DNA of 64,000 bases from Salinivibrio sp. ES.052 (lineage in GTDB: Bacteria; Pseudomonadota; Gammaproteobacteria; Enterobacterales; Vibrionaceae): NCBI RefSeq assembly GCF_900141775.1, contig NZ_FSRI01000001.1, positions 1,272,251 through 1,336,250 on the forward strand, given 5' to 3'. How positions within the stretch are numbered: the stretch's first letter is position 1; each line of letters opens with the position of its first letter. The notes under the pieces are model-generated. The model was not told the origin of the DNA. It ran no database searches and worked only from the letters and a program-made list of their open reading frames with translations. Positions 1 to 64,000 of the stretch are shown here, piece after piece. Both the position numbers and the translations under genes were made by a program.

Positions 1-46
1 GGTGATCCATGCGATTCAAACCGCCCACCAAGGAGGCCAATCATGA
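1..46 (+). CDS. trpE: Anthranilate synthase component I, C-terminal end (partial)
   Basis: Frame 2 reads an uninterrupted C-terminal tail ending in ...AIQTAHQGGQS and TGA at 44-46, the usual end of TrpE in vibrios. TrpE makes anthranilate from chorismate together with TrpG. The stop overlaps the trpG start as ATGA, so the two are translationally coupled. The rest of the gene and the trp leader lie outside the window. Too short for domain evidence; the call rests on position and tail sequence. Confidence 0.75.
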   Translation, partial: VIHAIQTAHQGGQS

Positions 47-657
47 GTACCCCGTCAATGGACATCGTCCTGCTCGATAACATGGACTCCTTTACCTATA
101 ACTTAGTGGATCAATTTCGCGCACTGGGTTACCCGGTCACGGTGTTCCGCAATCATTTAGAGGCCGAGGCGATTGCTCGCCACATCCGTACCCTGCCCCA
201 GCCGCTACTGGTGCTTTCGCCCGGCCCAGGTGCGCCGGCTGATGCCGGCTGTATGCCCGCATTGATTGAAAAACTGCGTGGCCAAGTGCCAATGCTGGGG
301 ATTTGCCTGGGTCAGCAAGCGATCGTCGAAGCCTACGGCGGCACAGTCGCCGGTGCTGGCACCATCATGCACGGCAAGGCCTCGGCCATGTATCACCAAC
401 AGCATGCGGTATTTGGCCCATTGGCATCCCCGCTCACCGTGGCCCGTTATCACTCGCTGGTGGCGACTGAGGTACCTGCCAGCTTGGATGTCATTGCCAC
501 GACCTTGGATGGCGACGCTCAAAAAGTGATGGCGGTGGTGAGCAATACCGACTACGTGGTCGGTTATCAATTCCATCCAGAATCTATTTTGACCGCACAA
601 GGCGCTGCCCTGCTCACCCACACCATCGATTGGGCCAGTGGCTACTATCAGCGCTAA
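43..657 (+). CDS. trpG: Anthranilate synthase component II (glutamine amidotransferase)
   Basis: Class I glutamine amidotransferase, 204 aa, supplying ammonia from glutamine to TrpE for anthranilate synthesis, the first step of tryptophan biosynthesis in the cytoplasm. Seen: N-terminal LLDNMDSFTYNL, oxyanion loop SPGPGAP near residue 60, nucleophile Cys in LGICLGQQAI near 88, and the His-Glu pair in YQFHPES near 175. The length is that of a stand-alone TrpG, not a TrpGD fusion. The start is set by a strong AAGGAGG eight bases upstream. It overlaps trpE by 4 bases, and trpD follows after 80 bases that contain a short tandem duplication of the trpG 3' end. Confidence 0.97.
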   Translation: MSTPSMDIVLLDNMDSFTYNLVDQFRALGYPVTVFRNHLEAEAIARHIRTLPQPLLVLSPGPGAPADAGCMPALIEKLRGQVPMLGICLGQQAIVEAYGGTVAGAGTIMHGKASAMYHQQHAVFGPLASPLTVARYHSLVATEVPASLDVIATTLDGDAQKVMAVVSNTDYVVGYQFHPESILTAQGAALLTHTIDWASGYYQR

Positions 658-678
658 CAATAATATCAGCGCTAACAA
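646..678 (+). repeat. Short tandem duplication at the trpG-trpD junction
   Basis: The 15-mer TATCAGCGCTAACAA occurs at 646-660 and again at 664-678, a period of 18 bases. The first copy carries the trpG stop codon. Each copy contains the palindrome AGCGCT. Most simply a replication-slippage duplication that lengthened the intergenic spacer; no regulatory role can be read from it. Confidence 0.8.
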
Positions 679-737
679 CAACACGTGCCAGATAAGCACG
701 GAGCTCGAACAGACAAATACCGAGGTTAAGTACAGTG

Positions 738-1742
738 ATGGATCAACTACTAGAGACGCTCTACCAACAACAGTCACTCAGCCAAGCACAAAGCGAGCAG
801 CTGTTTAGTGCGATCATTCAGGGTGAACTCGAGCCAGCACGATTAGCGGCTGCGTTAACCGCATTGAAGATTAAAGGGGAAACGCCTGAAGAAATCGCGG
901 GCGCGGCAAAAGCACTCACCGACAACGCCGAACCTTTCCCCCGCCCCAGTTATCCGTTTGCCGATATCGTTGGCACGGGAGGCGATGGCGCGAACACCAT
1001 TAATATTTCAACCACGGCCGCCTTTGTCGCCGCGGCTTGTGGCGTTAAAGTCGCCAAACACGGCAACCGCGGGGTATCGAGCAAGTCAGGCTCCTCCGAT
1101 TTACTCGCTGCCTTTGGCATTGATTTGGCGATGCCTGCCGACCGTGCTCGCGAGGCCTTGGATAATCTGGGCGTTTGCTTTTTATTCGCCCCGCAATACC
1201 ACACCGGTGTACGACACGCGATGCCCGTACGCCAAGCGATGAAAACGCGCACCATCTTTAATCTGCTTGGGCCGTTAATTAACCCGGCGAAACCTAGCAT
1301 TGAGCTGATGGGCGTGTACGACCAAGCCCTAGTTGCGCCGATTGCACAAACCATGCAAAACCTCAATATGACACGCGCGGCTGTGGTTCACGGTGACGGC
1401 CTGGATGAGGTGGCTATCCACGGCCCCACGACGGTGGCAGAAATCACCCCGACCCACATCGAGCATTACACCCTGACCCCCAGCGACTTTGGTGTACCCG
1501 AATACCCGCTGGAAAGCATTGCCGGGGGCACACCAGAGCAAAACCGCGCGATAATCAGCGCAATTTTGCAAGGTAAAGGCACAGACGCCCAGCAAGCCGC
1601 GGTGGCCGTCAATGTGGCACTATTGCTACGCTTATTCGGAAAAGAAGATTTGAAAGCAAACACCCAACAGGCCTTGGACGTGATGGCGTCGGGCAAGCCT
1701 TACACCATCATGCAAGCGTTAGCACAAAGGAGCGCAGTATGA
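738..1742 (+). CDS. trpD: Anthranilate phosphoribosyltransferase
   Basis: Transfers phosphoribose from PRPP to anthranilate, step two of tryptophan synthesis. About 334 aa, normal for TrpD. Seen: N-terminal four-helix region, PRPP-binding GTGGDGANTINIST near residue 80, the KHGNRGVSSKSGSSD anthranilate/Mg region near 105, and RTIFNLLGPL(I/L)NP near 165. A GTG lies one codon upstream at 735; the ATG at 738 is preferred. The stop overlaps the trpC start as ATGA (1739-1742), so coupled translation with trpCF is expected. Confidence 0.97.
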   Translation: MDQLLETLYQQQSLSQAQSEQLFSAIIQGELEPARLAAALTALKIKGETPEEIAGAAKALTDNAEPFPRPSYPFADIVGTGGDGANTINISTTAAFVAAACGVKVAKHGNRGVSSKSGSSDLLAAFGIDLAMPADRAREALDNLGVCFLFAPQYHTGVRHAMPVRQAMKTRTIFNLLGPLINPAKPSIELMGVYDQALVAPIAQTMQNLNMTRAAVVHGDGLDEVAIHGPTTVAEITPTHIEHYTLTPSDFGVPEYPLESIAGGTPEQNRAIISAILQGKGTDAQQAAVAVNVALLLRLFGKEDLKANTQQALDVMASGKPYTIMQALAQRSAV

Positions 1743-3127
1743 CCACGTCAGCCCTCAATGACACAATATTAGGCCGCATTGTCGATGACAAAAAACGCTG
1801 GGTGGCCGCGCGTAAGCGCACTCAGCCGCTGGACAGCTTTATCGACCAACTGACGCCCAGTGATCGTGACTTTCGTGCTGCACTGGCCGCGCCGGGGTCA
1901 CAGTTTATCTTGGAGTGCAAAAAAGCCTCGCCTTCAAAAGGCCTGATCCGAGAAGACTTCGATCCGGCCAGTATCGCCCGTGCCTACCGACCCTTTGCCG
2001 CGGCCATTTCGGTCCTGACTGACGAAGACCACTTTCAGGGCAGTTTTGACTTCTTGCCGATCGTGCGCGCACAAGTCGATGCGCCTGTGCTTTGCAAAGA
2101 TTTTATTATCGACCCTTATCAGGTTTACCTCGCGCGTCATTATCAAGCCGATGCGATCTTATTGATGCTGTCAGTACTCGACGACGCCGAATACCGCGAG
2201 CTGGCCGATTTAGCCGAGTCGCTAAAGCTGGGCGTGCTTACCGAAGTGAGCACCGAAGACGAGCTCGCGCGTGCCAATGCCTTAGGGGCGGTGGTGATTG
2301 GGATTAACAACCGGAATTTGCGCGATTTAAGCATCGATCGCGATCGTACCAAACGCTTAGCACCACAAGTGGGCGAAAAAGCGATCGTGATTTCAGAAAG
2401 TGGCATTCATAGTCATCGCCATGTGCGCGATCTTGCCCACCATGCGGATGGCTTTTTGATTGGCAGTGCATTAATGGCAGAACCCGACCTTACCCTCGCG
2501 CTACGTAAAGTGATCTTGGGAGAGAATAAAGTCTGTGGACTCACCACCGCCGACGATGCCCTCGCCGCCTATCACGTAGGCGCTATCTACGGCGGACTCA
2601 TTTTTGTTGAGCACTCCCCGCGTGCCGTCACGCCTGCCGTGGCCGAGCGCGTGCAGCAAGGCGCGCCGCTTCGCTATGTAGGCGTGTTCCAAAATCATGC
2701 GCTGGACACCGTGGCCGAATACGCGCAACAGCTCAGCCTTTACGCGGTGCAACTGCATGGTGATGAAGACGCAGCGTATCTACAAGCATTGCGTGAGAAG
2801 CTCCCTGAGCACTGTGAAATTTGGAAAGCGCACGGTGTCTCTGATGTCGCACCGGCTTTAGACGGCGTGAATGCTGACCGCCACCTTATCGACAGCCGAG
2901 TCGGCCAACAATCTGGCGGCACGGGTAAAACCTTTGATTGGCACCTGATCCCTAAAACCGCCAAAGACAAAGTCATGATTGCCGGCGGGCTCACCCCCGA
3001 GAATGCGGCCAAAGCGGCTGAACAAGGCTGCCTCGGGCTGGATTTTAACTCCGGCGTCGAGCATGCGCCCGGTGTGAAAGATGCCAACAAGTTAAACGCG
3101 GCGTTCCACGCCCTTCGCCGCTATTGA
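1739..3127 (+). CDS. trpCF: Bifunctional indole-3-glycerol phosphate synthase / phosphoribosylanthranilate isomerase
   Basis: 462-aa fusion doing steps three and four of tryptophan synthesis. The N-terminal half (about 1-255) is the IGPS barrel, with FILECKKASPSKG near 57 (catalytic Lys), CKDFIIDPYQ near 120, and NNRNL and SESGI further on. The C-terminal half (about 260-462) is the isomerase barrel, with KVCGLTT (catalytic Cys) and GLDFNSGVE near the end (catalytic Asp and phosphate loop). Such TrpC-TrpF fusions are the rule in enterics and vibrios. Followed by a 121-base gap with repeats before trpB. Confidence 0.97.
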   Translation: MTTSALNDTILGRIVDDKKRWVAARKRTQPLDSFIDQLTPSDRDFRAALAAPGSQFILECKKASPSKGLIREDFDPASIARAYRPFAAAISVLTDEDHFQGSFDFLPIVRAQVDAPVLCKDFIIDPYQVYLARHYQADAILLMLSVLDDAEYRELADLAESLKLGVLTEVSTEDELARANALGAVVIGINNRNLRDLSIDRDRTKRLAPQVGEKAIVISESGIHSHRHVRDLAHHADGFLIGSALMAEPDLTLALRKVILGENKVCGLTTADDALAAYHVGAIYGGLIFVEHSPRAVTPAVAERVQQGAPLRYVGVFQNHALDTVAEYAQQLSLYAVQLHGDEDAAYLQALREKLPEHCEIWKAHGVSDVAPALDGVNADRHLIDSRVGQQSGGTGKTFDWHLIPKTAKDKVMIAGGLTPENAAKAAEQGCLGLDFNSGVEHAPGVKDANKLNAAFHALRRY

Positions 3128-3132
3128 TTTTT

Positions 3133-3219
3133 CGAGATAGTTGATTTTCTGAGATGGTTGATTTCCATAAATAATTTAGCTGAGAGGATGGATGTCGCCA
3201 AGACCACCAAACTATCTCG
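3133..3219 (+). repeat. Repeat-rich trpC-trpB spacer with an inverted repeat
   Basis: CGAGATAGTT at 3133-3142 is exactly inverted at 3210-3219 (AACTATCTCG). A diverged tandem copy of the left arm (TGAGATGGTTGATTT, from 3149) could pair with the same right arm through a G-U pair, so two alternative stems are possible. The rest of the operon is tightly packed with ATGA overlaps, so this 121-base structured gap is exceptional. It could be an mRNA processing or stability element or an internal promoter region. No U-tract, so not an intrinsic terminator. Confidence 0.5.
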
Positions 3220-3248
3220 GCCCCAGTTAAAGACGTAAAAGGATAATT

Positions 3249-4442
3249 ATGAGCAAGCTTAACCCGTATTTTGGCGAATTTGGTGGTCAGTATGTGCCCC
3301 AAATTCTGGTGCCTGCGCTTGATCAGCTCGAACAAGCGTTTATTGATGCCCAAGACGATCCGAAATTTAAAGACGATTTTATCCGCCTGCTGCAAGAGTA
3401 TGCCGGACGACCCACCGCGTTGACGCTTTGTCGTAACCTCACCAAGGGGACGAACACCAAGCTGTATCTTAAGCGTGAAGACTTGCTGCACGGTGGTGCA
3501 CACAAAACCAACCAAGTACTGGGCCAAGCGATGCTGGCCCAGCGTATGGGCAAATCAGAAATCATTGCCGAAACCGGAGCCGGTCAGCACGGTGTGGCGA
3601 CTGCACTGGCGTGTGCGCTACTGGGGCTGAAATGCCGCATCTACATGGGGGCCAAAGACGTTGAGCGCCAAAGCCCTAATGTGTTTCGAATGAAGCTGAT
3701 GGGTGCCACCGTCATCCCAGTACATGCGGGCTCTGCGACGTTAAAAGATGCATGTAACGAAGCAATGCGCGACTGGTCAGCCAACTATGATACCGCCCAC
3801 TATTTGCTCGGTACCGCAGCGGGCCCGCACCCCTTCCCGACCATTGTGCGCGAGTTTCAACGCATTATTGGTGAAGAAACCCGCGCGCAAATTCAGCAGG
3901 TAGAAGGTCGCTTGCCGGATGCGGTAATCGCCTGTGTGGGTGGCGGCTCAAACGCCATTGGCATGTTTGCTGACTTTATCGATGACAAAGACGTGCGTTT
4001 AATTGGTGTTGAGCCCGCGGGCAAAGGACTCGATACCGATCAACACGGCGCGCCCTTAAAGCACGGCAAGCCCGGTATTTTCTTCGGTATGAAATCCCCG
4101 CTGATGCAGGATGAATATGGCCAAGTGGAAGAGTCGTATTCAGTCTCAGCCGGATTAGACTTTCCGTCCGTAGGACCACAACATGCGCACCTTAACGCCA
4201 TTGGCCGTGCCGAATACCCGGCGGTCACTGACGATGAAGCCTTAGAAGCGTTCCAATCGCTTGCGCGCAACGAAGGTATTATTCCCGCGCTAGAATCTGC
4301 CCATGCACTGGCTCAAGCCCAAAAAATGATTGCCGCTGATCCCGAAGAGGAACAGCTTTTGGTGGTCAATCTATCCGGACGTGGTGATAAAGATATCTTT
4401 ACTGTATATGACATTTTAGAAGGCAAAGGAGAGCTGTCATGA
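3249..4442 (+). CDS. trpB: Tryptophan synthase beta chain
   Basis: PLP enzyme that joins indole and serine to make tryptophan, in an alpha2-beta2 complex with TrpA. 397 aa, normal length. Seen: N-terminal [17 protein letters not shown]-binding Lys in [13 protein letters not shown] near residue 87, catalytic Glu in ETGAGQHG near 109, phosphate-binding [12 protein letters not shown] near 230, and C-terminal [18 protein letters not shown] lies just upstream of the ATG. The stop overlaps the trpA start (ATGA), consistent with equimolar synthesis of the complex. Confidence 0.98.
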
Positions 4443-5260
4443 TGGCATCATCAACTCGATATCAAGCGATGTTCGCAAATCTGGATGCCAAACAGCAAGG
4501 TGCCTTTGTTCCTTTTGTCACCTTGGGGGATCCAAATCCAGAACAATCACTCGCCGTGGTCGATGCCTTGGTTGAGGGCGGTGCCGACGCGCTTGAGCTC
4601 GGCATGCCGTTTTCTGACCCATTGGCCGATGGCCCGACCATTCAGGATGCAACCATTAGAGCAAGATCGGCAGGCACCACCCCCGATACCTGCTTTGAAA
4701 TGTTGGCAGCGATACGCGAAAAACACCCTAACGTGCCGATTGGGCTGCTGATGTACGCTAACCTCGTCTACGCCCGTGGTATTGACGCTTTTTATACCCG
4801 TTGCGCGGAAGTGGGTGTCGATTCGGTGCTCGTGGCAGATGTGCCAATTGCTGAATCTGCGCCATTTCGCGAACAAGCGCTAGCGCATGGTATTGATCCG
4901 ATTTTTATTGCGCCACCCAACGCAGACGATGCAACCTTAGCTCATGTTGCGGATCTGGGTCGTGGCTATACCTACCTGGTGTCTCGCGCCGGCGTCACAG
5001 GGGCAGAAGCTAAAGCAGGGGCACCGGTTGAACACCTGCTCGGCACCTTGCATCATCATGAAGCACCGCGTCCGCTGCTTGGCTTTGGCATTTCAACCCC
5101 TGAGCAAGTCAAAGCGGCAATCAGCGCCGGGGCGGCAGGCGCCATTTCTGGCTCGGCGGTGGTGAAGATCATCGAGCATCATCAACATGATGTGCCCACC
5201 ATGCTTGCTGCCTTAACGGACTTCGTCAAAACCATGAAAGCGGCGACAGCTCGCCAATAA
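4439..5260 (+). CDS. trpA: Tryptophan synthase alpha chain
   Basis: Cleaves indole-3-glycerol phosphate to indole and glyceraldehyde 3-phosphate; indole is channelled to TrpB. 273 aa TIM barrel. Seen: [10 protein letters not shown] near residue 20, [19 protein letters not shown] with catalytic Glu and Asp near 50-60, and the phosphate loop [10 protein letters not shown] near 215. Two ATGs in a row; the first overlaps the trpB stop. Last gene of the operon, followed by a hairpin and the convergent GGDEF gene. Confidence 0.97.
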
Positions 5261-5261
5261 T

Positions 5262-5288
5262 ATCAAGCTGGATAACACTGAGCTTGAT
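5262..5288. terminator. Hairpin between convergent trpA and GGDEF gene
   Basis: ATCAAGCT at 5262-5269 pairs with AGCTTGAT at 5281-5288 around an 11-base loop. It fills nearly the whole gap between two convergent genes, the usual place for a bidirectional terminator, but no T-run follows on either strand. It may instead act as an mRNA 3'-end stabiliser. Confidence 0.4.
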
Positions 5289-5292
5289 AACA

Positions 5293-6510
5293 CTAAGAGT
5301 TGGGCGATGCTTGTTCACCATCGCCCTGATGATGGTCACTTACCCAATACGTGGCCTCATCAAACCGCGGCCCAGCACGACTGTGTTGTTTTTCATTAGG
5401 GGGCTGCATGGTGTTATGATACACGCGGTATTGATTCTTCCCTGCCCGCTTTGCGGCGTACATTGCCGTATCCGCATGCGTCAGTAAACGTTCTCCGCTG
5501 AGCTTATCCTGACCATACGCAATACCAATGCTGGCCGAGACTTGGCACGGAGACTCGTTAATATTGATAGGCTGGTGCGCCACATCAACCAGAGTATTGG
5601 CAGTCTCTATCGGATCATTTTTATGCTGATACGGCATCACCACCGCAAACTCATCCCCGCCTAAACGCGCAATCACCGCATATTGAGGAAGTCCTGCCAC
5701 CAGCTTATCCGCCAATACCGAAAGAAACAGATCGCCCACATCATGGCCATAGTTATCGTTAATGGCTTTAAAACCATCGAGGTCAATCACTAATATCGCC
5801 ATATCGTCTGTGTTAAAAGTATAGCGACCGTTTAACGTATCAAACAACCAGTGGCGATTATGCAACCCCGTGAGTTGATCCTCGCGCGCTAACCGATAGT
5901 AGCGTTTCGCTTCCATCGCGATCAATATAAGTACCGTGGCCCCAACAGCAATCATTCCCAACGTCATCACGGTGGTCAGCTGTCCTAGCTGGTTCAGTAA
6001 CCGAGTATGTTCACGATAGCCATTCCCCGGCATCGACAGCGATTGCTGAAAAAATCCATCGAGCAGTTGCCGCTGCTGACGATAATGAGCGATCTGCGAG
6101 CCTATTGCTTCGCTGGAGTAACGCAAGGCATAAAAACGACTTTCATGCGCTTTGAGATCGGCAAACATAGTTTTAAGCAGCACAGTTGGATGAGACTGGT
6201 CTGCTTCACCACTGTTCGCCATCGTAATGGCAACAGGAAAACGGCTCCACAAAATCTCATACTGAATCGCCAATGGATCAAAGCCACTCTTTCCACCTTG
6301 ATAGCGCTCTAGCAACGTAATGAGCGCATCGTACTCTTTAGACAGGCTAAGCATATACCACACAAGCTTGCTTTGACTGTTGGTCAGACGCTCAGATAAG
6401 GTCGTGATCTTGTTCGTGGTTAACACCACGCCAACCGCCATAAGGGCAATGAAAACAACCAAAATAGTGCGCTTGACCGGCATGACCTTAAATTGTGCGT
6501 TTCTCATCAT
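5293..6510 (-). CDS. Membrane-bound diguanylate cyclase (GGDEF)
   Basis: 405 aa. A first membrane segment lies at about residues 14-32 and a second at about 180-200, enclosing a mostly helical periplasmic sensor region of about 145 aa. The GGDEF domain (about 215-375) has DQLTGLHNRHWL and an intact RLGGDEFAVV active-site loop, so c-di-GMP synthesis is expected. No RxxD inhibitory site is visible before the loop. Start chosen for AAGGAG seven bases upstream. It lies 10 bases after a small periplasmic molybdopterin-fold protein; the pair probably forms one operon in which the secreted partner informs the sensor. Confidence 0.93.
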   Translation of the reverse strand: MMRNAQFKVMPVKRTILVVFIALMAVGVVLTTNKITTLSERLTNSQSKLVWYMLSLSKEYDALITLLERYQGGKSGFDPLAIQYEILWSRFPVAITMANSGEADQSHPTVLLKTMFADLKAHESRFYALRYSSEAIGSQIAHYRQQRQLLDGFFQQSLSMPGNGYREHTRLLNQLGQLTTVMTLGMIAVGATVLILIAMEAKRYYRLAREDQLTGLHNRHWLFDTLNGRYTFNTDDMAILVIDLDGFKAINDNYGHDVGDLFLSVLADKLVAGLPQYAVIARLGGDEFAVVMPYQHKNDPIETANTLVDVAHQPININESPCQVSASIGIAYGQDKLSGERLLTHADTAMYAAKRAGKNQYRVYHNTMQPPNEKQHSRAGPRFDEATYWVSDHHQGDGEQASPNS

Positions 6511-6520
6511 TCATGACTCC

Positions 6521-7063
6521 TTAGCGCAGGCACTCTATATCGGTCAGCTGCCAAACCATTGCCGAATAGAATTGATCATTCTGAATCTCAGGATATTGGT
6601 CGAGAGGAAATACCAACCAAAGTGGGCCCAGAGTCCGTAATGTCATCGCCTGTCCGTTTCGTTTCATGGCAATCATTGGGTGATACCGCACGGCCATGTT
6701 AAGACTGAGTACCGATTGGTATCGGTTCATCGACTTCAGGTTGACATTAGCACATTCCCCCACACCAGCAGCGTCAAGGACTGTTGATAGCGCCACGCCA
6801 TCGAAACGTTGCTGACCTCGTGTGAACGGGGTTTGAGTAATGATATGTGCTTGTGGCAATGCCTCGAGCTTCTGCCGATCAAATAGCATACTTTGCTCTG
6901 GGCTGGCCCTAACCGTGAGGTTAATCGGCACATGTAACGAAGCTGCAGTACTGAAGGTCACGAAAAGACTGACCATCACCGTCGCAACACGAAGGGGTTG
7001 AAATACACCGCATAGCAATAAAAAAGGGGCGGCCATAGAGACTGTGCTAGGTTTTTCTTTCAT
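6521..7063 (-). CDS. Small periplasmic protein of the molybdopterin-oxidoreductase fold
   Basis: 180 aa with a hydrophobic N-terminal export segment (about residues 10-42). The remainder resembles the short exported proteins annotated as oxidoreductase molybdopterin-binding domain (SUOX/YedY-like fold): FDGVALSTVLDAAGV near 88, YQSVLSL near 112 and GPLWLVFPLDQYP near 146. It lacks the long N-terminal part and the cofactor Cys of true YedY enzymes, so catalysis is doubtful; a ligand-sensing role is more likely. It sits 10 bases upstream of the GGDEF gene, and such pairs are common in vibrios. Function is inference. Confidence 0.6.
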   Translation of the reverse strand: MKEKPSTVSMAAPFLLLCGVFQPLRVATVMVSLFVTFSTAASLHVPINLTVRASPEQSMLFDRQKLEALPQAHIITQTPFTRGQQRFDGVALSTVLDAAGVGECANVNLKSMNRYQSVLSLNMAVRYHPMIAMKRNGQAMTLRTLGPLWLVFPLDQYPEIQNDQFYSAMVWQLTDIECLR

Positions 7064-7302
7064 TTTTCACCAGTTACATCATCACGACAACCGGAGGTTT
7101 GCCTGTCAGCAACAGGGCATGCTCTGTCTGACTGTCACAAACGTAAGTCACTTGTCTGTATTACGCCACTGATGTGACGCAGTTGCGACTAGTGTGCTTG
7201 AAAGTCGTTGACGATTTATAGTGCTGATGTCGTCATTTATTACTAAATCTCATCATTGAGATAACTCGCAGCGAAACGCAGAGAGCAAGATAGAAGTGAC
7301 AA

Positions 7303-7340
7303 ATAAAAAACCTGTCGGCACAGTGTGTACCGACAGGTTG
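7303..7340 (-). terminator. Rho-independent terminator
   Basis: AACCTGTCGG at 7310-7319 pairs with CCGACAGGTT at 7331-7340, loop 11 bases. On the - strand the stem is followed by TTTTTT, ending the 101-aa hypothetical gene just upstream. Confidence 0.9.
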
Positions 7341-7349
7341 TCGACGCGT

Positions 7350-7655
7350 TTAGCTAAGGTCACGCATTAATAGTTCAAACTCTTCTTGCGCTTGATCAAT
7401 CAATGTCGCTAACTCATTGGCATCCTTGTGGTTCAAGGGTAATGCCCAACTATCGCATTTCCCAGGCTCAATATGCTCGGCAAGCAACTGGGTTATCTTC
7501 CCTTTACGCTGAAATGTGACTTCATCAAACTCAGCAAGGTGAGGGTGTTGCTCGTCTGCAATGTGAACCATCACATTACCATTGGGTATTACTCGCACGT
7601 GCGCTTTTTGCGCGGGTGTCGTATTTAAAGTGTAACTGCGTGAACGGATAGACAT
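7350..7655 (-). CDS. Hypothetical protein, 101 aa
   Basis: Not recognised. A small soluble, acidic protein without signal peptide or membrane segment; the N-terminal half looks like beta strands (SRSYTLNTTPAQKAHVRVI, GNVMVHIAD) and the C-terminal half is a helix rich in Glu and Leu (ANELATLIDQAQEEFELLM). RBS AGGAGGTAGCC precedes the ATG, and a strong terminator follows its stop, so it is a real single-gene unit. No function is proposed. Confidence 0.7.
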   Translation of the reverse strand: MSIRSRSYTLNTTPAQKAHVRVIPNGNVMVHIADEQHPHLAEFDEVTFQRKGKITQLLAEHIEPGKCDSWALPLNHKDANELATLIDQAQEEFELLMRDLS

Positions 7656-7881
7656 GGCTACCTCCTGTCACTCGATATGAGGCACTAATAAGTGTAGTGA
7701 CTCTCCCCCAAAATCGGCAGTGAACCGCACTGTATTTTTATGATATCGGCCGAAAAATCGTTAGTAATTGTGAAGCGCATAATAATCGACGCTAGGACAA
7801 TTAATTAGGTTAACGACCTTTATACGGTAAGTGTCATTAACCGTTGAATACGCATATTCAATCAACGTGGTCCTGTCAGAA

Positions 7882-9342
7882 TTACAGCAGCGGGCTGAAC
7901 ATATAGAAAAACTGCTCTATGGGCTTGAGGTAAACCGGCCTTTGCTGCCACGTTTCTGGATTAATACGGTAGGACTGAGCAAGATACTGTTGATGCAATT
8001 CATTAATGCTGGCACAAAAAGCAGGATCGTCCACGGTTAAGGTCAATTCAAAATTCAACCAGAGGCTACGCATATCCAAGTTCACCGTGCCAATCAAACA
8101 ATACTGCTCATCGACTAATACTGATTTAGTATGCAATAAGCCGCCACCAAAGCGGTGAATTTCGATACCGGCAGCCATTAAGTCTTCAAAAAAGGAGCGA
8201 CTCGCCCACTCAACCATCAGCGAGTCATTTTTTTCTGGCACAATAATCGTCACTTTCACGCCCCGCTGTGCCGCGGTTTGCAAGCTCACCATTAACCCTT
8301 CACTGGGGACTAGATAAGGGGTCGTAATGGTAATACTGGTTTCCGCTTGGTGGATCGCTAGCGTAAGCACTTGTTGGATCATCCCTTCAGGCAACCCTGG
8401 CCCAGACGGAATGGCTTGCACGGCATGATTTGCGTGTTGATGATCTTCAATCATCAGACACTCTGGCGAGGTCGGTAAATCACGTAATCCTGTTTCTACC
8501 TCCCAATCCCATGCAAACACACTGCTCAACACTGGCACCGTCGGGCCGGCCACTCTCACCATCACATCCACCCACTGTCCGACGCCAGCATCTTGTTTGA
8601 AAAACCGCGGATCAACCATGTTCATCGAGCCAGTATAAGCCAAGTGATTATCAATAATTACGACCTTGCGGTGCTGACGAATATCAAGACGCCGAAAGAA
8701 CATTCGGAATGGATTCACCGCCAGCGCTTCTATCAGCTCAACACCTGCCTCACGCATGGCATGCGGCCATTTGCTACGGAAAAAAGTTTTACTTCCCGCC
8801 GAATCCAGCATGATCCGCACCGGAATACCTCGTTTGGCGGTATCACATGCGGCTTGCGCGACCTCATCGGCATGGCCGCCTGGATGCCAAATGTAAAACA
8901 CCATGTCCACGCTTTTCGTCGCTTCCCGTATGTCTGATGCCACCGACTTAAGAATATCAGCCGGCTCCGTTTGCAGAGTAAGTTGGTTACCGGTCAGCTC
9001 GGGAACCCCTATTCGCGCATGACAGAGTCGATTCACATGATGTGATTGCTCATTGATATGCTGTGGTCGGTGTGCTGGACACGCTTGCAAACTGAGTAAC
9101 CATTGGCGGTAAGGTTCAAACATCGCCTTTGCCCGCACCGCACGGGTTTTACCTAGGTTTAACTCACCAAAAAGGAGATATGCGATCACACCTACAATCG
9201 GTAGAATATAAATGATCATCAACCAAGCGATAGAGACCCCCAACGCCCGCCGCTTAAACACGACTCGGATAGTGACACCTGCAATGGTCAGCCAATATAC
9301 CAGCAGCAGAAGTAAGGTAAGGATCTCGTAAATTTTTTCCAT
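7882..9342 (-). CDS. clsA: Cardiolipin synthase A
   Basis: Condenses two phosphatidylglycerols into cardiolipin at the inner membrane. The ATG at 9342 gives 486 aa, the exact length of E. coli ClsA; a TTG 13 codons upstream is less likely. Two N-terminal membrane helices (about residues 5-25 and 37-57, with AWLMIIYILPIVG and YLLFGELNLGK) are followed by two phospholipase D HKD motifs: HRKVVIIDNHLAYTGSMN near 225 and HTKSVLVDEQYCLIGTVN near 404. Both are intact. Monocistronic, divergent from the NSS transporter gene. Confidence 0.96.
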   Translation of the reverse strand: MEKIYEILTLLLLLVYWLTIAGVTIRVVFKRRALGVSIAWLMIIYILPIVGVIAYLLFGELNLGKTRAVRAKAMFEPYRQWLLSLQACPAHRPQHINEQSHHVNRLCHARIGVPELTGNQLTLQTEPADILKSVASDIREATKSVDMVFYIWHPGGHADEVAQAACDTAKRGIPVRIMLDSAGSKTFFRSKWPHAMREAGVELIEALAVNPFRMFFRRLDIRQHRKVVIIDNHLAYTGSMNMVDPRFFKQDAGVGQWVDVMVRVAGPTVPVLSSVFAWDWEVETGLRDLPTSPECLMIEDHQHANHAVQAIPSGPGLPEGMIQQVLTLAIHQAETSITITTPYLVPSEGLMVSLQTAAQRGVKVTIIVPEKNDSLMVEWASRSFFEDLMAAGIEIHRFGGGLLHTKSVLVDEQYCLIGTVNLDMRSLWLNFELTLTVDDPAFCASINELHQQYLAQSYRINPETWQQRPVYLKPIEQFFYMFSPLL

Positions 9343-9858
9343 GCCCAAGTGCACACCTTGATAGTCATTAGTGGGGAGCAACCCGTTAGCTAACCCTATT
9401 CTGCCTAGCTTATAAGCGGGTGCAAGCCATGTTTTGGCTTTAGATTACGACACTCCCACCATTTACCGTGAGTTAAAACACATAATAAATGTTCTTCCAA
9501 AGCCAGTTATTCATACAAGCGTGATGAAACACAACAACGTTAACAACATGTTAAAACAATAATTGCAGCAGAGAAAGCCACTGTGATATTCACTGTAGGT
9601 AGCGAATTGCCCTTATGAGTGACGATTAAGTAATCACAAGCGGAAAGAATATGGGGAAATAGTGACTTTTGAAGGCATTAAAGACGGCAAGATCTTCAAA
9701 TTCTACGCATAAACTGTTTTACTTACGAGTCTTCAAAGTAGGAATCACTTGTTAGGGCGCGTAATGAATACTTTACACCTCTGACCGTTCTTCCAGTGGC
9801 TGCATCTCAGGACGCTGTCAATAAAATCAATTATGTATCGAAACGATAACGAGTAGGT
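9343..9858. other. Divergent intergenic region clsA / NSS transporter
   Basis: 516 bases without a convincing gene. Must hold both promoters. A short palindrome, TTAACA-aca-TGTTAA, sits at 9540-9554 and could be an operator; no regulator can be named. No tRNA or terminator seen. Confidence 0.5.
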
Positions 9859-11202
9859 ATGGCAAATACACAACGCGCACAATTTTCGTCCCGACTAGGG
9901 TTTATTTTGGCGGCAGCGGGCTCAGCGATTGGGCTGGGTAACATTTGGGGCTTTCCCACGCAGACCGCCTCAAACGGCGGCGCCGTTTTTCTGTTCATCT
10001 ATCTGCTAATGGTTTTTATCCTAGCGTATCCCCTTTTAATAGCAGAACTCACTATTGGTCGTTATGGCAGTGCCAACCCCGTTCGTTCTTTATCGTCGGT
10101 TGCTGGTGGACAGAAGTGGTTAGGTCGTTTGCTCGGCTTAGTCGGGATGCTGGGGGCGACGGGCATTCTGAGCTTCTATGCCATTGTCGCTGGCTGGCTG
10201 GTCGGCTTTATGGTCTCACCTCTACTCACCGCATTAGGCTTTACTGAAACCGCCACTTGGTTGGAGTCGTTTAGCGAAACCCGAAATTTAGCATTGATGC
10301 TGTGCTTTATGGTGCCGACTATAATGGTTGTGCGTAACGGCATTGCGAATGGGATTGAGCGTTGGTCATCACGTCTCATGCCCGTCCTGTTTCTGCTGTT
10401 CGTGATCATGGTGGTGTACATTTTGTTCCAACCCGGCGCTATCGACGGTTTAAAAATGTACCTTATCCCCGATATGTCACACCTTTCACCTAGCCTTGTC
10501 GTAAGTGCCATGGGACAAGCCTTCTTCTCGTTATCGCTCGGTGTCTGCGTGATGATGGTGTATGGCTCTTACTTATCCAAGTCTGCCAGTATCCCTAAAA
10601 CGGCCGCGCAAGTTGCGTTACTCGATACGGGTATTGCCTTTACGGCCGGGCTACTGATCATGCCCGCCATGTTTGTGGCACAGCACAATGGGGTCGCGAT
10701 ATACAGCGAAGCGGGCGAATTGCTGAGTAGCGATACCCTGGTATTTAGCGTGTTACCCGCGATGTTTGACACCATGGGTTCGGCAGGATTATTTGTCGGT
10801 TTTGCCTTCTTCTTACTTATGGTGATTGCAGCATTAACGTCGGCAATTTCGATGCTTGAGGTGCCCGTTGCCTGCGCGACCGAAGAGCTGAATCAATCAC
10901 GAGAAAAAGCGGTGTGGTGGATTGGTGGCCTAATCACTGTCGCCTCCGCCATTATCGTCTACAACTTTGGCGATCTATTTGGCTTGGTGGTTACCGTCAC
11001 CACCGAGTACGCACAACCTATCCTTGGCCTGCTGTTTGCTCTGGTTGCAGGCTGGCTATGGCACCGCAACGAGATCTTGAAAGAGCTGGTTCAAGGTAGT
11101 CCTGAACTGGGCGAGTCTTGGTTCTGGAAGATTTGGCCAGGCTATGTTCGCGTTATCTGCCCGATACTGATGCTACTGGTGTTCGGCTGGGACTGGATTT
11201 AA
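9859..11202 (+). CDS. Sodium-dependent transporter of the NSS/SNF family
   Basis: 447-aa integral membrane protein with about 11 hydrophobic helices. The NSS signature is at the N-terminus: SRLGFILAAAGSAIGLGNIWGFP (Na-binding unwound helix 1), then GGAVFLFIYL and YPLLIAELTIGRYG. These carriers couple Na+ entry to uptake of amino acids or amines; the substrate cannot be read from sequence. Start supported by AGTAGGT upstream. Followed by a GC-rich hairpin and yciB. Apparently monocistronic. Confidence 0.92.
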   Translation: MANTQRAQFSSRLGFILAAAGSAIGLGNIWGFPTQTASNGGAVFLFIYLLMVFILAYPLLIAELTIGRYGSANPVRSLSSVAGGQKWLGRLLGLVGMLGATGILSFYAIVAGWLVGFMVSPLLTALGFTETATWLESFSETRNLALMLCFMVPTIMVVRNGIANGIERWSSRLMPVLFLLFVIMVVYILFQPGAIDGLKMYLIPDMSHLSPSLVVSAMGQAFFSLSLGVCVMMVYGSYLSKSASIPKTAAQVALLDTGIAFTAGLLIMPAMFVAQHNGVAIYSEAGELLSSDTLVFSVLPAMFDTMGSAGLFVGFAFFLLMVIAALTSAISMLEVPVACATEELNQSREKAVWWIGGLITVASAIIVYNFGDLFGLVVTVTTEYAQPILGLLFALVAGWLWHRNEILKELVQGSPELGESWFWKIWPGYVRVICPILMLLVFGWDWI

Positions 11203-11210
11203 TCTTCAAC

Positions 11211-11236
11211 GCGCCTTGGCTCCCCTGCCAAGGCGC
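11211..11236 (+). terminator. GC-rich hairpin after NSS transporter gene
   Basis: GCGCCTTGGC (11211-11220) pairs perfectly with GCCAAGGCGC (11227-11236), loop TCCCCT. Lies 8 bases after the stop codon. The following bases are not a T-run, so termination may be partial. Confidence 0.6.
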
Positions 11237-11344
11237 CTACCTTGTAACCTCGCCCCTCTCCACATTGTCGTTTCCCCCTCTCCGCGCATTTGGGTACACT
11301 GCGTAAAATAGTTCGCTTTAAAAACATAGGCACGCGACAGCGTT

Positions 11345-11887
11345 ATGAAACAACTAATTGATTTTATTCCTCTAATTATCTTTTTTGCCTTATACAAATT
11401 TTACGATATCTATATGGCAACCGGCGCATTGATCATCGCCACCATTGTTCAGGTTGTAGTGGTTTGGGCGTTATATAAACGCGTAGAAAAGATGCAAATC
11501 ATTACCGCTGTGCTAGTCGCCATCTTTGGCGGCATGACGCTATTTTTTCACGATGATAACTTCATCAAGTGGAAAGTCACCATTGTGTATGTCTTGTTCG
11601 CCATTGGTTTGGCGGTGTCCGAAGCGATGGGTAAGCCATTGATCAAAAATATGCTCAGCAAAGAGCTCACCCTACCGGATCGCGTATGGCGCACCATTAA
11701 TTGGGGCTGGATTGGGTTCTTTTTGGTGTTAGCCGGCGTCAACATTTACGTCGCTTACAGCATGCCACTCGACGTCTGGGTGAACTTTAAGGTGTTCGGT
11801 ACCTTGATTCTCACCTTTCTCTTTATGATTGTCACTGGGGTGTATATCTACCGTCATATGCCCAAAGAAAGCAGCTCCGACCAATAA
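11345..11887 (+). CDS. yciB: Inner membrane septation protein YciB (IspZ family)
   Basis: 180 aa, five hydrophobic helices, matching the YciB/IspA/IspZ family: N-terminal [23 protein letters not shown], central [18 protein letters not shown] and the family motif [20 protein letters not shown]. YciB is linked to cell envelope maintenance and division and interacts with elongation and division proteins in E. coli; its biochemical role is unknown. Neighbour yciA is conserved, but here a hairpin separates the two. Confidence 0.95.
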
Positions 11888-11938
11888 AAACTTGCCCAAA
11901 TGCTGTGTTAGCGGTCACAATTCTTATCTTGTTCTATA

Positions 11939-11960
11939 AAAAGGGGCGCGTGCCCCTTTT
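11939..11960 (+). terminator. Hairpin between yciB and yciA
   Basis: AAAAGGGGC (11939-11947) pairs with GCCCCTTTT (11952-11960), loop GCGT. It ends only 24 bases before the yciA ATG. It can end yciB transcription and may also form in the 5' leader of any transcript starting at the nearby TATAAA. Confidence 0.7.
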
Positions 11961-11984
11961 CGATAAGATGTGAAGAGAAGAGCC

Positions 11985-12383
11985 ATGCCTGACAATAAAA
12001 ACAACTGCCCGCGCGGCCAACTGCTGCTTCGTACATTAGCGATGCCCGCCGATACTAACGCCAATGGCGACATTTTTGGTGGCTGGATTATGTCTCAGCT
12101 TGACTTGGCAGGGGCAATTCTCGCCAAAGAGATTTCAGGCGGACGTGTTGTCACAGTGTCAGTCAACGACATTACCTTTAAATCACCTGTCAGTGTCGGC
12201 GACGTGGTCTGCTGCTACGGTACCTGCCAACGCATTGGTAACACCTCAATTACCATTGAACTAGAAGTGTGGGTAAAACCGGTCAGCCACGATGAAATCG
12301 GTGACCGTAATAAAGTCAGTCACGCAACATTTAACTATGTCGCCATTGATGAGAACGGCCGCCCTCGCGCGATCAAAAAATAA
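11985..12383 (+). CDS. yciA: Acyl-CoA thioesterase YciA
   Basis: Hotdog-fold thioesterase hydrolysing a range of acyl-CoAs in the cytoplasm. 132 aa from the ATG at 11985, which aligns with E. coli YciA; a GTG five codons earlier is unlikely. Seen: LRTLAMPADTNANGDIFGGW, with the Asn-x-x-Gly-Asp-x-Phe-Gly-Gly-Trp active-site stretch near residue 25, and VGDVVCCYG near 72. RBS is weak (AAGAGAAG). Neighbour of yciB as in many gammaproteobacteria. Followed by a bidirectional terminator. Confidence 0.95.
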   Translation: MPDNKNNCPRGQLLLRTLAMPADTNANGDIFGGWIMSQLDLAGAILAKEISGGRVVTVSVNDITFKSPVSVGDVVCCYGTCQRIGNTSITIELEVWVKPVSHDEIGDRNKVSHATFNYVAIDENGRPRAIKK

Positions 12384-12412
12384 AAAAAGGGCCTGTTTGT
12401 TTAACAGGCCCT
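12382..12412. terminator. Bidirectional rho-independent terminator
   Basis: AGGGCCTGTT (12388-12397) pairs with AACAGGCCCT (12403-12412), loop 5. On the - strand it is followed by a seven-T run, ending the YkgJ-family gene; on the + strand it ends yciA. Confidence 0.88.
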
Positions 12413-12435
12413 CACTTTATATCGATTAGTCACGG

Positions 12436-12723
12436 TTACATGTTCTTGCGTTCATCAATGCACTCGTAAGAGCCCATTTCAAATTCGCGACAAATCCAGG
12501 GACGATTTTCGTAGATGGTGCACATAAACGTCTCTCGATCGACTGCTGAGCACCAACCATCTTCAAGCCGTTTCATTACCTCGCCGCCCCACGCATCGGT
12601 TTCAATATGCTCTTTCGGAACCCCTGTTTCGGTAATCAGCATTACCTCTAAACGGCAGCAACAGGCTTTACAATTTGCACATGTAATGCCTGATGTTGGC
12701 AGGTTTGTTACTTCAATGGTCAT
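12436..12723 (-). CDS. YkgJ-family cysteine cluster protein
   Basis: 95 aa from the ATG at 12723 (a TTG two codons earlier is less likely). Conserved cysteines in the pattern of the YkgJ family (putative zinc- or iron-chelating domain): CANCKACCCR near residue 15, then WCSAVD, MCTIYENRPWICREF and a final Cys. The residues suggest a metal site; the physiological role is not known. Stand-alone, with a terminator directly downstream. Confidence 0.88.
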   Translation of the reverse strand: MTIEVTNLPTSGITCANCKACCCRLEVMLITETGVPKEHIETDAWGGEVMKRLEDGWCSAVDRETFMCTIYENRPWICREFEMGSYECIDERKNM

Positions 12724-12795
12724 ACACAACTACATATTACTCAGTCATCAGCATCGTACGCTAAATGCAGCCCTCTGACGAGAGTGGGAAGAGAG

Positions 12796-13206
12796 CTAGG
12801 CTGTTAAGCGTTGTTTAAGCTGCACCGCCTGCTCCTGAAAGCGCGGTTGATCTGCATCATCACGGCTCTTAGCGATAGTAACCCATTGCACCCCTGTTTC
12901 ATCATTGTGTTTATACTCGATACAAAATACGTACTTTGCACTCGTGAATAACGCCAATAAAGCCCCGACGACGAAGCCCGCTAATGGTAAGTAATCGGCA
13001 TAAGGAAGCCCGTAATCAGCGTCCCCGCTAGTCAAAAAAATGAATAGAATGCTGGCGCTTATGATCCCTAGTCCCATCATTCTCATTACATGATCTTTCC
13101 ACGTTAAGATCTTCACGTTGGCATTAACGATATTATCGATATCGTAGCAATCATCATTAACGCACAAGGATTTTAAATTTTGTTTTATTACCTCTGACTT
13201 TCTCAT
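12796..13206 (-). CDS. Hypothetical membrane protein, 136 aa
   Basis: Not recognised. Two hydrophobic helices (about residues 43-60 and 72-92) separated by a short acidic loop (SGDADYGLPYAD), followed by a cytoplasmic tail with charged, beta-rich sequence (FCIEYKHNDETGVQWVTIAKS) and a final helix. Start at 13206 is preferred because GGA lies seven bases upstream; an ATG four codons earlier (13218) lacks an RBS. Single gene between the YkgJ gene and the divergent GGDEF gene. Confidence 0.6.
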   Translation of the reverse strand: MRKSEVIKQNLKSLCVNDDCYDIDNIVNANVKILTWKDHVMRMMGLGIISASILFIFLTSGDADYGLPYADYLPLAGFVVGALLALFTSAKYVFCIEYKHNDETGVQWVTIAKSRDDADQPRFQEQAVQLKQRLTA

Positions 13207-13422
13207 GCTTATTTCCATATCAAGGTGTGTGAGCCACTCACACTTCCACAGGTCTCATCACACTGCGACGATTATTATGTCTATTTTTTTTAACAGGGCC
13301 ATTGGAAATAAACGCAAACGTGACCCACAACACTGAACATTTAATGCGTTCCGTGTTAACTCATTACTCACTTGCCTGCTACGCTCAACAAAGCGGTGAC
13401 TTTGTAGATAACGGACTATCGC

Positions 13423-14898
13423 ATGACCATCCTAACCGGGATCCAACCTGAACTTGATAGACACCAGCTCTCTGAGCTGAATGTCGACCTGCTGTCGGCT
13501 GTGCTACGCGGCGCAGACATGCTGGTCAGTGGTGACGACAGGCTTGCCAACATTAATCACTTGCTCGCTGAAATTGGAGCTGTCACGCAAGTGAGTCGCG
13601 TGTGGGTGTTTCAAGTATTAGCGATCAGCGACACCGATATTTTGCAGGATTATGTTTTCGAGTGGGCCAACGAGAAGAAGTACGCGCAAATTCGCCTCCC
13701 TCATTTTAATCACTTTAGCTCTAGCCTGGCTCACCCCGAATACCGCGAGTTGATTGAAAGCCGGCAGCGGGGCGAGTACCAATCCGTCATCACTGACCAA
13801 TTATCCTCATCTTGGCTCAAACGCTACTTAACACAACAGCGCATTTTATCGATGTTAACCATCCCCATCATTGTCGATAATAAATGGTGGGGAACACTGG
13901 GGTTTGATGATTGCGAGCGTGAACAGCTCTGGTCAGACAGTGATGTGACCTTGTTGCGCGCCACGGGACATCTCATCGCCAGTACAGTGCTAAAAAACGA
14001 GCTGTTTTCTAAACAACGGCAAATCGAAATCATTAAAGACAATACCCACTGCAGCACCTGGCAAGTGGATGTTCAACGCGGTATCTGTTGGTGCTCGTCA
14101 GAGATCATCGGTGACAGTGCTGCCAGCAGCATTCGTGACTCCCGTACCTACACCAGCCGACACTGGCTGCGCCGCATTCATCCTCAGTATCGCCGAGCGT
14201 TTTTCTCGCGGGTGCGCCATTTTTTATCGCCCGCTGGCAACGAGCTAAAAATGGACTTACAGGTTAAACGTGATAATGGTGAATATACGTGGGTAGAAAT
14301 CACCACCAATAATGATCCGAAAAATAAGCCTCAAGGTGTGGTCGCTGGGGTGATGTGGGATATCAGTCAGCGTAAGGCGGAAGAACAAGCATTAATGCGC
14401 CAAGCTGCGACTGACCCGCTGACACAACTATACAACCGCCGTCAATTTGCCAGTGACCTTGCCCGCTTTGGTGAACAAGCCCGGTACCGACATCAGCCTC
14501 TATCCCTGCTTATTATTGATATCGACCATTTTAAACGCATCAACGATAACTACGGCCATATCGTTGGCGATCACGTCCTCGAAGCCTTCGCGTCATTACT
14601 CGAAACGCATCTGCCTCTGCACAGCAACATTTATCGCATTGGCGGGGAAGAGTTCGCTTGTCTGCTGGCGAATACCGACCAAAAAGCGGCGCAACACTAT
14701 GCCGCTCAGCTCTGCGAGGCCGTTTACGACCAACATTCGATCCTCGACTACTCCCCCGCTATCCGTGTGTCCGTGTCAATTGGCTGTGCAGAGCTCGACG
14801 CGGCCCTGCTCGATGCTAAGCACCTCTACCAGCATGCCGATGACGCTTTATACAACGCCAAACTCTCTGGACGCAACCGGGTCGTCAGTTACGCTTAA
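13423..14898 (+). CDS. GAF-PAS-GGDEF diguanylate cyclase
   Basis: 491-aa soluble sensor. N-terminal GAF domain (about 30-195; WGTLGFDDCERE near 160), then a PAS/PAC module (about 205-315; ends in VMWDISQRKAEEQ), a short helix and a GGDEF domain (about 325-490) with DPLTQLYNRRQF and the functional variant RIGGEEFACLL. GGEEF enzymes are active, so c-di-GMP synthesis is expected. No RxxD inhibitory site seen. No membrane segment, so it senses a cytoplasmic signal, not identifiable from sequence. Confidence 0.93.
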   Translation: MTILTGIQPELDRHQLSELNVDLLSAVLRGADMLVSGDDRLANINHLLAEIGAVTQVSRVWVFQVLAISDTDILQDYVFEWANEKKYAQIRLPHFNHFSSSLAHPEYRELIESRQRGEYQSVITDQLSSSWLKRYLTQQRILSMLTIPIIVDNKWWGTLGFDDCEREQLWSDSDVTLLRATGHLIASTVLKNELFSKQRQIEIIKDNTHCSTWQVDVQRGICWCSSEIIGDSAASSIRDSRTYTSRHWLRRIHPQYRRAFFSRVRHFLSPAGNELKMDLQVKRDNGEYTWVEITTNNDPKNKPQGVVAGVMWDISQRKAEEQALMRQAATDPLTQLYNRRQFASDLARFGEQARYRHQPLSLLIIDIDHFKRINDNYGHIVGDHVLEAFASLLETHLPLHSNIYRIGGEEFACLLANTDQKAAQHYAAQLCEAVYDQHSILDYSPAIRVSVSIGCAELDAALLDAKHLYQHADDALYNAKLSGRNRVVSYA

Positions 14899-15017
14899 CC
14901 TTGTAGGGCATTCTCGGTCAGTACATTTATCTCGCCACCGCCGTTATTCAGTGAAGACGGTGATTTGCTAAACTACAGCTAACACACTCGGTTTTATATC
15001 CCCCTCAAGGAGCTTCT

Positions 15018-15800
15018 ATGCCAGCTCGCCCGGACTTTCTCGACAACCTCTCTCCTCATCACGGCAAAGTCGTCCCTGGCGTACTGAGCCTAGAGACACA
15101 AACGGCTCTCGCTGCCAAACTCGACGCCATGCCAAATGGACAAACTTGGTATGCCGACATTTACAAAAAAGCGATCTATGGGCCCATGGTATTCCGCGAC
15201 CCAGATCTCAACATCGCCGACACCATTGAGGCACTGCTGCCAGACTATCGCATTTTGGCCGATTTATATTTGGAGAAAACGCCCGAGGATCAAGGCTTTC
15301 CTTTCCATACCGATTTTGACTCGATTGGCTTTATGGAGCGGCCGGAAGATATGCTCACGGTATGGATCCCGCTGACGCCAGTGAAAGAAGCCGGCTCAGG
15401 GCAGTTATCTATCGTGATGGAAGAGGGGGCGGTGCGCCTATCGCTGATCCGCGAAGCCAATCAATTGCACTCACTGGTGCGTATTGCCGATCCGTCGGTG
15501 CCCGAGCACCCGCCGTTTCAAATCACCCAGCAAGAATATGACTACATGGAGAAAGGTAAGGTGACCCCTGCGTTGGATGCAGGTGATGCGCTGCTGTTCT
15601 GTAACGCTTTTTTCCATAAATCAGAGGATGTCTACCAAGGCAAACGCGCGGCCTACATCATGCGCTTGGTGCCCAAAGACGCTAAATTTAGCAAAACACG
15701 CTTGCTGGCACTGAGAAAGCTTGGACAGAACCTGGCGGTGGTCGAAGAATTACTGAAAACGCACTATCCAGAGGCGTTGTCATTAAAGTCATCAGAATGA
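15018..15800 (+). CDS. Phytanoyl-CoA dioxygenase (PhyH)-like Fe(II)/2-oxoglutarate oxygenase
   Basis: 260 aa. Metal-binding HxD triad is visible: FHTDFDSIGF near residue 94 (His and Asp), and FFHKSEDV near 198 (second His) with the 2-oxoglutarate-binding Arg in YIMRLVP. MLTVWIPLTPVKEAGSGQLSIV and GDALLFCNA are typical of the PhyH superfamily. Substrate unknown. RBS AAGGAGC seven bases before the ATG. It stands alone and is convergent with the methyltransferase gene. Confidence 0.82.
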   Translation: MPARPDFLDNLSPHHGKVVPGVLSLETQTALAAKLDAMPNGQTWYADIYKKAIYGPMVFRDPDLNIADTIEALLPDYRILADLYLEKTPEDQGFPFHTDFDSIGFMERPEDMLTVWIPLTPVKEAGSGQLSIVMEEGAVRLSLIREANQLHSLVRIADPSVPEHPPFQITQQEYDYMEKGKVTPALDAGDALLFCNAFFHKSEDVYQGKRAAYIMRLVPKDAKFSKTRLLALRKLGQNLAVVEELLKTHYPEALSLKSSE

Positions 15801-15813
15801 TCACTATGTGCTA

Positions 15814-16587
15814 TTACGCCGTTTTTCGAGCTTTAATAACGTACAATAGCGGTACCTGTTGTCCTTGATAGAGCATTTGATACCCCAAGCCTGGAACAAA
15901 CTCTAGACCGTCAAAACAGTTGTAAGGGCTATAAGGCGACTCCGATAACGACTCAATAGATAGCCCTGCATTGACTAGTGCGCTGATTACTTCACTCATT
16001 GAATGAGGCCATGTCACCATCGTTGATGTCGACCCATCACAGTTTTCGGTATATGTTCCCTCTTCTTCTACATCCGGCTCACTACTTGGGAAATAAGCAT
16101 AACCAGAGAGCAGATCAGTGAACGGGTGAAATTCAACCATATGGAACGCTCCACCCACCTTCAGCGCCTTAGCAATAGTGCGGGCCCAATCCTCTAAGTT
16201 TGGTAGCCAAGTCAATACACCATAAGACGTGAATACAAGATCAAACTCTCGAGTATTTTCGCGCCCAAATTGAACAACATCACCTTGTATAAACTCAGCC
16301 TCGAGATCTAGCGCTTGTTTAAGCAGGTTGGCTTGCTCGATTGCCTCAGAAGATAGATCAACACCTGTTACCTCTGCCCCTAGGCGAGCCCAAGAGAGTG
16401 TATCTTGGCCAAAGTGACATTGAAGGTGCAACAGCGACTTACCTTTAACGTCACCAAGTTGAGCCAGTTCGATGGAATTGAGCGAAGATTGACCACGCTT
16501 AAATGCATTCACATCGTAGAATTCAGATTCGACATGCACTCGAGTCCTTTTATCCCATGCTGCTTTGTTGATACCTAAGTAATCCAT
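15814..16587 (-). CDS. Class I SAM-dependent methyltransferase
   Basis: 257 aa Rossmann-fold methyltransferase. Motif I region HLQCHFGQDTLSWARLGAEVTGVDLS near residues 55-80 binds SAM; DLVFTSYGVLTWLPNLEDW near 120 and MVEFHPF near 150 match post-I motifs. The target is not readable. RBS AAGGGATG precedes the ATG. First of a leftward accessory run on the flank of the integron; no attC site follows it, so it is not shown to be a cassette. Confidence 0.85.
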   Translation of the reverse strand: MDYLGINKAAWDKRTRVHVESEFYDVNAFKRGQSSLNSIELAQLGDVKGKSLLHLQCHFGQDTLSWARLGAEVTGVDLSSEAIEQANLLKQALDLEAEFIQGDVVQFGRENTREFDLVFTSYGVLTWLPNLEDWARTIAKALKVGGAFHMVEFHPFTDLLSGYAYFPSSEPDVEEEGTYTENCDGSTSTMVTWPHSMSEVISALVNAGLSIESLSESPYSPYNCFDGLEFVPGLGYQMLYQGQQVPLLYVIKARKTA

Positions 16588-16663
16588 AAATCATCCCTTT
16601 CAGTCATATTTTAGCGAAGAAAATGTGCATTAATGTTCACCAGACAAACACCCTATGCGTCTA

Positions 16664-16804
16664 CTACGCCAAAGAAAAACTGCCATCGATAACGAGCGTA
16701 TGGCCGACGAAATAATCGGCTTTATAACCTGCCTCAACTAGCCGCAGAACACAGCCTAAACCGATTCCTTTCGACCCACCCGATACAAAGGCAAATTTCG
16801 TCAT
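16664..16804 (-). pseudogene. Short-chain dehydrogenase remnant, internally deleted
   Basis: A 46-codon frame joins both ends of a short-chain dehydrogenase/reductase. Residues 1-28 carry the N-terminal beta strand and cofactor loop (FAFVSGGSKGIGLG, then LRLVEAGYK); residues 33-46 carry the typical SDR C-terminus (VGHTLVIDGSFSLA). About 200 central residues, including the Ser-Tyr-x-x-x-Lys catalytic site, are missing, yet the frame is open. RBS GAGGAG remains upstream of the ATG. It lies between the GFA and methyltransferase genes on the same strand. A deleted gene rather than a designed small protein is by far the simplest reading. Confidence 0.85.
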
Positions 16805-16835
16805 AGCCACTCCTCAAAACGATATCCGCGACATC

Positions 16836-17231
16836 TTAGCGATCCGCTGGATGATGAACCCCATCCATCACGGGAATATTCTCCAACTCAAACGGATTGA
16901 CGCCATCTAAGCAGGCAATATTGAACCCAAACTCACTCGGATTGGAGCGACGTTGGTGATGGGTGTAAATGCCACAGCGTGAGCAGAAGTAGTGCTTAGC
17001 AGTGTGAGTATTAAAGGAATACACACTGAGTTGCTCACTGCCAGCAACGACACGCAATTGTGCAAGCTTGACTGAGCCAACAATGGCGCCTCGGCGTCGA
17101 CACATCGAGCAATCGCAGCGTCTGGGGTTTTCAATCCCATTGGGTAACGCGAGGGCTAACACAACCGCTCCGCAGTGACAGCGAGCCAAGTGTTCAGGTT
17201 GGATGGGCGTTTGACCGACTTGTTTTATCAT
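16836..17231 (-). CDS. GFA (CENP-V) domain protein
   Basis: 131 aa with the zinc-binding cysteines of the glutathione-dependent formaldehyde-activating family: CHCGAV near residue 18, CDCSMCRRRG near 39-44 and YFCSRCGIYTHH near 81. Members bind zinc and often act on, or are proposed to act on, glutathione or formaldehyde adducts; the substrate here is unknown. Its ATG overlaps the stop of the upstream ASCH gene (ATGA, 17228-17231), so the two are co-translated. Confidence 0.88.
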   Translation of the reverse strand: MIKQVGQTPIQPEHLARCHCGAVVLALALPNGIENPRRCDCSMCRRRGAIVGSVKLAQLRVVAGSEQLSVYSFNTHTAKHYFCSRCGIYTHHQRRSNPSEFGFNIACLDGVNPFELENIPVMDGVHHPADR

Positions 17232-17725
17232 GCGCTTACCTGCTCAGTTTCATGGTGATCAAGCGGATAGACTTTCTCAAAGCGTTCTAACACCAAAGGG
17301 GATTGGGTTGTAAACGGTACGCCAAGTGCCTGCCCCTCTTGCTCAAAAAACGCAAGATGTGCCTGCCGCCACCACGCATAACTCTTGTCGCCTTCTCCTT
17401 CCGCTGCGGCGAACTCAGCGGTCACTTGATCAAACGGGCACTCGCTCACTTCAGTCACTTTAATAATACAAACCGGCTGCTGCGCCCAGTTAAGCACCAC
17501 GGTTAAACGCCCCACTTGCGGGTAAGGTTCGTTTTCTATCTCGTAGCATGCTTTTAGGCTGCACGATGCGCGCTTTATGCCTTGATCAATCAAACGGGCG
17601 CATTCGTTGGCATTGTATTCATCCGCGCAAAAGTACTCGGCAATCGTTTCAGGCACCGCCTGACGCTCGGCGTTACTTAAGGTGGCAAGGTAGGCGTTTA
17701 AAAGTGCCTGTTGTTCTGTATTCAT
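17228..17725 (-). CDS. ASCH domain protein
   Basis: 165 aa resembling the ASCH family (PUA-like fold, proposed RNA or nucleotide binding): GIKRASCSLKACYEIENEPYP near residues 50-70, VGRLTVVLNWAQQPVCIIKVTEV near 72-94 and GEGDKSYAWWRQAHLAFFE near 110-130. Several members hydrolyse acetylated cytidine or bind RNA; the function here is not shown. RBS AAGGACACTC before the ATG. Overlaps the GFA gene by 4 bases and follows the secreted-protein gene after 12 bases, suggesting an operon. Confidence 0.78.
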   Translation of the reverse strand: MNTEQQALLNAYLATLSNAERQAVPETIAEYFCADEYNANECARLIDQGIKRASCSLKACYEIENEPYPQVGRLTVVLNWAQQPVCIIKVTEVSECPFDQVTAEFAAAEGEGDKSYAWWRQAHLAFFEQEGQALGVPFTTQSPLVLERFEKVYPLDHHETEQVSA

Positions 17726-17737
17726 GAGTGTCCTTGT

Positions 17738-18076
17738 TTATTCAATCGTCCAATTCGCAGCGCCAGCTCCCGCCTCCTGAAAGCGAAGTTTTATCGGATA
17801 GGTGTCATCACAGCCTTCGACAATCCATAGCTCCCGCCACACCCTTGTGCCTACCTCGCCTGACGGCATTTCCCGCACATAAGGCACAAATTCCTCTGGC
17901 TTCTCACAGCCTTGAGATGCCACCGTAACCAGCACCCCTGCCATCGCATCTTGGATCAATTTTTGATTAGCCAGCGATCCTTCTTGGATCGCTCCTTCTG
18001 GCAGCGACTGCGCTATCGATGACCAAGAAAACATCAAGGCAAAGATGGCAAGTAAGGCGCGTGAACGGTCATTCAT
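17738..18076 (-). CDS. Small exported protein of unknown function
   Basis: 112 aa from the ATG at 18076, chosen because TTGGAG lies eight bases upstream; an ATG seven codons earlier lacks an RBS. Residues 1-23 (RALLAIFALMFSWSSIAQS) form a signal peptide with an AQS-type cleavage site. The mature part has two cysteines about 32 residues apart (SQGCEK and VEGCDD), which may form a disulfide in the periplasm. Family not recognised. First gene of the leftward ASCH-GFA run. Confidence 0.65.
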   Translation of the reverse strand: MNDRSRALLAIFALMFSWSSIAQSLPEGAIQEGSLANQKLIQDAMAGVLVTVASQGCEKPEEFVPYVREMPSGEVGTRVWRELWIVEGCDDTYPIKLRFQEAGAGAANWTIE

Positions 18077-18281
18077 GATGATTAACTCCAATATCAACTT
18101 GTATAGATAAACAAAACTTCTGATGACGCTATTATCTCAACAACCCTATGCTTTTAATGTCACACTCATCTCCGCGTTAACCGAGTGACCCTTACGCCTG
18201 ACTGTGTCTAATAGGCTTATGGTGACCTTTTATACACAAGAAATAGGCCCAAGCAATGAGTATCACCTGTAGAGGGCCGCG

Positions 18282-18524
18282 TATAACTCGTTCCCACGCT
18301 CCTGCGTGGGAACGGGAAGTAATGTCTAATGGCCCTGTCACATGATTGGCAGGCAGCGGTGAGACCGCAGTAAGAGACCTACTATATGTGTTTGCCGTAA
18401 GCAATGACTTAATGGCGGAAATTACAGAACGAAGTAGACGACTTTGTTGTTCGAGAGCATTGGCTGCTGGCGCAGCCAAAAAATGCTATTGCCTATTGAC
18501 CGGAGAAGGGCTCATATGTGTTAG
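18282..18524 (+). repeat. 243-bp repeat, copy 1 (likely IS110-type element end)
   Basis: Nearly identical (7 differences, about 97%) to 19803-20045. Starts TATAACTCG, carries a REP-like palindrome at its left edge, a small hairpin GCGGT-gag-ACCGC (18356-18368) and a stem around GGCTGC-tgg-CGCAGCC. The right edge joins the attC R'' box GTTAGAG of cassette 6 exactly as copy 2 joins the R'' box of cassette 4. Copy 2 is contiguous with the start of an IS110-family transposase gene, so the repeat is probably the far end of that element, possibly including its guide RNA. No long conserved reading frame. Confidence 0.8.
18289..18314. repeat. REP-like palindrome, copy 1
   Basis: CGTTCCCACGC (18289-18299) pairs perfectly with GCGTGGGAACG (18304-18314), loop TCCT. 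This palindrome is of the type spread by REP-associated transposases in many proteobacteria. A second identical copy is at 19810-19835, in both cases at the edge of the 243-bp repeat. Confidence 0.85.
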
Positions 18525-18526
18525 AG
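18520..18526 (-). other. attC remnant of cassette 6 (R'' box only)
   Basis: GTTAGAG on the + strand (CTCTAAC on the - strand) matches the 5' boundary of cassette 6. The rest of the attC is missing: the 243-bp repeat starts directly beside it, and no partner R' box with attC-like arms is found to the left. Confidence 0.7.
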
Positions 18527-19165
18527 TGCATTTTCGAACGTTACTTTTGCATCAAATTTACTAGTAACCATCTGATATAATTGACCATTAACAAAGTGCA
18601 GGGCGGCATAATCGCTAATACCATAGCACGGTACACTACTGTTATTTTGAGAAAAATCAGAAAATAAGTCAGCCTTTTCATCACTGCCATTAAAATGAGC
18701 TGAGGCTAGACCACGCACGAAACCCAAGCCGTCAATAACTGTATATTCTTCGGGATTGCTGTCGGTGATGCCTAAGTCAAACCAACATATAGCCCCTGCA
18801 CTCATACCGCACAATACCACACCATTTTCGTAGCATTCTTTGAGTATTGTATCTATGCCCCACTCTCGCCAGATAGCTAACATTGAACGGGTATTACCGC
18901 CCCCAACATATATAACGTCTTGCTCTTGCAGCTTTGTGCGCCAATTGGAGTCTGGTTTGAACAATGGAAAATGGGTCAAATTACAACTAAGACCTGAATC
19001 GTAAAAACGTTGAATAGCTTCTTCTGCGTCACCAGTTGCTGTAGAAAGATAGCAAACTTTTGGTTCACGCTTGCCCGTAAGATCAAGTGCATAACGGTCT
19101 AATTTGCTGTGTTTTTCTCCCATCATCCAACCACCACCGCCTAAAACAACGATGTGTTTATCCAT
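18521..19165 (-). CDS. Cassette 6: peptidase S51 (dipeptidase E-like) protein
   Basis: 214 aa, class I glutamine-amidotransferase-like fold of peptidase family S51. Seen: N-terminal HIVVLGGGGWMMG, QDVIYVGGGNTRSMLAIW near residue 85, and the nucleophile elbow GMSAGAICWFD near 120 with the presumed catalytic Ser, plus a His in ASAHFNG near 156. PepE of this family cleaves Asp-X dipeptides; members in cassettes and plasmids are common and their substrates unknown. The stop codon TAA lies inside the attC R'' box CTCTAAC, the normal cassette arrangement. Start preceded by AGGAG. Confidence 0.85.
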   Translation of the reverse strand: MDKHIVVLGGGGWMMGEKHSKLDRYALDLTGKREPKVCYLSTATGDAEEAIQRFYDSGLSCNLTHFPLFKPDSNWRTKLQEQDVIYVGGGNTRSMLAIWREWGIDTILKECYENGVVLCGMSAGAICWFDLGITDSNPEEYTVIDGLGFVRGLASAHFNGSDEKADLFSDFSQNNSSVPCYGISDYAALHFVNGQLYQMVTSKFDAKVTFENAL

Positions 19166-19193
19166 AAACTATACTCCTATGTTGAACTCGGCA

Positions 19194-19271
19194 CTCTAAC
19201 GCAGAGCTTTGCTGCAATTTTGGAACCGCGAAGCGGTGTAAAAATTGTCCGGCAACAGCGCATTGTTATGC
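19194..19271 (-). other. attC site of cassette 5
   Basis: 78 bases. On the - strand R'' is GCATAAC (complement of + 19265-19271) and R' is GTTAGAG (complement of + 19194-19200). Between them lie imperfect inverted arms (GCAATTTT / AAAATTG and CCGC-gaa-GCGG). R'' holds the stop codon of the cassette 5 gene. Its core differs from attC1 and attC3, so this cassette probably came from another array type. Confidence 0.85.
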
Positions 19272-19607
19272 GTTGGTTGCCGCTGCATAAATCCAACACT
19301 CTTTACCAGACTGTAGTTTTACAAGCATACGAACGTAATCATCAACTTCATAGTCATCGGCTTGCGCAAGCTCTACATCCGTAATCTCAAATACCGTGCC
19401 ACTCACCTCATCTGCCAAATTGCCAGTGAAACGTAAGATCGGATGGATAGCCTTGCCGCTTTCTCGAAGGACTCGTTCATCGGTAATTTCAATCTCACCA
19501 ACAATATAGCCTTGTACTATCTCTTTCTTGCCCAAAAGTTCACGGCCAAAATTGGCAATTTGAACTTCTTTTTGTTGCAGTGTTCCGTATGAGAATAATA
19601 GCGGCAT
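19266..19607 (-). CDS. Cassette 5: AIG2/gamma-glutamylcyclotransferase-like protein
   Basis: 113 aa. N-terminal LLFSYGTLQ is the substrate-binding YGxL motif of the GGCT/AIG2 fold; VSGTVFEITDVELAQADDYEVDDYVRM carries the conserved Asp/Glu-Tyr region. Family enzymes release 5-oxoproline from gamma-glutamyl compounds, but many short members are uncharacterised. Short for the family but complete. Start preceded by TAGGAGTAAC. Stop TAA is in the attC R'' box. Cassette spans from the boundary at 19640-19646 to 19194. Confidence 0.82.
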   Translation of the reverse strand: MPLLFSYGTLQQKEVQIANFGRELLGKKEIVQGYIVGEIEITDERVLRESGKAIHPILRFTGNLADEVSGTVFEITDVELAQADDYEVDDYVRMLVKLQSGKECWIYAAATNA

Positions 19608-19715
19608 TGTTACTCCTATTTTTGAGGGCTATTTGAAACGCATAACGAATGACATGGATTCCCCCTCTTGAAGATCTGCCACACTGAGGTGCGGCCTTTA
19701 ATACCGGAGGTAACC

Positions 19716-19848
19716 ATGTCTACTCAATTCTTTTGTGGCGTTGATCTCGCCAAGCACCACTTTTCTCTTCACGCGGTGGATAACCACGGAAAAGTCATTC
19801 TCTATAACTCGTTCCCACGCTCCTGCGTGGGAACGGGAAGTAATGTCT
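19716..19848 (+). pseudogene. IS110-family transposase, N-terminal fragment
   Basis: GGAGG five bases before the ATG opens MSTQFFCGVDLAKHHFSLHAVD, the N-terminal DEDD-type catalytic region of IS110 transposases (first Asp in GVDLAKHHF). Homology stops after GKVIL at about 19802; the remaining in-frame codons read through the REP palindrome and end at 19848-19850. It cannot make a working transposase. Confidence 0.85.
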
Positions 19849-20045
19849 AATGGCCCTGTCACATGATTGGCAGGCAGCGGTCAGACCGCAGTAAGAGACC
19901 TTCTATATGTGTTTGCCGTAAGCAATGACTTAATGGCGGAAATGACAGAACGAAGTAGACGACTTTGTTTTTCGAGAACATTAGCTGCTGGCGCAGCCAA
20001 AACATGCTATTGCCTATTGACCGGAGAAGGGCTCATATGTGTTAG
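19803..20045 (+). repeat. 243-bp repeat, copy 2
   Basis: Second copy of 18282-18524, seven substitutions. In the GCGGT-nag-ACCGC hairpin only the loop differs (GAG in copy 1, CAG here), so the stem is kept. It ends in GTTAG at the attC R'' box of cassette 4. The HAD gene of cassette 4 now reads into it and stops at 20007-20009. Confidence 0.82.
19810..19835. repeat. REP-like palindrome, copy 2
   Basis: Same 11-bp perfect stem and TCCT loop as at 18289-18314. It lies exactly where the transposase homology stops, so it may mark the deletion breakpoint. Confidence 0.85.
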
Positions 20046-20692
20046 GCGAACTATCTCACCCAGTACGTCAGCTCTTGTAACGACATAATCTGCGTCTCTA
20101 CTAACTACGTGCTGATCAGAAACAAGCATTGCATCAATGCCTACAGCTTTAGCACCCTGAATATCTGCAATTTCACTATCTCCAACCATTAATGTACTTG
20201 AAGCTCGAGCTCCTATGCTATTTAAAGCAAGTTGGAAGGCTTGCATACTTGGCTTTCTATAACCGATTTCTGACGACCAGATTACCCTTTCAAAATAAGG
20301 AGTAAGACCTCTATTATCGAGATCTTGCTGAAATATCTCTGTTTGCCCTGTGACATTGGACAATAAAATTAATCTTGTCCTTTGCGCACTTAATGTTTCT
20401 AGTAACGGTAATGTGTATTCATATAAGCCACCTCTGGATACAAAATCTGCAAGATGCTTCAAACCAATGCTTCTTTCAAATTGTACTCCATAACTGCTAA
20501 ATGCAAGTTGCCATATTGATTCCCAGTCAGGTTGAAAAATTTGACTAGGTATATAGAGCTCATGAATGTACTGTTCTATGAGTTTACCAATTTGGAAAGA
20601 CTGCTTTACATCTAATGTTTTTTTCAGCGAACTAGCAAGACATCCCATCCTGCATAGCGTATTACCATAATAAAAATTACTGTATCGTACAT
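20007..20692 (-). pseudogene. Cassette 4: HAD-like hydrolase, frameshifted in motif I
   Basis: The long frame (from 20648) has HAD motifs II (RLILLSNVTG), III (GYRKPSMQAF) and IV (MVGDSEIADIQGAKAVG) but lacks motif I. Just upstream, an ATG at 20692 with an AGG RBS reads MYDTVIF and then shifts frame; after the shift the other frame continues GNTLCRMGCLASSLKKTL. Restoring about one base (near 20670) would rebuild a normal MYDTVIFD-x-GNTL motif I. So the nucleophile Asp is lost by frameshift. The C-terminus (HMSPSPVNRQ) is encoded by the inserted IS repeat. A sequencing error at the shift is the alternative. Confidence 0.8.
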
Positions 20693-20703
20693 TTTACCTA
20701 TTC

Positions 20704-20777
20704 GCCTAACGCCTCAATAACCGGCGCGCTTTAGCGCATCCGGCGCCGAAGGCGCGTAGTTAATTGACTTGTTAGCA
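20704..20777 (-). other. attC site of cassette 3
   Basis: 74 bases. On the - strand: R'' TGCTAAC, L'' region GTCAATTAACT, inner arms around GGCGCCGG and GCGC, L' GTTATTGA, R' GTTAGGC. Almost the same as attC1, the likely native type of this integron. R'' differs by one base from the complement of the cassette 5' end (GTTAGCT). Confidence 0.92.
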
Positions 20778-21455
20778 CTATTGACGAACTAGGCAATATA
20801 CTTTTATGGACAACAAAATAATAGAAGTGCTTGCCAGCAGACAAGGTATACCTATATCAAACAAAAACCACCTTAGAATTTGACTGCGTTGATGTTTCCA
20901 GAAACCACTTTCAAACCTGAGTAATGCGGATTCAATGTATTCAGTTTTTGAACTCATGTCCTCGATTTGTCGTTTAATGCTATTGATTGCTGGTTCGTAC
21001 TGAGATTTTTCTATATTTTTCTCAATAGATTCAATTATAGTTTGGAAGTGTTCAGATTGTTGACGTTGCCCCTTCCACCATGAAAAAAGTGTAGTTTGTC
21101 TTTCCTCGTTAGTGCTAGGCTCAAATGTTGGTGAAGCCGCGTAACTCGCAACAGTAGCCTTAGGTATTTTTATACCTGTTAACCTGTGTCTATTTTCGTT
21201 AAAATGATCTGAAGACGCCCACAAGAAATGACAAAGAAAGTACACCAACGCAGCAATAAGTAACAGGTAAATATGGAGTATTTTTAAGTCCTCAAACTTA
21301 AAGCCTGAGAACCCATTTTGGCTGCTAAAAGTCGCAGAACCAATCGTTAAAATAATTCCGATAATCGAAGCGACTAATAGATTCCTTCTAATTCGCTGAG
21401 TATTGTTATCTAGCGATTCAATATTTGGTTTTTGTAGCAATAAATCAAAATCCAA
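20778..21455 (-). CDS. Cassette 3: membrane protein of unknown function
   Basis: 225 aa, not recognised. Two N-terminal membrane helices (about residues 26-42 and 60-78), a cytoplasmic central part of about 110 residues rich in Gln, Glu and Ser that looks coiled-coil (HFQTIIESIEKNIEKS, IKRQIEDMSSKTEYIESALL), and a C-terminal helix (about 197-220). Start has an AAGGAATTTGAG region upstream. Stop TAG lies one base before the attC. AT-rich compared with the backbone. Membrane protein with coiled coil next to a TIR cassette could be a defence effector, but that is only inference. Confidence 0.65.
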   Translation of the reverse strand: MDFDLLLQKPNIESLDNNTQRIRRNLLVASIIGIILTIGSATFSSQNGFSGFKFEDLKILHIYLLLIAALVYFLCHFLWASSDHFNENRHRLTGIKIPKATVASYAASPTFEPSTNEERQTTLFSWWKGQRQQSEHFQTIIESIEKNIEKSQYEPAINSIKRQIEDMSSKTEYIESALLRFESGFWKHQRSQILRWFLFDIGIPCLLASTSIILLSIKVYCLVRQ

Positions 21456-21495
21456 CTCAAATTCCTTATAAATTTATGGCTTGAAGCCAAGGTAG

Positions 21496-21609
21496 AGCTA
21501 ACGCCCCACTTAGGGGCAAATACACGTAGGCTAAAATTGGAGCGAAGCGACTGAGCCTACGTGTATTTGTTCCAGCCCGTCTGCGGGCGACTACAGTGGT
21601 TTGTTATAA
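21496..21609 (-). other. attC site of cassette 2 (long form)
   Basis: 114 bases, R'' TTATAAC (complement of + 21603-21609, exact match to the cassette 5' end) and R' GTTAGCT (complement of + 21496-21502). The centre holds a 16-bp perfect inverted repeat: 21517-21532 against 21554-21569 (CAAATACACGTAGGCT and its inverse). Longer and unrelated in sequence to attC1 and attC3. Confidence 0.88.
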
Positions 21610-21620
21610 GTGCGGTATCC

Positions 21621-22199
21621 CTATTTGCCAAATGGAACTGATAATACTTCTAGACTGATAAGCGACAGGTAAATTTGCAACCCCAAAGCAAATAGAACCA
21701 TATACCATCCGACCGCAACAACTAATAATTTATCAGAAAGATTTGGTGCTATGACATCTTTTATACTACCAAATGCAAACAATGCTAAACCTAGTCCCCA
21801 GCATGCAATATTTGTTACTAAAGACCATACATCCGAAGATGGGAAATCAAAGAATAAACACACAAACTTATAAACGAACGTTGCTAACCACACATATATT
21901 GGAAAGGACATTACTAGTGCAGCAGCGTGATTATGGATACCAAATAAACGTTCCGGAATTGCCATAAATTGGCTAGACAAGAGAACCGCAGCACCGAAAG
22001 CAATAATTTGACTGTACAATCCAATTGCAGCGATGAAGTGAGAAGATGTGCTGATATGCCTAAATAAAAAAGAAAGTAACAGCCCTACAACAAAGCTTGT
22101 AAATGCCGTCCACTTAACATTTCTAGAACTTCTAGCTATAACGGCGCGCACCTCATCGATGTCATCAAATAGTTTGTCATCTTCCTTATCTTTCAACAA
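21621..22199 (-). CDS. Cassette 2: polytopic membrane protein of unknown function
   Basis: 192 aa, not recognised. After a charged N-terminus (LKDKEDDKLFDDIDEVRAVI) come about five hydrophobic helices (roughly 28-46, 55-78, 90-112, 122-145, 155-180). No motif suggests transport or catalysis. One gene per cassette, stop 12 bases before the attC R'' box. RBS AAGGAAGTTTTG before the ATG. Confidence 0.65.
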   Translation of the reverse strand: MLKDKEDDKLFDDIDEVRAVIARSSRNVKWTAFTSFVVGLLLSFLFRHISTSSHFIAAIGLYSQIIAFGAAVLLSSQFMAIPERLFGIHNHAAALVMSFPIYVWLATFVYKFVCLFFDFPSSDVWSLVTNIACWGLGLALFAFGSIKDVIAPNLSDKLLVVAVGWYMVLFALGLQIYLSLISLEVLSVPFGK

Positions 22200-22239
22200 A
22201 ACTTCCTTTTATTAAAATGTCGAACAATCATATGAGTAC

Positions 22240-22316
22240 TTATAACGCCTCAATAACCGGCGCGCGCTTTTTGCGCGTCCGGCGCCAAAGGCGCGAAGTT
22301 AATTGATTTGTTAGTC
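22240..22316 (-). other. attC site of cassette 1
   Basis: 77 bases. On the - strand: R'' GACTAAC (holds the TAA stop of the TIR gene), ATCAATTAACT, inner arms with GGCGCC and GCGCGC, L' GTTATTGA, R' GTTATAA. The R'' is the exact complement of the attI-proximal boundary GTTAGTC at 23133-23139. Same type as attC3. Confidence 0.93.
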
Positions 22317-23111
22317 GTCTTGCTCACCAAATTCACGACGTATTGTTGCTAGTACATCGCCAAATGTTTCGCGAATAGAACCTCTTTGAAACCGAATTTG
22401 CTGGACACCATGGAGATTTGAAAACTCTTCCGCATCTTCCTCAAGTAAAACTATCGCGCGAGAAAACCCTAATCTTCCTTGAAATAGGCCTACTTCATGA
22501 ACTACGTTTTGCCTAGCGCGAATAGTACCGTCTTCCTGAGCATCCTCGCCTGTCATTACAAGAAATGCAATAGATGATTTATTGAGCATATCTTCAAGGA
22601 TATCTCGAATAGTATGGCCAGCTCTTGCACCAATTTCGTACGCTTCAATGTTTATACCATGCTGATCTTGAAGGTGATCCTTTAGATCTCTCCATGCGCT
22701 AGATCGTCCATGACCAATAAATACAGTTGGCTGGAAATGTCGATTGACTGATTCGTCTGCTGGTAGCATGCAACGCGCTACATTACTTTCAAGTGTTCCA
22801 AATATTTGTTCAATTTGATTGCGGTTAGGCAATGCTGCTACAACGCGACACCGTCGCCGAGAATAACTGACAATTAAATCGTAACCCGCCCCCAAAATTC
22901 GATAGCTATATTCATCTGCGTTACGGCGAATATCAGCAAACATTTCGGCCTCGTCATCGTACTCCCAGTGCTCTCCGTTAACTTCAGCTTCCAATATTTT
23001 AGAAAGCTTTTGACGATCCTCCTCATTTACTTCAGCTAGGAATGAATCACGTGCCTCAGAAAGAGCTCTTGGGTCAAAGCTAACGTCGTCAAAATATTTT
23101 GTTTTCTTCAT
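22311..23111 (-). CDS. Cassette 1: TIR-like nucleotide-binding protein, putative defence effector
   Basis: 266 aa, two parts. Residues about 1-125 are a charged, mixed alpha/beta domain of unknown function (EEDRQKLSKILEAE, ADIRRNADEYSYRILG). Residues about 128-260 match the TIR-like domain of predicted nucleotide-binding proteins (PF10137 type): TVFIGHGRSSAWRDLKDHL, IEAYEIGARAGHTIRDILEDML, AFLVMTGEDAQ, and NVVHEVGLFQGRLGF with the conserved Glu seen in NAD-cleaving TIRs, then AIVLLEEDAEEFSN. Such domains act in phage-defence systems by depleting NAD+. It is in first position next to attI, where expression from the integron promoter would be strongest. Defence role is inference. Confidence 0.8.
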   Translation of the reverse strand: MKKTKYFDDVSFDPRALSEARDSFLAEVNEEDRQKLSKILEAEVNGEHWEYDDEAEMFADIRRNADEYSYRILGAGYDLIVSYSRRRCRVVAALPNRNQIEQIFGTLESNVARCMLPADESVNRHFQPTVFIGHGRSSAWRDLKDHLQDQHGINIEAYEIGARAGHTIRDILEDMLNKSSIAFLVMTGEDAQEDGTIRARQNVVHEVGLFQGRLGFSRAIVLLEEDAEEFSNLHGVQQIRFQRGSIRETFGDVLATIRREFGEQDD

Positions 23112-23132
23112 CTAGTGTAACTCCTTCTGGAC

Positions 23133-23139
23133 GACTAAC
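23133..23139 (-). other. attI crossover point
   Basis: GACTAAC on the + strand (G^TTAGTC on the - strand) is where cassette 1 begins; its complement recurs as the R'' box of attC1. It lies about 310 bases from the intI start codon. Confidence 0.75.
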
Positions 23140-23449
23140 ATTGTATTAGTCCGCGCGCTCGATTTGTCAAAACCGTTACACACGTCTTTTTTCATCTAAC
23201 TACTTATGATTAAACACATTTTTAAAGCTTGAAGCAATCACCTTGTCTGCGAAAGTGTGCATGCCGCCTATCCCGGACAATGCGTTCACACTATCCTCAA
23301 AGGCGAAGTTATAACCGTCTGATTATATTGAACTAAAGTTTTCTCTTTCGGCGATAATGTGAATGTGCCTCGAAAAAGCGTGCACACTATTTGGCTTTCT
23401 CTACCAATAAGCTGTATGAATAAACAGTCTTAGATGGAGGGAAAGGATC
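23140..23449. promoter_or_regulatory. attI / intI upstream region
   Basis: 310 bases with no gene. Holds the remainder of attI, presumably the cassette promoter reading left, and the intI promoter reading right. Two partly similar blocks with GTGTGCATG...CACAC (around 23255-23290) and AATGTGAATGTG...GTGCACACTA (around 23357-23389) may be regulatory; the second has half of a CRP site. A LexA box is listed separately. Confidence 0.5.
23412..23427 (+). promoter_or_regulatory. LexA (SOS) box before intI
   Basis: CTGTATGAATAAACAG is a perfect CTGT-N8-ACAG LexA box, 22 bases before the intI ATG. SOS control of intI through LexA is established for integrons of V. cholerae and clinical class 1 elements. 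Confidence 0.85.
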
Positions 23450-23948
23450 ATGACCAAAAGCCCGTTTATGGCAAGCCTTCAGCACGAGATCAGGCGGCGA
23501 GGCTATGCGATCAAAACTGAGAAGAGTTACCTATACTGGGTGCGCCGATTTATCCTTTTCCATCATAAGCAGCATCCTACAGAGCTTAGTGACGAGGATG
23601 TAAAAACGTTTCTGTCTTATTTGGCGAATGCGCAGCAAGTTTCACCGAACACACAAAAGGTTGCCCTTAATGCACTGGCCTTCCTATACAACCAGTTTTT
23701 AAACCCACCGCTAGGTAAGATTGCGTAAAGCCTTAAACCGTGCGGTGCAAAAGGCCGGCATCACCCATAAGCACGTTACCTGTCATACGTTTCGCCATAG
23801 CTTTGCCACACAGATGCTTTTGGCGGGTTACGATATTCGCACCATTCAAACCTTATTGGGCCATACCGACCTCTCTACCACGCAGATCTATACCCATGTG
23901 ATCGGGCAACAATTTGCGGGCACGACAAGCCCAATGGATTTGCTTTAA
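23450..23948 (+). pseudogene. intI: Integron integrase, internally deleted and frameshifted
   Basis: Residues 1-90 (frame of 23450) are the N-terminal SAM-like core-binding domain of a vibrio IntI (EIRRRGYAIKTEKSYLYWV, FHHKQHP, NALAFLYNQ). After PPLG the frame ends at 23728; from 23721 another frame carries the C-terminus: [20 protein letters not shown] (box II His-x-x-Arg) and [16 protein letters not shown] (catalytic Tyr). Against a roughly 320-aa IntIA, about 150 central residues are gone, including the first catalytic Arg and the IntI-specific extra helix domain. Not functional. Strong RBS (GGAGGG) and LexA box remain. Confidence 0.92.
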
Positions 23949-24106
23949 CGCCCACGCTACCGCCGTTGATTAGCGGCGTCCAAAAAGCCATGTAAGAGGC
24001 AGAAATATTGAGGGTTAGCGTACCAGAGTGCAGAATAGCTGTTTAGACAGAATCGCCTAAAATGTTGGCGGGGTCAGAGTTTAGAAATTTGCGGGAGTAT
24101 AAACGC

Positions 24107-24136
24107 AAAAAAGCCGCTGACTAAGCAGCGGCTTTT
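24107..24136 (-). terminator. Terminator of tRNA-Ser
   Basis: AAAAGCCGCTG (24109-24119) pairs with CAGCGGCTTTT (24126-24136), loop 6. On the - strand six T follow, 8 bases after the tRNA CCA end. Confidence 0.9.
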
Positions 24137-24143
24137 CGGTATG

Positions 24144-24234
24144 TGGCGGAGAGATAGGGATTTGAACCCTAGAAGGGCTATTAACCCTTGCCGGTTTTCA
24201 AGACCGGTGCTTTCAACCACTCAGCCATCTCTCC
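24144..24234 (-). tRNA. serT: tRNA-Ser(UGA)
   Basis: 91 nt with encoded CCA. Acceptor stem GGAGAGA / TCTCTCC, discriminator G. Anticodon stem CCGGT/ACCGG with loop CTTGAAA gives anticodon TGA. Long variable arm (GCAAGGGTTAATAGCCCTT) is typical of serine tRNA. T arm GGGTTCAAATCCC. It sits between the integron integrase remnant and fabV. Confidence 0.97.
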
Positions 24235-24246
24235 GGAACGCGGCGT

Positions 24247-24275
24247 ATATTATTGGGTTGGGGTTGGCTTGTAAA
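24247..24275 (-). promoter_or_regulatory. tRNA-Ser promoter
   Basis: On the - strand: TTTACA (24270-24275), 17 bases, TAATAT (24247-24252), placing the start of transcription a few bases before the tRNA 5' end. Confidence 0.7.
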
Positions 24276-24321
24276 GCAAAAAACCATGATTTGGGGTGCG
24301 TTTGGTTAGCTTTCAGCCAAT

Positions 24322-24354
24322 AAAAAAGAGGCCAGCGTTTGGCTGACCTCTTTT
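24322..24354 (-). terminator. Terminator of fabV
   Basis: Stem 24324-24336 / 24342-24354 (AAAAGAGG..AGC pairing with GCT..CCTCTTTT, one mismatch), then T-run on the - strand, 20 bases after the fabV stop. Confidence 0.85.
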
Positions 24355-24373
24355 GGGTGTTTGCTAGGCGGTT

Positions 24374-25576
24374 TTAGATGTTTTCGACATCAAATTCCAC
24401 TACCGGGCTCACGTCTGCGTCGTAGTCGACGCCTTCAACGCCAAAGCCAAATAGCTTCAAGAACTCGGCTTTGTATTCGTTGTAGTCGGTCAGCTCAGTG
24501 AGGTTCTCTGTGGTGATCTGTGGCCACAGGTCGCGACAGTGCTGCTGAATGTCTTCGCGCAGCTCTAGGTCGTCTAAACGCAAGCGACGCTCGCTATCTA
24601 CCTCTGGCTCGCTGCCATCGGCTTGATACAGGCGCTGAGTAAACATGCGATAGATTTGCTCCATGCAGCCCTCATGGACGCCTTCTTCGCGCATTTTCTT
24701 GAACACCATGGCAATATAAAGCGGCATCACCGGGATCGCTGAGCTGGCTTGGGTGACCACGCTTTTGAGTACCGCCACGTTGGCGCTACCGCCTTTGGCG
24801 GCGAGTGTTTGATTTAGCGCGTTGGCAGCACGGTCTAAGTCCATTTTCGCTTTACCTAGCGCGCCTTCCCAGTAGATTGGCCAGGTAAGCTCTGTACCAA
24901 TGTAGCTGTAAGCGACAGTTTTGCAGCCTTCGGCAAGGACACCGGCGTCATTAAGGGCGTTGATCCAAAGCTCCCAATCTTCGCCGCCCATCACGGTGAC
25001 GGTATCTTGGATCTCTTGCTCAGTGGCAGGCTCTACGCTCGCTTCGATAAGTTGGTCTTTGTTGGTATCGACGGCGGTTGAGGTGTAGGTCTCACCGATA
25101 GGTTTCAGTGACGAGCGCACCAGCTCGCCGCTGTCAGGTAGCTTACGCACTGGCGAGGCCAGCGAGTACACCACCATGTCGATTTGACCAAGATCTTGTT
25201 TGATGAGCTCGATGGTTTTTTGCTTAGCGTCGTGCGAGAAAGCATCACCGTTCAGGCTTTTTGAATACAGGCCTTCTTGCTTGGCAAACTTGTCGAATGC
25301 GGCTGAGTTGTACCAGCCTGCGGTGCCAGGCTTTTTCTCGGTGCCTGGTTTTTCAAAGAACACGCCAATGGTTGCGGCGCCGCCGCCAAAGGCTGCCGCA
25401 ATGCGTGAGGACAAGCCATAGCCGCTGGAGGCACCCACAACCAGTACACGCTTAGGCGCATTCGCAATCGGGCCTTGCGCTTTGGTGTAGTCAATTTGCT
25501 CTTTTACGTTGGCTTCACAACCAACAGGATGTGTCGTCGTACAGATAAATCCACGAATTTTAGGTTTGATGATCAT
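24374..25576 (-). CDS. fabV: Enoyl-[acyl-carrier-protein] reductase FabV
   Basis: NADH-dependent enoyl-ACP/CoA reductase that completes each fatty acid elongation cycle; the FabV type is triclosan-tolerant and typical of vibrios. 400 aa from the ATG at 25576 (a TTG two codons upstream is rejected). Seen: [17 protein letters not shown], cofactor loop [24 protein letters not shown] near residue 45, [12 protein letters not shown] near 137, and the Tyr-x8-Lys active site in [10 protein letters not shown] near 236-246. Single gene with its own terminator. Confidence 0.97.
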
Positions 25577-25738
25577 ATTCAACGTCCCTCACAAAATTGA
25601 GGCTAAGGATAAATACTAACGCCTGCCTATGCATCCCCTTTTACGGAAAAAGGGCAAAAATACCCAGTGGTTGGAGGTGTTGCAGGCAAGAATAGTGGGC
25701 AAGATCGCAGCATTGTGGCCCCAAGTGTCAGCGCCAAT

Positions 25739-25770
25739 AAAAAAGCGCCTGCGAGGTGCAGACGCTTTTT
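25739..25770 (-). terminator. Terminator of fadE
   Basis: AAAAAGCGcCTGC (25740-25752) pairs with GCAGaCGCTTTTT (25758-25770), one mismatch, loop 5, T-run on the - strand. 18 bases beyond the fadE stop. Confidence 0.87.
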
Positions 25771-25788
25771 CGCGCAAGTTAGCGACCT

Positions 25789-28089
25789 TTAAGCCGCTTT
25801 ACTTGGATTGGGCTTGGCAATGGCACCGCCTTCTAACTGGCTGGAGGTAAACCATTCGGCTTTAAAGTCATCCACTTGTACCGCATAAGCACGCAGCGCA
25901 TCAGCCTCTAGCAGTTTGTCACGCGCCTCGGCAGTAATGAGGTTTTGCTCAACCGCTTGTTGCGAGCGATCCGCCAAGCTGGCTTTGCCATCAATCTGCT
26001 TGGCTTTCACCGCTTTGATCAGGGCTTTTTCGGTGTCACGACACGCCCACATCGCGGTAAACGCACGCTCCATCACCGCCACCGGATCGTCGGCTTTGTC
26101 GCCCACATAGCATAAGTGCGTCCAACGGTCGCGCTCTGCGCTCGGTGTCATTAACTGCTCGGCAATCTGATTAAGCAGCTTGTCAGAGGGCATTTTGTAG
26201 TGCATGCCGAGCGGGAACAATAGCGCACGTAGGCTGCGGCCCACCCCTTTGGCAGGGAAGTTATTAAAGGCCCCATCAAACGCTTTGGCACACTGGGCTA
26301 GGCAATATTGCAGCGCATAGTGCACCATCGGCAGATCTTGGCTCGGACGGCCTTCATCTTCGTAGCGCTTCAACGTTGCCGACGCCATATAAAGGTGGCT
26401 CAGAACATCCCCCAGACGCGCGGACAGCATTTCTCGGCGTTTCAGCTCACCGCCAAGAGACAACATCGCGACATCGGTGGTTACCGCCAGTGCACGACTC
26501 ATGCGGGTAAGGTGACGATAGTATTTGGCCGTCTCGCCACTCACCGGCGCGCGGTTGGTCAGCGATCCGGTCAGCGCGTTGACCAGCCCCATCACACTAT
26601 TTTTAGTGGCATGGCCAATGTGTTTAAACAGCAATTTATCAAACGCTTGGGCGCCGGCCTCTTGGTCTGGGTTCGCCGCCGCTTCCATCTCTTTAAGCAC
26701 GTAAGGATGGCAACGGGTCGCCCCCTGACCAAAGATCATTAGGTTGCGGGTAAGAATGTTCGCGCCTTCCACCGTGATTGCCACCGGAATACCAAAGTAA
26801 TGATGGCCGATGTAGTTTAGGGGTCCCAACTGAATCGCACGACCCGCGTGCACATCCATCGAATCATTCAAGATGGTGCGCGCAATTTCGGTCATGTGGT
26901 ATTTGGAAATCGCGGTGATGATCGCCGGTTTCTCTCCCTGATCAAGCGCGGTGGTGGTCAGGGTGCGGGTCGATTCAATTAAGTAGTTCAACCCGCCCAT
27001 GCGGCCCAGCGCTTCTGCTACCCCTTCAAAGCGGCCAATGTGCATACCAAACTGCTTACGCACATAACTGTAAGCGCCTGTGGTACGGGTGGCGAGATGC
27101 CCTACCGCCGTCCCCAGTGCGGGTAGCGAGATCCCTCGACCGGCTGATAGACACTCCACCAGCATGCGCCAACCGCGGCCAACGTAGTCTTTACCGCCGA
27201 TGACCCAATCAATCGGGATAAAGACATCCTCACCCTTGGTGGTGCCGTTCATAAATGCCATGTTGAGCGGATTGTGACGATCGCCAATTTCAACGCCAGG
27301 GTGTTCTGCGGGGACCAGGGCACAGGTGATGCCAAGCTCTTTTTTGTCTCCCAGCAGGCCGTCTGGATCGCCCAGTTTAAACGCCAAGCCCACCACGGTC
27401 GCCACGGGTGCCAGTGTAATGTAGCGTTTGTTCCAGCTTAAGCGGATCCCCAGCACTTGTTCACCATTGTGCTCACCCATACACACCACGCCGCGGTCTG
27501 GAATACTCCCAGCATCGGAGCCTGCTTCTGGGCCGGTTAAGCCAAAGCACGGCACTTCACGGCCATCGGCCAAGCGTGGCAGCCAATAGTCGCGCTGGTC
27601 TTGGGTACCGTAATGGGTCAGCAGTTCACCCGGCCCCAGTGAGTTAGGTACCATCACGGTCACCGCTGCGCTTAAGCTACGGGTGGCAATGCGCGATACG
27701 ATGGTAGAGTTGGCAAGCGCCGAGAACGCGAGGCCACCGTATTCTTTGGGAATGATCAGCGAGAAAAAGCGCTCTTTTTTCAAATAATCCCAGACTTCTT
27801 CCGGCAGATCTTTTTGCTCTTGGACAATTTTAAAATCATCCAACATCGCCAGGAGGGTTTCTAGCTGGTTATCAATAAACGATTGCTCTTCCGCGCTTAA
27901 CGCCGGCTTGCCATATTGGTGCAAGGTTTTCCAGTTCGGCGAGCCGGAAAACAGTTCACCGTCCCACCACACACTGCCGGCTTCCATCGCTTCTCGCTCA
28001 GTGGCGGATAGCGGTGGCAGCACTTTTTTGAAGAAAGTAAACGCTTTATCACTCACCAGTGAACGACGTAATGAAGTTTGAGAGCTCAT
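25789..28089 (-). CDS. fadE: Acyl-CoA dehydrogenase FadE
   Basis: First enzyme of fatty acid beta-oxidation, an FAD enzyme oxidising acyl-CoA to enoyl-CoA. 766 aa, somewhat shorter than E. coli FadE (814), because the hydrophobic N-terminal segment of the latter is absent here. Seen: FFKKVLPPLSATEREAMEAG, FFSLIIPKEYGGLAFS near 110, FGLTGPEAGSDAGSIPD near 192 (substrate/FAD loop), GRGISLPALG near 325 and GANILTRNLMIFGQGA near 452. Upstream, on the same strand, lies a PsrA-like regulator gene that probably controls it. Confidence 0.95.
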   Translation of the reverse strand: MSSQTSLRRSLVSDKAFTFFKKVLPPLSATEREAMEAGSVWWDGELFSGSPNWKTLHQYGKPALSAEEQSFIDNQLETLLAMLDDFKIVQEQKDLPEEVWDYLKKERFFSLIIPKEYGGLAFSALANSTIVSRIATRSLSAAVTVMVPNSLGPGELLTHYGTQDQRDYWLPRLADGREVPCFGLTGPEAGSDAGSIPDRGVVCMGEHNGEQVLGIRLSWNKRYITLAPVATVVGLAFKLGDPDGLLGDKKELGITCALVPAEHPGVEIGDRHNPLNMAFMNGTTKGEDVFIPIDWVIGGKDYVGRGWRMLVECLSAGRGISLPALGTAVGHLATRTTGAYSYVRKQFGMHIGRFEGVAEALGRMGGLNYLIESTRTLTTTALDQGEKPAIITAISKYHMTEIARTILNDSMDVHAGRAIQLGPLNYIGHHYFGIPVAITVEGANILTRNLMIFGQGATRCHPYVLKEMEAAANPDQEAGAQAFDKLLFKHIGHATKNSVMGLVNALTGSLTNRAPVSGETAKYYRHLTRMSRALAVTTDVAMLSLGGELKRREMLSARLGDVLSHLYMASATLKRYEDEGRPSQDLPMVHYALQYCLAQCAKAFDGAFNNFPAKGVGRSLRALLFPLGMHYKMPSDKLLNQIAEQLMTPSAERDRWTHLCYVGDKADDPVAVMERAFTAMWACRDTEKALIKAVKAKQIDGKASLADRSQQAVEQNLITAEARDKLLEADALRAYAVQVDDFKAEWFTSSQLEGGAIAKPNPSKAA

Positions 28090-28255
28090 GATTCAGGTCC
28101 TTTTGTTGATCATGGTTGCACTCTTTTTACTGTTATTGTGCGACCAGAACGGGTTTTTACATTGCACCTTACGCACCGTGATACACCTGTCGCTGCGCTG
28201 AGTGGTTCAAATAAGCGGGACGCACCGCATCCTCGCTTGATGTGTTTTGACTGCC

Positions 28256-28942
28256 CTACTCCGCTTGTGACTCCGTCGCGAAGGCGAGCACTTGCCCCTG
28301 TTGCGGCATTACCGCGGGTTTGGCATTCATCCCTGCAGCTAGATACGGAATTAAGCGATCAACGATCGCTTCGGTATCGAGGGTGCGACCAAAATCATTT
28401 TCGGCTATATCACGCAGCGCTTCGCTGGACGCCATGGTGAAAATCGCGGCTCCAAGGGTAAAGTGTAAATGCCAAAACACCGCCTCTGACGTGAGCGCGG
28501 GGTTGGCTTTGCGCACCGCTTGGTTAAATAGCGATAGTACGTGTTCGTAACGGGTGGTGATAAACCAACGTAAATGGCCTTGTACATCGGTATAACCGCG
28601 GCCAATCAGCTGCATGAACGTGGCTGCGCCATGTGAGCGATACGCGTCAAGCGCAAGCACCGGCTGTTTTGCGCAGGAAAATACTTGTTCCATCGTGCAA
28701 TCTGGTCGCACTAAGAGCGCTTGCAGCTGCTCACCGAGCGCTGGCATAAAGGCTTCGAGATAGCGTCCGAGTACCGCACGCACCAGCGATTTTTTATCGC
28801 CAAAGTGATAGTTCACTGAGGCAAGGTTGACGCCAGCCTTGCTAGTGATCGTGCGTAACGACGTATCTTTAAACCCGTGCTCGGCGAAGAGCTGCTCCGC
28901 GGCATCCAGAATTTTCGCTTTGGTGTCGCTTCGTCCTGCCAT
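28256..28942 (-). CDS. TetR-family regulator, PsrA-like (fatty acid responsive)
   Basis: 228 aa. N-terminal helix-turn-helix of TetR type (KAKILDAAEQLFAEHGFKDTSLRTITSKAG, then VNLASVNYHFGDKKSLV, residues about 8-55); the C-terminal ligand domain resembles PsrA (GRGYTDVQGHLRWF, AAIFTMASSEALRD). PsrA represses beta-oxidation genes until long-chain acyl ligands bind. Adjacency to fadE and a fitting palindrome in its own promoter support this role and autoregulation. The exact ligand is inference. Confidence 0.83.
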   Translation of the reverse strand: MAGRSDTKAKILDAAEQLFAEHGFKDTSLRTITSKAGVNLASVNYHFGDKKSLVRAVLGRYLEAFMPALGEQLQALLVRPDCTMEQVFSCAKQPVLALDAYRSHGAATFMQLIGRGYTDVQGHLRWFITTRYEHVLSLFNQAVRKANPALTSEAVFWHLHFTLGAAIFTMASSEALRDIAENDFGRTLDTEAIVDRLIPYLAAGMNAKPAVMPQQGQVLAFATESQAE

Positions 28943-28958
28943 GATTCACTCACCTGTA

Positions 28959-28974
28959 TTAAACGCTTGTTTAA
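28959..28974 (-). promoter_or_regulatory. PsrA-type operator
   Basis: TTAAACGCTTGTTTAA is a perfect 6-4-6 palindrome, 16 bases before the regulator ATG. It contains AAAC-N4-GTTT, close to the G/CAAAC-N2-4-GTTTG/C sites of PsrA. Confidence 0.65.
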
Positions 28975-29102
28975 CTTTATACCGACACACTCCATTTAAC
29001 AAGCATGAAACATGAAGGCATCGTATGATTAACATCACATTCTTGAGTAATTTCATTGTGACACTGATACAAAACGCCTCTTACGCGCTGGCGTTATCAC
29101 CG

Positions 29103-29331
29103 TATAATGTTTGGTATATGTCCGCTCGTAACCAATCTCTCGCTCTGCTGAATAAGTGATTGAAATATTATAGATAAAGGAGAGGGACCATCAGCGCCTC
29201 TCGGCTTTCGCTTCTTTTTTTAGTCAAAACTGGGAACCCCATGGCATTTATTGCAGTCACACCTTGTGCCACTGCTTTTTCTAGAAGACTTTTCTTCTAT
29301 GCCCACTCGCTGTTTGCTTGTGGGCTTTTTT
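29103..29331 (+). ncRNA. Candidate small RNA or attenuated leader
   Basis: TATAAT at 29103-29108 with TTACGC 16 bases upstream, then about 220 bases ending in GCCCAC (29301-29306) paired with GTGGGC (29320-29325) and TTTTTT. A second hairpin GAAGA-CTTT-TCTTC sits just before. It could be a stand-alone sRNA or a leader terminating ahead of the DUF2339 gene. No known family recognised. Confidence 0.35.
29301..29331 (+). terminator. Rho-independent terminator upstream of DUF2339 gene
   Basis: GCCCAC / GTGGGC stem, 13-base loop, followed by six T. 90 bases before the next ATG. Confidence 0.8.
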
Positions 29332-29421
29332 ATGCGCCCGCTCCCAACTCTGAGCTCTTTTCGCCCCATTTCGATGATTTGATGCCGTTCCACAGTAGAG
29401 TGTGTCTGCTTTCGTTAACAC

Positions 29422-32046
29422 ATGTGGTTACCTATTATGGATTTCGCTTTCTTCATCGCTATAGCGTTGCTGATCATGGTTGGCAGTATTTGCGGCGTTA
29501 TTTCAATCATCAAAGTGAGCACCTTGCGTCACGAGCTTGAGGCAACTCAGCAAGCGCTGGCACAATTGCGTCAGTGGCAAGAGACTGCGATGAGCCCGAA
29601 CGATGACCCCTCAGCGCAGTCCTCAACACCATCGGACGCATTAGAGGAAAGCCGCGAACACCACGATACTCACCCCACAGATGAACCCTCTTTTGAAGAC
29701 GATAATGTCATGCTTCCCACCCAAACACGTGCGATAACGTGGATTGAGCGGGCGAAGCAACAGTGGTTAGTGTGGAGTGGTGCCGGTATTTTCGCTCTAG
29801 GTGGACTGTTCTTAATCTCCTACCTGATTAGCGAAGGCTACTTTCCACCTCTGGCACGGATTATCCTCGGCGGCCTATTTGGCCTCGGGCTGATCGCTGG
29901 TAGTGAGTGGTTACATGGCAAACTACGTCGTTTTACCACCATTGATTGGCCGAGTTATGTGCCCGCCGCCATTGCGAGCGCAGGGTTTATCAGCTTGTTT
30001 GGCCTGACCTTGATGGCGGCGACGCCCTATCATTTTATTTCCGAGCCGGTTGCGGTTGTGATGCTGGCGATGATCTCGCTCACCGCCACCTTCTATGGGC
30101 TTAGATTTGGTCCTTTACTAACAATTGTTGGACTCATCGGTGCCTATGCGACGCCACTCTTTTCTACCAGCGCTACGCCCAGCTATGGGTTGCTCGCCAG
30201 CTATTTCTTACTCGTCGCCGCCGCCATCACCTATGTGGCCCAACGTGTTGAGCGTCGGTGGCTATGGTACTGCCTATGGGGCATGCACCTTGCTTGGCTG
30301 CTTGCCTTTGCCCATTTTTCGGTGCCATTGCTCACCGTCACGGGCTTTGCTCTTGGCTCTGTGTACTTGTTAATTGCGGTGCCAAGGTTGGGCTGGTTGC
30401 TCAAACCAACCTCTGACGCGCCACTGTCTTGGCGTACCCTTGTCGATATTCGAGCTTGGCATCATCACGCACTCGATACTTGGCTGATGCTGGCGATAAT
30501 ATTTATTGCCTCTACTGCAGCGTTTTCTTTACCGTTTACGGTCGGGATGCCATTGATGGCCGCGTTAGTGGCATGGCTTTATCTCGCGCCGCTTTTCTCC
30601 GCACGCTGGGATGCGTGGCCGGTGATGGGCTTAACTTGGGTCGCTCTCTGGCTATGGTTCGGTGATCTTGCCCGCGACCTGCTTGCCCAACAGGTTGGCT
30701 TGGGGATGGGTGTCATTACCCTGCTCTATGGCTTAGCCCTAGGTAAACGGTCACCGCAACGTATCCACTTTATCTGGTTGGCATGCCTGGCCACGCCCTT
30801 CATGGTGAGCCTCAACGCGGTCGTGACAGGCGCGTTTTGGGGAGGAGAACTTGCGTACGCGTCTAGCACACCGTTATGGGCGGCTTGCCTCGCCGGTGGC
30901 GGCGCGGTATTAGCGGCGTTCGCTCGTCATTTTAAAGGCACCGATCAGGCGAATGTTCTGGCACGATTGAGCCTGTGGTGTGGCGTCAATGCCCATCTAG
31001 CGCTCGCGTTGACGTTGCTGCTAAGCGATTACGCCCTGACCTTGGCCCTGACCCTGCAGGCAGTGATGATGCTTTGGCTCACCCATCAATATCGGATAGC
31101 ACTCGCCAACGGGGTGATCCAAGCGCTGGTCAGTGTGGTGCTCGCACGCGCAACCTTGTTATTACTCACCACCCATCATACGGCATCATTGCCAGATACA
31201 CTGTGGCTTTATCCATCGCTTGGACTGTTGATTTATGTTGGTCAGCGCTGGGTACAAAACCACACACTGCCCGCTTGGCTCACTGGCGCGCAACTGCAAC
31301 TCGCCGCGCTGTGGCTCACAAGTGCAACACTGTGGCTATGTGATCTTCAAGGGCTGACCAGCGTGATGCACTCGGTTTCTGGCGCGGTGGTCATGAGCAT
31401 GAACTGGTTATTATTGGCGTGTGTCTATCTTTATCGTGCTCGCGCCGCGCAGACGTTCGCGTTTTTGTACCGTATCGGCGGCATCGCCCTCTTAGTATTA
31501 AGTGCACTCACCCAATTTATTCTCTTTTTCGAGCATAACCCATACGTTGAGAACGTCTCGATTGGTGACTCGCCACTGACCAGTTTACTCTGGCCTTGGT
31601 GGGGCGTTCCTTTGCTCGCTTGTGTGTGGTTGGCGAAATGGGGATATAGCGCGCTCCCAGCACCGAAAGCCCGTGTGCAAACACCTGCTAGCCTCTGTGC
31701 CGCGGTGTTTGGTTTCTTGTTAGTCAATGGCGTGATCCGCCAGGCGTGGCAAGGCGATACCATCTCGCTGTCGCAACTGACCTCACATGCGGAACTGTAT
31801 ACCTACTCATTAGTATGGTTGGTGATTGGCAGTGTAAGCTTGCTCGGTGGGTACTGGCAGCAATCGGTACGGGTACAGCAAGGTGCAATGGCGATATTGG
31901 CGCTGGTGATCCTGAAAGTGTTCCTGGTTGATATGGCGAGCTTGGAAGGACTGATGCGGGCGCTATCTTTTATTGGTCTCGGGCTTTGCTTGGTCGCATT
32001 GGGAGGATTGTTCCAGTGGCTCAAACAGCGACAATGGGCCGCCTAG
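29422..32046 (+). CDS. DUF2339 large membrane protein
   Basis: 874 aa. An N-terminal anchor helix (about 8-27) precedes a short coiled-coil (TLRHELEATQQALAQL) and an acidic linker (residues 55-100). Then ITWIERAKQQWLVWSGAGIFALGGLFLISYL starts a chain of more than 20 hydrophobic helices covering the rest. This is the layout of DUF2339 proteins, whose function is unknown. Either ATG 29422 or 29437 (MDFAFF) could be the start; neither has a clear RBS. Monocistronic with a strong terminator. Confidence 0.88.
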   Translation: MWLPIMDFAFFIAIALLIMVGSICGVISIIKVSTLRHELEATQQALAQLRQWQETAMSPNDDPSAQSSTPSDALEESREHHDTHPTDEPSFEDDNVMLPTQTRAITWIERAKQQWLVWSGAGIFALGGLFLISYLISEGYFPPLARIILGGLFGLGLIAGSEWLHGKLRRFTTIDWPSYVPAAIASAGFISLFGLTLMAATPYHFISEPVAVVMLAMISLTATFYGLRFGPLLTIVGLIGAYATPLFSTSATPSYGLLASYFLLVAAAITYVAQRVERRWLWYCLWGMHLAWLLAFAHFSVPLLTVTGFALGSVYLLIAVPRLGWLLKPTSDAPLSWRTLVDIRAWHHHALDTWLMLAIIFIASTAAFSLPFTVGMPLMAALVAWLYLAPLFSARWDAWPVMGLTWVALWLWFGDLARDLLAQQVGLGMGVITLLYGLALGKRSPQRIHFIWLACLATPFMVSLNAVVTGAFWGGELAYASSTPLWAACLAGGGAVLAAFARHFKGTDQANVLARLSLWCGVNAHLALALTLLLSDYALTLALTLQAVMMLWLTHQYRIALANGVIQALVSVVLARATLLLLTTHHTASLPDTLWLYPSLGLLIYVGQRWVQNHTLPAWLTGAQLQLAALWLTSATLWLCDLQGLTSVMHSVSGAVVMSMNWLLLACVYLYRARAAQTFAFLYRIGGIALLVLSALTQFILFFEHNPYVENVSIGDSPLTSLLWPWWGVPLLACVWLAKWGYSALPAPKARVQTPASLCAAVFGFLLVNGVIRQAWQGDTISLSQLTSHAELYTYSLVWLVIGSVSLLGGYWQQSVRVQQGAMAILALVILKVFLVDMASLEGLMRALSFIGLGLCLVALGGLFQWLKQRQWAA

Positions 32047-32100
32047 CACGAAGCAGGTTACACATCGGCTGAACACCAATATGTGTTCCAATACAGTAAG

Positions 32101-32127
32101 ATGGCGGCATTGATTGCCGCCATTTTT
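32101..32127 (+). terminator. Terminator of DUF2339 gene
   Basis: ATGGCGGCA (32101-32109) pairs with TGCCGCCAT (32115-32123), loop 5, then TTTT. Confidence 0.9.
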
Positions 32128-32199
32128 GAGACTTAAGTCACATATAAGTCGCCCATTGATTAAATATCACAACTTTTTTGAATTTGCAGGAACTTCTTT

Positions 32200-32364
32200 A
32201 TATTCGCCCAGTCCTAATGGGTGCATCGGTAAGAAATGCATTATTCCTTTCAGAGATTGAAAGTGCATGACTCCCTTTCTTCCCGACCTGCTGCTGCTTT
32301 TTCTACTTACTTTAGAGTTTATTTTTCTCTACCTTTATTTTGCCCACCTTGTGTGGGCTTTTTT
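32200..32364 (+). ncRNA. Candidate small RNA or short hydrophobic peptide gene
   Basis: After the DUF2339 terminator a second + strand unit is suggested: a TATATT (around 32200) with TTGAAT 15 bases upstream, a small hairpin TTTCagagatTGAAA (32248-32262), then a terminator GCCCAC-CTTGT-GTGGGC with seven T (32341-32364). An ATG at 32267 opens a very hydrophobic frame (FLPDLLLLFLLTLEFIFLYL) that runs through the terminator, so a peptide is less likely than an RNA. The unit runs head-on into yeeZ. Confidence 0.35.
32341..32364 (+). terminator. Rho-independent terminator facing yeeZ
   Basis: GCCCAC / GTGGGC, loop 5, followed by TTTTTTT on the + strand only. It overlaps the last bases of yeeZ, so it cannot serve yeeZ (no T-run on the - strand). 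Confidence 0.8.
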
Positions 32365-33218
32365 TATTTTGGCGCTGGGTCATCGGAGGTCACCTGACCA
32401 TCTGCGATCATTTGATACGGCGAGGCATACCGCACGTTTAACCCCAGCTGCGCAAAGGTGTGCGAGGCATCAATCCATTTACCATCGCCTGCACTCTCGT
32501 GATACTCAGGCGGCTCCAATCCCATTTCACGAGCCGCCCAGCCATAATAAACACTTTTCGATGGATGCAGTTCGGCACAGAGGTGGAAGGTATGACCCCA
32601 TTGACGCTGATGAATAATTGCACTGATCGCGGCGATCACATCACTGCGGTGGATGAGGTTCACTGGCTCACTGCCCCCTGATAATCCTTGCCGACCCGCG
32701 AGCATGGTTGAAGGGTGACGCTCGCCGCCAATCAGCCCTGCTAACCGCATGACCGTTCCTTTATCTCCATAGGTGGCGCGCAGATGCGCTTCAATACGTT
32801 CGTGTGCTTTGCCTGATGCCGTGGCAGCAGCCGTCGCGGTTTGCTCTGTCACCTGTCCTTTACGATCACCATACACAGAGGTGGTACTGATAAAGAGCAC
32901 ATGCTCAACACCTACTTGTGCCAGGCGATCGATAAACGCGCACATGGCATCGCGGTATGCATCAAAGTCGGCGTGACGACGCCCCGCCGCGATATTGATC
33001 ACCACGATGTCAGCCTCAAGCAATGCCGCTGCTGATTGATAATCCGGTGCCATCACATCAAACGGCACCACGGTAGTCGCCAGCGTCTCGCTCAATGCTT
33101 GCGCCGAGGCTGGCTCACGCTTGGTCCCCACCACGTGGTGTCCAGCGCCAAGTAGGTGTGACGCCAACGGCTGGCCCAACCAACCACATCCACAAATTCC
33201 GACTTTCAATCCTGACAC
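32364..33218 (-). CDS. yeeZ: NAD(P)-binding epimerase-like protein YeeZ
   Basis: 284 aa, extended short-chain dehydrogenase fold. N-terminal nucleotide loop KVGICGCGWLGQPLASHLL near residue 5, INIAAGRR near 74, VLFISTTSVYGDRKG near 108 (the Tyr of YxxxK type region is not followed by a normal Lys), and RLAGLIGGERHP near 158. Atypical SDRs of the YeeZ/YbjT kind lack a defined substrate. Its 3' end overlaps a + strand terminator. Divergent from hexR. Confidence 0.8.
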   Translation of the reverse strand: MSGLKVGICGCGWLGQPLASHLLGAGHHVVGTKREPASAQALSETLATTVVPFDVMAPDYQSAAALLEADIVVINIAAGRRHADFDAYRDAMCAFIDRLAQVGVEHVLFISTTSVYGDRKGQVTEQTATAAATASGKAHERIEAHLRATYGDKGTVMRLAGLIGGERHPSTMLAGRQGLSGGSEPVNLIHRSDVIAAISAIIHQRQWGHTFHLCAELHPSKSVYYGWAAREMGLEPPEYHESAGDGKWIDASHTFAQLGLNVRYASPYQMIADGQVTSDDPAPK

Positions 33219-33542
33219 ACGCGCTCCTTATGATTACGTAATTATTTTTCAATGTAATGGTTCACACCCACTGTTTCGGCTGATTTTTGACCATTTATTT
33301 ATTTCGCGCTGTAAATTTATTCCTTAATTATGTAAGGAAATAACTAAAAGCGTGAATGGTGACAAAGTTTTTATGCTCAGATAGTCATAATAATGTCATT
33401 ACAATTCGTGAGAGGATAGACTATCTGTTACTAAACGGCAGTCAAAAGCCGTGGTGAATGACGCACTTAACACTTCATTGATGCACGCTCTCACCGAGCG
33501 ACAGTTTTTTAACTTTGGCCTTGAACGTAAGCGGTAACTCAG
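33219..33542. promoter_or_regulatory. Divergent yeeZ / hexR region
   Basis: 324 bases, AT-rich. Contains two palindromes: ATTACGTAAT (33233-33242) and TTCCTTAATTATGTAAGGAA (33320-33339, 7-bp arms). Neither is a clean HexR site (TGTAATTAAATTACA type), though the second is suited to a dimeric regulator. No gene seen. Confidence 0.5.
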
Positions 33543-34397
33543 ATGAATACTCTGGAAAAAATACAAAAAAATCTTGAAAACTTCAGCAAATCTGAAAGAA
33601 AAGTTGCTGAAATCATTGTCGCCTCTCCTCAAACCGCTATTCACTCGAGTATTGCGACATTGGCAAAAATGGCTGATGTGAGCGAGCCAACGGTTAACCG
33701 TTTTTGTCGTCGCCTCGACACCAAAGGCTTCCCTGACTTTAAACTACATTTGGCGCAAAGTTTGGCCAATGGCACGCCTTATGTAAACCGCAACGTTGAA
33801 GAAAACGATGGCGCGGATGCTTACACGGCGAAGATTTTTGAGTCAACCATGGCCTGTCTGGATGTCGCAAAAAACAGCATTGATACTCACCAAATAAACC
33901 GTGCGGTAGACATGCTGACGCAAGCGAAGAAGATTGCCTTTTTCGGCCTAGGCGCGTCAGCATCGGTTGCACATGATGCGCAAAACAAATTCTTCCGTTT
34001 TAATATTCCGGTGGTGTGCTTTAACGATATCGTGATGCAACGGATGAGCTGCATTAACTGTAATGACGGCGATGTGGTGGTGATGATCTCACACACAGGG
34101 CGCACCAAGAGTTTGGTCGATGTCGCTAACTTGGCGCGCGAAAATGGCGCGACCGTTATCGGCATCACTCAACGCGACTCACCGCTGGACAAAGTCTGCT
34201 CACATACCATTCAACTCGACGTGCCAGAAGATACGGACGAATACATGCCGATGGCAAGCCGTGTCGTGCAAATGACGGTCATTGACGTACTCGCGACTGG
34301 CTTTACCCTTCGTCGAGGCCCTGGATTTAGAGATAACTTAAAACGCGTCAAAGAAGCGATTCGCGATTCACGCTTTCATAAAGAATCATTAACCTAA
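33543..34397 (+). CDS. hexR: RpiR-family regulator HexR
   Basis: 284 aa. N-terminal helix-turn-helix (residues about 1-77: SKSERKVAEIIVASP, ATLAKMADVSEPTVNRFCRRL) and a C-terminal SIS sugar-phosphate domain (about 125-265: KIAFFGLGASASVAHDAQNKF, VVVMISHTGRTKSLVDVANLA). HexR binds 2-keto-3-deoxy-6-phosphogluconate and controls glycolytic, Entner-Doudoroff and gluconeogenic genes. Directly upstream of pykA, a frequent HexR target. Own terminator downstream. Confidence 0.95.
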   Translation: MNTLEKIQKNLENFSKSERKVAEIIVASPQTAIHSSIATLAKMADVSEPTVNRFCRRLDTKGFPDFKLHLAQSLANGTPYVNRNVEENDGADAYTAKIFESTMACLDVAKNSIDTHQINRAVDMLTQAKKIAFFGLGASASVAHDAQNKFFRFNIPVVCFNDIVMQRMSCINCNDGDVVVMISHTGRTKSLVDVANLARENGATVIGITQRDSPLDKVCSHTIQLDVPEDTDEYMPMASRVVQMTVIDVLATGFTLRRGPGFRDNLKRVKEAIRDSRFHKESLT

Positions 34398-34401
34398 TTC
34401 G

Positions 34402-34427
34402 AAGGAGTGCGTTGGCACTCCTTTTTT
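34402..34427 (+). terminator. Terminator of hexR
   Basis: AAGGAGTGC (34402-34410) pairs with GCACTCCTT (34415-34423), loop GTTG, followed by more T. Confidence 0.92.
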
Positions 34428-34555
34428 GTGTCATCTATTCGACGTTTTTGATGCGCTACACTGATGTCAGCATGTCGTCGAATCCACGACTTGACGGTGA
34501 TGTTGCCCTTTCGGCACGACCCCTTAAAACATCACCCTATATATAGGAGTTAATC

Positions 34556-36001
34556 ATGTCTGCAAAACTGAGAAGAACGAAGATTGTGACCACCTTGGGC
34601 CCGGCAACCGACAAAGACAGTGTGTTGGAATCCATTATTGCCGCCGGTGCTAACGTCGTTCGCCTCAACTTCTCTCACGGTAGTGCGGAGGACCACATTA
34701 AACGCGCCGAACAAGTGCGCGCGATTGCGGCGAGACTAGGCCGTCACGTGGGTATTTTGGGTGACTTACAAGGCCCTAAAATTCGTGTTTCTACCTTTAA
34801 AGACGGCGCGGTAATGCTCGCAGTGGGCGACAAATTTACGCTAGATAGCGATTTATCACCAGGGCTGGGCGACCAAGATGCAGTCGGCCTCGATTATAAA
34901 GCCCTGCCCCAGGACGTTACCAATGGCGATATTCTGCTGCTCGACGATGGTCGCGTACAGCTAAAAGTATTAGCGGTTGAAGGCACCAAAGTCCACACCG
35001 AAGTGACGGTAGGTGGCAAGCTGTCGAACAATAAAGGGATCAATAAAAAAGGCGGTGGGCTTTCGGCCCCAGCACTGACCGAAAAAGATAAACAAGATAT
35101 TTTCACAGCGGCGAAAATTAAGGTCGACTTTTTGGCGATTTCCTTCCCGCGTAACGGTCAAGACATGCATTATGCCCGCTCACTAGCGCGTGATGCGGGC
35201 TTAGATGCGCGTTTGGTCGCCAAAGTGGAACGCGCTGAAACCGTGGTCAGCGATGCCAGCATTGATGACATTATTGAAGCGTCTGATGTCGTCATGGTGG
35301 CGCGAGGCGACCTGGGGGTAGAAATTGGCGACCCAGAATTGGTTGGGGTACAAAAGCAACTCATTCGCCGTGCGCGCAGCATGAACCGTTTGGTGATCAC
35401 CGCCACCCAGATGATGGAATCGATGATTTCCGCCCCCATGCCTACTCGCGCGGAAGTAATGGATGTGGCCAATGCGGTGCTCGATGGCACCGATGCGGTG
35501 ATGCTATCCGCTGAAACCGCTGCGGGCGATTATCCGCTTGAAACAGTGCGTTCAATGGCTGAAGTCTGTGTCGGTGCTGAGAAGATGCCATCCGTGAATG
35601 TGTCTAACCACCGGTTGGATCGCCAGTTTGATAGCCAAGAAGAAACCGTATCAATGGCGACCATGTATGCGGCAAACCATATGAAAGGCATTAAGGCCAT
35701 GGTCTCATTGACCGAATCAGGCCGCACCGCCTTAATGATGTCACGTATTTCTTCCGGTAAACCTATTTTTGCCCTATCACGCCATGATCATACACTCAAC
35801 CGTGCGGCCTTGTACCGCGGTGTCACGCCGGTGTACTTTGACAGTAACAGCGGTGCTGGTCCTCAAGTGGCGGAGCTTGCACTGCAAACGTTGAAAGAGG
35901 GCGGCTTTTTGAATGAAGGCGATCAGGTGATTATGACGCAAGGTGACCAAATGGAAGTGGTTGGTTCAACCAATACCATGCGTGTACTCACGGTCAAATA
36001 G
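34556..36001 (+). CDS. pykA: Pyruvate kinase II
   Basis: 481 aa; converts phosphoenolpyruvate and ADP to pyruvate and ATP. Closest in pattern to E. coli PykA (480 aa): [38 protein letters not shown], then the active-site Lys region [33 protein letters not shown], and the signature [10 protein letters not shown]. Potassium-dependent type residues are kept. RBS TAGGAG. Preceded by hexR, which likely regulates it; followed by a strong terminator shared with rimJ. Confidence 0.97.
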
Positions 36002-36036
36002 CCACTACGTATGCGTTCATGCCTCTCATCGGTATT

Positions 36037-36071
36037 AAAAAAAGCGATCCAGCGGGTTGGATCGCTTTTTT
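36037..36071. terminator. Bidirectional terminator pykA / rimJ
   Basis: AAAAAAGCGATCCA (36038-36051) pairs with TGGATCGCTTTTTT (36058-36071), loop 6. T-runs on both strands between convergent genes. Confidence 0.95.
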
Positions 36072-36089
36072 GTTGTGTGCGTTTTCAGC

Positions 36090-36695
36090 TCACGCGTTGC
36101 CGCTCGGGAGTGGATTTTCTTTGGGCCGCCAGTGCGGATTGATATGGGCCATCAAGATATGGTCTTCCCAATGACCGTTAATTAACAGGTAGTCACGCGC
36201 CCGCCCTTCTCGTTCAAACCCAACGGCTTCAAGCACCTTTGCACTGCGCGTATTACACGGCATGTAAGAGGCGCATACACGGTGAATGTGCACGTTATCG
36301 AATAACCATTGGTTGGTTGCCGCCAGTGCTCGACGCATGATTCCCTGCCCTTGTGCTGATTCATCTAACGAATAACCCACCGTGCATGAATAGGACGGGT
36401 ATTGCATCACACTGGTATAAGAAATCACTCCCAGAACTGTGGGCGAGTCTTGCTTGGCAATGAGAAAGTAGTATGCCAGCTGGTGCTTTTGTAATTCCAT
36501 CAGCTGTAGTACGCGCCGCTTCCAGCCTTGCTCTGTATAAAAGCCCGAGGTACGGGCGGGCTCCCAAGGCGCAAGAAAAGCGCGATTACGCTGAAAATAC
36601 TGCACGACCCGCATGACATCTTCATGGCTGATCGCGTCGATACGCAGATCATCCACCGATAATCGTGGGAAGTGGCTAACCGACGGCTCATACAT
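36090..36695 (-). CDS. rimJ: RimJ-like GNAT N-acetyltransferase
   Basis: About 201 aa GNAT fold; RimJ acetylates the N-terminus of ribosomal protein S5. Seen: FLAPWEPART near residue 42 (RimJ-type KPWEP), GVISYTSVM, the acetyl-CoA loop SLDESAQGQGIMRRAL near 112, and HIHRVCASYMPCNTRSAKVLEAVGFEREGRARDYLLINGHWEDH. Start at 36695 gives an RBS (AGGAAA) at 8 bases; an ATG two codons upstream is too close to it. Follows tyrR by 20 bases on the same strand and may be co-transcribed. Confidence 0.88.
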   Translation of the reverse strand: MYEPSVSHFPRLSVDDLRIDAISHEDVMRVVQYFQRNRAFLAPWEPARTSGFYTEQGWKRRVLQLMELQKHQLAYYFLIAKQDSPTVLGVISYTSVMQYPSYSCTVGYSLDESAQGQGIMRRALAATNQWLFDNVHIHRVCASYMPCNTRSAKVLEAVGFEREGRARDYLLINGHWEDHILMAHINPHWRPKENPLPSGNA

Positions 36696-36715
36696 GATCA
36701 TTTTCCTGGCGCGAA

Positions 36716-38257
36716 TTACTTCTTACCGATGCCATAATCACGCAGCTTGTTAGCTATCGCGGTGTGCGAGACATCCAATCGCTTCGCCAGCTTGCGTGTT
36801 GAGGGATAGCTTCGATACAAGTTATGTAAGATCCCCGATTCATAACGCTTCATAATTTCATCTAACGAGCCATCAATCGATTCTTCACTCATAAACTGGG
36901 TGTTTTCAATCTCTGGTAGCTGCACATCGTCAATGGTCATCACTTCCGCATCAATCTGTGTCATCGCATGGAGCAATACATTACGTAGCTGGCGAATATT
37001 CCCCGGCCAAGCGTAATGGGTAAGATAATCCGTCAATGCCTCATCAATACGTGGTTTAGATTGGCCTAAATCCGCGGCGAATTGCTTGATAAATAATTCG
37101 GCAAGTGGCATTACATCCGCGGTACGCTCTCTCAGTGGCGGGACTGTCATCGACAACACGTTTAAGCGATAAAATAAATCTTCACGGAATTGGTGCGCCG
37201 CCACTAGTTCTGGTAAGTTTTTCTGCGTTGAACAAATCACGCGCACATCTACCTGCATCTCACGCTCTTCACCCACGCGGCGGAAAGTTCCATCTTGCAT
37301 AAAGCGCAGCAGCTTCACTTGTAGGTGGCGGCTCATTTCACCCACTTCATACAAGAAAACCGTGCCGCCATCCGCTTGCTCTAAGATGCCTTTTTTAGCA
37401 CTGCCACCTTCTTCAGCGGCCGCCATACCAAATAATTCGGTTTCGGCAGCGTTGTCTGGCATGGAGACACAATTAACCAGTAGGAAAGGCTTATCTGCTC
37501 GCAACGAGTGGCGGTGGCAAGCGCGCGCGATCATTTCTTTGCCTGTACCCGTCTCTCCTTGGACCAAGAGCGGAGCATCTAGCATAGCCAGTTTTTTCGC
37601 CTGACTAATCAGCTGCTTAAACTTATTCGACTGACCAATCAAGTGGTCAAAGCCATGATCGCTCGGTGTGCGGAACACTGTTTGCGAGGTGTTATTCATA
37701 GCAACTTGTTTCAGCTGCACCACCGCGCTCACCAACACGGGTTGCTCACTCTCGTCATTGATATGCACCGGCATCACTTCCATGAGGAAGTCGAGCCCTG
37801 CCATGACCACCATTCGGCAGCTTTGACTGGCTTCTTCTTTTTCTAACCAGTGGGCAAATTGAAAGTCAGGGAATATAGTATTGGCATGTTCATCAATGAG
37901 TTGATGTTCACTGGAGCCAATCAAATCTTGCGCCGCTTTATTGGCCATGTCGATGTAACCATCAAGGTTAATCGACACCACAGGATCAGTCAGGCTTTCA
38001 ACCAATGCGCGCAGCTCTTTATGTTCACGTTCAGCAGGTAAAAATTGCACTTTGCGAACGTCGGTCACGCCTGAAATCAATCGAATTTCAGACATTAACT
38101 GACTAAAGGCGTCGAATTCAATTTCCGGACAGTTGAGGTATATAATCCCCACCTGGTCAATTTCAATACCCCGTAGGTCGATGTCTCGGCGTACTAGAAT
38201 ATCGAGCAGTTCGCGAGTAAGTCCGATCCTATCTTCACAACAGACTTTCAGTCTCAT
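36716..38257 (-). CDS. tyrR: Transcriptional regulator TyrR
   Basis: 513 aa from the ATG at 38257 (MRLKVCCEDRIGLTREL). N-terminal ACT domain (1-75) and PAS domain (about 78-170) bind aromatic amino acids; the AAA+ domain (about 195-430) has Walker A GETGTGKE; the C-terminal helix-turn-helix ends in STRKLAKRLDVSHTAIANKLRDYGI. TyrR controls aromatic amino acid synthesis and transport with Tyr, Phe or Trp as ligands. No GAFTGA loop, as usual for TyrR. Odd: Walker B reads VFLYEVGEMS, with Tyr in place of the usual Asp (TAT for GAT), which should weaken ATP hydrolysis. Confidence 0.95.
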   Translation of the reverse strand: MRLKVCCEDRIGLTRELLDILVRRDIDLRGIEIDQVGIIYLNCPEIEFDAFSQLMSEIRLISGVTDVRKVQFLPAEREHKELRALVESLTDPVVSINLDGYIDMANKAAQDLIGSSEHQLIDEHANTIFPDFQFAHWLEKEEASQSCRMVVMAGLDFLMEVMPVHINDESEQPVLVSAVVQLKQVAMNNTSQTVFRTPSDHGFDHLIGQSNKFKQLISQAKKLAMLDAPLLVQGETGTGKEMIARACHRHSLRADKPFLLVNCVSMPDNAAETELFGMAAAEEGGSAKKGILEQADGGTVFLYEVGEMSRHLQVKLLRFMQDGTFRRVGEEREMQVDVRVICSTQKNLPELVAAHQFREDLFYRLNVLSMTVPPLRERTADVMPLAELFIKQFAADLGQSKPRIDEALTDYLTHYAWPGNIRQLRNVLLHAMTQIDAEVMTIDDVQLPEIENTQFMSEESIDGSLDEIMKRYESGILHNLYRSYPSTRKLAKRLDVSHTAIANKLRDYGIGKK

Positions 38258-38389
38258 AATGGATTCCTGTAACTTGACAGTGATACCCAATACCGACGCA
38301 AAACAAGGTAAAATGAGGTGATTAAAACCATGCCCTCATCAAAGGGTTACGAAAGCACTCATTGGTTTTTTTGCCTGCGTTGTATTAGC

Positions 38390-38407
38390 TGTCAGGATAA
38401 GTTGACA
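38390..38407 (-). promoter_or_regulatory. Candidate TyrR box
   Basis: TGTCAGGATAAGTTGACA, an 18-base imperfect palindrome. Consensus TyrR box is TGTAAA-N6-TTTACA; the invariant G and C with 14 bases between them are kept. About 130 bases upstream of the tyrR ATG, fitting autoregulation. Confidence 0.45.
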
Positions 38408-38529
38408 CTGAGGCGGAGTTTGAGCGGGTTAGGGGGAACAGTCAAGCCCCGATGCGATTTTTGCCATGCAACATCACGTTTGTAGCACAGACTTTATCCG
38501 GTTAACTTTCTGATTATATTATAAATATA

Positions 38530-38553
38530 AAAGAGAATAACAGGGTGCTAACT
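38530..38553 (-). terminator. Terminator-like hairpin after ycjF
   Basis: ACAGGGTG (38530-38537) pairs with CACCCTGT (38546-38553). On the - strand it is followed by TATTCTCTTTT, a broken T-run. Ends the psp-ycjXF unit. Confidence 0.65.
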
Positions 38554-38599
38554 ACCACCCTGTCACTACTTGGTGTTGATATCACCTGATGAGTCATCC

Positions 38600-39613
38600 T
38601 TATGACGCTTTACCCATTAGGCGCTTCACAAGCTCTCGACGTAGTTGTGAAAGGCTCGGAGCGGCTTGTCCATGCCAAGGCAGTGGGCGCATGAGTGTCA
38701 TGGTTTTTAATCCTAAGCGCGCGGTCAGCAAACCAATCCCGAGTCCTTGTGCCACCCTCCCCGAGAGTCGACCCGCGATGTTCACAGAGAGCACATCAAA
38801 CCCAACGTCAGTCATTGCCTCACTCGCGCCAGCTAACGCCATATTAGTGAGCACCATTTTAAGCAAGCTAAATCGTGCTTTCACGCCTAGCTGGATCCCA
38901 TAGACATTGGCAATCCGAGTCATTAGATGAAAGTTACGCCACGCCACCAGCAGCATATCTACCGCCGCGAGTGGGCTAACAGCCACCATTAAAGCCGCTT
39001 CCTGCGAATGCTTGGTGATCAGGGCGCGCGCGGCTTTATCCTGTGCGCTGAGGACATGCTGTTCATACAGCCCTAATATTTCACTGTCGTTATGGGTTGC
39101 GGTCACCTGTTGTTGCCATTGTTTAAACGCAGGCGTCTGAGTTTGCTCGGTCTGCTCGGCCAGCTGATGGCAAAAACGTTGGCCCTGCCCAACCGCATCA
39201 CTGGCAAGCAGGCGTTCTGCTTCTCGACGAACAGCATCACGTTGCATTAAGCGGCGCATGGCACGCCATTCTTTTACCAGCATCAATAATCCAGACGCAG
39301 CGACCGCTATCAGCAGCCCTTGCCAACCGAGGCTTAACCAATCTTGTGTTATCCAACTTTGATAAACACTGTTGACCGATTGCCATATCGCGAGAAGCCC
39401 TGTCATCAACAGTAAAAACGGCCATACTCGACGACGTTTTCTCGGTGTCGGTGACAGGGTAGCATCAAGTTCGGTTTCGATAGAGACAGTATCCGCTGGG
39501 ATAAAGTCAGTTTCCGTCTCGAAGGTGGTCCCTTGCTGTATCCGGTTATCCAACGCCGTATCATCGACCTGCGCATCCTGCGTAAAGGTTTGTTTCGGCT
39601 TATATTGCGTCAT
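38600..39613 (-). CDS. ycjF: YcjF family membrane protein (TIGR01620/DUF697)
   Basis: 337 aa. Acidic N-terminal cytoplasmic part, two membrane helices (about residues 65-85 and 95-113), and a conserved C-terminal DUF697 region (ALMVAVSPLAAVDMLLVAWRNFHLMTRIANVYG near 205, MTDVGFDVLSVNIAGRLSGRVAQGLGIG near 270). Exact role unknown; part of the PspF regulon with ycjX in E. coli. Starts 12 bases after ycjX. Confidence 0.92.
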   Translation of the reverse strand: MTQYKPKQTFTQDAQVDDTALDNRIQQGTTFETETDFIPADTVSIETELDATLSPTPRKRRRVWPFLLLMTGLLAIWQSVNSVYQSWITQDWLSLGWQGLLIAVAASGLLMLVKEWRAMRRLMQRDAVRREAERLLASDAVGQGQRFCHQLAEQTEQTQTPAFKQWQQQVTATHNDSEILGLYEQHVLSAQDKAARALITKHSQEAALMVAVSPLAAVDMLLVAWRNFHLMTRIANVYGIQLGVKARFSLLKMVLTNMALAGASEAMTDVGFDVLSVNIAGRLSGRVAQGLGIGLLTARLGLKTMTLMRPLPWHGQAAPSLSQLRRELVKRLMGKAS

Positions 39614-39625
39614 TACACACCTCGT

Positions 39626-41017
39626 TTATCGAAATTTATCGCCCAGCAAGTAATCCAGTGCCTTATCCATCCGAATATGCGGTAAAGGCGCATCAATCAG
39701 CGCTTCCTGAGGACGGAAAGACGGAAAATCAAACCCTTGTTCTTGCCAGAAGGATTCCGCAGGCAGTTGAGAAGGCACTTCGCCAGGATACAGTGTCACT
39801 GGGCGATCATCGGCTAGATGGCCTTTGAGTGCACGTTGACTCTCCCCTTTTACAGAGACATAGCCTGGCGTGGTTGCCTCAATCGCAGCGACACTCTGAC
39901 AACGCATATCAATGCCTTCGAAAGCAGCTTGCTGCCAAGCTTGGTGCACAATTTGTTGCAGTAAGCTGACCATATTGGGATGCTGTTCTGGCGTGACGTG
40001 ATCCGCTTTAGTCGCCGCAAATAGCACCTTATCAATCCGTGGGGAAAACAGCCGCTTCATCAGCCCTGATTTGCCATATTTAAAACTTTGCATCAGCTGC
40101 TCAACGGCTAGGCGCATATCGTGAAAAGCGGCCGGTCCCGCATTGAGGGGCTGCAAGGTATCCACCAGGATCACTTGGCGATCAATTTTAGAAAAGTGCT
40201 CGCGGTAAAAATGCGCGACCACATGCTCACAATAATAATCGTAGCGCGCTTTGAGCACACCATAATTGGTGTTCTTGCCCGCGTTTTCCAACGTCTCCGC
40301 ATCGTGAGTGCCGACCCAAGGGAAGAACTGCACCACAGGCGCACCCGCTAATTCCCCGGGCAGTATAAATCGACCAGGCTGCACCCAGTGCAATCCACCA
40401 TGCGCTTTACACTGGTGCAAAAACGCCGTGTAGTCATCAGCAATTTCCGCCAACTTTTTCTCGTCAGCAGGGGCAAACGGGTCAAGCACCTCCGCCTTGG
40501 CTTGCCATTTTTGGGCAAGCGCAGCACGATGACCCGTCAATAAACCAAATTGCTTTTTCGACCACTGTTGGTACGTTTGACTCAACAGCGGTAAATCCAA
40601 TAACCATTCGCCTGGATAATCGACAATATCGACATACAGGGTGGCCATTTCATTCAACGCGCGTAACGCTGCCGATTGTGGACGATAACGCACGGCGAGG
40701 CGGACTTCACTGACGTCGCGCGTAGGCGATGGCCAAACCGGAGGGGTTTGATGAAGCGCTTGCATGGCACCATCGTAGTCAAACGCGGGCAGGTGCATAT
40801 GCGGATGAGGCTCACGGCGTGCGCCTAGTCCTCGCCCTTGCTGCACCAGCTGCATTAACGGCAGGTTTGGCTCAGTGCCTAGGTGCGTCAGCTGGTTAAT
40901 GAGTGAGGTAATAAAAGCGGTTTTACCCGCGCGAGAGAGGCCGGTCACCGCGAGGCGAACATGGCGATCAGCCCCTCGGCTAACCCACTGCTTCACTCGC
41001 CTTTTCACTGATGGCAT
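39626..41017 (-). CDS. ycjX: YcjX family P-loop protein (DUF463)
   Basis: 463 aa stress-related GTPase-like protein. Seen: Walker A region LAVTGLSRAGKTAFITSL near residue 22-40, VDIVDYPGEWLLDLPLL near 130 (Walker B/G3-like), QVILVDTLQPLNAG near 277 and FAATKADHV near 333 (TKxD, G4-like). Conserved after pspABC in gammaproteobacteria and induced with them through PspF. Lies 74 bases from pspC with no terminator, so probably one operon. Confidence 0.93.
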   Translation of the reverse strand: MPSVKRRVKQWVSRGADRHVRLAVTGLSRAGKTAFITSLINQLTHLGTEPNLPLMQLVQQGRGLGARREPHPHMHLPAFDYDGAMQALHQTPPVWPSPTRDVSEVRLAVRYRPQSAALRALNEMATLYVDIVDYPGEWLLDLPLLSQTYQQWSKKQFGLLTGHRAALAQKWQAKAEVLDPFAPADEKKLAEIADDYTAFLHQCKAHGGLHWVQPGRFILPGELAGAPVVQFFPWVGTHDAETLENAGKNTNYGVLKARYDYYCEHVVAHFYREHFSKIDRQVILVDTLQPLNAGPAAFHDMRLAVEQLMQSFKYGKSGLMKRLFSPRIDKVLFAATKADHVTPEQHPNMVSLLQQIVHQAWQQAAFEGIDMRCQSVAAIEATTPGYVSVKGESQRALKGHLADDRPVTLYPGEVPSQLPAESFWQEQGFDFPSFRPQEALIDAPLPHIRMDKALDYLLGDKFR

Positions 41018-41091
41018 AGGTAGATATGGCTCCTTAATCAGCCAAGCTGCCTATCAAGGGCAGCTTATAGGTCAGTATGAACGCTTGTTTA

Positions 41092-41481
41092 TTAAAGTTT
41101 CTTAAAAGCTTGGTCGACATTAAAGGCCGATGACGTCACATACGCTTCCATGTGTGTGACCTTCTCTTCCATCTGCATGAACTCTCGATCGAGATCACCA
41201 ATCAGTTGGCTTGCCGACTTCCCCGATTGCCAGGGTTTTTGTTTGACCTGATGCTCTTGCTGAGAGTGGGTCGGCTCTGCCGACGCTTCCGGTGGCTTTT
41301 TATCTAGGATCAGCACCGCAGCGATATACGCGACCACCACAAAAAAACCAAAACCAAGCAAAAATGCAGAGACGGTCAGAATACGGACTAACCATGTTTC
41401 CATGCCAAAATGATTGGCAAGACCGGCACACACACCAGCTATGCGTCCATTGTCTGGGTCTCTATATAAGGTGCCCTTCAT
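41092..41481 (-). CDS. pspC: Phage shock protein C
   Basis: 129 aa from the ATG at 41481, which overlaps the pspB stop as ATGA. PspC domain in the N-terminal half (LYRDPDNGRIAGVCAGLANHFGMETWLVRILTV) with one membrane helix (about 40-60), then a cytoplasmic tail with a helical C-terminus. With PspB it senses inner-membrane stress and releases PspA from PspF. An ATG five codons upstream lies inside pspB and is less likely. Confidence 0.94.
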   Translation of the reverse strand: MKGTLYRDPDNGRIAGVCAGLANHFGMETWLVRILTVSAFLLGFGFFVVVAYIAAVLILDKKPPEASAEPTHSQQEHQVKQKPWQSGKSASQLIGDLDREFMQMEEKVTHMEAYVTSSAFNVDQAFKKL

Positions 41482-41708
41482 GCGCGCTGCCTCCATTGTG
41501 GAGCTTCTGCGTCCAGTAAACGCTCCAAGTTATCGACACGAGCTTGCAACTTTTCGGCACGCTGAGCCAGCTGTTGTAAGGTCTCGTAATCTTGTCCACT
41601 TAAGCCTTGCTCGACTTGACGCTTGCTGCGATAGTGCAGCAATAGCCACAGTGGAGCGACGAACAGTAAAAATATCGCCAGTGGGAACCCAAGAAATAGT
41701 GATGACAT
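41478..41708 (-). CDS. pspB: Phage shock protein B
   Basis: 76 aa, normal length. N-terminal membrane helix (FLGFPLAIFLLFVAPLWLLLHY) and a cytoplasmic amphipathic coiled-coil (YETLQQLAQRAEKLQARVDNLERLL) with leucine heptads. Partner of PspC in signalling envelope stress to PspA. Located 21 bases after pspA. Confidence 0.95.
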   Translation of the reverse strand: MSSLFLGFPLAIFLLFVAPLWLLLHYRSKRQVEQGLSGQDYETLQQLAQRAEKLQARVDNLERLLDAEAPQWRQRA

Positions 41709-41729
41709 GTCCGCTCCTCGTCGTATTCT

Positions 41730-42398
41730 TTATGATTGATTATCTTTCATTTTGGCTTTTAAAGACGCCAACTCTTTCTCAATTTCATCTTGAGCCTGAA
41801 GATCCGCGAATTCATCGTCTAGCCCTTTTTCTTTGCCCATCTGATAACTGTCGGCTTCTGCTTCTAATTCGTCAATACGGCGCTCATATTGTTCAAATTT
41901 CGCCATGGCTTCATCTGCACGGCCACTGCCCAGATGACGGCGCACATCGCGACGGTTACCGGCGGTTTCTCGGCGAATCGTCAATGACTGTTGACGCGCT
42001 CTTGTTTCACTCAGTTTGGTTTCTAGTGCCGCGATTTCCCCTCCGAGCTTCTCAACACTCTCGTTAATTAAAGTCAGCTCTTCGTCCAGAGCCACTTTAA
42101 TGTCATGGGCTTTTTGTTTTTCAATCAATGCCGCGCGAGCAAGATCTTCACGATCTTTTTGTAGCGCTAACGACGCTTTACCCTGCCACTCTTGGATTTG
42201 ACGCTCCACATTATCAATCTTGCGCACCACTTCTTTTTTATCGGCTAGCGCTTTAGCCGAGGAGGTGCGCACTTCAACTAACGTGTCTTCCATTTCTTGG
42301 ATGATTAAACGGATCATCTTTTGTGGATCTTCAGCCTTGTCTAACAGTGAATTCACATTGGCATTTACGATATCTGCGAAACGAGAAAAAATACCCAT
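41730..42398 (-). CDS. pspA: Phage shock protein A
   Basis: 222 aa from the second of two adjacent ATGs, same length as E. coli PspA and with AAGGAG six bases upstream. N-terminal amphipathic helix [24 protein letters not shown] binds membranes; the rest is the long alpha-helical coiled coil of PspA/IM30 ([53 protein letters not shown]). It binds and inhibits PspF and under stress forms ESCRT-III-like membrane scaffolds. First gene of the psp operon behind a sigma-54 promoter. Confidence 0.97.
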
Positions 42399-42499
42399 CA
42401 TAGACTCCTTAATTATTCACCACAGCAGCACTCTGTTGCTACTTGTGCCTGATTCGTCCGGACATTACAGCCCAGTCATGTCTTGCTTAGCAAAGAGTA

Positions 42500-42516
42500 A
42501 TCAACTAACGTGCCAA
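42500..42516 (-). promoter_or_regulatory. Sigma-54 promoter of pspA
   Basis: On the - strand TTGGCACGTTAGTTGAT: the -24 GG and CACG are perfect; at -12 the usual GC is GA. About 105 bases upstream of pspA. AT-rich sequence (42520-42555) between this and pspF can host IHF and PspF binding. Confidence 0.75.
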
Positions 42517-42611
42517 CTTTTTAAATCTTAATTTTCAATGATTTAAAAGATATTGCATTGAGCGCGCAAACACGACATGATGAATAAAACCACTATTTGG
42601 TAAAAATCACC

Positions 42612-43607
42612 ATGCGAGAACAAGATAACCTCCTCGGTGAGTCAGACCGTTTTTTGGCGGTGCTAGACCACGTCAGTCAACTTGCTCCGCTAAACCGTCC
42701 GGTGCTGATTATGGGTGAGCGCGGTACGGGGAAAGAGTTGATCGCACAGCGCCTACATTATCTCTCAGCACGCTGGTCGCAACCGCTGGTGAGTTTAAAT
42801 TGCGCTGCACTCAGTGAAGGCCTGATCGATTCTGAGTTATTTGGGCATGAAGCCGGGGCCTTTACTAGCGCCAAAGGTCGACATGCGGGGCGCTTTGAGC
42901 GAGCAGAAGGTGGTACCTTGTTTTTGGATGAAATTGCGACAGCACCTATTGGCGTACAAGAAAAGTTACTGCGTGTCATTGAGTACGGTGAATATGAGCG
43001 TGTTGGTGGGGCCTCACCATTACGCGCCGATGTGAGGCTTATCTGTGCGACCAACGAGAACTTGCCCGAGCTGGCTCAACATAATCAGTTCCGTCCCGAC
43101 CTTCTTGATCGACTAGCTTTCGACGTGGTGCATCTTCCTCCGCTTCGTGAACGCCCGCAGGATATTGTGATCCTCGCTGAACACTTTGCGATGAAAATGG
43201 CGGTTGAACTTGGTTACCCGTTCTTCGCGGGTTTTTCTGAGCAAGCCCAATCTCAGCTGCTAACATATGCTTGGCCAGGCAATGTGCGGGAGCTAAAAAA
43301 TGCCGTTGAGCGCGCGCTCTCTCGCCATAATAATGCTGCTACACCAATAGATACCATCTGCTTGGACCCTTTTTCCCCGCCTTGGCAACACCGGCAACCT
43401 AGCGCTGCGGTGACCACAGAAACTGATGTACTCCCAGAGCTCCCCCTCGATCTGCGTCAGTGGCAAACCACGCAAGAGCACGACTTGGTCACAGCGGCAC
43501 TTTCTCAAGCCAATTATCATCAGAGAAAGGCCGCGCAGTTACTCGGCTTAAGCTACCATCAATTCAGGGGACTATTGCGAAAGCATAACGTGGGGCAAGA
43601 CGACTAA
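42612..43607 (+). CDS. pspF: Psp operon transcriptional activator PspF
   Basis: 331 aa from the ATG at 42612 (a TTG five codons earlier is rejected). Bacterial enhancer-binding protein with no N-terminal receiver, as usual for PspF. Walker A GERGTGKELIA near residue 35, sigma-54 contact loop AGAFTSAKGRH near 80 (GAFTSA instead of GAFTGA), Walker B GGTLFLDEIATAP near 103, Arg fingers in FRPDLLDRLAFDV, and C-terminal Fis-type helix-turn-helix (HQRKAAQLLGLSYHQFRGLLRKH). Divergent from pspA. Negative control by PspA is expected. Confidence 0.96.
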   Translation: MREQDNLLGESDRFLAVLDHVSQLAPLNRPVLIMGERGTGKELIAQRLHYLSARWSQPLVSLNCAALSEGLIDSELFGHEAGAFTSAKGRHAGRFERAEGGTLFLDEIATAPIGVQEKLLRVIEYGEYERVGGASPLRADVRLICATNENLPELAQHNQFRPDLLDRLAFDVVHLPPLRERPQDIVILAEHFAMKMAVELGYPFFAGFSEQAQSQLLTYAWPGNVRELKNAVERALSRHNNAATPIDTICLDPFSPPWQHRQPSAAVTTETDVLPELPLDLRQWQTTQEHDLVTAALSQANYHQRKAAQLLGLSYHQFRGLLRKHNVGQDD

Positions 43608-43748
43608 ATTGGAGCGTTATTAGCGTGTATGTCAACCGATACGGCTTTTGCGCAAAGAAACATAAGATAGCCCCTACTTTGCTTGGTGGTAAGGCCGTTT
43701 CGGTGGTAGATTACGGGGTTTACTTTGATAGCTGATTTTACTTGGTTT

Positions 43749-45368
43749 ATGCGCGTTTTTTTCCAGTTTTTGATCCTAGGTGTTAGCGGCCTGCTCATCG
43801 CAGGGTGTGAACCTGCCAGTGATCAACGTGCGGCCGACAATCGTGGCTTTGTGTTTTGTGGCCCAGGCCAACCGAATACATTCAACCCTCAGTTGACCGA
43901 CGGTGGCCTAACCGCTGATACCCTGTCCAGTCAACTATATGATCGCCTGCTCCGACTCAACCCTGAGACTTATCAACCTGAGCCCATGTTAGCGAAAAGC
44001 TGGGAAGTCAGTAATGATGGCAAAACCTACACGTTCATACTCCGTCGCGGCGTCGCTTTTCATCGCAGTGTTAAATTTACACCTTCCCGTTATTTAAACG
44101 CCGAAGACGTTGTCTTTTCTTTTCGTCGCTTGATTAATCCTCGCCATCCTTTTCATCGCGTTTCTGGCGGACAATACCCATGGTTCGATAGCATGGACTT
44201 TGATGGCTTGGTCACAAACGTAAAGGCATCCGATACGTATCGGGTGCAATTTACCCTTTCACGACCTGATGTGTCGTTTCTCTCTACATTGGCAACCAAT
44301 TTTTCTGTGATCCTTTCAAAAGAATATGCCGATCAATTGCTAGAAGCCGGCTCTCCTGAGAAAATCGATACCGACCCAGTGGGAACAGGTCCGTTCGCCT
44401 TGGCTGAGTATCAGCCGCGTGAGTTTATTCGCTTACGACGTCACTGGCAGTATTGGCAAGGCCCAGCTCCGATGGAACAGGTGGTCTTTGATGTGTCGAC
44501 GCGAGGCACCGGCACCTTAGCGAAAATGCTCACCGGTGAGTGCGATGTGCTGGCCTCTCCCGTCGCCAGCCAGCTTCCCGTGGTGGTCGATGACGCACGT
44601 TTCAGTTTGTCATCTCAAACCGGAATGAACGTGGCTTTTATTGCGCTCAATACCCGTCACCCTGCTTTATCCGAAGTTGAAGTGCGTCAGGCAATTAACC
44701 TCGCAATTAATCGCGGCGCATTACTTAGCTCCGTCTATTATGGGACAGGGGCTCCCGCGACCAGTTTGTTACCCCCCATGTCTTGGGCCTATGACCCAAA
44801 TCGACAAACTAAGCACGATCCCAAACTTGCCGCCGCTTTACTCGCCAAAGGGGGATATCGACACGGGTTTAAAGTGGATCTCACTGTGCCACTAAAACCG
44901 ACTGCTTTTAATCCAAGTCCGCGGAAAACCGCTGAGTTGATTCAAGCAGATCTCGGCGAAATAGGGATTGATGTGACGATTATCCCAGAAAAAACCGTTA
45001 ACCGATCATCGATTCGTGAAGGTGATGACAGCCACGACATGGTGCTTACCGGTTGGGTGGCGGATAATGGTGATCCCGATGCCTTTTTACGTCCTTTGCT
45101 AACATGTAATGCAAAGTTCACAGGCTGGAATACCTCGAATTGGTGTAATCGCTTTTTTGATCAGATATTAAATCAGGCAATCGCTACTGACGAAATGACG
45201 ACGCGCAAAGCGTTTTACCGAGAGGCGCAAACCATTCTTGATCGTCGAATGCCGGTAATTCCACTGGCTCATGGTATTCAACACCAGGTCCGTGACGCGC
45301 GTTTAACCGGACTGACCATGACGCCATTTGGTGCGGACAGCTTTGCTGACGTGTCTCGGGAGCATTAA
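43749..45368 (+). CDS. sapA: Peptide ABC transporter substrate-binding lipoprotein SapA
   Basis: 539 aa from the ATG at 43749; a TTG eight codons upstream is rejected. Signal peptide with lipobox LLIAGC (Cys near residue 20), so an anchored lipoprotein. Family 5 extracellular solute-binding protein: RLNPETYQPEPMLAKSWEVS, VAFHRSVKF, FSFRRLINPRHPFH, DPVGTGPFAL, and NLAINRGALLSSVYYGTGAPATSLLPP. Sap systems take up or resist antimicrobial peptides, and SapBCDF forms a putrescine exporter in E. coli. First of five genes; the order pspF-sapABCDF is conserved. Confidence 0.93.
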   Translation: MRVFFQFLILGVSGLLIAGCEPASDQRAADNRGFVFCGPGQPNTFNPQLTDGGLTADTLSSQLYDRLLRLNPETYQPEPMLAKSWEVSNDGKTYTFILRRGVAFHRSVKFTPSRYLNAEDVVFSFRRLINPRHPFHRVSGGQYPWFDSMDFDGLVTNVKASDTYRVQFTLSRPDVSFLSTLATNFSVILSKEYADQLLEAGSPEKIDTDPVGTGPFALAEYQPREFIRLRRHWQYWQGPAPMEQVVFDVSTRGTGTLAKMLTGECDVLASPVASQLPVVVDDARFSLSSQTGMNVAFIALNTRHPALSEVEVRQAINLAINRGALLSSVYYGTGAPATSLLPPMSWAYDPNRQTKHDPKLAAALLAKGGYRHGFKVDLTVPLKPTAFNPSPRKTAELIQADLGEIGIDVTIIPEKTVNRSSIREGDDSHDMVLTGWVADNGDPDAFLRPLLTCNAKFTGWNTSNWCNRFFDQILNQAIATDEMTTRKAFYREAQTILDRRMPVIPLAHGIQHQVRDARLTGLTMTPFGADSFADVSREH

Positions 45369-45371
45369 ACC

Positions 45372-46334
45372 ATGCTGATTTATACCTTACGACGCTTCAA
45401 CTTATTCCTTATCACTTTAGTGATCCTGACCTTAGTCGCCTATAACATCATATTATTGACGCCCGATGCGATTTGGCATCAATATGATTATTGGATAGGT
45501 TGGATTTATTACCTGCGCCAACTGCTCGATGGTAACTTGGGGTTCACCGCTAACGGTAACTCTGTCATGAGCACACTGACCCATGTTGCCCCCGCGACAT
45601 TGGAGTTATGTATTGCGGCCCTAGTGATCAGTTTTATCGTTGGTGTGCCATTAGGAACATTGGCTGGGCTGCGCAGCCAAGGGCCTACCGATAAAGTGAT
45701 CTCCTCACTCGCGTTAGTCATCTTTTCTATCCCCACGTTCTGGCTAGCTATCTTATTTATCATGATATTTTCGCTAGACTTGCAGTGGTTCCCCGTATCA
45801 GGCCGCTATAACCTTTTGTATGAAATTCCGCATATTTCTGGGTTTGCACTGGTCGATTTATGGCTGTCTGATTTACCCCTACAGGGCAAAGTGGCCACGG
45901 ACATCATACGGCATCTGGCATTACCGACACTGACACTGGCGGTGATCCCTACTACTGAGATCATTAAAATGGTCAGAGATTCAATGTCTTATGTCATGCG
46001 ACAGAATTATATCAAAGCCGCTGCAACCAAAGGGCTATCGAAGACCGAAATCGTCCTTCGTCATGGGATGAAAAATGCCATTCCGCCGATCATTCCTAAC
46101 TTTGGCCTGCTAGTTTCCACCATGGTGACGTTTGTGATCATTGTCGAGTCGGTGTTCAACTGGCCAGGAATTGGTCGCTGGTTGCTCGATGCCTTGATCG
46201 CCAAAGACTATATGTCCGTGCAAGCAGGGGTGCTGGTGATCGGTGGGTTTGTACTGCTGATTAATATTATCTCCGATGTGTTAGGGGCCTTTATGAATCC
46301 GCTGGTAAGGAAAAAATGGTATGCCCTCAAATAG
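45372..46334 (+). CDS. sapB: Peptide ABC transporter permease SapB
   Basis: 320 aa, six membrane helices of the binding-protein-dependent permease type. First helix LFLITLVILTLVAYNIILL; the EAA-like loop is YVMRQNYIKAAATKGLSKTEIVLRHGMKNAIPP near residue 205. Pairs with SapC in the inner membrane. RBS GGGAGC; starts 3 bases after sapA and overlaps sapC by 14 bases. Confidence 0.95.
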   Translation: MLIYTLRRFNLFLITLVILTLVAYNIILLTPDAIWHQYDYWIGWIYYLRQLLDGNLGFTANGNSVMSTLTHVAPATLELCIAALVISFIVGVPLGTLAGLRSQGPTDKVISSLALVIFSIPTFWLAILFIMIFSLDLQWFPVSGRYNLLYEIPHISGFALVDLWLSDLPLQGKVATDIIRHLALPTLTLAVIPTTEIIKMVRDSMSYVMRQNYIKAAATKGLSKTEIVLRHGMKNAIPPIIPNFGLLVSTMVTFVIIVESVFNWPGIGRWLLDALIAKDYMSVQAGVLVIGGFVLLINIISDVLGAFMNPLVRKKWYALK

Positions 46335-47208
46335 CGTTTACGTTGAACAGCATATTCCAACCCAGTTTGAACGCACGTGGAATGCTTTTCGCCGTAATAA
46401 ACTGGCGGTCATCGGCTTTTGGTGCCTTATTGGGCTAATTTTAGTCACACTGTTCGCTCCTTTACTCGCGCCTTGGAGCCCACAACATCAAACGGGCCAA
46501 CTCCTGATGGCGCCATCTTGGGTGCAATCGGGGCAAATTGAATATTTCTTAGGTACCGACGATCTCAGCCGCGACATGCTCTCGCGCCTGATTGCGGGGT
46601 CTCGGTTAACATTTGGCTACGCACTGGTTACTGCTGTATTGGCCGCCGGTGTGGGTGTGGCTATTGGGGTACTGGCCGGGATGACTAAAGGACTTAAATC
46701 AAGCGTGTTAAACCACATTCTTGATAGTATTCTTTCTATCCCTTCGCTATTGCTGGCTATTATCGTGGTCGCCTTTTTGGGGGTCGGTGAAACCCAGGTC
46801 TTACTCGCTATCTGGCTTTCTTTGATCCCACGTATTATTCGGGCGGTGTACACCGCCGTACATGACGAAATAGAAAAAGACTATATCATTGCAGCACGTT
46901 TGGATGGAGCGAATGATATCTACTTGTTATACCACTCTATTTTTCCGAATATCGTGACGGTATTAAGCACAGAAGTGACACGTGCGATCTCGGTGGCGAT
47001 TCTTGATGTTGCTGCACTGGGCTTTTTAGGGTTGGGCGCCCAACCCCCAGCCCCTGAATGGGGGGCTATGTTAGGTGATTCTGTCGAACTGATTTTTACC
47101 GCGCCGTGGACAGTGACTCTACCCGGTATGGCCATTGCGTTTAGCGTGTTGGTTGTTAACCTAGTAGGCGAAGGGGTCAGCCAAGCCATCAATGCAGGAA
47201 CTGAATAA
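46321..47208 (+). CDS. sapC: Peptide ABC transporter permease SapC
   Basis: 295 aa. N-terminal helix (about 29-50: [22 protein letters not shown]) typical of the DppC/OppC class, then [25 protein letters not shown] and the EAA loop [28 protein letters not shown] near residue 185. The ATG overlaps sapB; the TAA shares one base with the sapD ATG (TAATG). Partner of SapB. Confidence 0.95.
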
Positions 47209-48215
47209 TGCCGTTATTAGATATTCGACACCTGACCATCGAAATTGAAACGCCCCAAGGAATGGTAAAAGCCGTTGATAGAATGAGCTTAACCATCAAT
47301 GACGGTGAAATCCGTGGACTGGTGGGCGAGTCTGGCTCAGGAAAAAGCTTGGTCGCCAAAGCCATTTGCGGTGTCACCAAAGATCAATGGCATGTCAGCG
47401 CTGACCGATTAAGGTTGGGCAATATTGACTTACTTGAGCTCCCCGCCCGCGAGCGCCGCCATGTGGTGGGTAAAGATATCGCAATGATCTTTCAAGAGCC
47501 ATCGACTTGTCTCGACCCCTCTGAGGTCGTCGGTCATCAACTTGAAGAAGCGATCCCTCCGGCTTCTTTCTCTGGAAGCTGGTGGCAACGCCTTAACTGG
47601 CGCAAACAACATTCCATCGCCTTGCTCCACAAAGTAGGGATCAAAGATCATAAGCGTGTGATGGATAGTTATCCATATGAATTGACTGACGGTGAATGTC
47701 AAAAGGTCATGATTGCGATGGCAATCGCTAACCGCCCTCGGTTATTGATCGCAGATGAGCCTACCAACGATTTGGATCCCATCACTCAAGCGCAGATTTT
47801 CCGTTTGCTAAGTCGCACCAATCAGCTTTCAAACACGACCATTTTGTTGATTAGCCACGATCTTACCTTAGTGACACGTTGGGCCGACAGGATCACAGTG
47901 ATGTATTGTGGCCAGTCCGTCGAGTCGGGGAACCGAGAACAAATCTTATCAACGCCGCATCACCCCTATACGGATGCTCTATTGCGGACGATGCCAGATT
48001 TTAGCCGTGAGATCCCGCACAAAAGCAAGTTAGAAACCTTACCAGGTTCCATCCCCCCGCTACAGCATTTACCCATCGGCTGCCGGCTGGGGCCACGCTG
48101 CCCTTATGCACAGCGTAAGTGTGTAGAGGTGCCGCACACGCAAAAAATAAAGAATCATAAATTCGCCTGTCATTTCCCGCTCAATATGGAGAACAAGAAT
48201 GGCCGCTCTTCTTGA
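47208..48215 (+). CDS. sapD: Peptide ABC transporter ATPase SapD
   Basis: 335 aa. Walker [14 protein letters not shown] near residue 39, signature region [20 protein letters not shown] near 155 (degenerate LTDGE, as in E. coli SapD), Walker [15 protein letters not shown] near 178, H-loop LLISHD. C-terminal oligopeptide-transporter domain with the Cys-rich [15 protein letters not shown]. SapD also binds ATP for Trk potassium uptake in E. coli. Overlaps sapF by 17 bases. Confidence 0.95.
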
Positions 48216-49014
48216 GATTGATGGGCTTTCAAAAGACTATCACCATCGTACCGGTTGGTTGAAAAAACGTGTCACCCATGCCGTTAAACCCGTTTCATTT
48301 TCTCTGGATGTGGGTGAGACCATTGCGTTTGTGGGAGAGAATGGTTCTGGTAAATCGACCCTAGCACGTATGATTGCTGGTGTGATTGAACCCACATCAG
48401 GGCAAATTCGCGTGAATGGCGAAACACTTCGCTACAAGGATTATCAAACCCGGTGCAAACTCATACGGATGATCTTTCAAGATCCGAATACCTCGCTGAA
48501 TCCGCGCAACCAAATTGGTCAGATTTTGGAAGGACCATTACGCCGAAATACCAATATGACCTCACAAGAACGCGGAAAGAGGATCAAAAACACGCTTTTA
48601 CGTGTTGGCTTACTGCCCGAACACGCTTATTTTTATCCGCAAATGCTCGCAACGGGACAAAAGCAACGGGTATCACTCGCACGTGCACTCATTCTACAGC
48701 CCAGTGTGATTGTGGCAGATGAAGCGTTAAATGGCTTAGACATGTCCATGCGCTCGCAGATCATCAATTTGTTGCTTGAACTGCAAGATGAAATGGGTCT
48801 CTCCTATGTCTATGTCTCTCAGCATATGGGGGTCATAAAGCATGTCACTGATAAACTCATGGTGATGCAAAACGGTGAAGTCGTTGAGTCCGGCGACACC
48901 GCATCGTTATTCGCCAACCCACAACATAGCCTGACTCAACGACTTATCGATAGCCACTTCACCGCTCCCGTCTTGGATAGACGCTCACGTAAGTCGGCTA
49001 GCCCACGGCCCTAG
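48199..49014 (+). CDS. sapF: Peptide ABC transporter ATPase SapF
   Basis: 271 aa. Walker [14 protein letters not shown] near residue 48, Q-loop [13 protein letters not shown], signature [18 protein letters not shown] near 150 (ATGQ, as in SapF), Walker [15 protein letters not shown], and H-loop VSQHMG. Last sap gene, RBS GGAGAACAAG. A bidirectional hairpin separates it from pyrF. Confidence 0.95.
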
Positions 49015-49021
49015 TGTGTGA

Positions 49022-49053
49022 TATGAGCGGTACAAAACACCTTACCGCTCATA
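49022..49053. terminator. Bidirectional hairpin sapF / pyrF
   Basis: TATGAGCGGTA (49022-49032) pairs with TACCGCTCATA (49043-49053), 11-bp perfect stem, loop 10. Between convergent genes; no T-run. Confidence 0.65.
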
Positions 49054-49069
49054 ACGTGACAGCGAGTAT

Positions 49070-49768
49070 TTAAACTCCCAGTGAGTCATTGAGGGCCGCT
49101 AATACGGCCACAGGATCAGCGGCTTGCGTAATCGGTCGGCCAATCACTAAGTAATCAGAGCCCGCGTTGACTGCTTCCTCTGGTGTCATAATACGGCGCT
49201 GATCCCCCTTAACACTACCTGCTGGACGGATCCCTGGCGTAACCAGCTTAAAAGCATCTCCACACTGCGCCTTAAGCATATTGGCTTCGTGAGCCGAGCA
49301 CACGACGCCATCTAACCCCGACTGTTTTGTTAAGCCCGCCAAACGCTGTACCTGGGCTTGAGGTGAACCATGTACTCCAGTACCCGCTAAATCTGCCTCA
49401 GTCATACTCGTGAGTACCGTTACACCAATCAGCCATGGACGATTGCCGCCATAGGGGACTAATGCTTCTCGCGCAGCCATCATCATGCGCTCCCCGCCAG
49501 AAGCATGAACATTGACCATCCATACACCGAGATCCGCTGCAGCAGCCACAGCCCGTGCACAGGTATTAGGGATATCATGAAATTTTAAATCGAGGAAAAC
49601 GTCATGCCCACCAGCATGAAGTTGCTTAACGAGTGCCGGCCCAAACAAGGTAAACATTTCCTTGCCAACTTTTAGACGACATGAACCTGGCTCTATTTTA
49701 TCGGCAAACGCCAAGGCTTGGTTCATATCTGCATAATCAAGTGCCACAATGACTTTTGGGTCGCGCAT
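49070..49768 (-). CDS. pyrF: Orotidine 5'-phosphate decarboxylase
   Basis: 232 aa, last step of UMP synthesis. Seen: [20 protein letters not shown], Lys-rich active site [13 protein letters not shown] near residue 59-69 (Asp-Lys-x-x-Asp type), [11 protein letters not shown]-like [14 protein letters not shown] and the phosphate loop [10 protein letters not shown] near 178 with [14 protein letters not shown]. Follows lapB after 88 bases that include a terminator, so it probably has its own promoter. Confidence 0.96.
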
Positions 49769-49830
49769 TTTGTCTCCTAGTTCCTTGCTTAGTCAGTATC
49801 AAACGGCAATGTGCCGTAACGATAGATAAA

Positions 49831-49858
49831 AAAATGGCGATGCCCAAGCATCGCCATT
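49831..49858 (-). terminator. Terminator of lapB
   Basis: AATGGCGATGC (49833-49843) pairs with GCATCGCCATT (49848-49858), loop CCAA; seven T follow on the - strand. The lapB stop codon overlaps the stem. Confidence 0.92.
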
Positions 49859-51026
49859 ATTCCCCATCAAGCCCCCGAATAGGCTTGATTGCACCCCAGC
49901 TTTTGCAAGATGGGCATTGCCAATAGAGGGCGTGTGTTGAGAAACCACATTTACGGCATCGGTAATGTGGCTTCACTTTCATTTGTTCTGCGACCAAATC
50001 TTTCAGCGTATTAAGGCTCGCTTTCGCTCGCCCCTCTTCAGCTTGTTCCACATGATATTCCATCAATTTATGGAAGCCGCGCATAGTCGGATTACGGGTA
50101 AGCTGGCGCGTTAAAAAGCTTTGCGCCATAGCGATATTTTCATTGTTACCAATGACTTCTGAGAGCATCAGCTCCGCACTCACCCCTGCGTTCTTTTCAA
50201 TACACTCTTTTAAAAACCGGACTAGATGCATTTCACGACCCAGTGCGCGATAGCTCTCCGCTAATAAGGGCAGTGCTTCACTGACAAAATCAGCATCTTG
50301 CTCAAGAATGTTTTCTAGTTGCTTGAGGGCCCCTTTGTAGTCCTCATGCTGGATATCGAGCTTAGCCAGCTTCAAACTCGCCCTCACGCACATTTTGTCG
50401 TAAGACAAAGCACGCCGTAGCCATTGTCGCGCTTTATGTTCATCACCCTCTGCCAACTGCTGCATAGCCAGTTCACAATGAAAATGGGCAATATCTTTAC
50501 GCAGCTTATGTTTGCCCATTTTGACAAGTTTAGCCGCAGTATCAATCGCTTGTTCCCATTCTCGGGTTTGTTGAGCAATCGCAAGCAGCTGCTGTAGGGC
50601 AAACTCACGATAATCTGGCTCATCAACGAGTTCCGCAAAGATTTTCTCTGCGCGATCAAAGAAACCTGCCACCATATAATCTTTTGCCAGCTGTTGCATG
50701 GCAAGATTACGTTGGTCGAGAGTAAGGTTGGGTCTTGCGATTAAGTTCTGGTGAATACGGATCGCCCGGTCGACTTCACCACGAGAGCGAAACAGGTTCC
50801 CCAGAGCAAGGTGGGTATCAATAGTTTCATTATCGACTTGTAAAAGTTCGATAAACAAATCAACCGCTTTATCTGATTGTTCAGACAGCAGTAGGTTGAG
50901 CCCCGCCACATACTGGCGAGACAAATGATGTGACTGTTCTTGCCGTCGATGACGAGCATTCCTGTTACCCATGTACCAGCCATAACCGGCGGCAATTGGC
51001 AGCAACAGAAACAACAGCTCTAGCAT
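49857..51026 (-). CDS. lapB: Lipopolysaccharide assembly protein LapB (YciM)
   Basis: 389 aa. N-terminal membrane anchor (LLFLLLPIAAGYGWYMGNRNARH), about nine TPR repeats in the cytoplasm (for example HLALGNLFRSRGEVDRAIRIHQNLI), and a C-terminal rubredoxin-type metal site YRCRKCGFSTHALYWQCPSCKSWG. LapB guides FtsH to degrade LpxC and so limits LPS synthesis. Three bases separate it from lapA, with which it forms an operon. Confidence 0.96.
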   Translation of the reverse strand: MLELLFLLLPIAAGYGWYMGNRNARHRRQEQSHHLSRQYVAGLNLLLSEQSDKAVDLFIELLQVDNETIDTHLALGNLFRSRGEVDRAIRIHQNLIARPNLTLDQRNLAMQQLAKDYMVAGFFDRAEKIFAELVDEPDYREFALQQLLAIAQQTREWEQAIDTAAKLVKMGKHKLRKDIAHFHCELAMQQLAEGDEHKARQWLRRALSYDKMCVRASLKLAKLDIQHEDYKGALKQLENILEQDADFVSEALPLLAESYRALGREMHLVRFLKECIEKNAGVSAELMLSEVIGNNENIAMAQSFLTRQLTRNPTMRGFHKLMEYHVEQAEEGRAKASLNTLKDLVAEQMKVKPHYRCRKCGFSTHALYWQCPSCKSWGAIKPIRGLDGE

Positions 51027-51029
51027 GAA

Positions 51030-51317
51030 TTATTGTTCCTTAAGCGGGTCCGTACGCAATTTATCAAGTTCTTTGCGTTGCTTTTCCACCTGTTTACGCA
51101 GCCCTCGTGCGGTCACTCTCGCTTTTAGGTATAACGCACCGCAGACTAACCAGCCTATGCCAAAACCAATGACAAAGGCGATACCCAAGATAACAGATAA
51201 GCGAAACTCACCTTGGGCGATGAGATAATTAAAGTTGACCACATCTTGGTTTTGCGCTCCCAGCGCCAAGGTGATCAGAAAACATAACACCAGAAACAGA
51301 ATGCCGAGTATTTTCAC
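51030..51317 (-). CDS. lapA: Lipopolysaccharide assembly protein LapA (YciS)
   Basis: 95 aa, DUF1049 family. Two membrane helices (ILGILFLVLCFLITLALGAQN and VILGIAFVIGFGIGWLVCGAL) followed by a basic coiled-coil tail (KARVTARGLRKQVEKQRKELDKL). Acts with LapB in LPS assembly control. Same order as in E. coli. Confidence 0.95.
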   Translation of the reverse strand: MKILGILFLVLCFLITLALGAQNQDVVNFNYLIAQGEFRLSVILGIAFVIGFGIGWLVCGALYLKARVTARGLRKQVEKQRKELDKLRTDPLKEQ

Positions 51318-51563
51318 AAGTATTCCCTCATTGCGAAAGGCCTAGTGGCTCTTCAATTATGGCAGAACGACAAGATGCGAGGCACTTGTCACTGTGAACG
51401 TTTGCGTGGTACGACAACGAAACGTTGCTAACGCACCCTTGGCCTATCTCTCTGCCTACTCGCATGATGACAAGCAGCGAGGTTTTAGTTTTGGGTACAA
51501 TATCTTACACAGAAGGTATGATTATGCAGGAAATTCGCCACGCAAGCTATGATCGATAGGCAT

Positions 51564-51598
51564 AAAAAAACGGCATACTTGCAGCATGCCGTTTTTTT
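51564..51598 (-). terminator. Terminator of ihfB
   Basis: AAAAAAACGGCAT (51564-51576) pairs with ATGCCGTTTTTTT (51586-51598), loop 9. T-run on both sides; placed 14 bases after the ihfB stop. So lapAB needs its own promoter in 51318-51563. Confidence 0.92.
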
Positions 51599-51611
51599 CA
51601 GCGTCTATCGC

Positions 51612-51896
51612 TTAACCATAAATGTTAACGCGATCACGAAGTTCCTTACCAGGTTTAAAGTGAGGGACGTATTTTCCGTCAAGCTCGACTTTTTCCCCTG
51701 TTTTTGGATTACGCCCCACTCGAGGCGCGCGATAATGGAGTGAGAAACTACCAAAACCACGGATTTCGATACGATCACCGCTTTCAAGTGTGTTCGCCAT
51801 ATATTCAAGGATTTCCTTGATGGCATCCTCTACCTGCTTAGCAGATAGATGGGTTTGCTGACTACAGAGCCTTTCGATTAACTCAGATTTGGTCAT
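51612..51896 (-). CDS. ihfB: Integration host factor beta subunit
   Basis: 94 aa from the ATG at 51896 ([10 protein letters not shown]), same length as E. coli IhfB; an upstream Met is rejected. HU/IHF fold: [49 protein letters not shown], with the beta-arm Pro in RNPKTGE that kinks DNA. Forms the IHF heterodimer with IhfA. Follows rpsA, a conserved arrangement. Confidence 0.97.
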
Positions 51897-51968
51897 AAAC
51901 ACCCCGCTTTAGTATGTTTCTCAACAGTATAAATGCAGAGGGGGAAAATTTCCCCCTCAACTTATACA

Positions 51969-53639
51969 TTATTCGCTCTTCGCAGCTTTAAACGCGTCAG
52001 CCATTGCGTTACCGATAGAACCTTCTTCGGTCTTGTTCAGGCTCGCGACGGCTTCTTGCTCGTCAGCTTCGTCTTTCAGACGAACAGACAGGTTAAGAAC
52101 GCGGTTCTTACGGTCAACACCGGTGAACTTCGCTTCAACACTGTCGCCAACTGAAAGCACTTGCGTCGCGTCTTCAACACGGTCACGCGATGCTTCAGAA
52201 GCACGAAGATAGCCTTCAACACCTTCTGCTAGCTCTACAGTTGCGCCTTTAGCGTCAACAGCCGTTACCGTACCGTTAACGATAGCACCTTTTTTGTTCG
52301 CTGCCAGGTAGTTGTTGAATGGGTCTTCTTCCATCTGCTTGATACCAAGCGAGATGCGCTCACGCTCTGCGTCAACCTGAAGAACCACTGCTGAGATCTC
52401 GTCACCTTTCTTGTATTCACGAACGGCTTCTTCGCCAGTTGCGTTCCAAGAAATGTCAGACAAGTGAACCAGACCGTCGATGCCGCCGTCTAGACCGATG
52501 AAGATACCGAAGTCAGTGATTGACTTGATCTTACCAGTTACACGGTCGCCTTTGTTCTGAGTTTCAGCGAATTGCTGCCATGGGTTGGCTTTACACTGTT
52601 TCAGACCTAGGCTGATACGACGACGCTCTTCGTCGATGTCCAGAACCATAACTTCAACTTCGTCACCCACGTTAACCACTTTAGATGGGTGGATGTTCTT
52701 GTTGGTCCAGTCCATTTCAGACACGTGAACCAGACCTTCAACGCCTTCTTCGATTTCAACGAAGCAGCCGTAGTCAGTGAGGTTGGTTACGCGACCAGTC
52801 AGCTTGTGACCTTCTGGGTAACGGTTAGCAATTGCTACCCATGGATCTTCACCCAGTTGTTTCAGGCCGAGTGATACGCGAGTACGCTCACGATCAAACT
52901 TCAGAACTTTAACGTTGATTTCATCACCAACATTAACGATTTCTGATGGGTGCTTAACGCGTTTCCACGCCATGTCAGTGATGTGAAGCAGGCCGTCAAC
53001 GCCGCCCAGATCAACGAACGCACCGTAGTCAGTCAGGTTCTTAACGATACCTTTAACTTCCATGCCTTCTTGCAGAGAAGCTAGCAGCTCGTCACGTTCA
53101 ACACTGTTTTCTGACTCGATAACCGCACGACGAGAAACAACAACATTGTTGCGCTTCTGGTCAAGCTTAATTACTTTGAACTCGAGCTCTTTGCCTTCCA
53201 GGTGAGACGTATCACGTACTGGACGAACGTCAACCAGTGAACCCGGTAGGAACGCACGGATGCCGTTCAGTTCTACGGTGAAACCACCTTTAACTTTACC
53301 GTTGATAACACCGTTAACGGTTTCAGCTTCTTCGTACGCTTTCTCTAGCTGGATCCAAGCTTCGTGACGCTTAGCTTTCTCACGAGAAAGCTGAGTTTCA
53401 CCGAAGCCATCTTCCACTGCGTCCAGGGCTACATCGACTTCACCGCCTACTTCAATTTCAAGTTCGCCAGCAGCGTTCTTGAATTGATCAGCCGGAATGG
53501 ACGATTCAGATTTCAGGCCTGCGTCAACCAGAACGAAACCGTTCTCGATAGCAACAACAGTACCCTTAACAATAGAACCTGGGCGAGTTTCGATTTCTTT
53601 TAGAGACTCTTCAAAGAGTTGAGCAAAAGATTCAGTCAT
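51969..53639 (-). CDS. rpsA: 30S ribosomal protein S1
   Basis: 556 aa, six S1 RNA-binding domains in series. Seen: N-terminal [26 protein letters not shown], then repeats each ending in RISLG or similar ([45 protein letters not shown]). S1 delivers mRNA to the 30S subunit. Codon use is strongly biased, as expected for a highly expressed gene. Upstream is cmk as in E. coli. Confidence 0.98.
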
Positions 53640-53741
53640 TATATTTAAATCTTCAATTTAATAAACGTCCACGGGTATCCTACCGCATGGGGTTGTTAAA
53701 TATGTTAGCTATCATCCTTGCAGCTAACGGTTATAGACTGC

Positions 53742-54425
53742 TTATGCAGCCGATAATTTACTTTCAATAAACGCCAACGCTTGGTCGATCACCTCGTCAA
53801 TAGACAATGAGGTTGAATCCAACACTAAAGCATCTGACGCAGGGCGCAATGGGGCCACCGCTCGATTGCGGTCTCGATCATCACGCTCTTGAATTTCACT
53901 TAAAAGGCGGTCAAAGGTAACATTAACCCCCTTGCCTTGCAACTGATGCTGACGCCGGCGTGCACGCTCTTCTGCACTGGCATCTAAGAAGATTTTAGCT
54001 TGCGCATGGGGAAAGACGACAGTACCCATATCACGGCCATCGGCAATCAACCCTGGCGCTCCCACAAAGGCGCGTTGGCGACGTAATAACGCTTCGCGAA
54101 CACGCGGCAACGCTGCAACCTTTGACGCTTGGTTTCCTACTTGCTCGGTACGTAAGGTGCCGGAGACATCCTCGCCTTCCAATACCACCTTGACTAAATC
54201 ACCTTCTGCCAAAAATTGTACGTCTAAGTTCGCGGCCAGAGGCACCAATGCATCTTCTGATGCGGTATCCACATCGTGATGAATCGCCGCTAATGCCAGT
54301 ACGCGATAGATAGCGCCTGAGTCTAGCAGGTGCCAGCCTAGCCTATCAGCCAGTCGCATACACAAGGTTCCTTTCCCTGCACCACTCGGTCCATCTACTG
54401 TAATTACAGGCGCCTGTGTCGGCAT
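53742..54425 (-). CDS. cmk: Cytidylate kinase
   Basis: 227 aa from the ATG at 54425, same length as E. coli Cmk; an ATG four codons upstream is less likely. Phosphorylates CMP and dCMP. Seen: P-loop [16 protein letters not shown] near residue 8, [32 protein letters not shown] near 128, and the lid with [17 protein letters not shown]. Confidence 0.96.
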
Positions 54426-54531
54426 AAATCTCTCCACGTTCGTCTACCCCACTCGCCATGCCCGCTCCTGAAACGTTACGGACACATCGATAATTCGGCG
54501 CATAGTATAGAAGAAATAGGCAAGGAAATCA

Positions 54532-54560
54532 TTGCTGCTGAGCGATAACCTCAGCAGCAA
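54532..54560 (-). terminator. Hairpin after aroA
   Basis: TTGCTGCTGAG (54532-54542) pairs with CTCAGCAGCAA (54550-54560), loop 7. 17 bases beyond the aroA stop; no T-run on the - strand, so a weak or Rho-assisted end. Confidence 0.6.
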
Positions 54561-54577
54561 CGTCTAACCGTTCGTGA

Positions 54578-55864
54578 TTACTCGTGTAAGCTAATCGCCG
54601 CGAGTTTATCGAAATAATCAGGGAACGTTTTCGAGGTACAGCCAGGATCATTAATAGTGACGGGGGTATCACTCAATGCCACCAGTGAGAAGCACATCGC
54701 TATGCGATGATCGTCGTAGGTGTCAATCGCAGCATGCGCCAGCTGCTCAGGTGGCTCAATGTAGAGATAATCGTCACCTTCCTCGACCATAGCGCCTACT
54801 TTTTTAAGCTCAGTCGCCATTGCATAAAGACGATCGGTTTCTTTGACACGCCAATTATAGACATTACGGATCCACGTCGGCCCGTCTGCAAACAAGGCGG
54901 CAACGCCAATCGTCATCGCGGCATCGGGAATATGATTAAAATCCATATCGACGCCTTTAAGCGTTTGTCGACGAGCGAGAACATAGTCATCTCCCCACTC
55001 AATCTCGGCGCCCATGGCTGCCAGTGCATCGGCAAACTGAATATCGCCTTGTACGCTGTTACGGCCAATCCCCGTGACTTTCACTTCACCGCCTTTGATC
55101 GCTGCTGCCGCGAGGAAGTAAGACGCTGAGGACGCATCGCCTTCCACCATAAAGTGACCTGGCGATTGATAACGCTGTCCAGCTGGGATCACAAACGCTT
55201 GGTAGTTATCATTTTGTACCTCAACACCAAACTGCGCCATGATCGCCAGAGTTATATCGATATAAGGCTTTGAGACCAAGTCTCCTTTAATGGTAATCCG
55301 CGTTTCTTGGCGCGCAAACGGAGCCGCCATTAACAATGCAGTAAGAAACTGGCTGGAAATGCTGCCGTCAATGCTCACATCGCCACCTGCCAGTCCGGTG
55401 CCTGTGATGTGCAATGGCGGGTAACCCTCCGTTTCCAAGTAACGGACATCAGCGCCAATGGCCTTGAGCGCTTCTACCAAATGGCCAATCGGGCGTTCTT
55501 TCATCCTTGGCTCACCGGTTAAGGTGACCTCGCCTTCGCCAAGGCAAAGTGCGGCCGTTAACGGCCGCATTGCGGTTCCGGCATTTCCCAAAAATAGCTC
55601 AGTCGGTTCTGCTACTTGAAATGCTTGCCCTAAGCCTTCCACAACGCACTCTGTACGATCGGCTGAAAGCTGATATTGCACACCCAATGAAGTAAACGCG
55701 TTGAGCATATGCCGCACATCGTCGCTATCCAGTAGGTTAGTTAACCGGGTCGTCCCTGAGGCCAATGCGGCAAGCAGCAACGCTCGGTTGGACACGCTCT
55801 TAGAGCCGGGAAGATTAATCTGACCGTTAACAGAAGAAATCGGGGAAAGTGTCAGTTGCTCCAT
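54578..55864 (-). CDS. aroA: 3-phosphoshikimate 1-carboxyvinyltransferase (EPSP synthase)
   Basis: 428 aa, sixth step of the shikimate pathway. Class I (glyphosate-sensitive type) motifs: [22 protein letters not shown] near residue 20, [16 protein letters not shown] near 92, [10 protein letters not shown] near 120, [15 protein letters not shown] near 168, [10 protein letters not shown]-like [10 protein letters not shown], and [15 protein letters not shown] near 340. Lies between serC and cmk, each with its own terminator-like hairpin. Confidence 0.97.
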
Positions 55865-55962
55865 TCTGGTTTATATCCGTGATGCTTAGTGCCCCCAGAG
55901 TAACCAAAATCCAAGCGATCTCACAATTATTATTTTTATCAAATCCTGTTACACGTCCAATC

Positions 55963-55990
55963 AAAAAACCGCTTCCTGTCAGGAAGCGGT
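55963..55990 (-). terminator. Terminator of serC
   Basis: ACCGCTTCCT (55968-55977) pairs with AGGAAGCGGT (55981-55990), loop of 3; six T follow on the - strand. Confidence 0.93.
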
Positions 55991-56081
55991 CAAGGCTGAA
56001 AAACGATCAGTCACACGGTTAACAGGCCGCCACTCACCCATACCGGCTCGCAACGCCTACTGTTTACAATAGGTCAAACAA

Positions 56082-57164
56082 CTAACCGTGTTTTTTCTCA
56101 AACACACGCATGAAGTCAACCAATGCTTGAACCCCTTCTACCGGCATCGCGTTATAAATAGACGCGCGCATTCCACCGACATCACGGTGACCTTTCAAAG
56201 CGTGTAGGCCCTGTGCGGTAGCGTCAGCAAGAAACACCTCATCGAGTTCACTGTTGGCCAGCTGAAAAGGGACGTTCATTAACGAACGGTTGTCTGGGTG
56301 GATCTCGTTACGATATAAGTTTGACTGATCAATGGCATCGTATAATAACGCCGCTTTTTGCTGGTTACGTGCGTATATTGCTTCAATACCACCTTGTTTT
56401 TTCAACCACTTAAAAACTTCAGCTGCCAGGTACCAGCCAAAGGTTGGCGGGGTGTTAAACATGGAATCTTTATCAGCCAATACCTTGTAGTTAAGCACAC
56501 TCGGTAATACGTCTTTAGCAAGGCCTAAGAGATCATCTCGGACAATAACCAGTGTCAGCCCTGCAGGACCAATGTTCTTTTGCGCACCCGCGTATATGAC
56601 ACCGTATTTAGACACATCAATCGGACGCGATAAGATCGTTGAGGACATATCCGCGATAATCGGTTTGTTCGTCTCTGGCAGATCGTTAATTTCAATGCCG
56701 TCAATGGTCTCATTTGGGCAAAAATGGACATACGCGGCGTCATCACTTAGCAACCAGTCTTTGGCTGGCGAGATAGCTCGTTTACCTTCGCGCTCGCGTC
56801 GAACGTTAATCACATTCGGCGTGCAATAGCGCTTAGCTTCTTTAACGGCGCTCTCAGCCCAATAGCCACCATCAACATAATCGGCAATGGTCTGGTTACC
56901 CATCAGATTCATCGGCACCGCGGCAAATTGCGCACGCGCCCCACCTTGGCAGAATAGAATGTGATAGTTCTCTGGAATAACAAGCAATTCGCGAAGATCC
57001 TGCTCAGACTGACGAGCTAAAGATAAAAATGCCTGACTACGATGCGAAACTTCCATCACTGATGTACCAAGATCTTGCCAGTTCATCAGCTCTTTTTGCG
57101 CTTTAAGCATGACCTCACGCGGCAGCATCGCGGGGCCGGCTGAAAAGTTGTATACCTTATCCAT
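56082..57164 (-). CDS. serC: Phosphoserine aminotransferase
   Basis: 360 aa from the ATG at 57164 ([15 protein letters not shown]), which matches the family start and has AGGAG upstream; ATGs 11 codons earlier lack an RBS. PLP enzyme of serine and pyridoxal phosphate synthesis. Seen: [21 protein letters not shown] near residue 40, [17 protein letters not shown] near 72, and the PLP Lys in [22 protein letters not shown] near 195. Upstream of aroA, as in E. coli serC-aroA, but here separated by a terminator. Confidence 0.96.
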
Positions 57165-57333
57165 GTTGGGGAGGGGCTCCTGCTTTTTTGTCATCACTTG
57201 TGTCTGTTGGACAGCAAGGATATTTTCTATTTTAAACGGCGTATGAATGATTTAACACGTTTCACCCTCATTTTGAAAGCATCCATGTGTATTCACACTC
57301 TGATTTCCTTTACGGTCTCTGACAATAGATAAT

Positions 57334-57362
57334 AAAAAAGGGCGCAGTTCACTGCACCCTTA
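57334..57362 (-). terminator. Terminator of gyrA
   Basis: AAGGGCGCAGT (57338-57348) pairs with ACTGCACCCTT (57351-57361) with one G-T pair, then six T on the - strand. 20 bases after the gyrA stop. Confidence 0.88.
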
Positions 57363-57382
57363 ATCTTTAAACGCGTTCTGTG

Positions 57383-60043
57383 TTAAGCGTCTTGATCATC
57401 ATCGGACGCTGGCGCGTCGTCCTGATGCTCGCTACTTTCTGACGAATCGGCATTTTCTGCCTTATTGGTCGCAGCAGCTTCATTCGCTAAGGCTTCCATT
57501 TCTTCTTCGTCAGGTTCCTCAATGCGCTGCAAACCAACGACTTTTTCGTCGTCGCTAACACGAATCAGACGAACCCCTTGAGTGTTACGCCCCACTTGGC
57601 TCACTTCTTCAGCGCGTGTCCGTACCAAGGTCCCGGCATTGGTGATCATCATCAGCTCATCGCCTTCACAGACTTGGATGGCACTCACCACCTCGCCGTT
57701 ACGCTCGGAGACTTTGATAGAGACTACACCTTTGGTTGCACGGCTCTTAGTGGGATATTCATCCAACGCTGTGCGCTTACCAAAGCCGTTTTCGGTCACG
57801 GTCAAGATCTCAGCGCCTGCTTGAGGGATGATCAGCGAGACTACTTGGTCGTTCTCAGCTAACCGAATACCTCGAACCCCTGCAGCGGTACGACCCATTG
57901 CCCGCACGGTATCGTTTGAAGCGACAAAACGCACCACTTTACCGAATTGCGAGAACAGCATTACTTCACTGCTATCGTCCGTGAGCTGCGCGCCAATCAG
58001 GCTATCGTTGTCACGTAAGTTGACCGCAATAATGCCCGCACTACGTGGGCGGCTAAAGTCAGTCAATGGTGTTTTCTTCACTGTACCGTGGGCTGTTGCC
58101 ATGAAGACATATTTATCTTCTTCGTACTCACGGACAGGAAGAATTGCGGTAATTCGCTCGTCTTCTTCCAGAGGCAGTAAGTTAACAATCGGCTTACCAC
58201 GTGCATTACGTGAGGCATGCGGCAACTGATACACTTTCAGCCAATACATGCGGCCACGGGTAGAGAAGCATAAAATCGTGTCGTGGGTATTGGCGACCAA
58301 CAAGCGCTCGATAAAGTCTTCATCTTTCATGCGCGTCGCGGATTTACCTTTACCACCACGGCGTTGCGCATCATAGTCACTCAAGGCTTGATATTTCACA
58401 TAGCCATCGTGTGACAATGTCACAACTACATCTTCTTCGTTGATCAGATCTTCGATATCGATGTCGGCACTCGCCGCGGTGATCTCAGTGAGGCGTTTGT
58501 CACCAAAGCTATCACGCACCACTTCAAGCTCTTCGCGGATCACTTCCATCAAGCGTTCGGTACTGGCCAAGATATGCAATAATTCTGCAATTTGCTCCAA
58601 CAGGCCTTTGTACTCGTCCAAGATTTTCTCGTGCTCAAGCCCAGTCAGCTTGTGCAAACGTAAATCAAGGATCGCCTGAGCCTGCTGCTCAGTCAGATAG
58701 TAGGAGCCATCATCACGGGCACCAAATTCCGGCGCTAGCCATTCTGGCCGGGCGTTTTCACCCCCAACCGCTTCAAGCATTGCCGACACACCACCGAGTC
58801 CCCAGCCTTGCTCCTGCAGTTCTTGTTTTGCTACCGCGGGAGTGGGTGCTTGACGAATAAGCTCAATCACCTCATCGATGTTCGCCAGCGCGACCGCGAG
58901 TCCTTCAAGGATATGGGCTCGATCACGCGCTTTACGTAATTCGTAGACAGTACGACGGGTTACCACTTCGCGACGGTGGTTAACAAAGCACTCCAACATA
59001 TCTTTTAGGTTGAAGAGCTTAGGCTGGTTGTTATCCAGCGCCACCATGTTAATCCCGAATGATGTTTGCAGCTGCGTTTGCGCGTAGAGGTTATTCAGAA
59101 CCACTTCAGCAACGGCGTCACGTCGGCATTCAATAACGATCCGCATACCATCTTTGTCAGACTCATCACGCAGCGCTGAAATGCCTTCGATCTTTTTATC
59201 TTTAACAAGCTCCGCAATCTTCTCAATCAAGCGGGCTTTGTTCACCTGATAAGGGATCTCATTAACAACAATGGTCTCTTTACCATTCTTGTCTGCTTCG
59301 ATATCCGCCTTGGAGCGCAGGTAAATTTTACCGCGACCGGTTTTGTAGGCGTCTTCGATCCCTTTGCGACCATTGATCATCGCAGCGGTTGGGAAGTCAG
59401 GACCGGGAATGTACTCCATCAACTCATCGATGGTGATATCTTCATTCTCGATATAGGCCAGACAACCATTAACCACTTCAGTTAAGTTGTGAGGTGGGAT
59501 ATTGGTTGCCATCCCGACCGCGATCCCTGAGCCACCATTAACAAGGAGGTTAGGTACACGTGTCGGCAACACATCTGGGATTTGCTCCGTCCCGTCATAG
59601 TTGGGCACATAATCCACGGTTTCTTTATCTAAATCGGCGAGCAGTTCATGGGCGATTTTCGCCATGCGTACTTCGGTATAACGCATCGCCGCCGCAGAAT
59701 CGCCGTCGATAGAGCCGAAGTTACCTTGACCATCCACTAACATGTAGCGTAGTGAGAAAGGCTGCGCCATACGAACAATCGTGTCGTAAACCGCACTATC
59801 ACCATGAGGGTGATATTTACCGATAACGTCACCGACCACACGGGCCGATTTCTTATATGGCTTGTTCCAGTCGTTGCCTAGTACATTCATCGCGAATAAT
59901 ACGCGGCGGTGTACTGGCTTTAGGCCATCACGCACGTCAGGAAGAGCTCGACCCACAATGACGGACATTGCATAGTCGAGATAAGAGCTTTTTAGCTCCT
60001 CTTCGATATTGACTGGCGTGATCTCTTTAGCAAGATCGCTCAT
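57383..60043 (-). CDS. gyrA: DNA gyrase subunit A
   Basis: 886 aa from the ATG at 60043 ([29 protein letters not shown]); an upstream in-frame extension of 35 codons is not part of the family. Breaks and rejoins DNA during supercoiling with GyrB. Active-site Tyr in [10 protein letters not shown] near residue 122; the quinolone-resistance region reads [17 protein letters not shown], so Ser and Asp at the classic positions 83 and 87 are wild type. C-terminal pinwheel has the GyrA box QRRGGKGKS. Ends in a long acidic tail rich in Asp, Glu and Ser. Confidence 0.98.
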
Positions 60044-60350
60044 GGAGCCAACATCCCTTAAAATAATGTTTGCGTATTCAAATACGTGACCACGGAGAAT
60101 AACACAAAGCCAACCACGAGACACGTTAATATGGCCAAGATGTATCACGGATCTCGTTAGTAAACGCGCTGAGCGAGTCTACACGGATAAAAACCCACCA
60201 CTTCCGTATCCGGCTATGCATTTCCACGAATAAAAGCCCACAATCTGTCTGAGCGCGTCGGGGCGTACATGGGATGACAGTACGATTGGCGTCTTTTTAT
60301 CGTGTTGGATTTCGCTATAATGCTGCAAAACCGATAAGGAAGCTGCAGTT
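60044..60350. promoter_or_regulatory. Divergent gyrA / ubiG region
   Basis: 307 bases, no gene. Holds the gyrA promoter (left) and ubiG promoter (right; TATAAT at 60317-60322 is a good -10). No palindromic operator stands out. Confidence 0.5.
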
Positions 60351-61061
60351 ATGACCCAGGTATCTAATGTCGATCCGGCAGAAATTCAAAAGTTCGAGGA
60401 CATGGCATCACGTTGGTGGGACTTAGAGGGTGAATTTAAACCCCTACATCAAATTAACCCCCTGCGCCTCGATTATGTGATGGATAAAGCCGGTGGGCTG
60501 TTTGGTAAAAAAGTCCTGGATGTCGGCTGCGGCGGCGGGATTTTGGCAGAGAGCATGGCACAAGAAGGGGCTGATGTAATGGGGCTTGATATGGGGAAAG
60601 AGCCGCTCACCGTCGCGCGCCTCCATGCCCTTGAAGCAGGGGTTGATGTTCAATACATTCAATCAACGGCCGAAGAACACGCAAGCCACTATGCCCAGCA
60701 ATACGATGTCATTACTTGCATGGAAATGCTGGAGCATGTACCAGAGCCTGCATCCGTCATTCAAGCTTGCGCTCAAATGGTGAAGCCTGGCGGCCATGTG
60801 TTCTTTTCAACCCTTAACCGAAACACCAAGTCTTGGTTATTTGCGATCCTCGGTGCCGAGAATATCCTGAAGTTGGTCCCCAAGGGGACGCATGAACATC
60901 ATAAGTTTATTCGTCCCTCAGAGCTGATGAATATGATAGATGCCACTTCGCTATCAGCTACTGACATGACGGGGCTGCACTACAACCCGCTGTTCGATAC
61001 CTATAAGCTTTCTAACGCTAACGTTGATGTGAACTATCTCGTTCACACGGTAGCCTCATAA
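60351..61061 (+). CDS. ubiG: Ubiquinone biosynthesis O-methyltransferase UbiG
   Basis: 236 aa SAM-dependent methyltransferase doing both O-methylations in ubiquinone synthesis. Seen: [30 protein letters not shown] near residue 12-42, SAM loop [16 protein letters not shown] near 55, GLDMGKEPL near 80, and [12 protein letters not shown] near 122, plus [18 protein letters not shown]. Divergent from gyrA as in E. coli; 21 bases from the next gene, so co-transcribed. Confidence 0.97.
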
Positions 61062-61082
61062 CCGAAAAGGAAGCAAGCTGGC

Positions 61083-61739
61083 ATGACTCCGTCGACCGTT
61101 CTATTTGATCTTGATGGTACCCTACTCGATACTGCACCTGATATGGGAGAAGCGGCCAACCGTGTCTTATCCGAATTTGGCTTATCCCCTTTGACACAAG
61201 AGCAAATTTATACCCATACAAGTTTTGGGGCGAGAGGCTTATTAACAGCCGGATTTGGCGACCAGGCCAAACATCAGGATCCAGTCGCCCTGCGCGCTCG
61301 CTTTCTTTATCACTACGGCCAAGACATTTGCCAAGGAACGCAAATTTACTCAGGGATCGATGCTCTACTCGATAAGCTGGATCACTTAGGTGTTCCTTGG
61401 GGTATCGTCACCAATAAACCTGAAGGGCTCACGCATCAGTTACTGGCATTTTTCCCGCGTCTACAAAGGGCAAGAGTCATCGTCGGTGCAGACACCTATG
61501 CCCATGCGAAACCGCATCCAATGCCACTGCTCGAAGCCGCTAAAACCCTTAATTGTGTGCCACAACAGAGCCTCTATGTCGGAGATATCGAAAACGACAT
61601 ATTGGCAGCACGGGCCGCCAATATGGGATCTGTGGTTGCAGGATGGGGCTACGTGGGCGATCCTGCGCTTATTCGTAATTGGGAAGCAGATCATATTTTC
61701 TCTTCTCCAAATCAGCTTAGTGCCTTTCTTGGATCCTAG
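61083..61739 (+). CDS. HAD-IA phosphatase (phosphoglycolate phosphatase / MupP-like)
   Basis: 218 aa. HAD motif I VLFDLDGTLLDTAPD near residue 7, motif II GIVTNKP near 112, Lys in HAKPHPMPLLEA near 145, motif IV YVGDIENDILAARAA near 167. Such enzymes next to ubiG are annotated Gph, but in Pseudomonas the neighbour of ubiG is MupP, a MurNAc-6-phosphate phosphatase; sequence alone does not decide. RBS AAGGAAGC, 21 bases after ubiG. Confidence 0.85.
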   Translation: MTPSTVLFDLDGTLLDTAPDMGEAANRVLSEFGLSPLTQEQIYTHTSFGARGLLTAGFGDQAKHQDPVALRARFLYHYGQDICQGTQIYSGIDALLDKLDHLGVPWGIVTNKPEGLTHQLLAFFPRLQRARVIVGADTYAHAKPHPMPLLEAAKTLNCVPQQSLYVGDIENDILAARAANMGSVVAGWGYVGDPALIRNWEADHIFSSPNQLSAFLGS

Positions 61740-61743
61740 TCAC

Positions 61744-61764
61744 ACCCCACAAACTGTGGGGTTT
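61744..61764 (+). terminator. Terminator of ubiG operon
   Basis: ACCCCAC (61744-61750) pairs with GTGGGGT (61756-61762), loop 5, short T-run. Confidence 0.65.
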
Positions 61765-62012
61765 GCTGGCTTTTCAATCAGTTAAAACCGATCACTGATC
61801 ATCACGGAGATCAATCAAAATAAATTTTTTTTATTGCCAATTTTTGCCTTTCAGAGATTGAAATTTTCACTAATCTTGACGGCCTTGCGTCACTAGGTTG
61901 GTGATTACTAACTTTACGTGTGGCATCCCCAAGATATCCACACCTATCGGCACAAACCCTCGCTTGCAAATATGTGACTATATCACTATCTTGTAATCGA
62001 CTCAGACGCCGA

Positions 62013-62028
62013 CCCCTATATATAGTGT
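62013..62028 (+). promoter_or_regulatory. NrdR box upstream of nrdA
   Basis: CCCCTATATATAGTGT matches the palindromic NrdR box (ACACTATATATAGTGT type) in 13 of 16 positions. A degenerate second half-site TCACTATC lies about 30 bases upstream (61983-61990), the three-turn spacing typical of NrdR pairs. NrdR represses ribonucleotide reductase genes. Confidence 0.7.
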
Positions 62029-62135
62029 ATGAGCGACATAATGTCCGCATAGAGGCCGACCAAAAAATCATCAGCATTTTATAAGAACTTGCGAAAAAGA
62101 GCAGTTTGGCAAGGAATTATTGGGAAAGCATACAA

Positions 62136-64000
62136 ATGAACCAAGAAATTACCGTATTAAAGCGTGATGGACGCAAAGAAAATTTAAACCTCGACAAGAT
62201 CCATCGCGTAGTGACTTGGGCTGCCGAAGGCCTCTCAAACGTTTCCGTTTCTCTGGTTGAGATGCGCTCTCATATCCAGTTTTACGATGGCATGCGTACC
62301 GAAGATATCCACGAGACAATCATTAAAGCGGCTGCCGATCTCATTTCTGAAGAAAGCCCAGATTATCAATACCTAGCAGCCCGTTTGGCCGTCTTCCATC
62401 TACGTAAAAAAGCCTATGGTCAATTCGAGCCACCTAAGCTGGTTGATCATGTGAAAAACATGGTAGAAAAAGGCAAATACGATAAACATATTCTGGAAGA
62501 TTACAGCGAAGAAGAGCTCACCACGCTAGATAGCTATCTTGATCACTGGCGTGACCTGAACTTCTCCTACGCGGCTGTTAAGCAGCTTGAAGGTAAGTAT
62601 TTGGTTCAAAACCGTGTCACTGGCGAAATCTACGAAAGCGCACAGTTTTTGTATATGATGGTGGCGACATGCTTGTTTGCGTCCTATCCCAAGGACACCC
62701 GTCTTGATTATATTCGTCGTTTCTATGATGCGGCCTCGCAATTCAAAATTTCTTTACCAACGCCGATCATGTCAGGGGTACGTACCCCAACACGTCAGTT
62801 CAGCTCATGTGTACTGATCGAATGTGACGACAGCCTGGATTCCATCAATGCAACGTCAAGCGCGATTGTACGTTATGTCTCACAGCGTGCTGGCATTGGC
62901 ATTAATGCGGGCCGTATCCGTGCGCTAGGTAGCCCGATCCGGGGGGGGGAAGCCTTCCATACTGGCTGTATCCCGTTTTATAAATATTTCCAAACCGCAG
63001 TGAAATGCTGCTCTCAGGGTGGTGTTCGTGGCGGCGCTGCGACCTTATTTTATCCTATCTGGCACCGTGAAGTGGAATCACTGCTGGTATTGAAAAATAA
63101 CCGAGGGGTAGAAGAAAACCGGGTTCGCCATATGGACTACGGGGTGCAAATTAACAAGTTGATGTATACCCGTCTGCTTAAAGGTGGCAATATCTCGTTG
63201 TTCTCACCGTCGGATGTACCTGGGTTGTATGATGCCTTCTTTGAAGATCAGGACGAGTTTGAACGTCTGTATACCCAATATGAAGCGGATGCATCAATTC
63301 AACGCGAAACAGTCAAAGCGGTCGATCTCTTCTCACTCATGATGCAAGAGCGCGCCTCAACAGGCCGTATCTACATTCAAAACGTCGACCACTGTAATAC
63401 GCATAGCCCGTTTGATGCGTCTGTCGCCCCAATTCGCCAATCCAACTTGTGCCTAGAAATAGCACTGCCAACGAAGCCGTTAAACAATGTTGAAGATGAG
63501 AACGGTGAAATTGCGCTCTGTACGCTTTCTGCTTTCAACTTAGGCGCTCTTGAATCTCTGGATGAACTGGGCGAGCTGGCCGAGCTCACTATTCGTGCGC
63601 TGGATGCCTTGTTGGATTACCAAGATTATCCATTACCTGCCGCGCGTAAAGCGACCATGAACCGCCGTACGCTCGGGGTCGGTGTGATTAACTTTGCTTA
63701 TCACTTGGCGAAACATGGGGTCCGCTACTCAGATGGCAGCGCTAACGGTCTCACCCACCGTACGTTCGAGGCGATCCAATATCACCTATTGCGTGCATCG
63801 GTTGAACTCGCGAAAGAGAAAGGTGCCTGTCCAGCCTTTAATGAAACCACGTATGCGCAGGGTATTCTCCCTATCGATACGTATAAGAAAGACTTGGATG
63901 CCATTTGTGACGAGCCGCTACACCTGGATTGGGAAACTCTGCGTCAAGATATTCAGACCCATGGTTTACGTAACTCAACACTGACCGCGCTAATGCCGTC
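62136..64000 (+). CDS. nrdA: Ribonucleoside-diphosphate reductase alpha chain (partial, 3' end outside)
   Basis: First 621 codons of about 760, open to the window edge. Makes deoxyribonucleotides with NrdB (class Ia). Seen: N-terminal ATP cone (VLKRDGRKENLNLDKIHRVV), FSSCVLIECDDSLDS with the first redox Cys near residue 225, GIGINAGRIRALGSPIRGGE, KCCSQGGVRGGAATLFYP, and the Cys in RQSNLCLEI. A run of nine G at 62941-62949 codes Arg-Gly-Gly-Glu in frame. Preceded by NrdR sites. Confidence 0.96.
   Translation, partial: MNQEITVLKRDGRKENLNLDKIHRVVTWAAEGLSNVSVSLVEMRSHIQFYDGMRTEDIHETIIKAAADLISEESPDYQYLAARLAVFHLRKKAYGQFEPPKLVDHVKNMVEKGKYDKHILEDYSEEELTTLDSYLDHWRDLNFSYAAVKQLEGKYLVQNRVTGEIYESAQFLYMMVATCLFASYPKDTRLDYIRRFYDAASQFKISLPTPIMSGVRTPTRQFSSCVLIECDDSLDSINATSSAIVRYVSQRAGIGINAGRIRALGSPIRGGEAFHTGCIPFYKYFQTAVKCCSQGGVRGGAATLFYPIWHREVESLLVLKNNRGVEENRVRHMDYGVQINKLMYTRLLKGGNISLFSPSDVPGLYDAFFEDQDEFERLYTQYEADASIQRETVKAVDLFSLMMQERASTGRIYIQNVDHCNTHSPFDASVAPIRQSNLCLEIALPTKPLNNVEDENGEIALCTLSAFNLGALESLDELGELAELTIRALDALLDYQDYPLPAARKATMNRRTLGVGVINFAYHLAKHGVRYSDGSANGLTHRTFEAIQYHLLRASVELAKEKGACPAFNETTYAQGILPIDTYKKDLDAICDEPLHLDWETLRQDIQTHGLRNSTLTALMP

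What the first reader, a model, noticed from the sequence alone, without database searches (positions are those of the whole stretch)
18282..20045. Twin 243-bp structured repeats ending at the same attC box: possible guide-RNA end of an IS110-family element
Two copies, same length, 7 substitutions, both stop at GTTAG of an R'' box. They have conserved short hairpins; one hairpin differs only in its loop, as expected if RNA structure matters. Recent work established that IS110-family transposases use an RNA from the element end (bridge or seekRNA) to choose targets. If this is that end, the RNA should contain a loop complementary to attC boxes such as CCTAAC.
Basis: inference. Interest (0 to 1): 0.7.

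Follow-up and report, generated by a model that had tools for sequence, protein, structure and literature searches.

The report
Guide-RNA end in fused transposon remnant
The twin repeats carry the guide-RNA end of a bacterial jumping gene that aims at integron recombination sites, left in a collapsed hybrid of two different jumping genes that attack opposite ends of the same site.

Summary
Observation confirmed: two 243-nt copies, 7 substitutions, both ending at GTTAG. The genome (best named matches: Salinivibrio) has 7 full-length copies but no IS110-family transposase domain was found in it.

Relatives resolve each copy into a REP hairpin plus the last ~200 nt of an IS1111-type element, "IS-B", which inserts at the |GTTRRRY end of attC. 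Its 3' non-coding RNA covaries strongly (19 of 26 pairs change on both sides). A conserved loop reads ATATGTGTT, identical to the element-end/target junction; all 4 members with a changed loop carry the same change in the end, and a distant subfamily has its own matching pair.

But neither copy is an intact element. Copy 2 is fused to the left end of a different IS1111-type element, "IS-A", which inserts at the opposite RYYYAAC| end of attC. In Grimontia four attC sites carry both. LE_A...RE_B chimeras lacking the attC interior recur with about five IS-A-side junctions in Vibrionaceae. Best reading: collapse of doubly occupied attC sites, then spread by homologous recombination (copies are mosaics). 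The spread is inferred. New variant of a known kind.

The parts
19640..19646 (+). RYYYAAC-type box (GCATAAC) at the start of the neighbouring cassette, left junction of the chimera (with the core box CATAAC)
   Evidence: read; in 13 of 13 aligned LE_A ends from relatives AAC precedes GAATGACATGGA; 21 of 23 chimera rows have AAC|GAAT
19647..19807 (+). LE_A: left end of IS-A with subterminal repeat ATGGATTCCCCC (19654-19665) and first ~28 codons of its transposase (ATG at 19716)
19808..19840 (+). REP-like hairpin at the LE_A / RE_B joint (palindrome 19810-19835)
19841..20041 (+). RE_B, copy 2: last ~200 nt of IS-B, 3' half of its non-coding RNA region plus the element end; subterminal repeat GGAGAAGGGCTCA at 20023-20035
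19877..19889 (+). hairpin P1 of the RNA
   Evidence: columns, covariation
19905..19913 (+). candidate guide loop ATATGTGTT, identical to the RE_B|target junction
19915..19937 (+). hairpin P3 of the RNA
   Evidence: columns, covariation
19983..19998 (+). hairpin P4 of the RNA (outer pair broken in copy 2)
   Evidence: columns, covariation
20041..20047 (+). GTTRRRY box (GTTAGGC) at the right junction of copy 2
18287..18319 (+). REP-like hairpin of copy 1 (palindrome 18289-18314); no LE_A upstream
18320..18520 (+). RE_B, copy 1, with candidate guide loop at 18384-18392
18520..18526 (+). GTTAGAG box at the right junction of copy 1, start of the S51-peptidase cassette end

Best explanation
Each 243-nt repeat is a REP hairpin plus the right end of IS-B, an IS1111-group element whose 3' non-coding RNA (seekRNA / bridge-RNA type) holds a loop that reads its own end plus the invariant GTT of the attC box, and so directs insertion to the |GTTRRRY end of integron attC sites. 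Copy 2 belongs to a ~395-nt transposase-less chimera: left end of a second IS1111-group element, IS-A (which inserts at the opposite, RYYYAAC| end of attC), then the REP, then RE_B. Most likely history: IS-A and IS-B entered the same attC from its two ends (RYYYAAC|IS-A|attC interior|IS-B|GTTRRRY), everything between the outer ends was deleted, and the collapsed form spread to other attC sites by homologous recombination with IS-A and IS-B copies already there. Shown by sequence: anatomy, insertion points, RNA covariation, loop/end co-change, recurrence, mosaicism. Inferred: that the RNA is made and guides, the deletion step, the spreading step.
For: RE_B lies downstream of intact transposases at 81-96% identity; both tnp proteins match PF01548, PF02371 and NF033542. 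RNA: 89.1% of cells paired vs 77.7% shuffled, 155 both-side changes vs 48. Loop/end: of 50 readable members 44 T/T, 4 G/G, 2 departing; 3 of 3 loci of a ~32%-identity subfamily have a different loop that matches their own end. Insertion points: 41 of 46 IS-B right ends followed by TTA; 22 of 22 printed IS-B left flanks end in TTG; 13 of 13 aligned IS-A left ends preceded by AAC. Four doubly occupied attC sites in G. hollisae. IS-A-side breakpoints near 137, 171-181, 254-277, 413 and 477. 0 of 44 chimera flanks with an attC interior. Mosaicism in 12 REP-type chimeras, PHI-like 5/2000 and 15/2000; shared left cassette with three different right cassettes.
Against: No expression data. The four G/G members may be one evolutionary event. 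L184 and L220 depart from the loop/end match and a 54%-identity member (L230) showed no clear match by eye. 9 of 1000 shuffled sequences reach the 9-nt match by chance. The widest PHI setting is not significant (374/2000) and LE1-LE2 distances do correlate (44/1000). No place was found where a relative has the doubly occupied attC and another the chimera. The attC-interior test is weak for short sites: only 1 of 5 IS-B control flanks was detected. Two of 23 chimera rows lack AAC on the left and two lack the right end with TTA.
Confidence: 0.7

Rival explanations
1. The LE_A-REP-RE_B chimera is itself a mobile non-autonomous element (MITE), moved in trans by the IS-A or the IS-B transposase and its RNA.
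For: 12 copies with one joint at many cassette pairs in the genus; both outer ends kept in most copies; IS1111 cargo between ends can be moved in trans (PMC11187229 passages).
Against: Either transposase alone should leave the attC interior on one side, and 0 of 44 flanks show one (limited power). The two ends belong to elements with different subterminal repeats. LE and RE segments do not evolve together.
Confidence: 0.15
2. The chimera works as a substitute attC and was spread as part of gene cassettes by the integron integrase.
For: It lies exactly between the two box halves, where attC should be, with a different gene next to nearly every copy.
Against: It has lost the attC interior and is ~400 nt of IS sequence; the window integrase gene is broken; no folding test was made.
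Confidence: 0.06
3. IS-A and IS-B are the two genes of one composite two-transposase element, and the chimera is its deletion derivative.
For: In G. hollisae IS-A and IS-B lie in tandem four times with similar spacing.
Against: IS-A occurs alone, followed by an attC interior; no IS-A hit in the 73 IS-B loci outside Vibrionaceae, some of them cut by contig ends; the stretch between them is an attC interior that differs from site to site.
Confidence: 0.05
4. The repeat is only a REP/MITE unrelated to IS110.
For: The first ~40 nt are a dispersed REP-like hairpin and no transposase domain was found in the genome.
Against: The other ~200 nt are the 3' end of intact IS1111-type elements with a covarying RNA.
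Confidence: 0.02

Closest known systems
IS1111-attC elements (ISKpn4, ISPst6, ISPa25, ISPa21)
   Same: [quoted passage not shown] downstream non-coding region gives a seekRNA with target-matching segments (PMC11187229, sections and passages read; PMC11616780 passages for ISPa21)
   Different: Which attC end each known element uses was not seen in print here, and no sequence comparison with them was made. IS-B has a longer non-coding region (456 nt) than the 82-96-nt peak seekRNAs reported; in the window only its 3' half survives, without transposase
Bridge-RNA IS110/IS1111 elements (IS621, ISCro4)
   Same: DEDD plus C-terminal domain; IS-B C-terminal part matches IS621 and ISCro4 structures; IS1111 group carries the RNA in the right end and loops match target and donor (PMC11208160 passages)
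   Different: IS621 carries its RNA at the left end; IS-B at the right end and aims at attC
Bacterial MITEs
   Same: Short, multi-copy, transposase-less, made of IS ends; act as places for homologous recombination (PMC10969869 passages)
   Different: The two ends come from two different elements and the target's interior is missing
REP sequences
   Same: Short G+C-rich palindrome dispersed in the genus
   Different: Here it is trapped at the LE_A / RE_B joint; its own mobility was not studied

Membership tests
IS1111 group of the IS110 family (parent element IS-B) | DEDD RuvC-like plus C-terminal transposase domains | tested here: met
   PF01548 and PF02371, NF033542, for the Grimontia copy
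IS1111 group of the IS110 family (parent element IS-B) | subterminal inverted repeats | tested here: met
   left TGAGCCTTCTCC against right GGAGAAGGGCTCA, imperfect, read by eye
IS1111 group of the IS110 family (parent element IS-B) | long non-coding region downstream of the transposase gene | tested here: met
   456 nt from stop codon to end in the Grimontia copy
IS1111 group of the IS110 family (parent element IS-B) | RNA from that region binds the transposase and guides insertion | not testable with these tools
   only covariation and loop/end co-change
IS1111 group (the window element itself) | encodes a transposase | tested here: not met
   no PF01548 or PF02371 match in the genome; only ~28 codons of IS-A remain
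IS1111-attC elements | insertion at a fixed place and orientation at one end of attC | tested here: met
   IS-B: 41 of 46 right ends before TTA, 22 of 22 printed left flanks TTG; IS-A: 13 of 13 left ends after AAC
IS1111-attC elements | sequence relation to ISKpn4 / ISPst6 / ISPa25 | not tested
   no ISfinder sequences at hand; hit H13 was not shown to be ISKpn4
MITE | both ends from one parent element, so that its transposase can move it | tested here: not met
   left end from IS-A, right end from IS-B
Rfam RNA family | match at gathering score | tested here: not met
   window: only a tRNA; L080, L084, L217, L161: none

The most novel reading that the evidence does not exclude
The LE_A...RE_B chimeras are units in their own right: two different RNA-guided transposases, each recognising one end and one half of attC, jointly excise and insert them and swap out the attC interior, so the pair acts as a two-component RNA-guided system that replaces integron recombination sites.
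Probability: 0.08. Interest if true: 0.85.

Novelty: new variant of a known kind. Interest (0 to 1): 0.5.

Why it matters
It points to a widespread attC-targeting IS1111 lineage (IS-B, found in many gammaproteobacterial genera) with a long covarying guide-RNA region that had no Rfam 15 match in the loci tested, and to natural loop/end co-changes that could help read its targeting code. It also shows integron attC sites invaded from both ends by two RNA-guided elements and then erased, which removes the site that cassettes need to move. Arrays frozen in this way, as here beside a broken integrase gene, are a possible route of integron decay.

Tried and rejected
Rfam gave no family for the repeat or for four whole IS-A / IS-B loci. 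RNAalifold on the MAFFT alignment missed hairpins P1 and P4, so 26 pairs were named by hand from the alignment and counted with shuffle and slide controls; a hand-named structure taken from the same sequences favours itself somewhat. 'One element with two transposases' was dropped because IS-A occurs alone and IS-B occurs without IS-A. That double occupancy in Grimontia needs coupling is not required: 10 matches to that attC type, 7 of them near full length, were found in the genome, so two elements filling few sites may suffice. K. pneumoniae hit H13 was read as a possible ISKpn4 relative; no attC was evident beside it by eye. Tetu & Holmes 2008 is not held, so which attC end ISKpn4 uses stays open. 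Searches for earlier descriptions: (listings of open-licence papers only).

Slips and dropped rows: one search stopped on a missing file and was rerun; one search used part of IS-A's non-coding region instead of attC and was replaced; the IS-B part used too short a slice and was redone. Chimera L136b (internally deleted) is among the 23 rows but was left out of the 22 used. Chimera loci were fetched because both ends showed, so their number is no frequency. Of 80 IS-B loci, 59 were taken on; of these 46 gave distinct right ends (11 without a located start or end, 2 duplicates) and 50 gave both loop and end. The RNA alignment holds 41 sequences: 38 of those 46 (8 with long inserts left out), L083, L077 and the window copy.

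Full report
What is there. The two repeats are real: 243 nt, seven substitutions, both ending at GTTAG. The best named matches to the repeat are Salinivibrio plasmid records (93-94% over most of it). The own genome (3.57 Mb) has seven full-length copies and five short matches to the first ~30 nt. So the repeat has two parts: a REP-like hairpin, which also occurs on its own in the genus, and ~200 nt of something else. No PF01548 or PF02371 match was found in this genome.

The 200-nt part is an IS end. In Vibrio campbellii pVIBHAR, Grimontia hollisae, Enterovibrio calviensis and a Salinivibrio relative it lies downstream of an intact ~347-aa DEDD transposase, here called IS-B. The genome-contig scan found 181 relatives and kept the best 80 (62-87% identity), from many gammaproteobacterial genera. 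From stop codon to end there are 456 nt in a Grimontia copy. Of 59 loci taken on, 46 distinct right ends were located, and 41 of these are followed by TTA. All 22 IS-B left flanks that were printed end in TTG before ATA; by eye several hold an attC-like stretch such as TAACGCC...CTTG|ATACTC. So IS-B sits at the |GTTRRRY side of attC.

The RNA. In an alignment of 41 sequences a hand-named structure of 26 pairs has 89.1% of cells paired, against 77.7% in shuffles and 25-40% when slid; 19 pairs change on both sides, with 155 such cells against 48; the count of further pair types is only slightly above shuffles (43 against 39.3, reached by 20 of 500). Between hairpins P1 and P3 lies a highly conserved stretch, CTATATGTGTTTG. 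Its ATATGTGTT is identical to the RE_B|target junction, so it could pair with the other strand of element end plus the box's GTT. The match alone is modest (9 of 1000 shuffles reach it), but loop and end change together: of 50 members with both readable, 44 have T in both, 4 have G in both, and 2 depart (L184, L220). The four may be one event. In a subfamily at ~32% protein identity, three of three loci examined show another loop, ATGGGTGAC, again identical to their own end (37, 22 and 32 of 1000 shuffles reach the match). A member at 54% identity showed no clear match by eye. This fits published work: IS1111-group elements carry the guide RNA on the right-end side, and its segments match target and donor (PMC11187229: abstract, sections 6, 9, 12, 13 and passages; PMC11208160: passages).

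The second element. Window 19647-19807 is the left end and first ~28 codons of a different IS1111-type element, IS-A, about 25% identical to IS-B in protein. All 13 aligned left ends read AAC|GAATGACATGGA, and the right end reads GGGGGAATCCATGTAG (one of ten aligned varies) before the attC interior. IS-A thus enters attC at the RYYYAAC| side and IS-B at the other, in the same orientation. IS-A's non-coding region has a stretch CCTTCTAACGAATTAGG whose TAACGAAT matches its left junction, but 51 of 1000 shuffles do as well, so this is weak. In G. hollisae four sites carry IS-A, an attC interior and IS-B in a row, with differing interiors. Ten matches to this attC type, seven near full length, were found in that genome, so both elements may simply fill few sites.

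The chimeras. Copy 2 joins LE_A, the REP and RE_B with no attC interior. Five such units are in this genome, and 12 with the same joint were aligned from five Salinivibrio-group genomes and a named S. proteolyticus plasmid. Copy 1 and one other own copy have REP and RE_B but no LE_A. Other chimeras, without REP, occur in Salinivibrio and other Vibrionaceae genomes. Breakpoints on the IS-A side fall near positions 137, 171-181, 254-277, 413 and 477, so the form arose several times, though the 254-277 group may share one origin. Of 23 chimera rows, 21 have AAC|GAAT on the left (not L093, L141) and 21 keep the right end with TTA (not L087, L124a). None of 44 flanks of 22 chimeras matched an attC interior; the test found all 4 IS-A controls (self-matches included) but only 1 of 5 IS-B controls, so it is weak for short sites.

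How it got there. One transposase inserting a chimera should leave the attC interior on one side. Its apparent absence, the recurrence and the doubly occupied sites point to collapse of IS-A|attC|IS-B. The shared REP joint at many places then needs a way to spread. The 12 REP-type chimeras are mosaics: 31 informative sites, 207 of 465 site pairs incompatible, PHI-like counts 5/2000 and 15/2000 for near sites but 374/2000 at the widest setting; none of the four LE-RE distance comparisons is significant (79 to 669 of 1000), while the two LE parts do correlate (44 of 1000); two chimeras carry an LE_A block shared with another IS-A lineage. Three genomes share one left cassette but have different right cassettes. 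Homologous recombination with resident copies explains this; it is an inference.

State in this genome. The integron integrase gene in the window is broken: matches cover model positions 2-88 and 241-314 only, with a stop. Cassettes with a chimera lack a normal attC, so the array is probably frozen. The window RNA ends lack the 5' half of the non-coding region and a transposase; whether they make RNA is unknown.

Verdict. The more unusual point is the pairing of two RNA-guided elements on opposite ends of attC and their recurrent collapse. In the held open-licence library, the listings showed no title or abstract start that describes this; most subscription papers, including the original IS1111-attC papers, could not be read.

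Noticed in passing
window 23468-23942: Broken integron integrase gene: N-terminal part (model 2-88, one stop) and C-terminal part (241-314), middle missing.
   Followed up: partly
window 22311-23111 (- strand): Gene beside the array with a CAP12/Pycsar-type TIR domain (PF10137, E 1.5e-25; PADLOC PDC-S35 and PycTIR matches), possibly a phage-defence effector.
   Followed up: partly
L136 2815-3033: A chimera whose right end is shortened so that the guide-loop motif runs straight into the target (CTATATGTGTTAG), as if two copies of the ~9-nt loop/end repeat had recombined; its flanks equal those of L078's chimera.
   Followed up: no
L232-L234: Distant IS-B-like subfamily with its own loop/end pair ATGGGTGAC and apparently different targets; could widen the test of the guide reading.
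   Followed up: partly
L124 5247-5548, L130 1984-2735, L094 3652-4489: Internally deleted IS-B copies that keep RE_B (the first two also LE_B by match), i.e. ordinary same-element deletion forms beside the chimeras.
   Followed up: no
window 18524-19165, 19269-19607, 20010-20648 (- strand): Cassette genes: S51 peptidase, gamma-glutamyl cyclotransferase-like and HAD-like hydrolase.
   Followed up: partly
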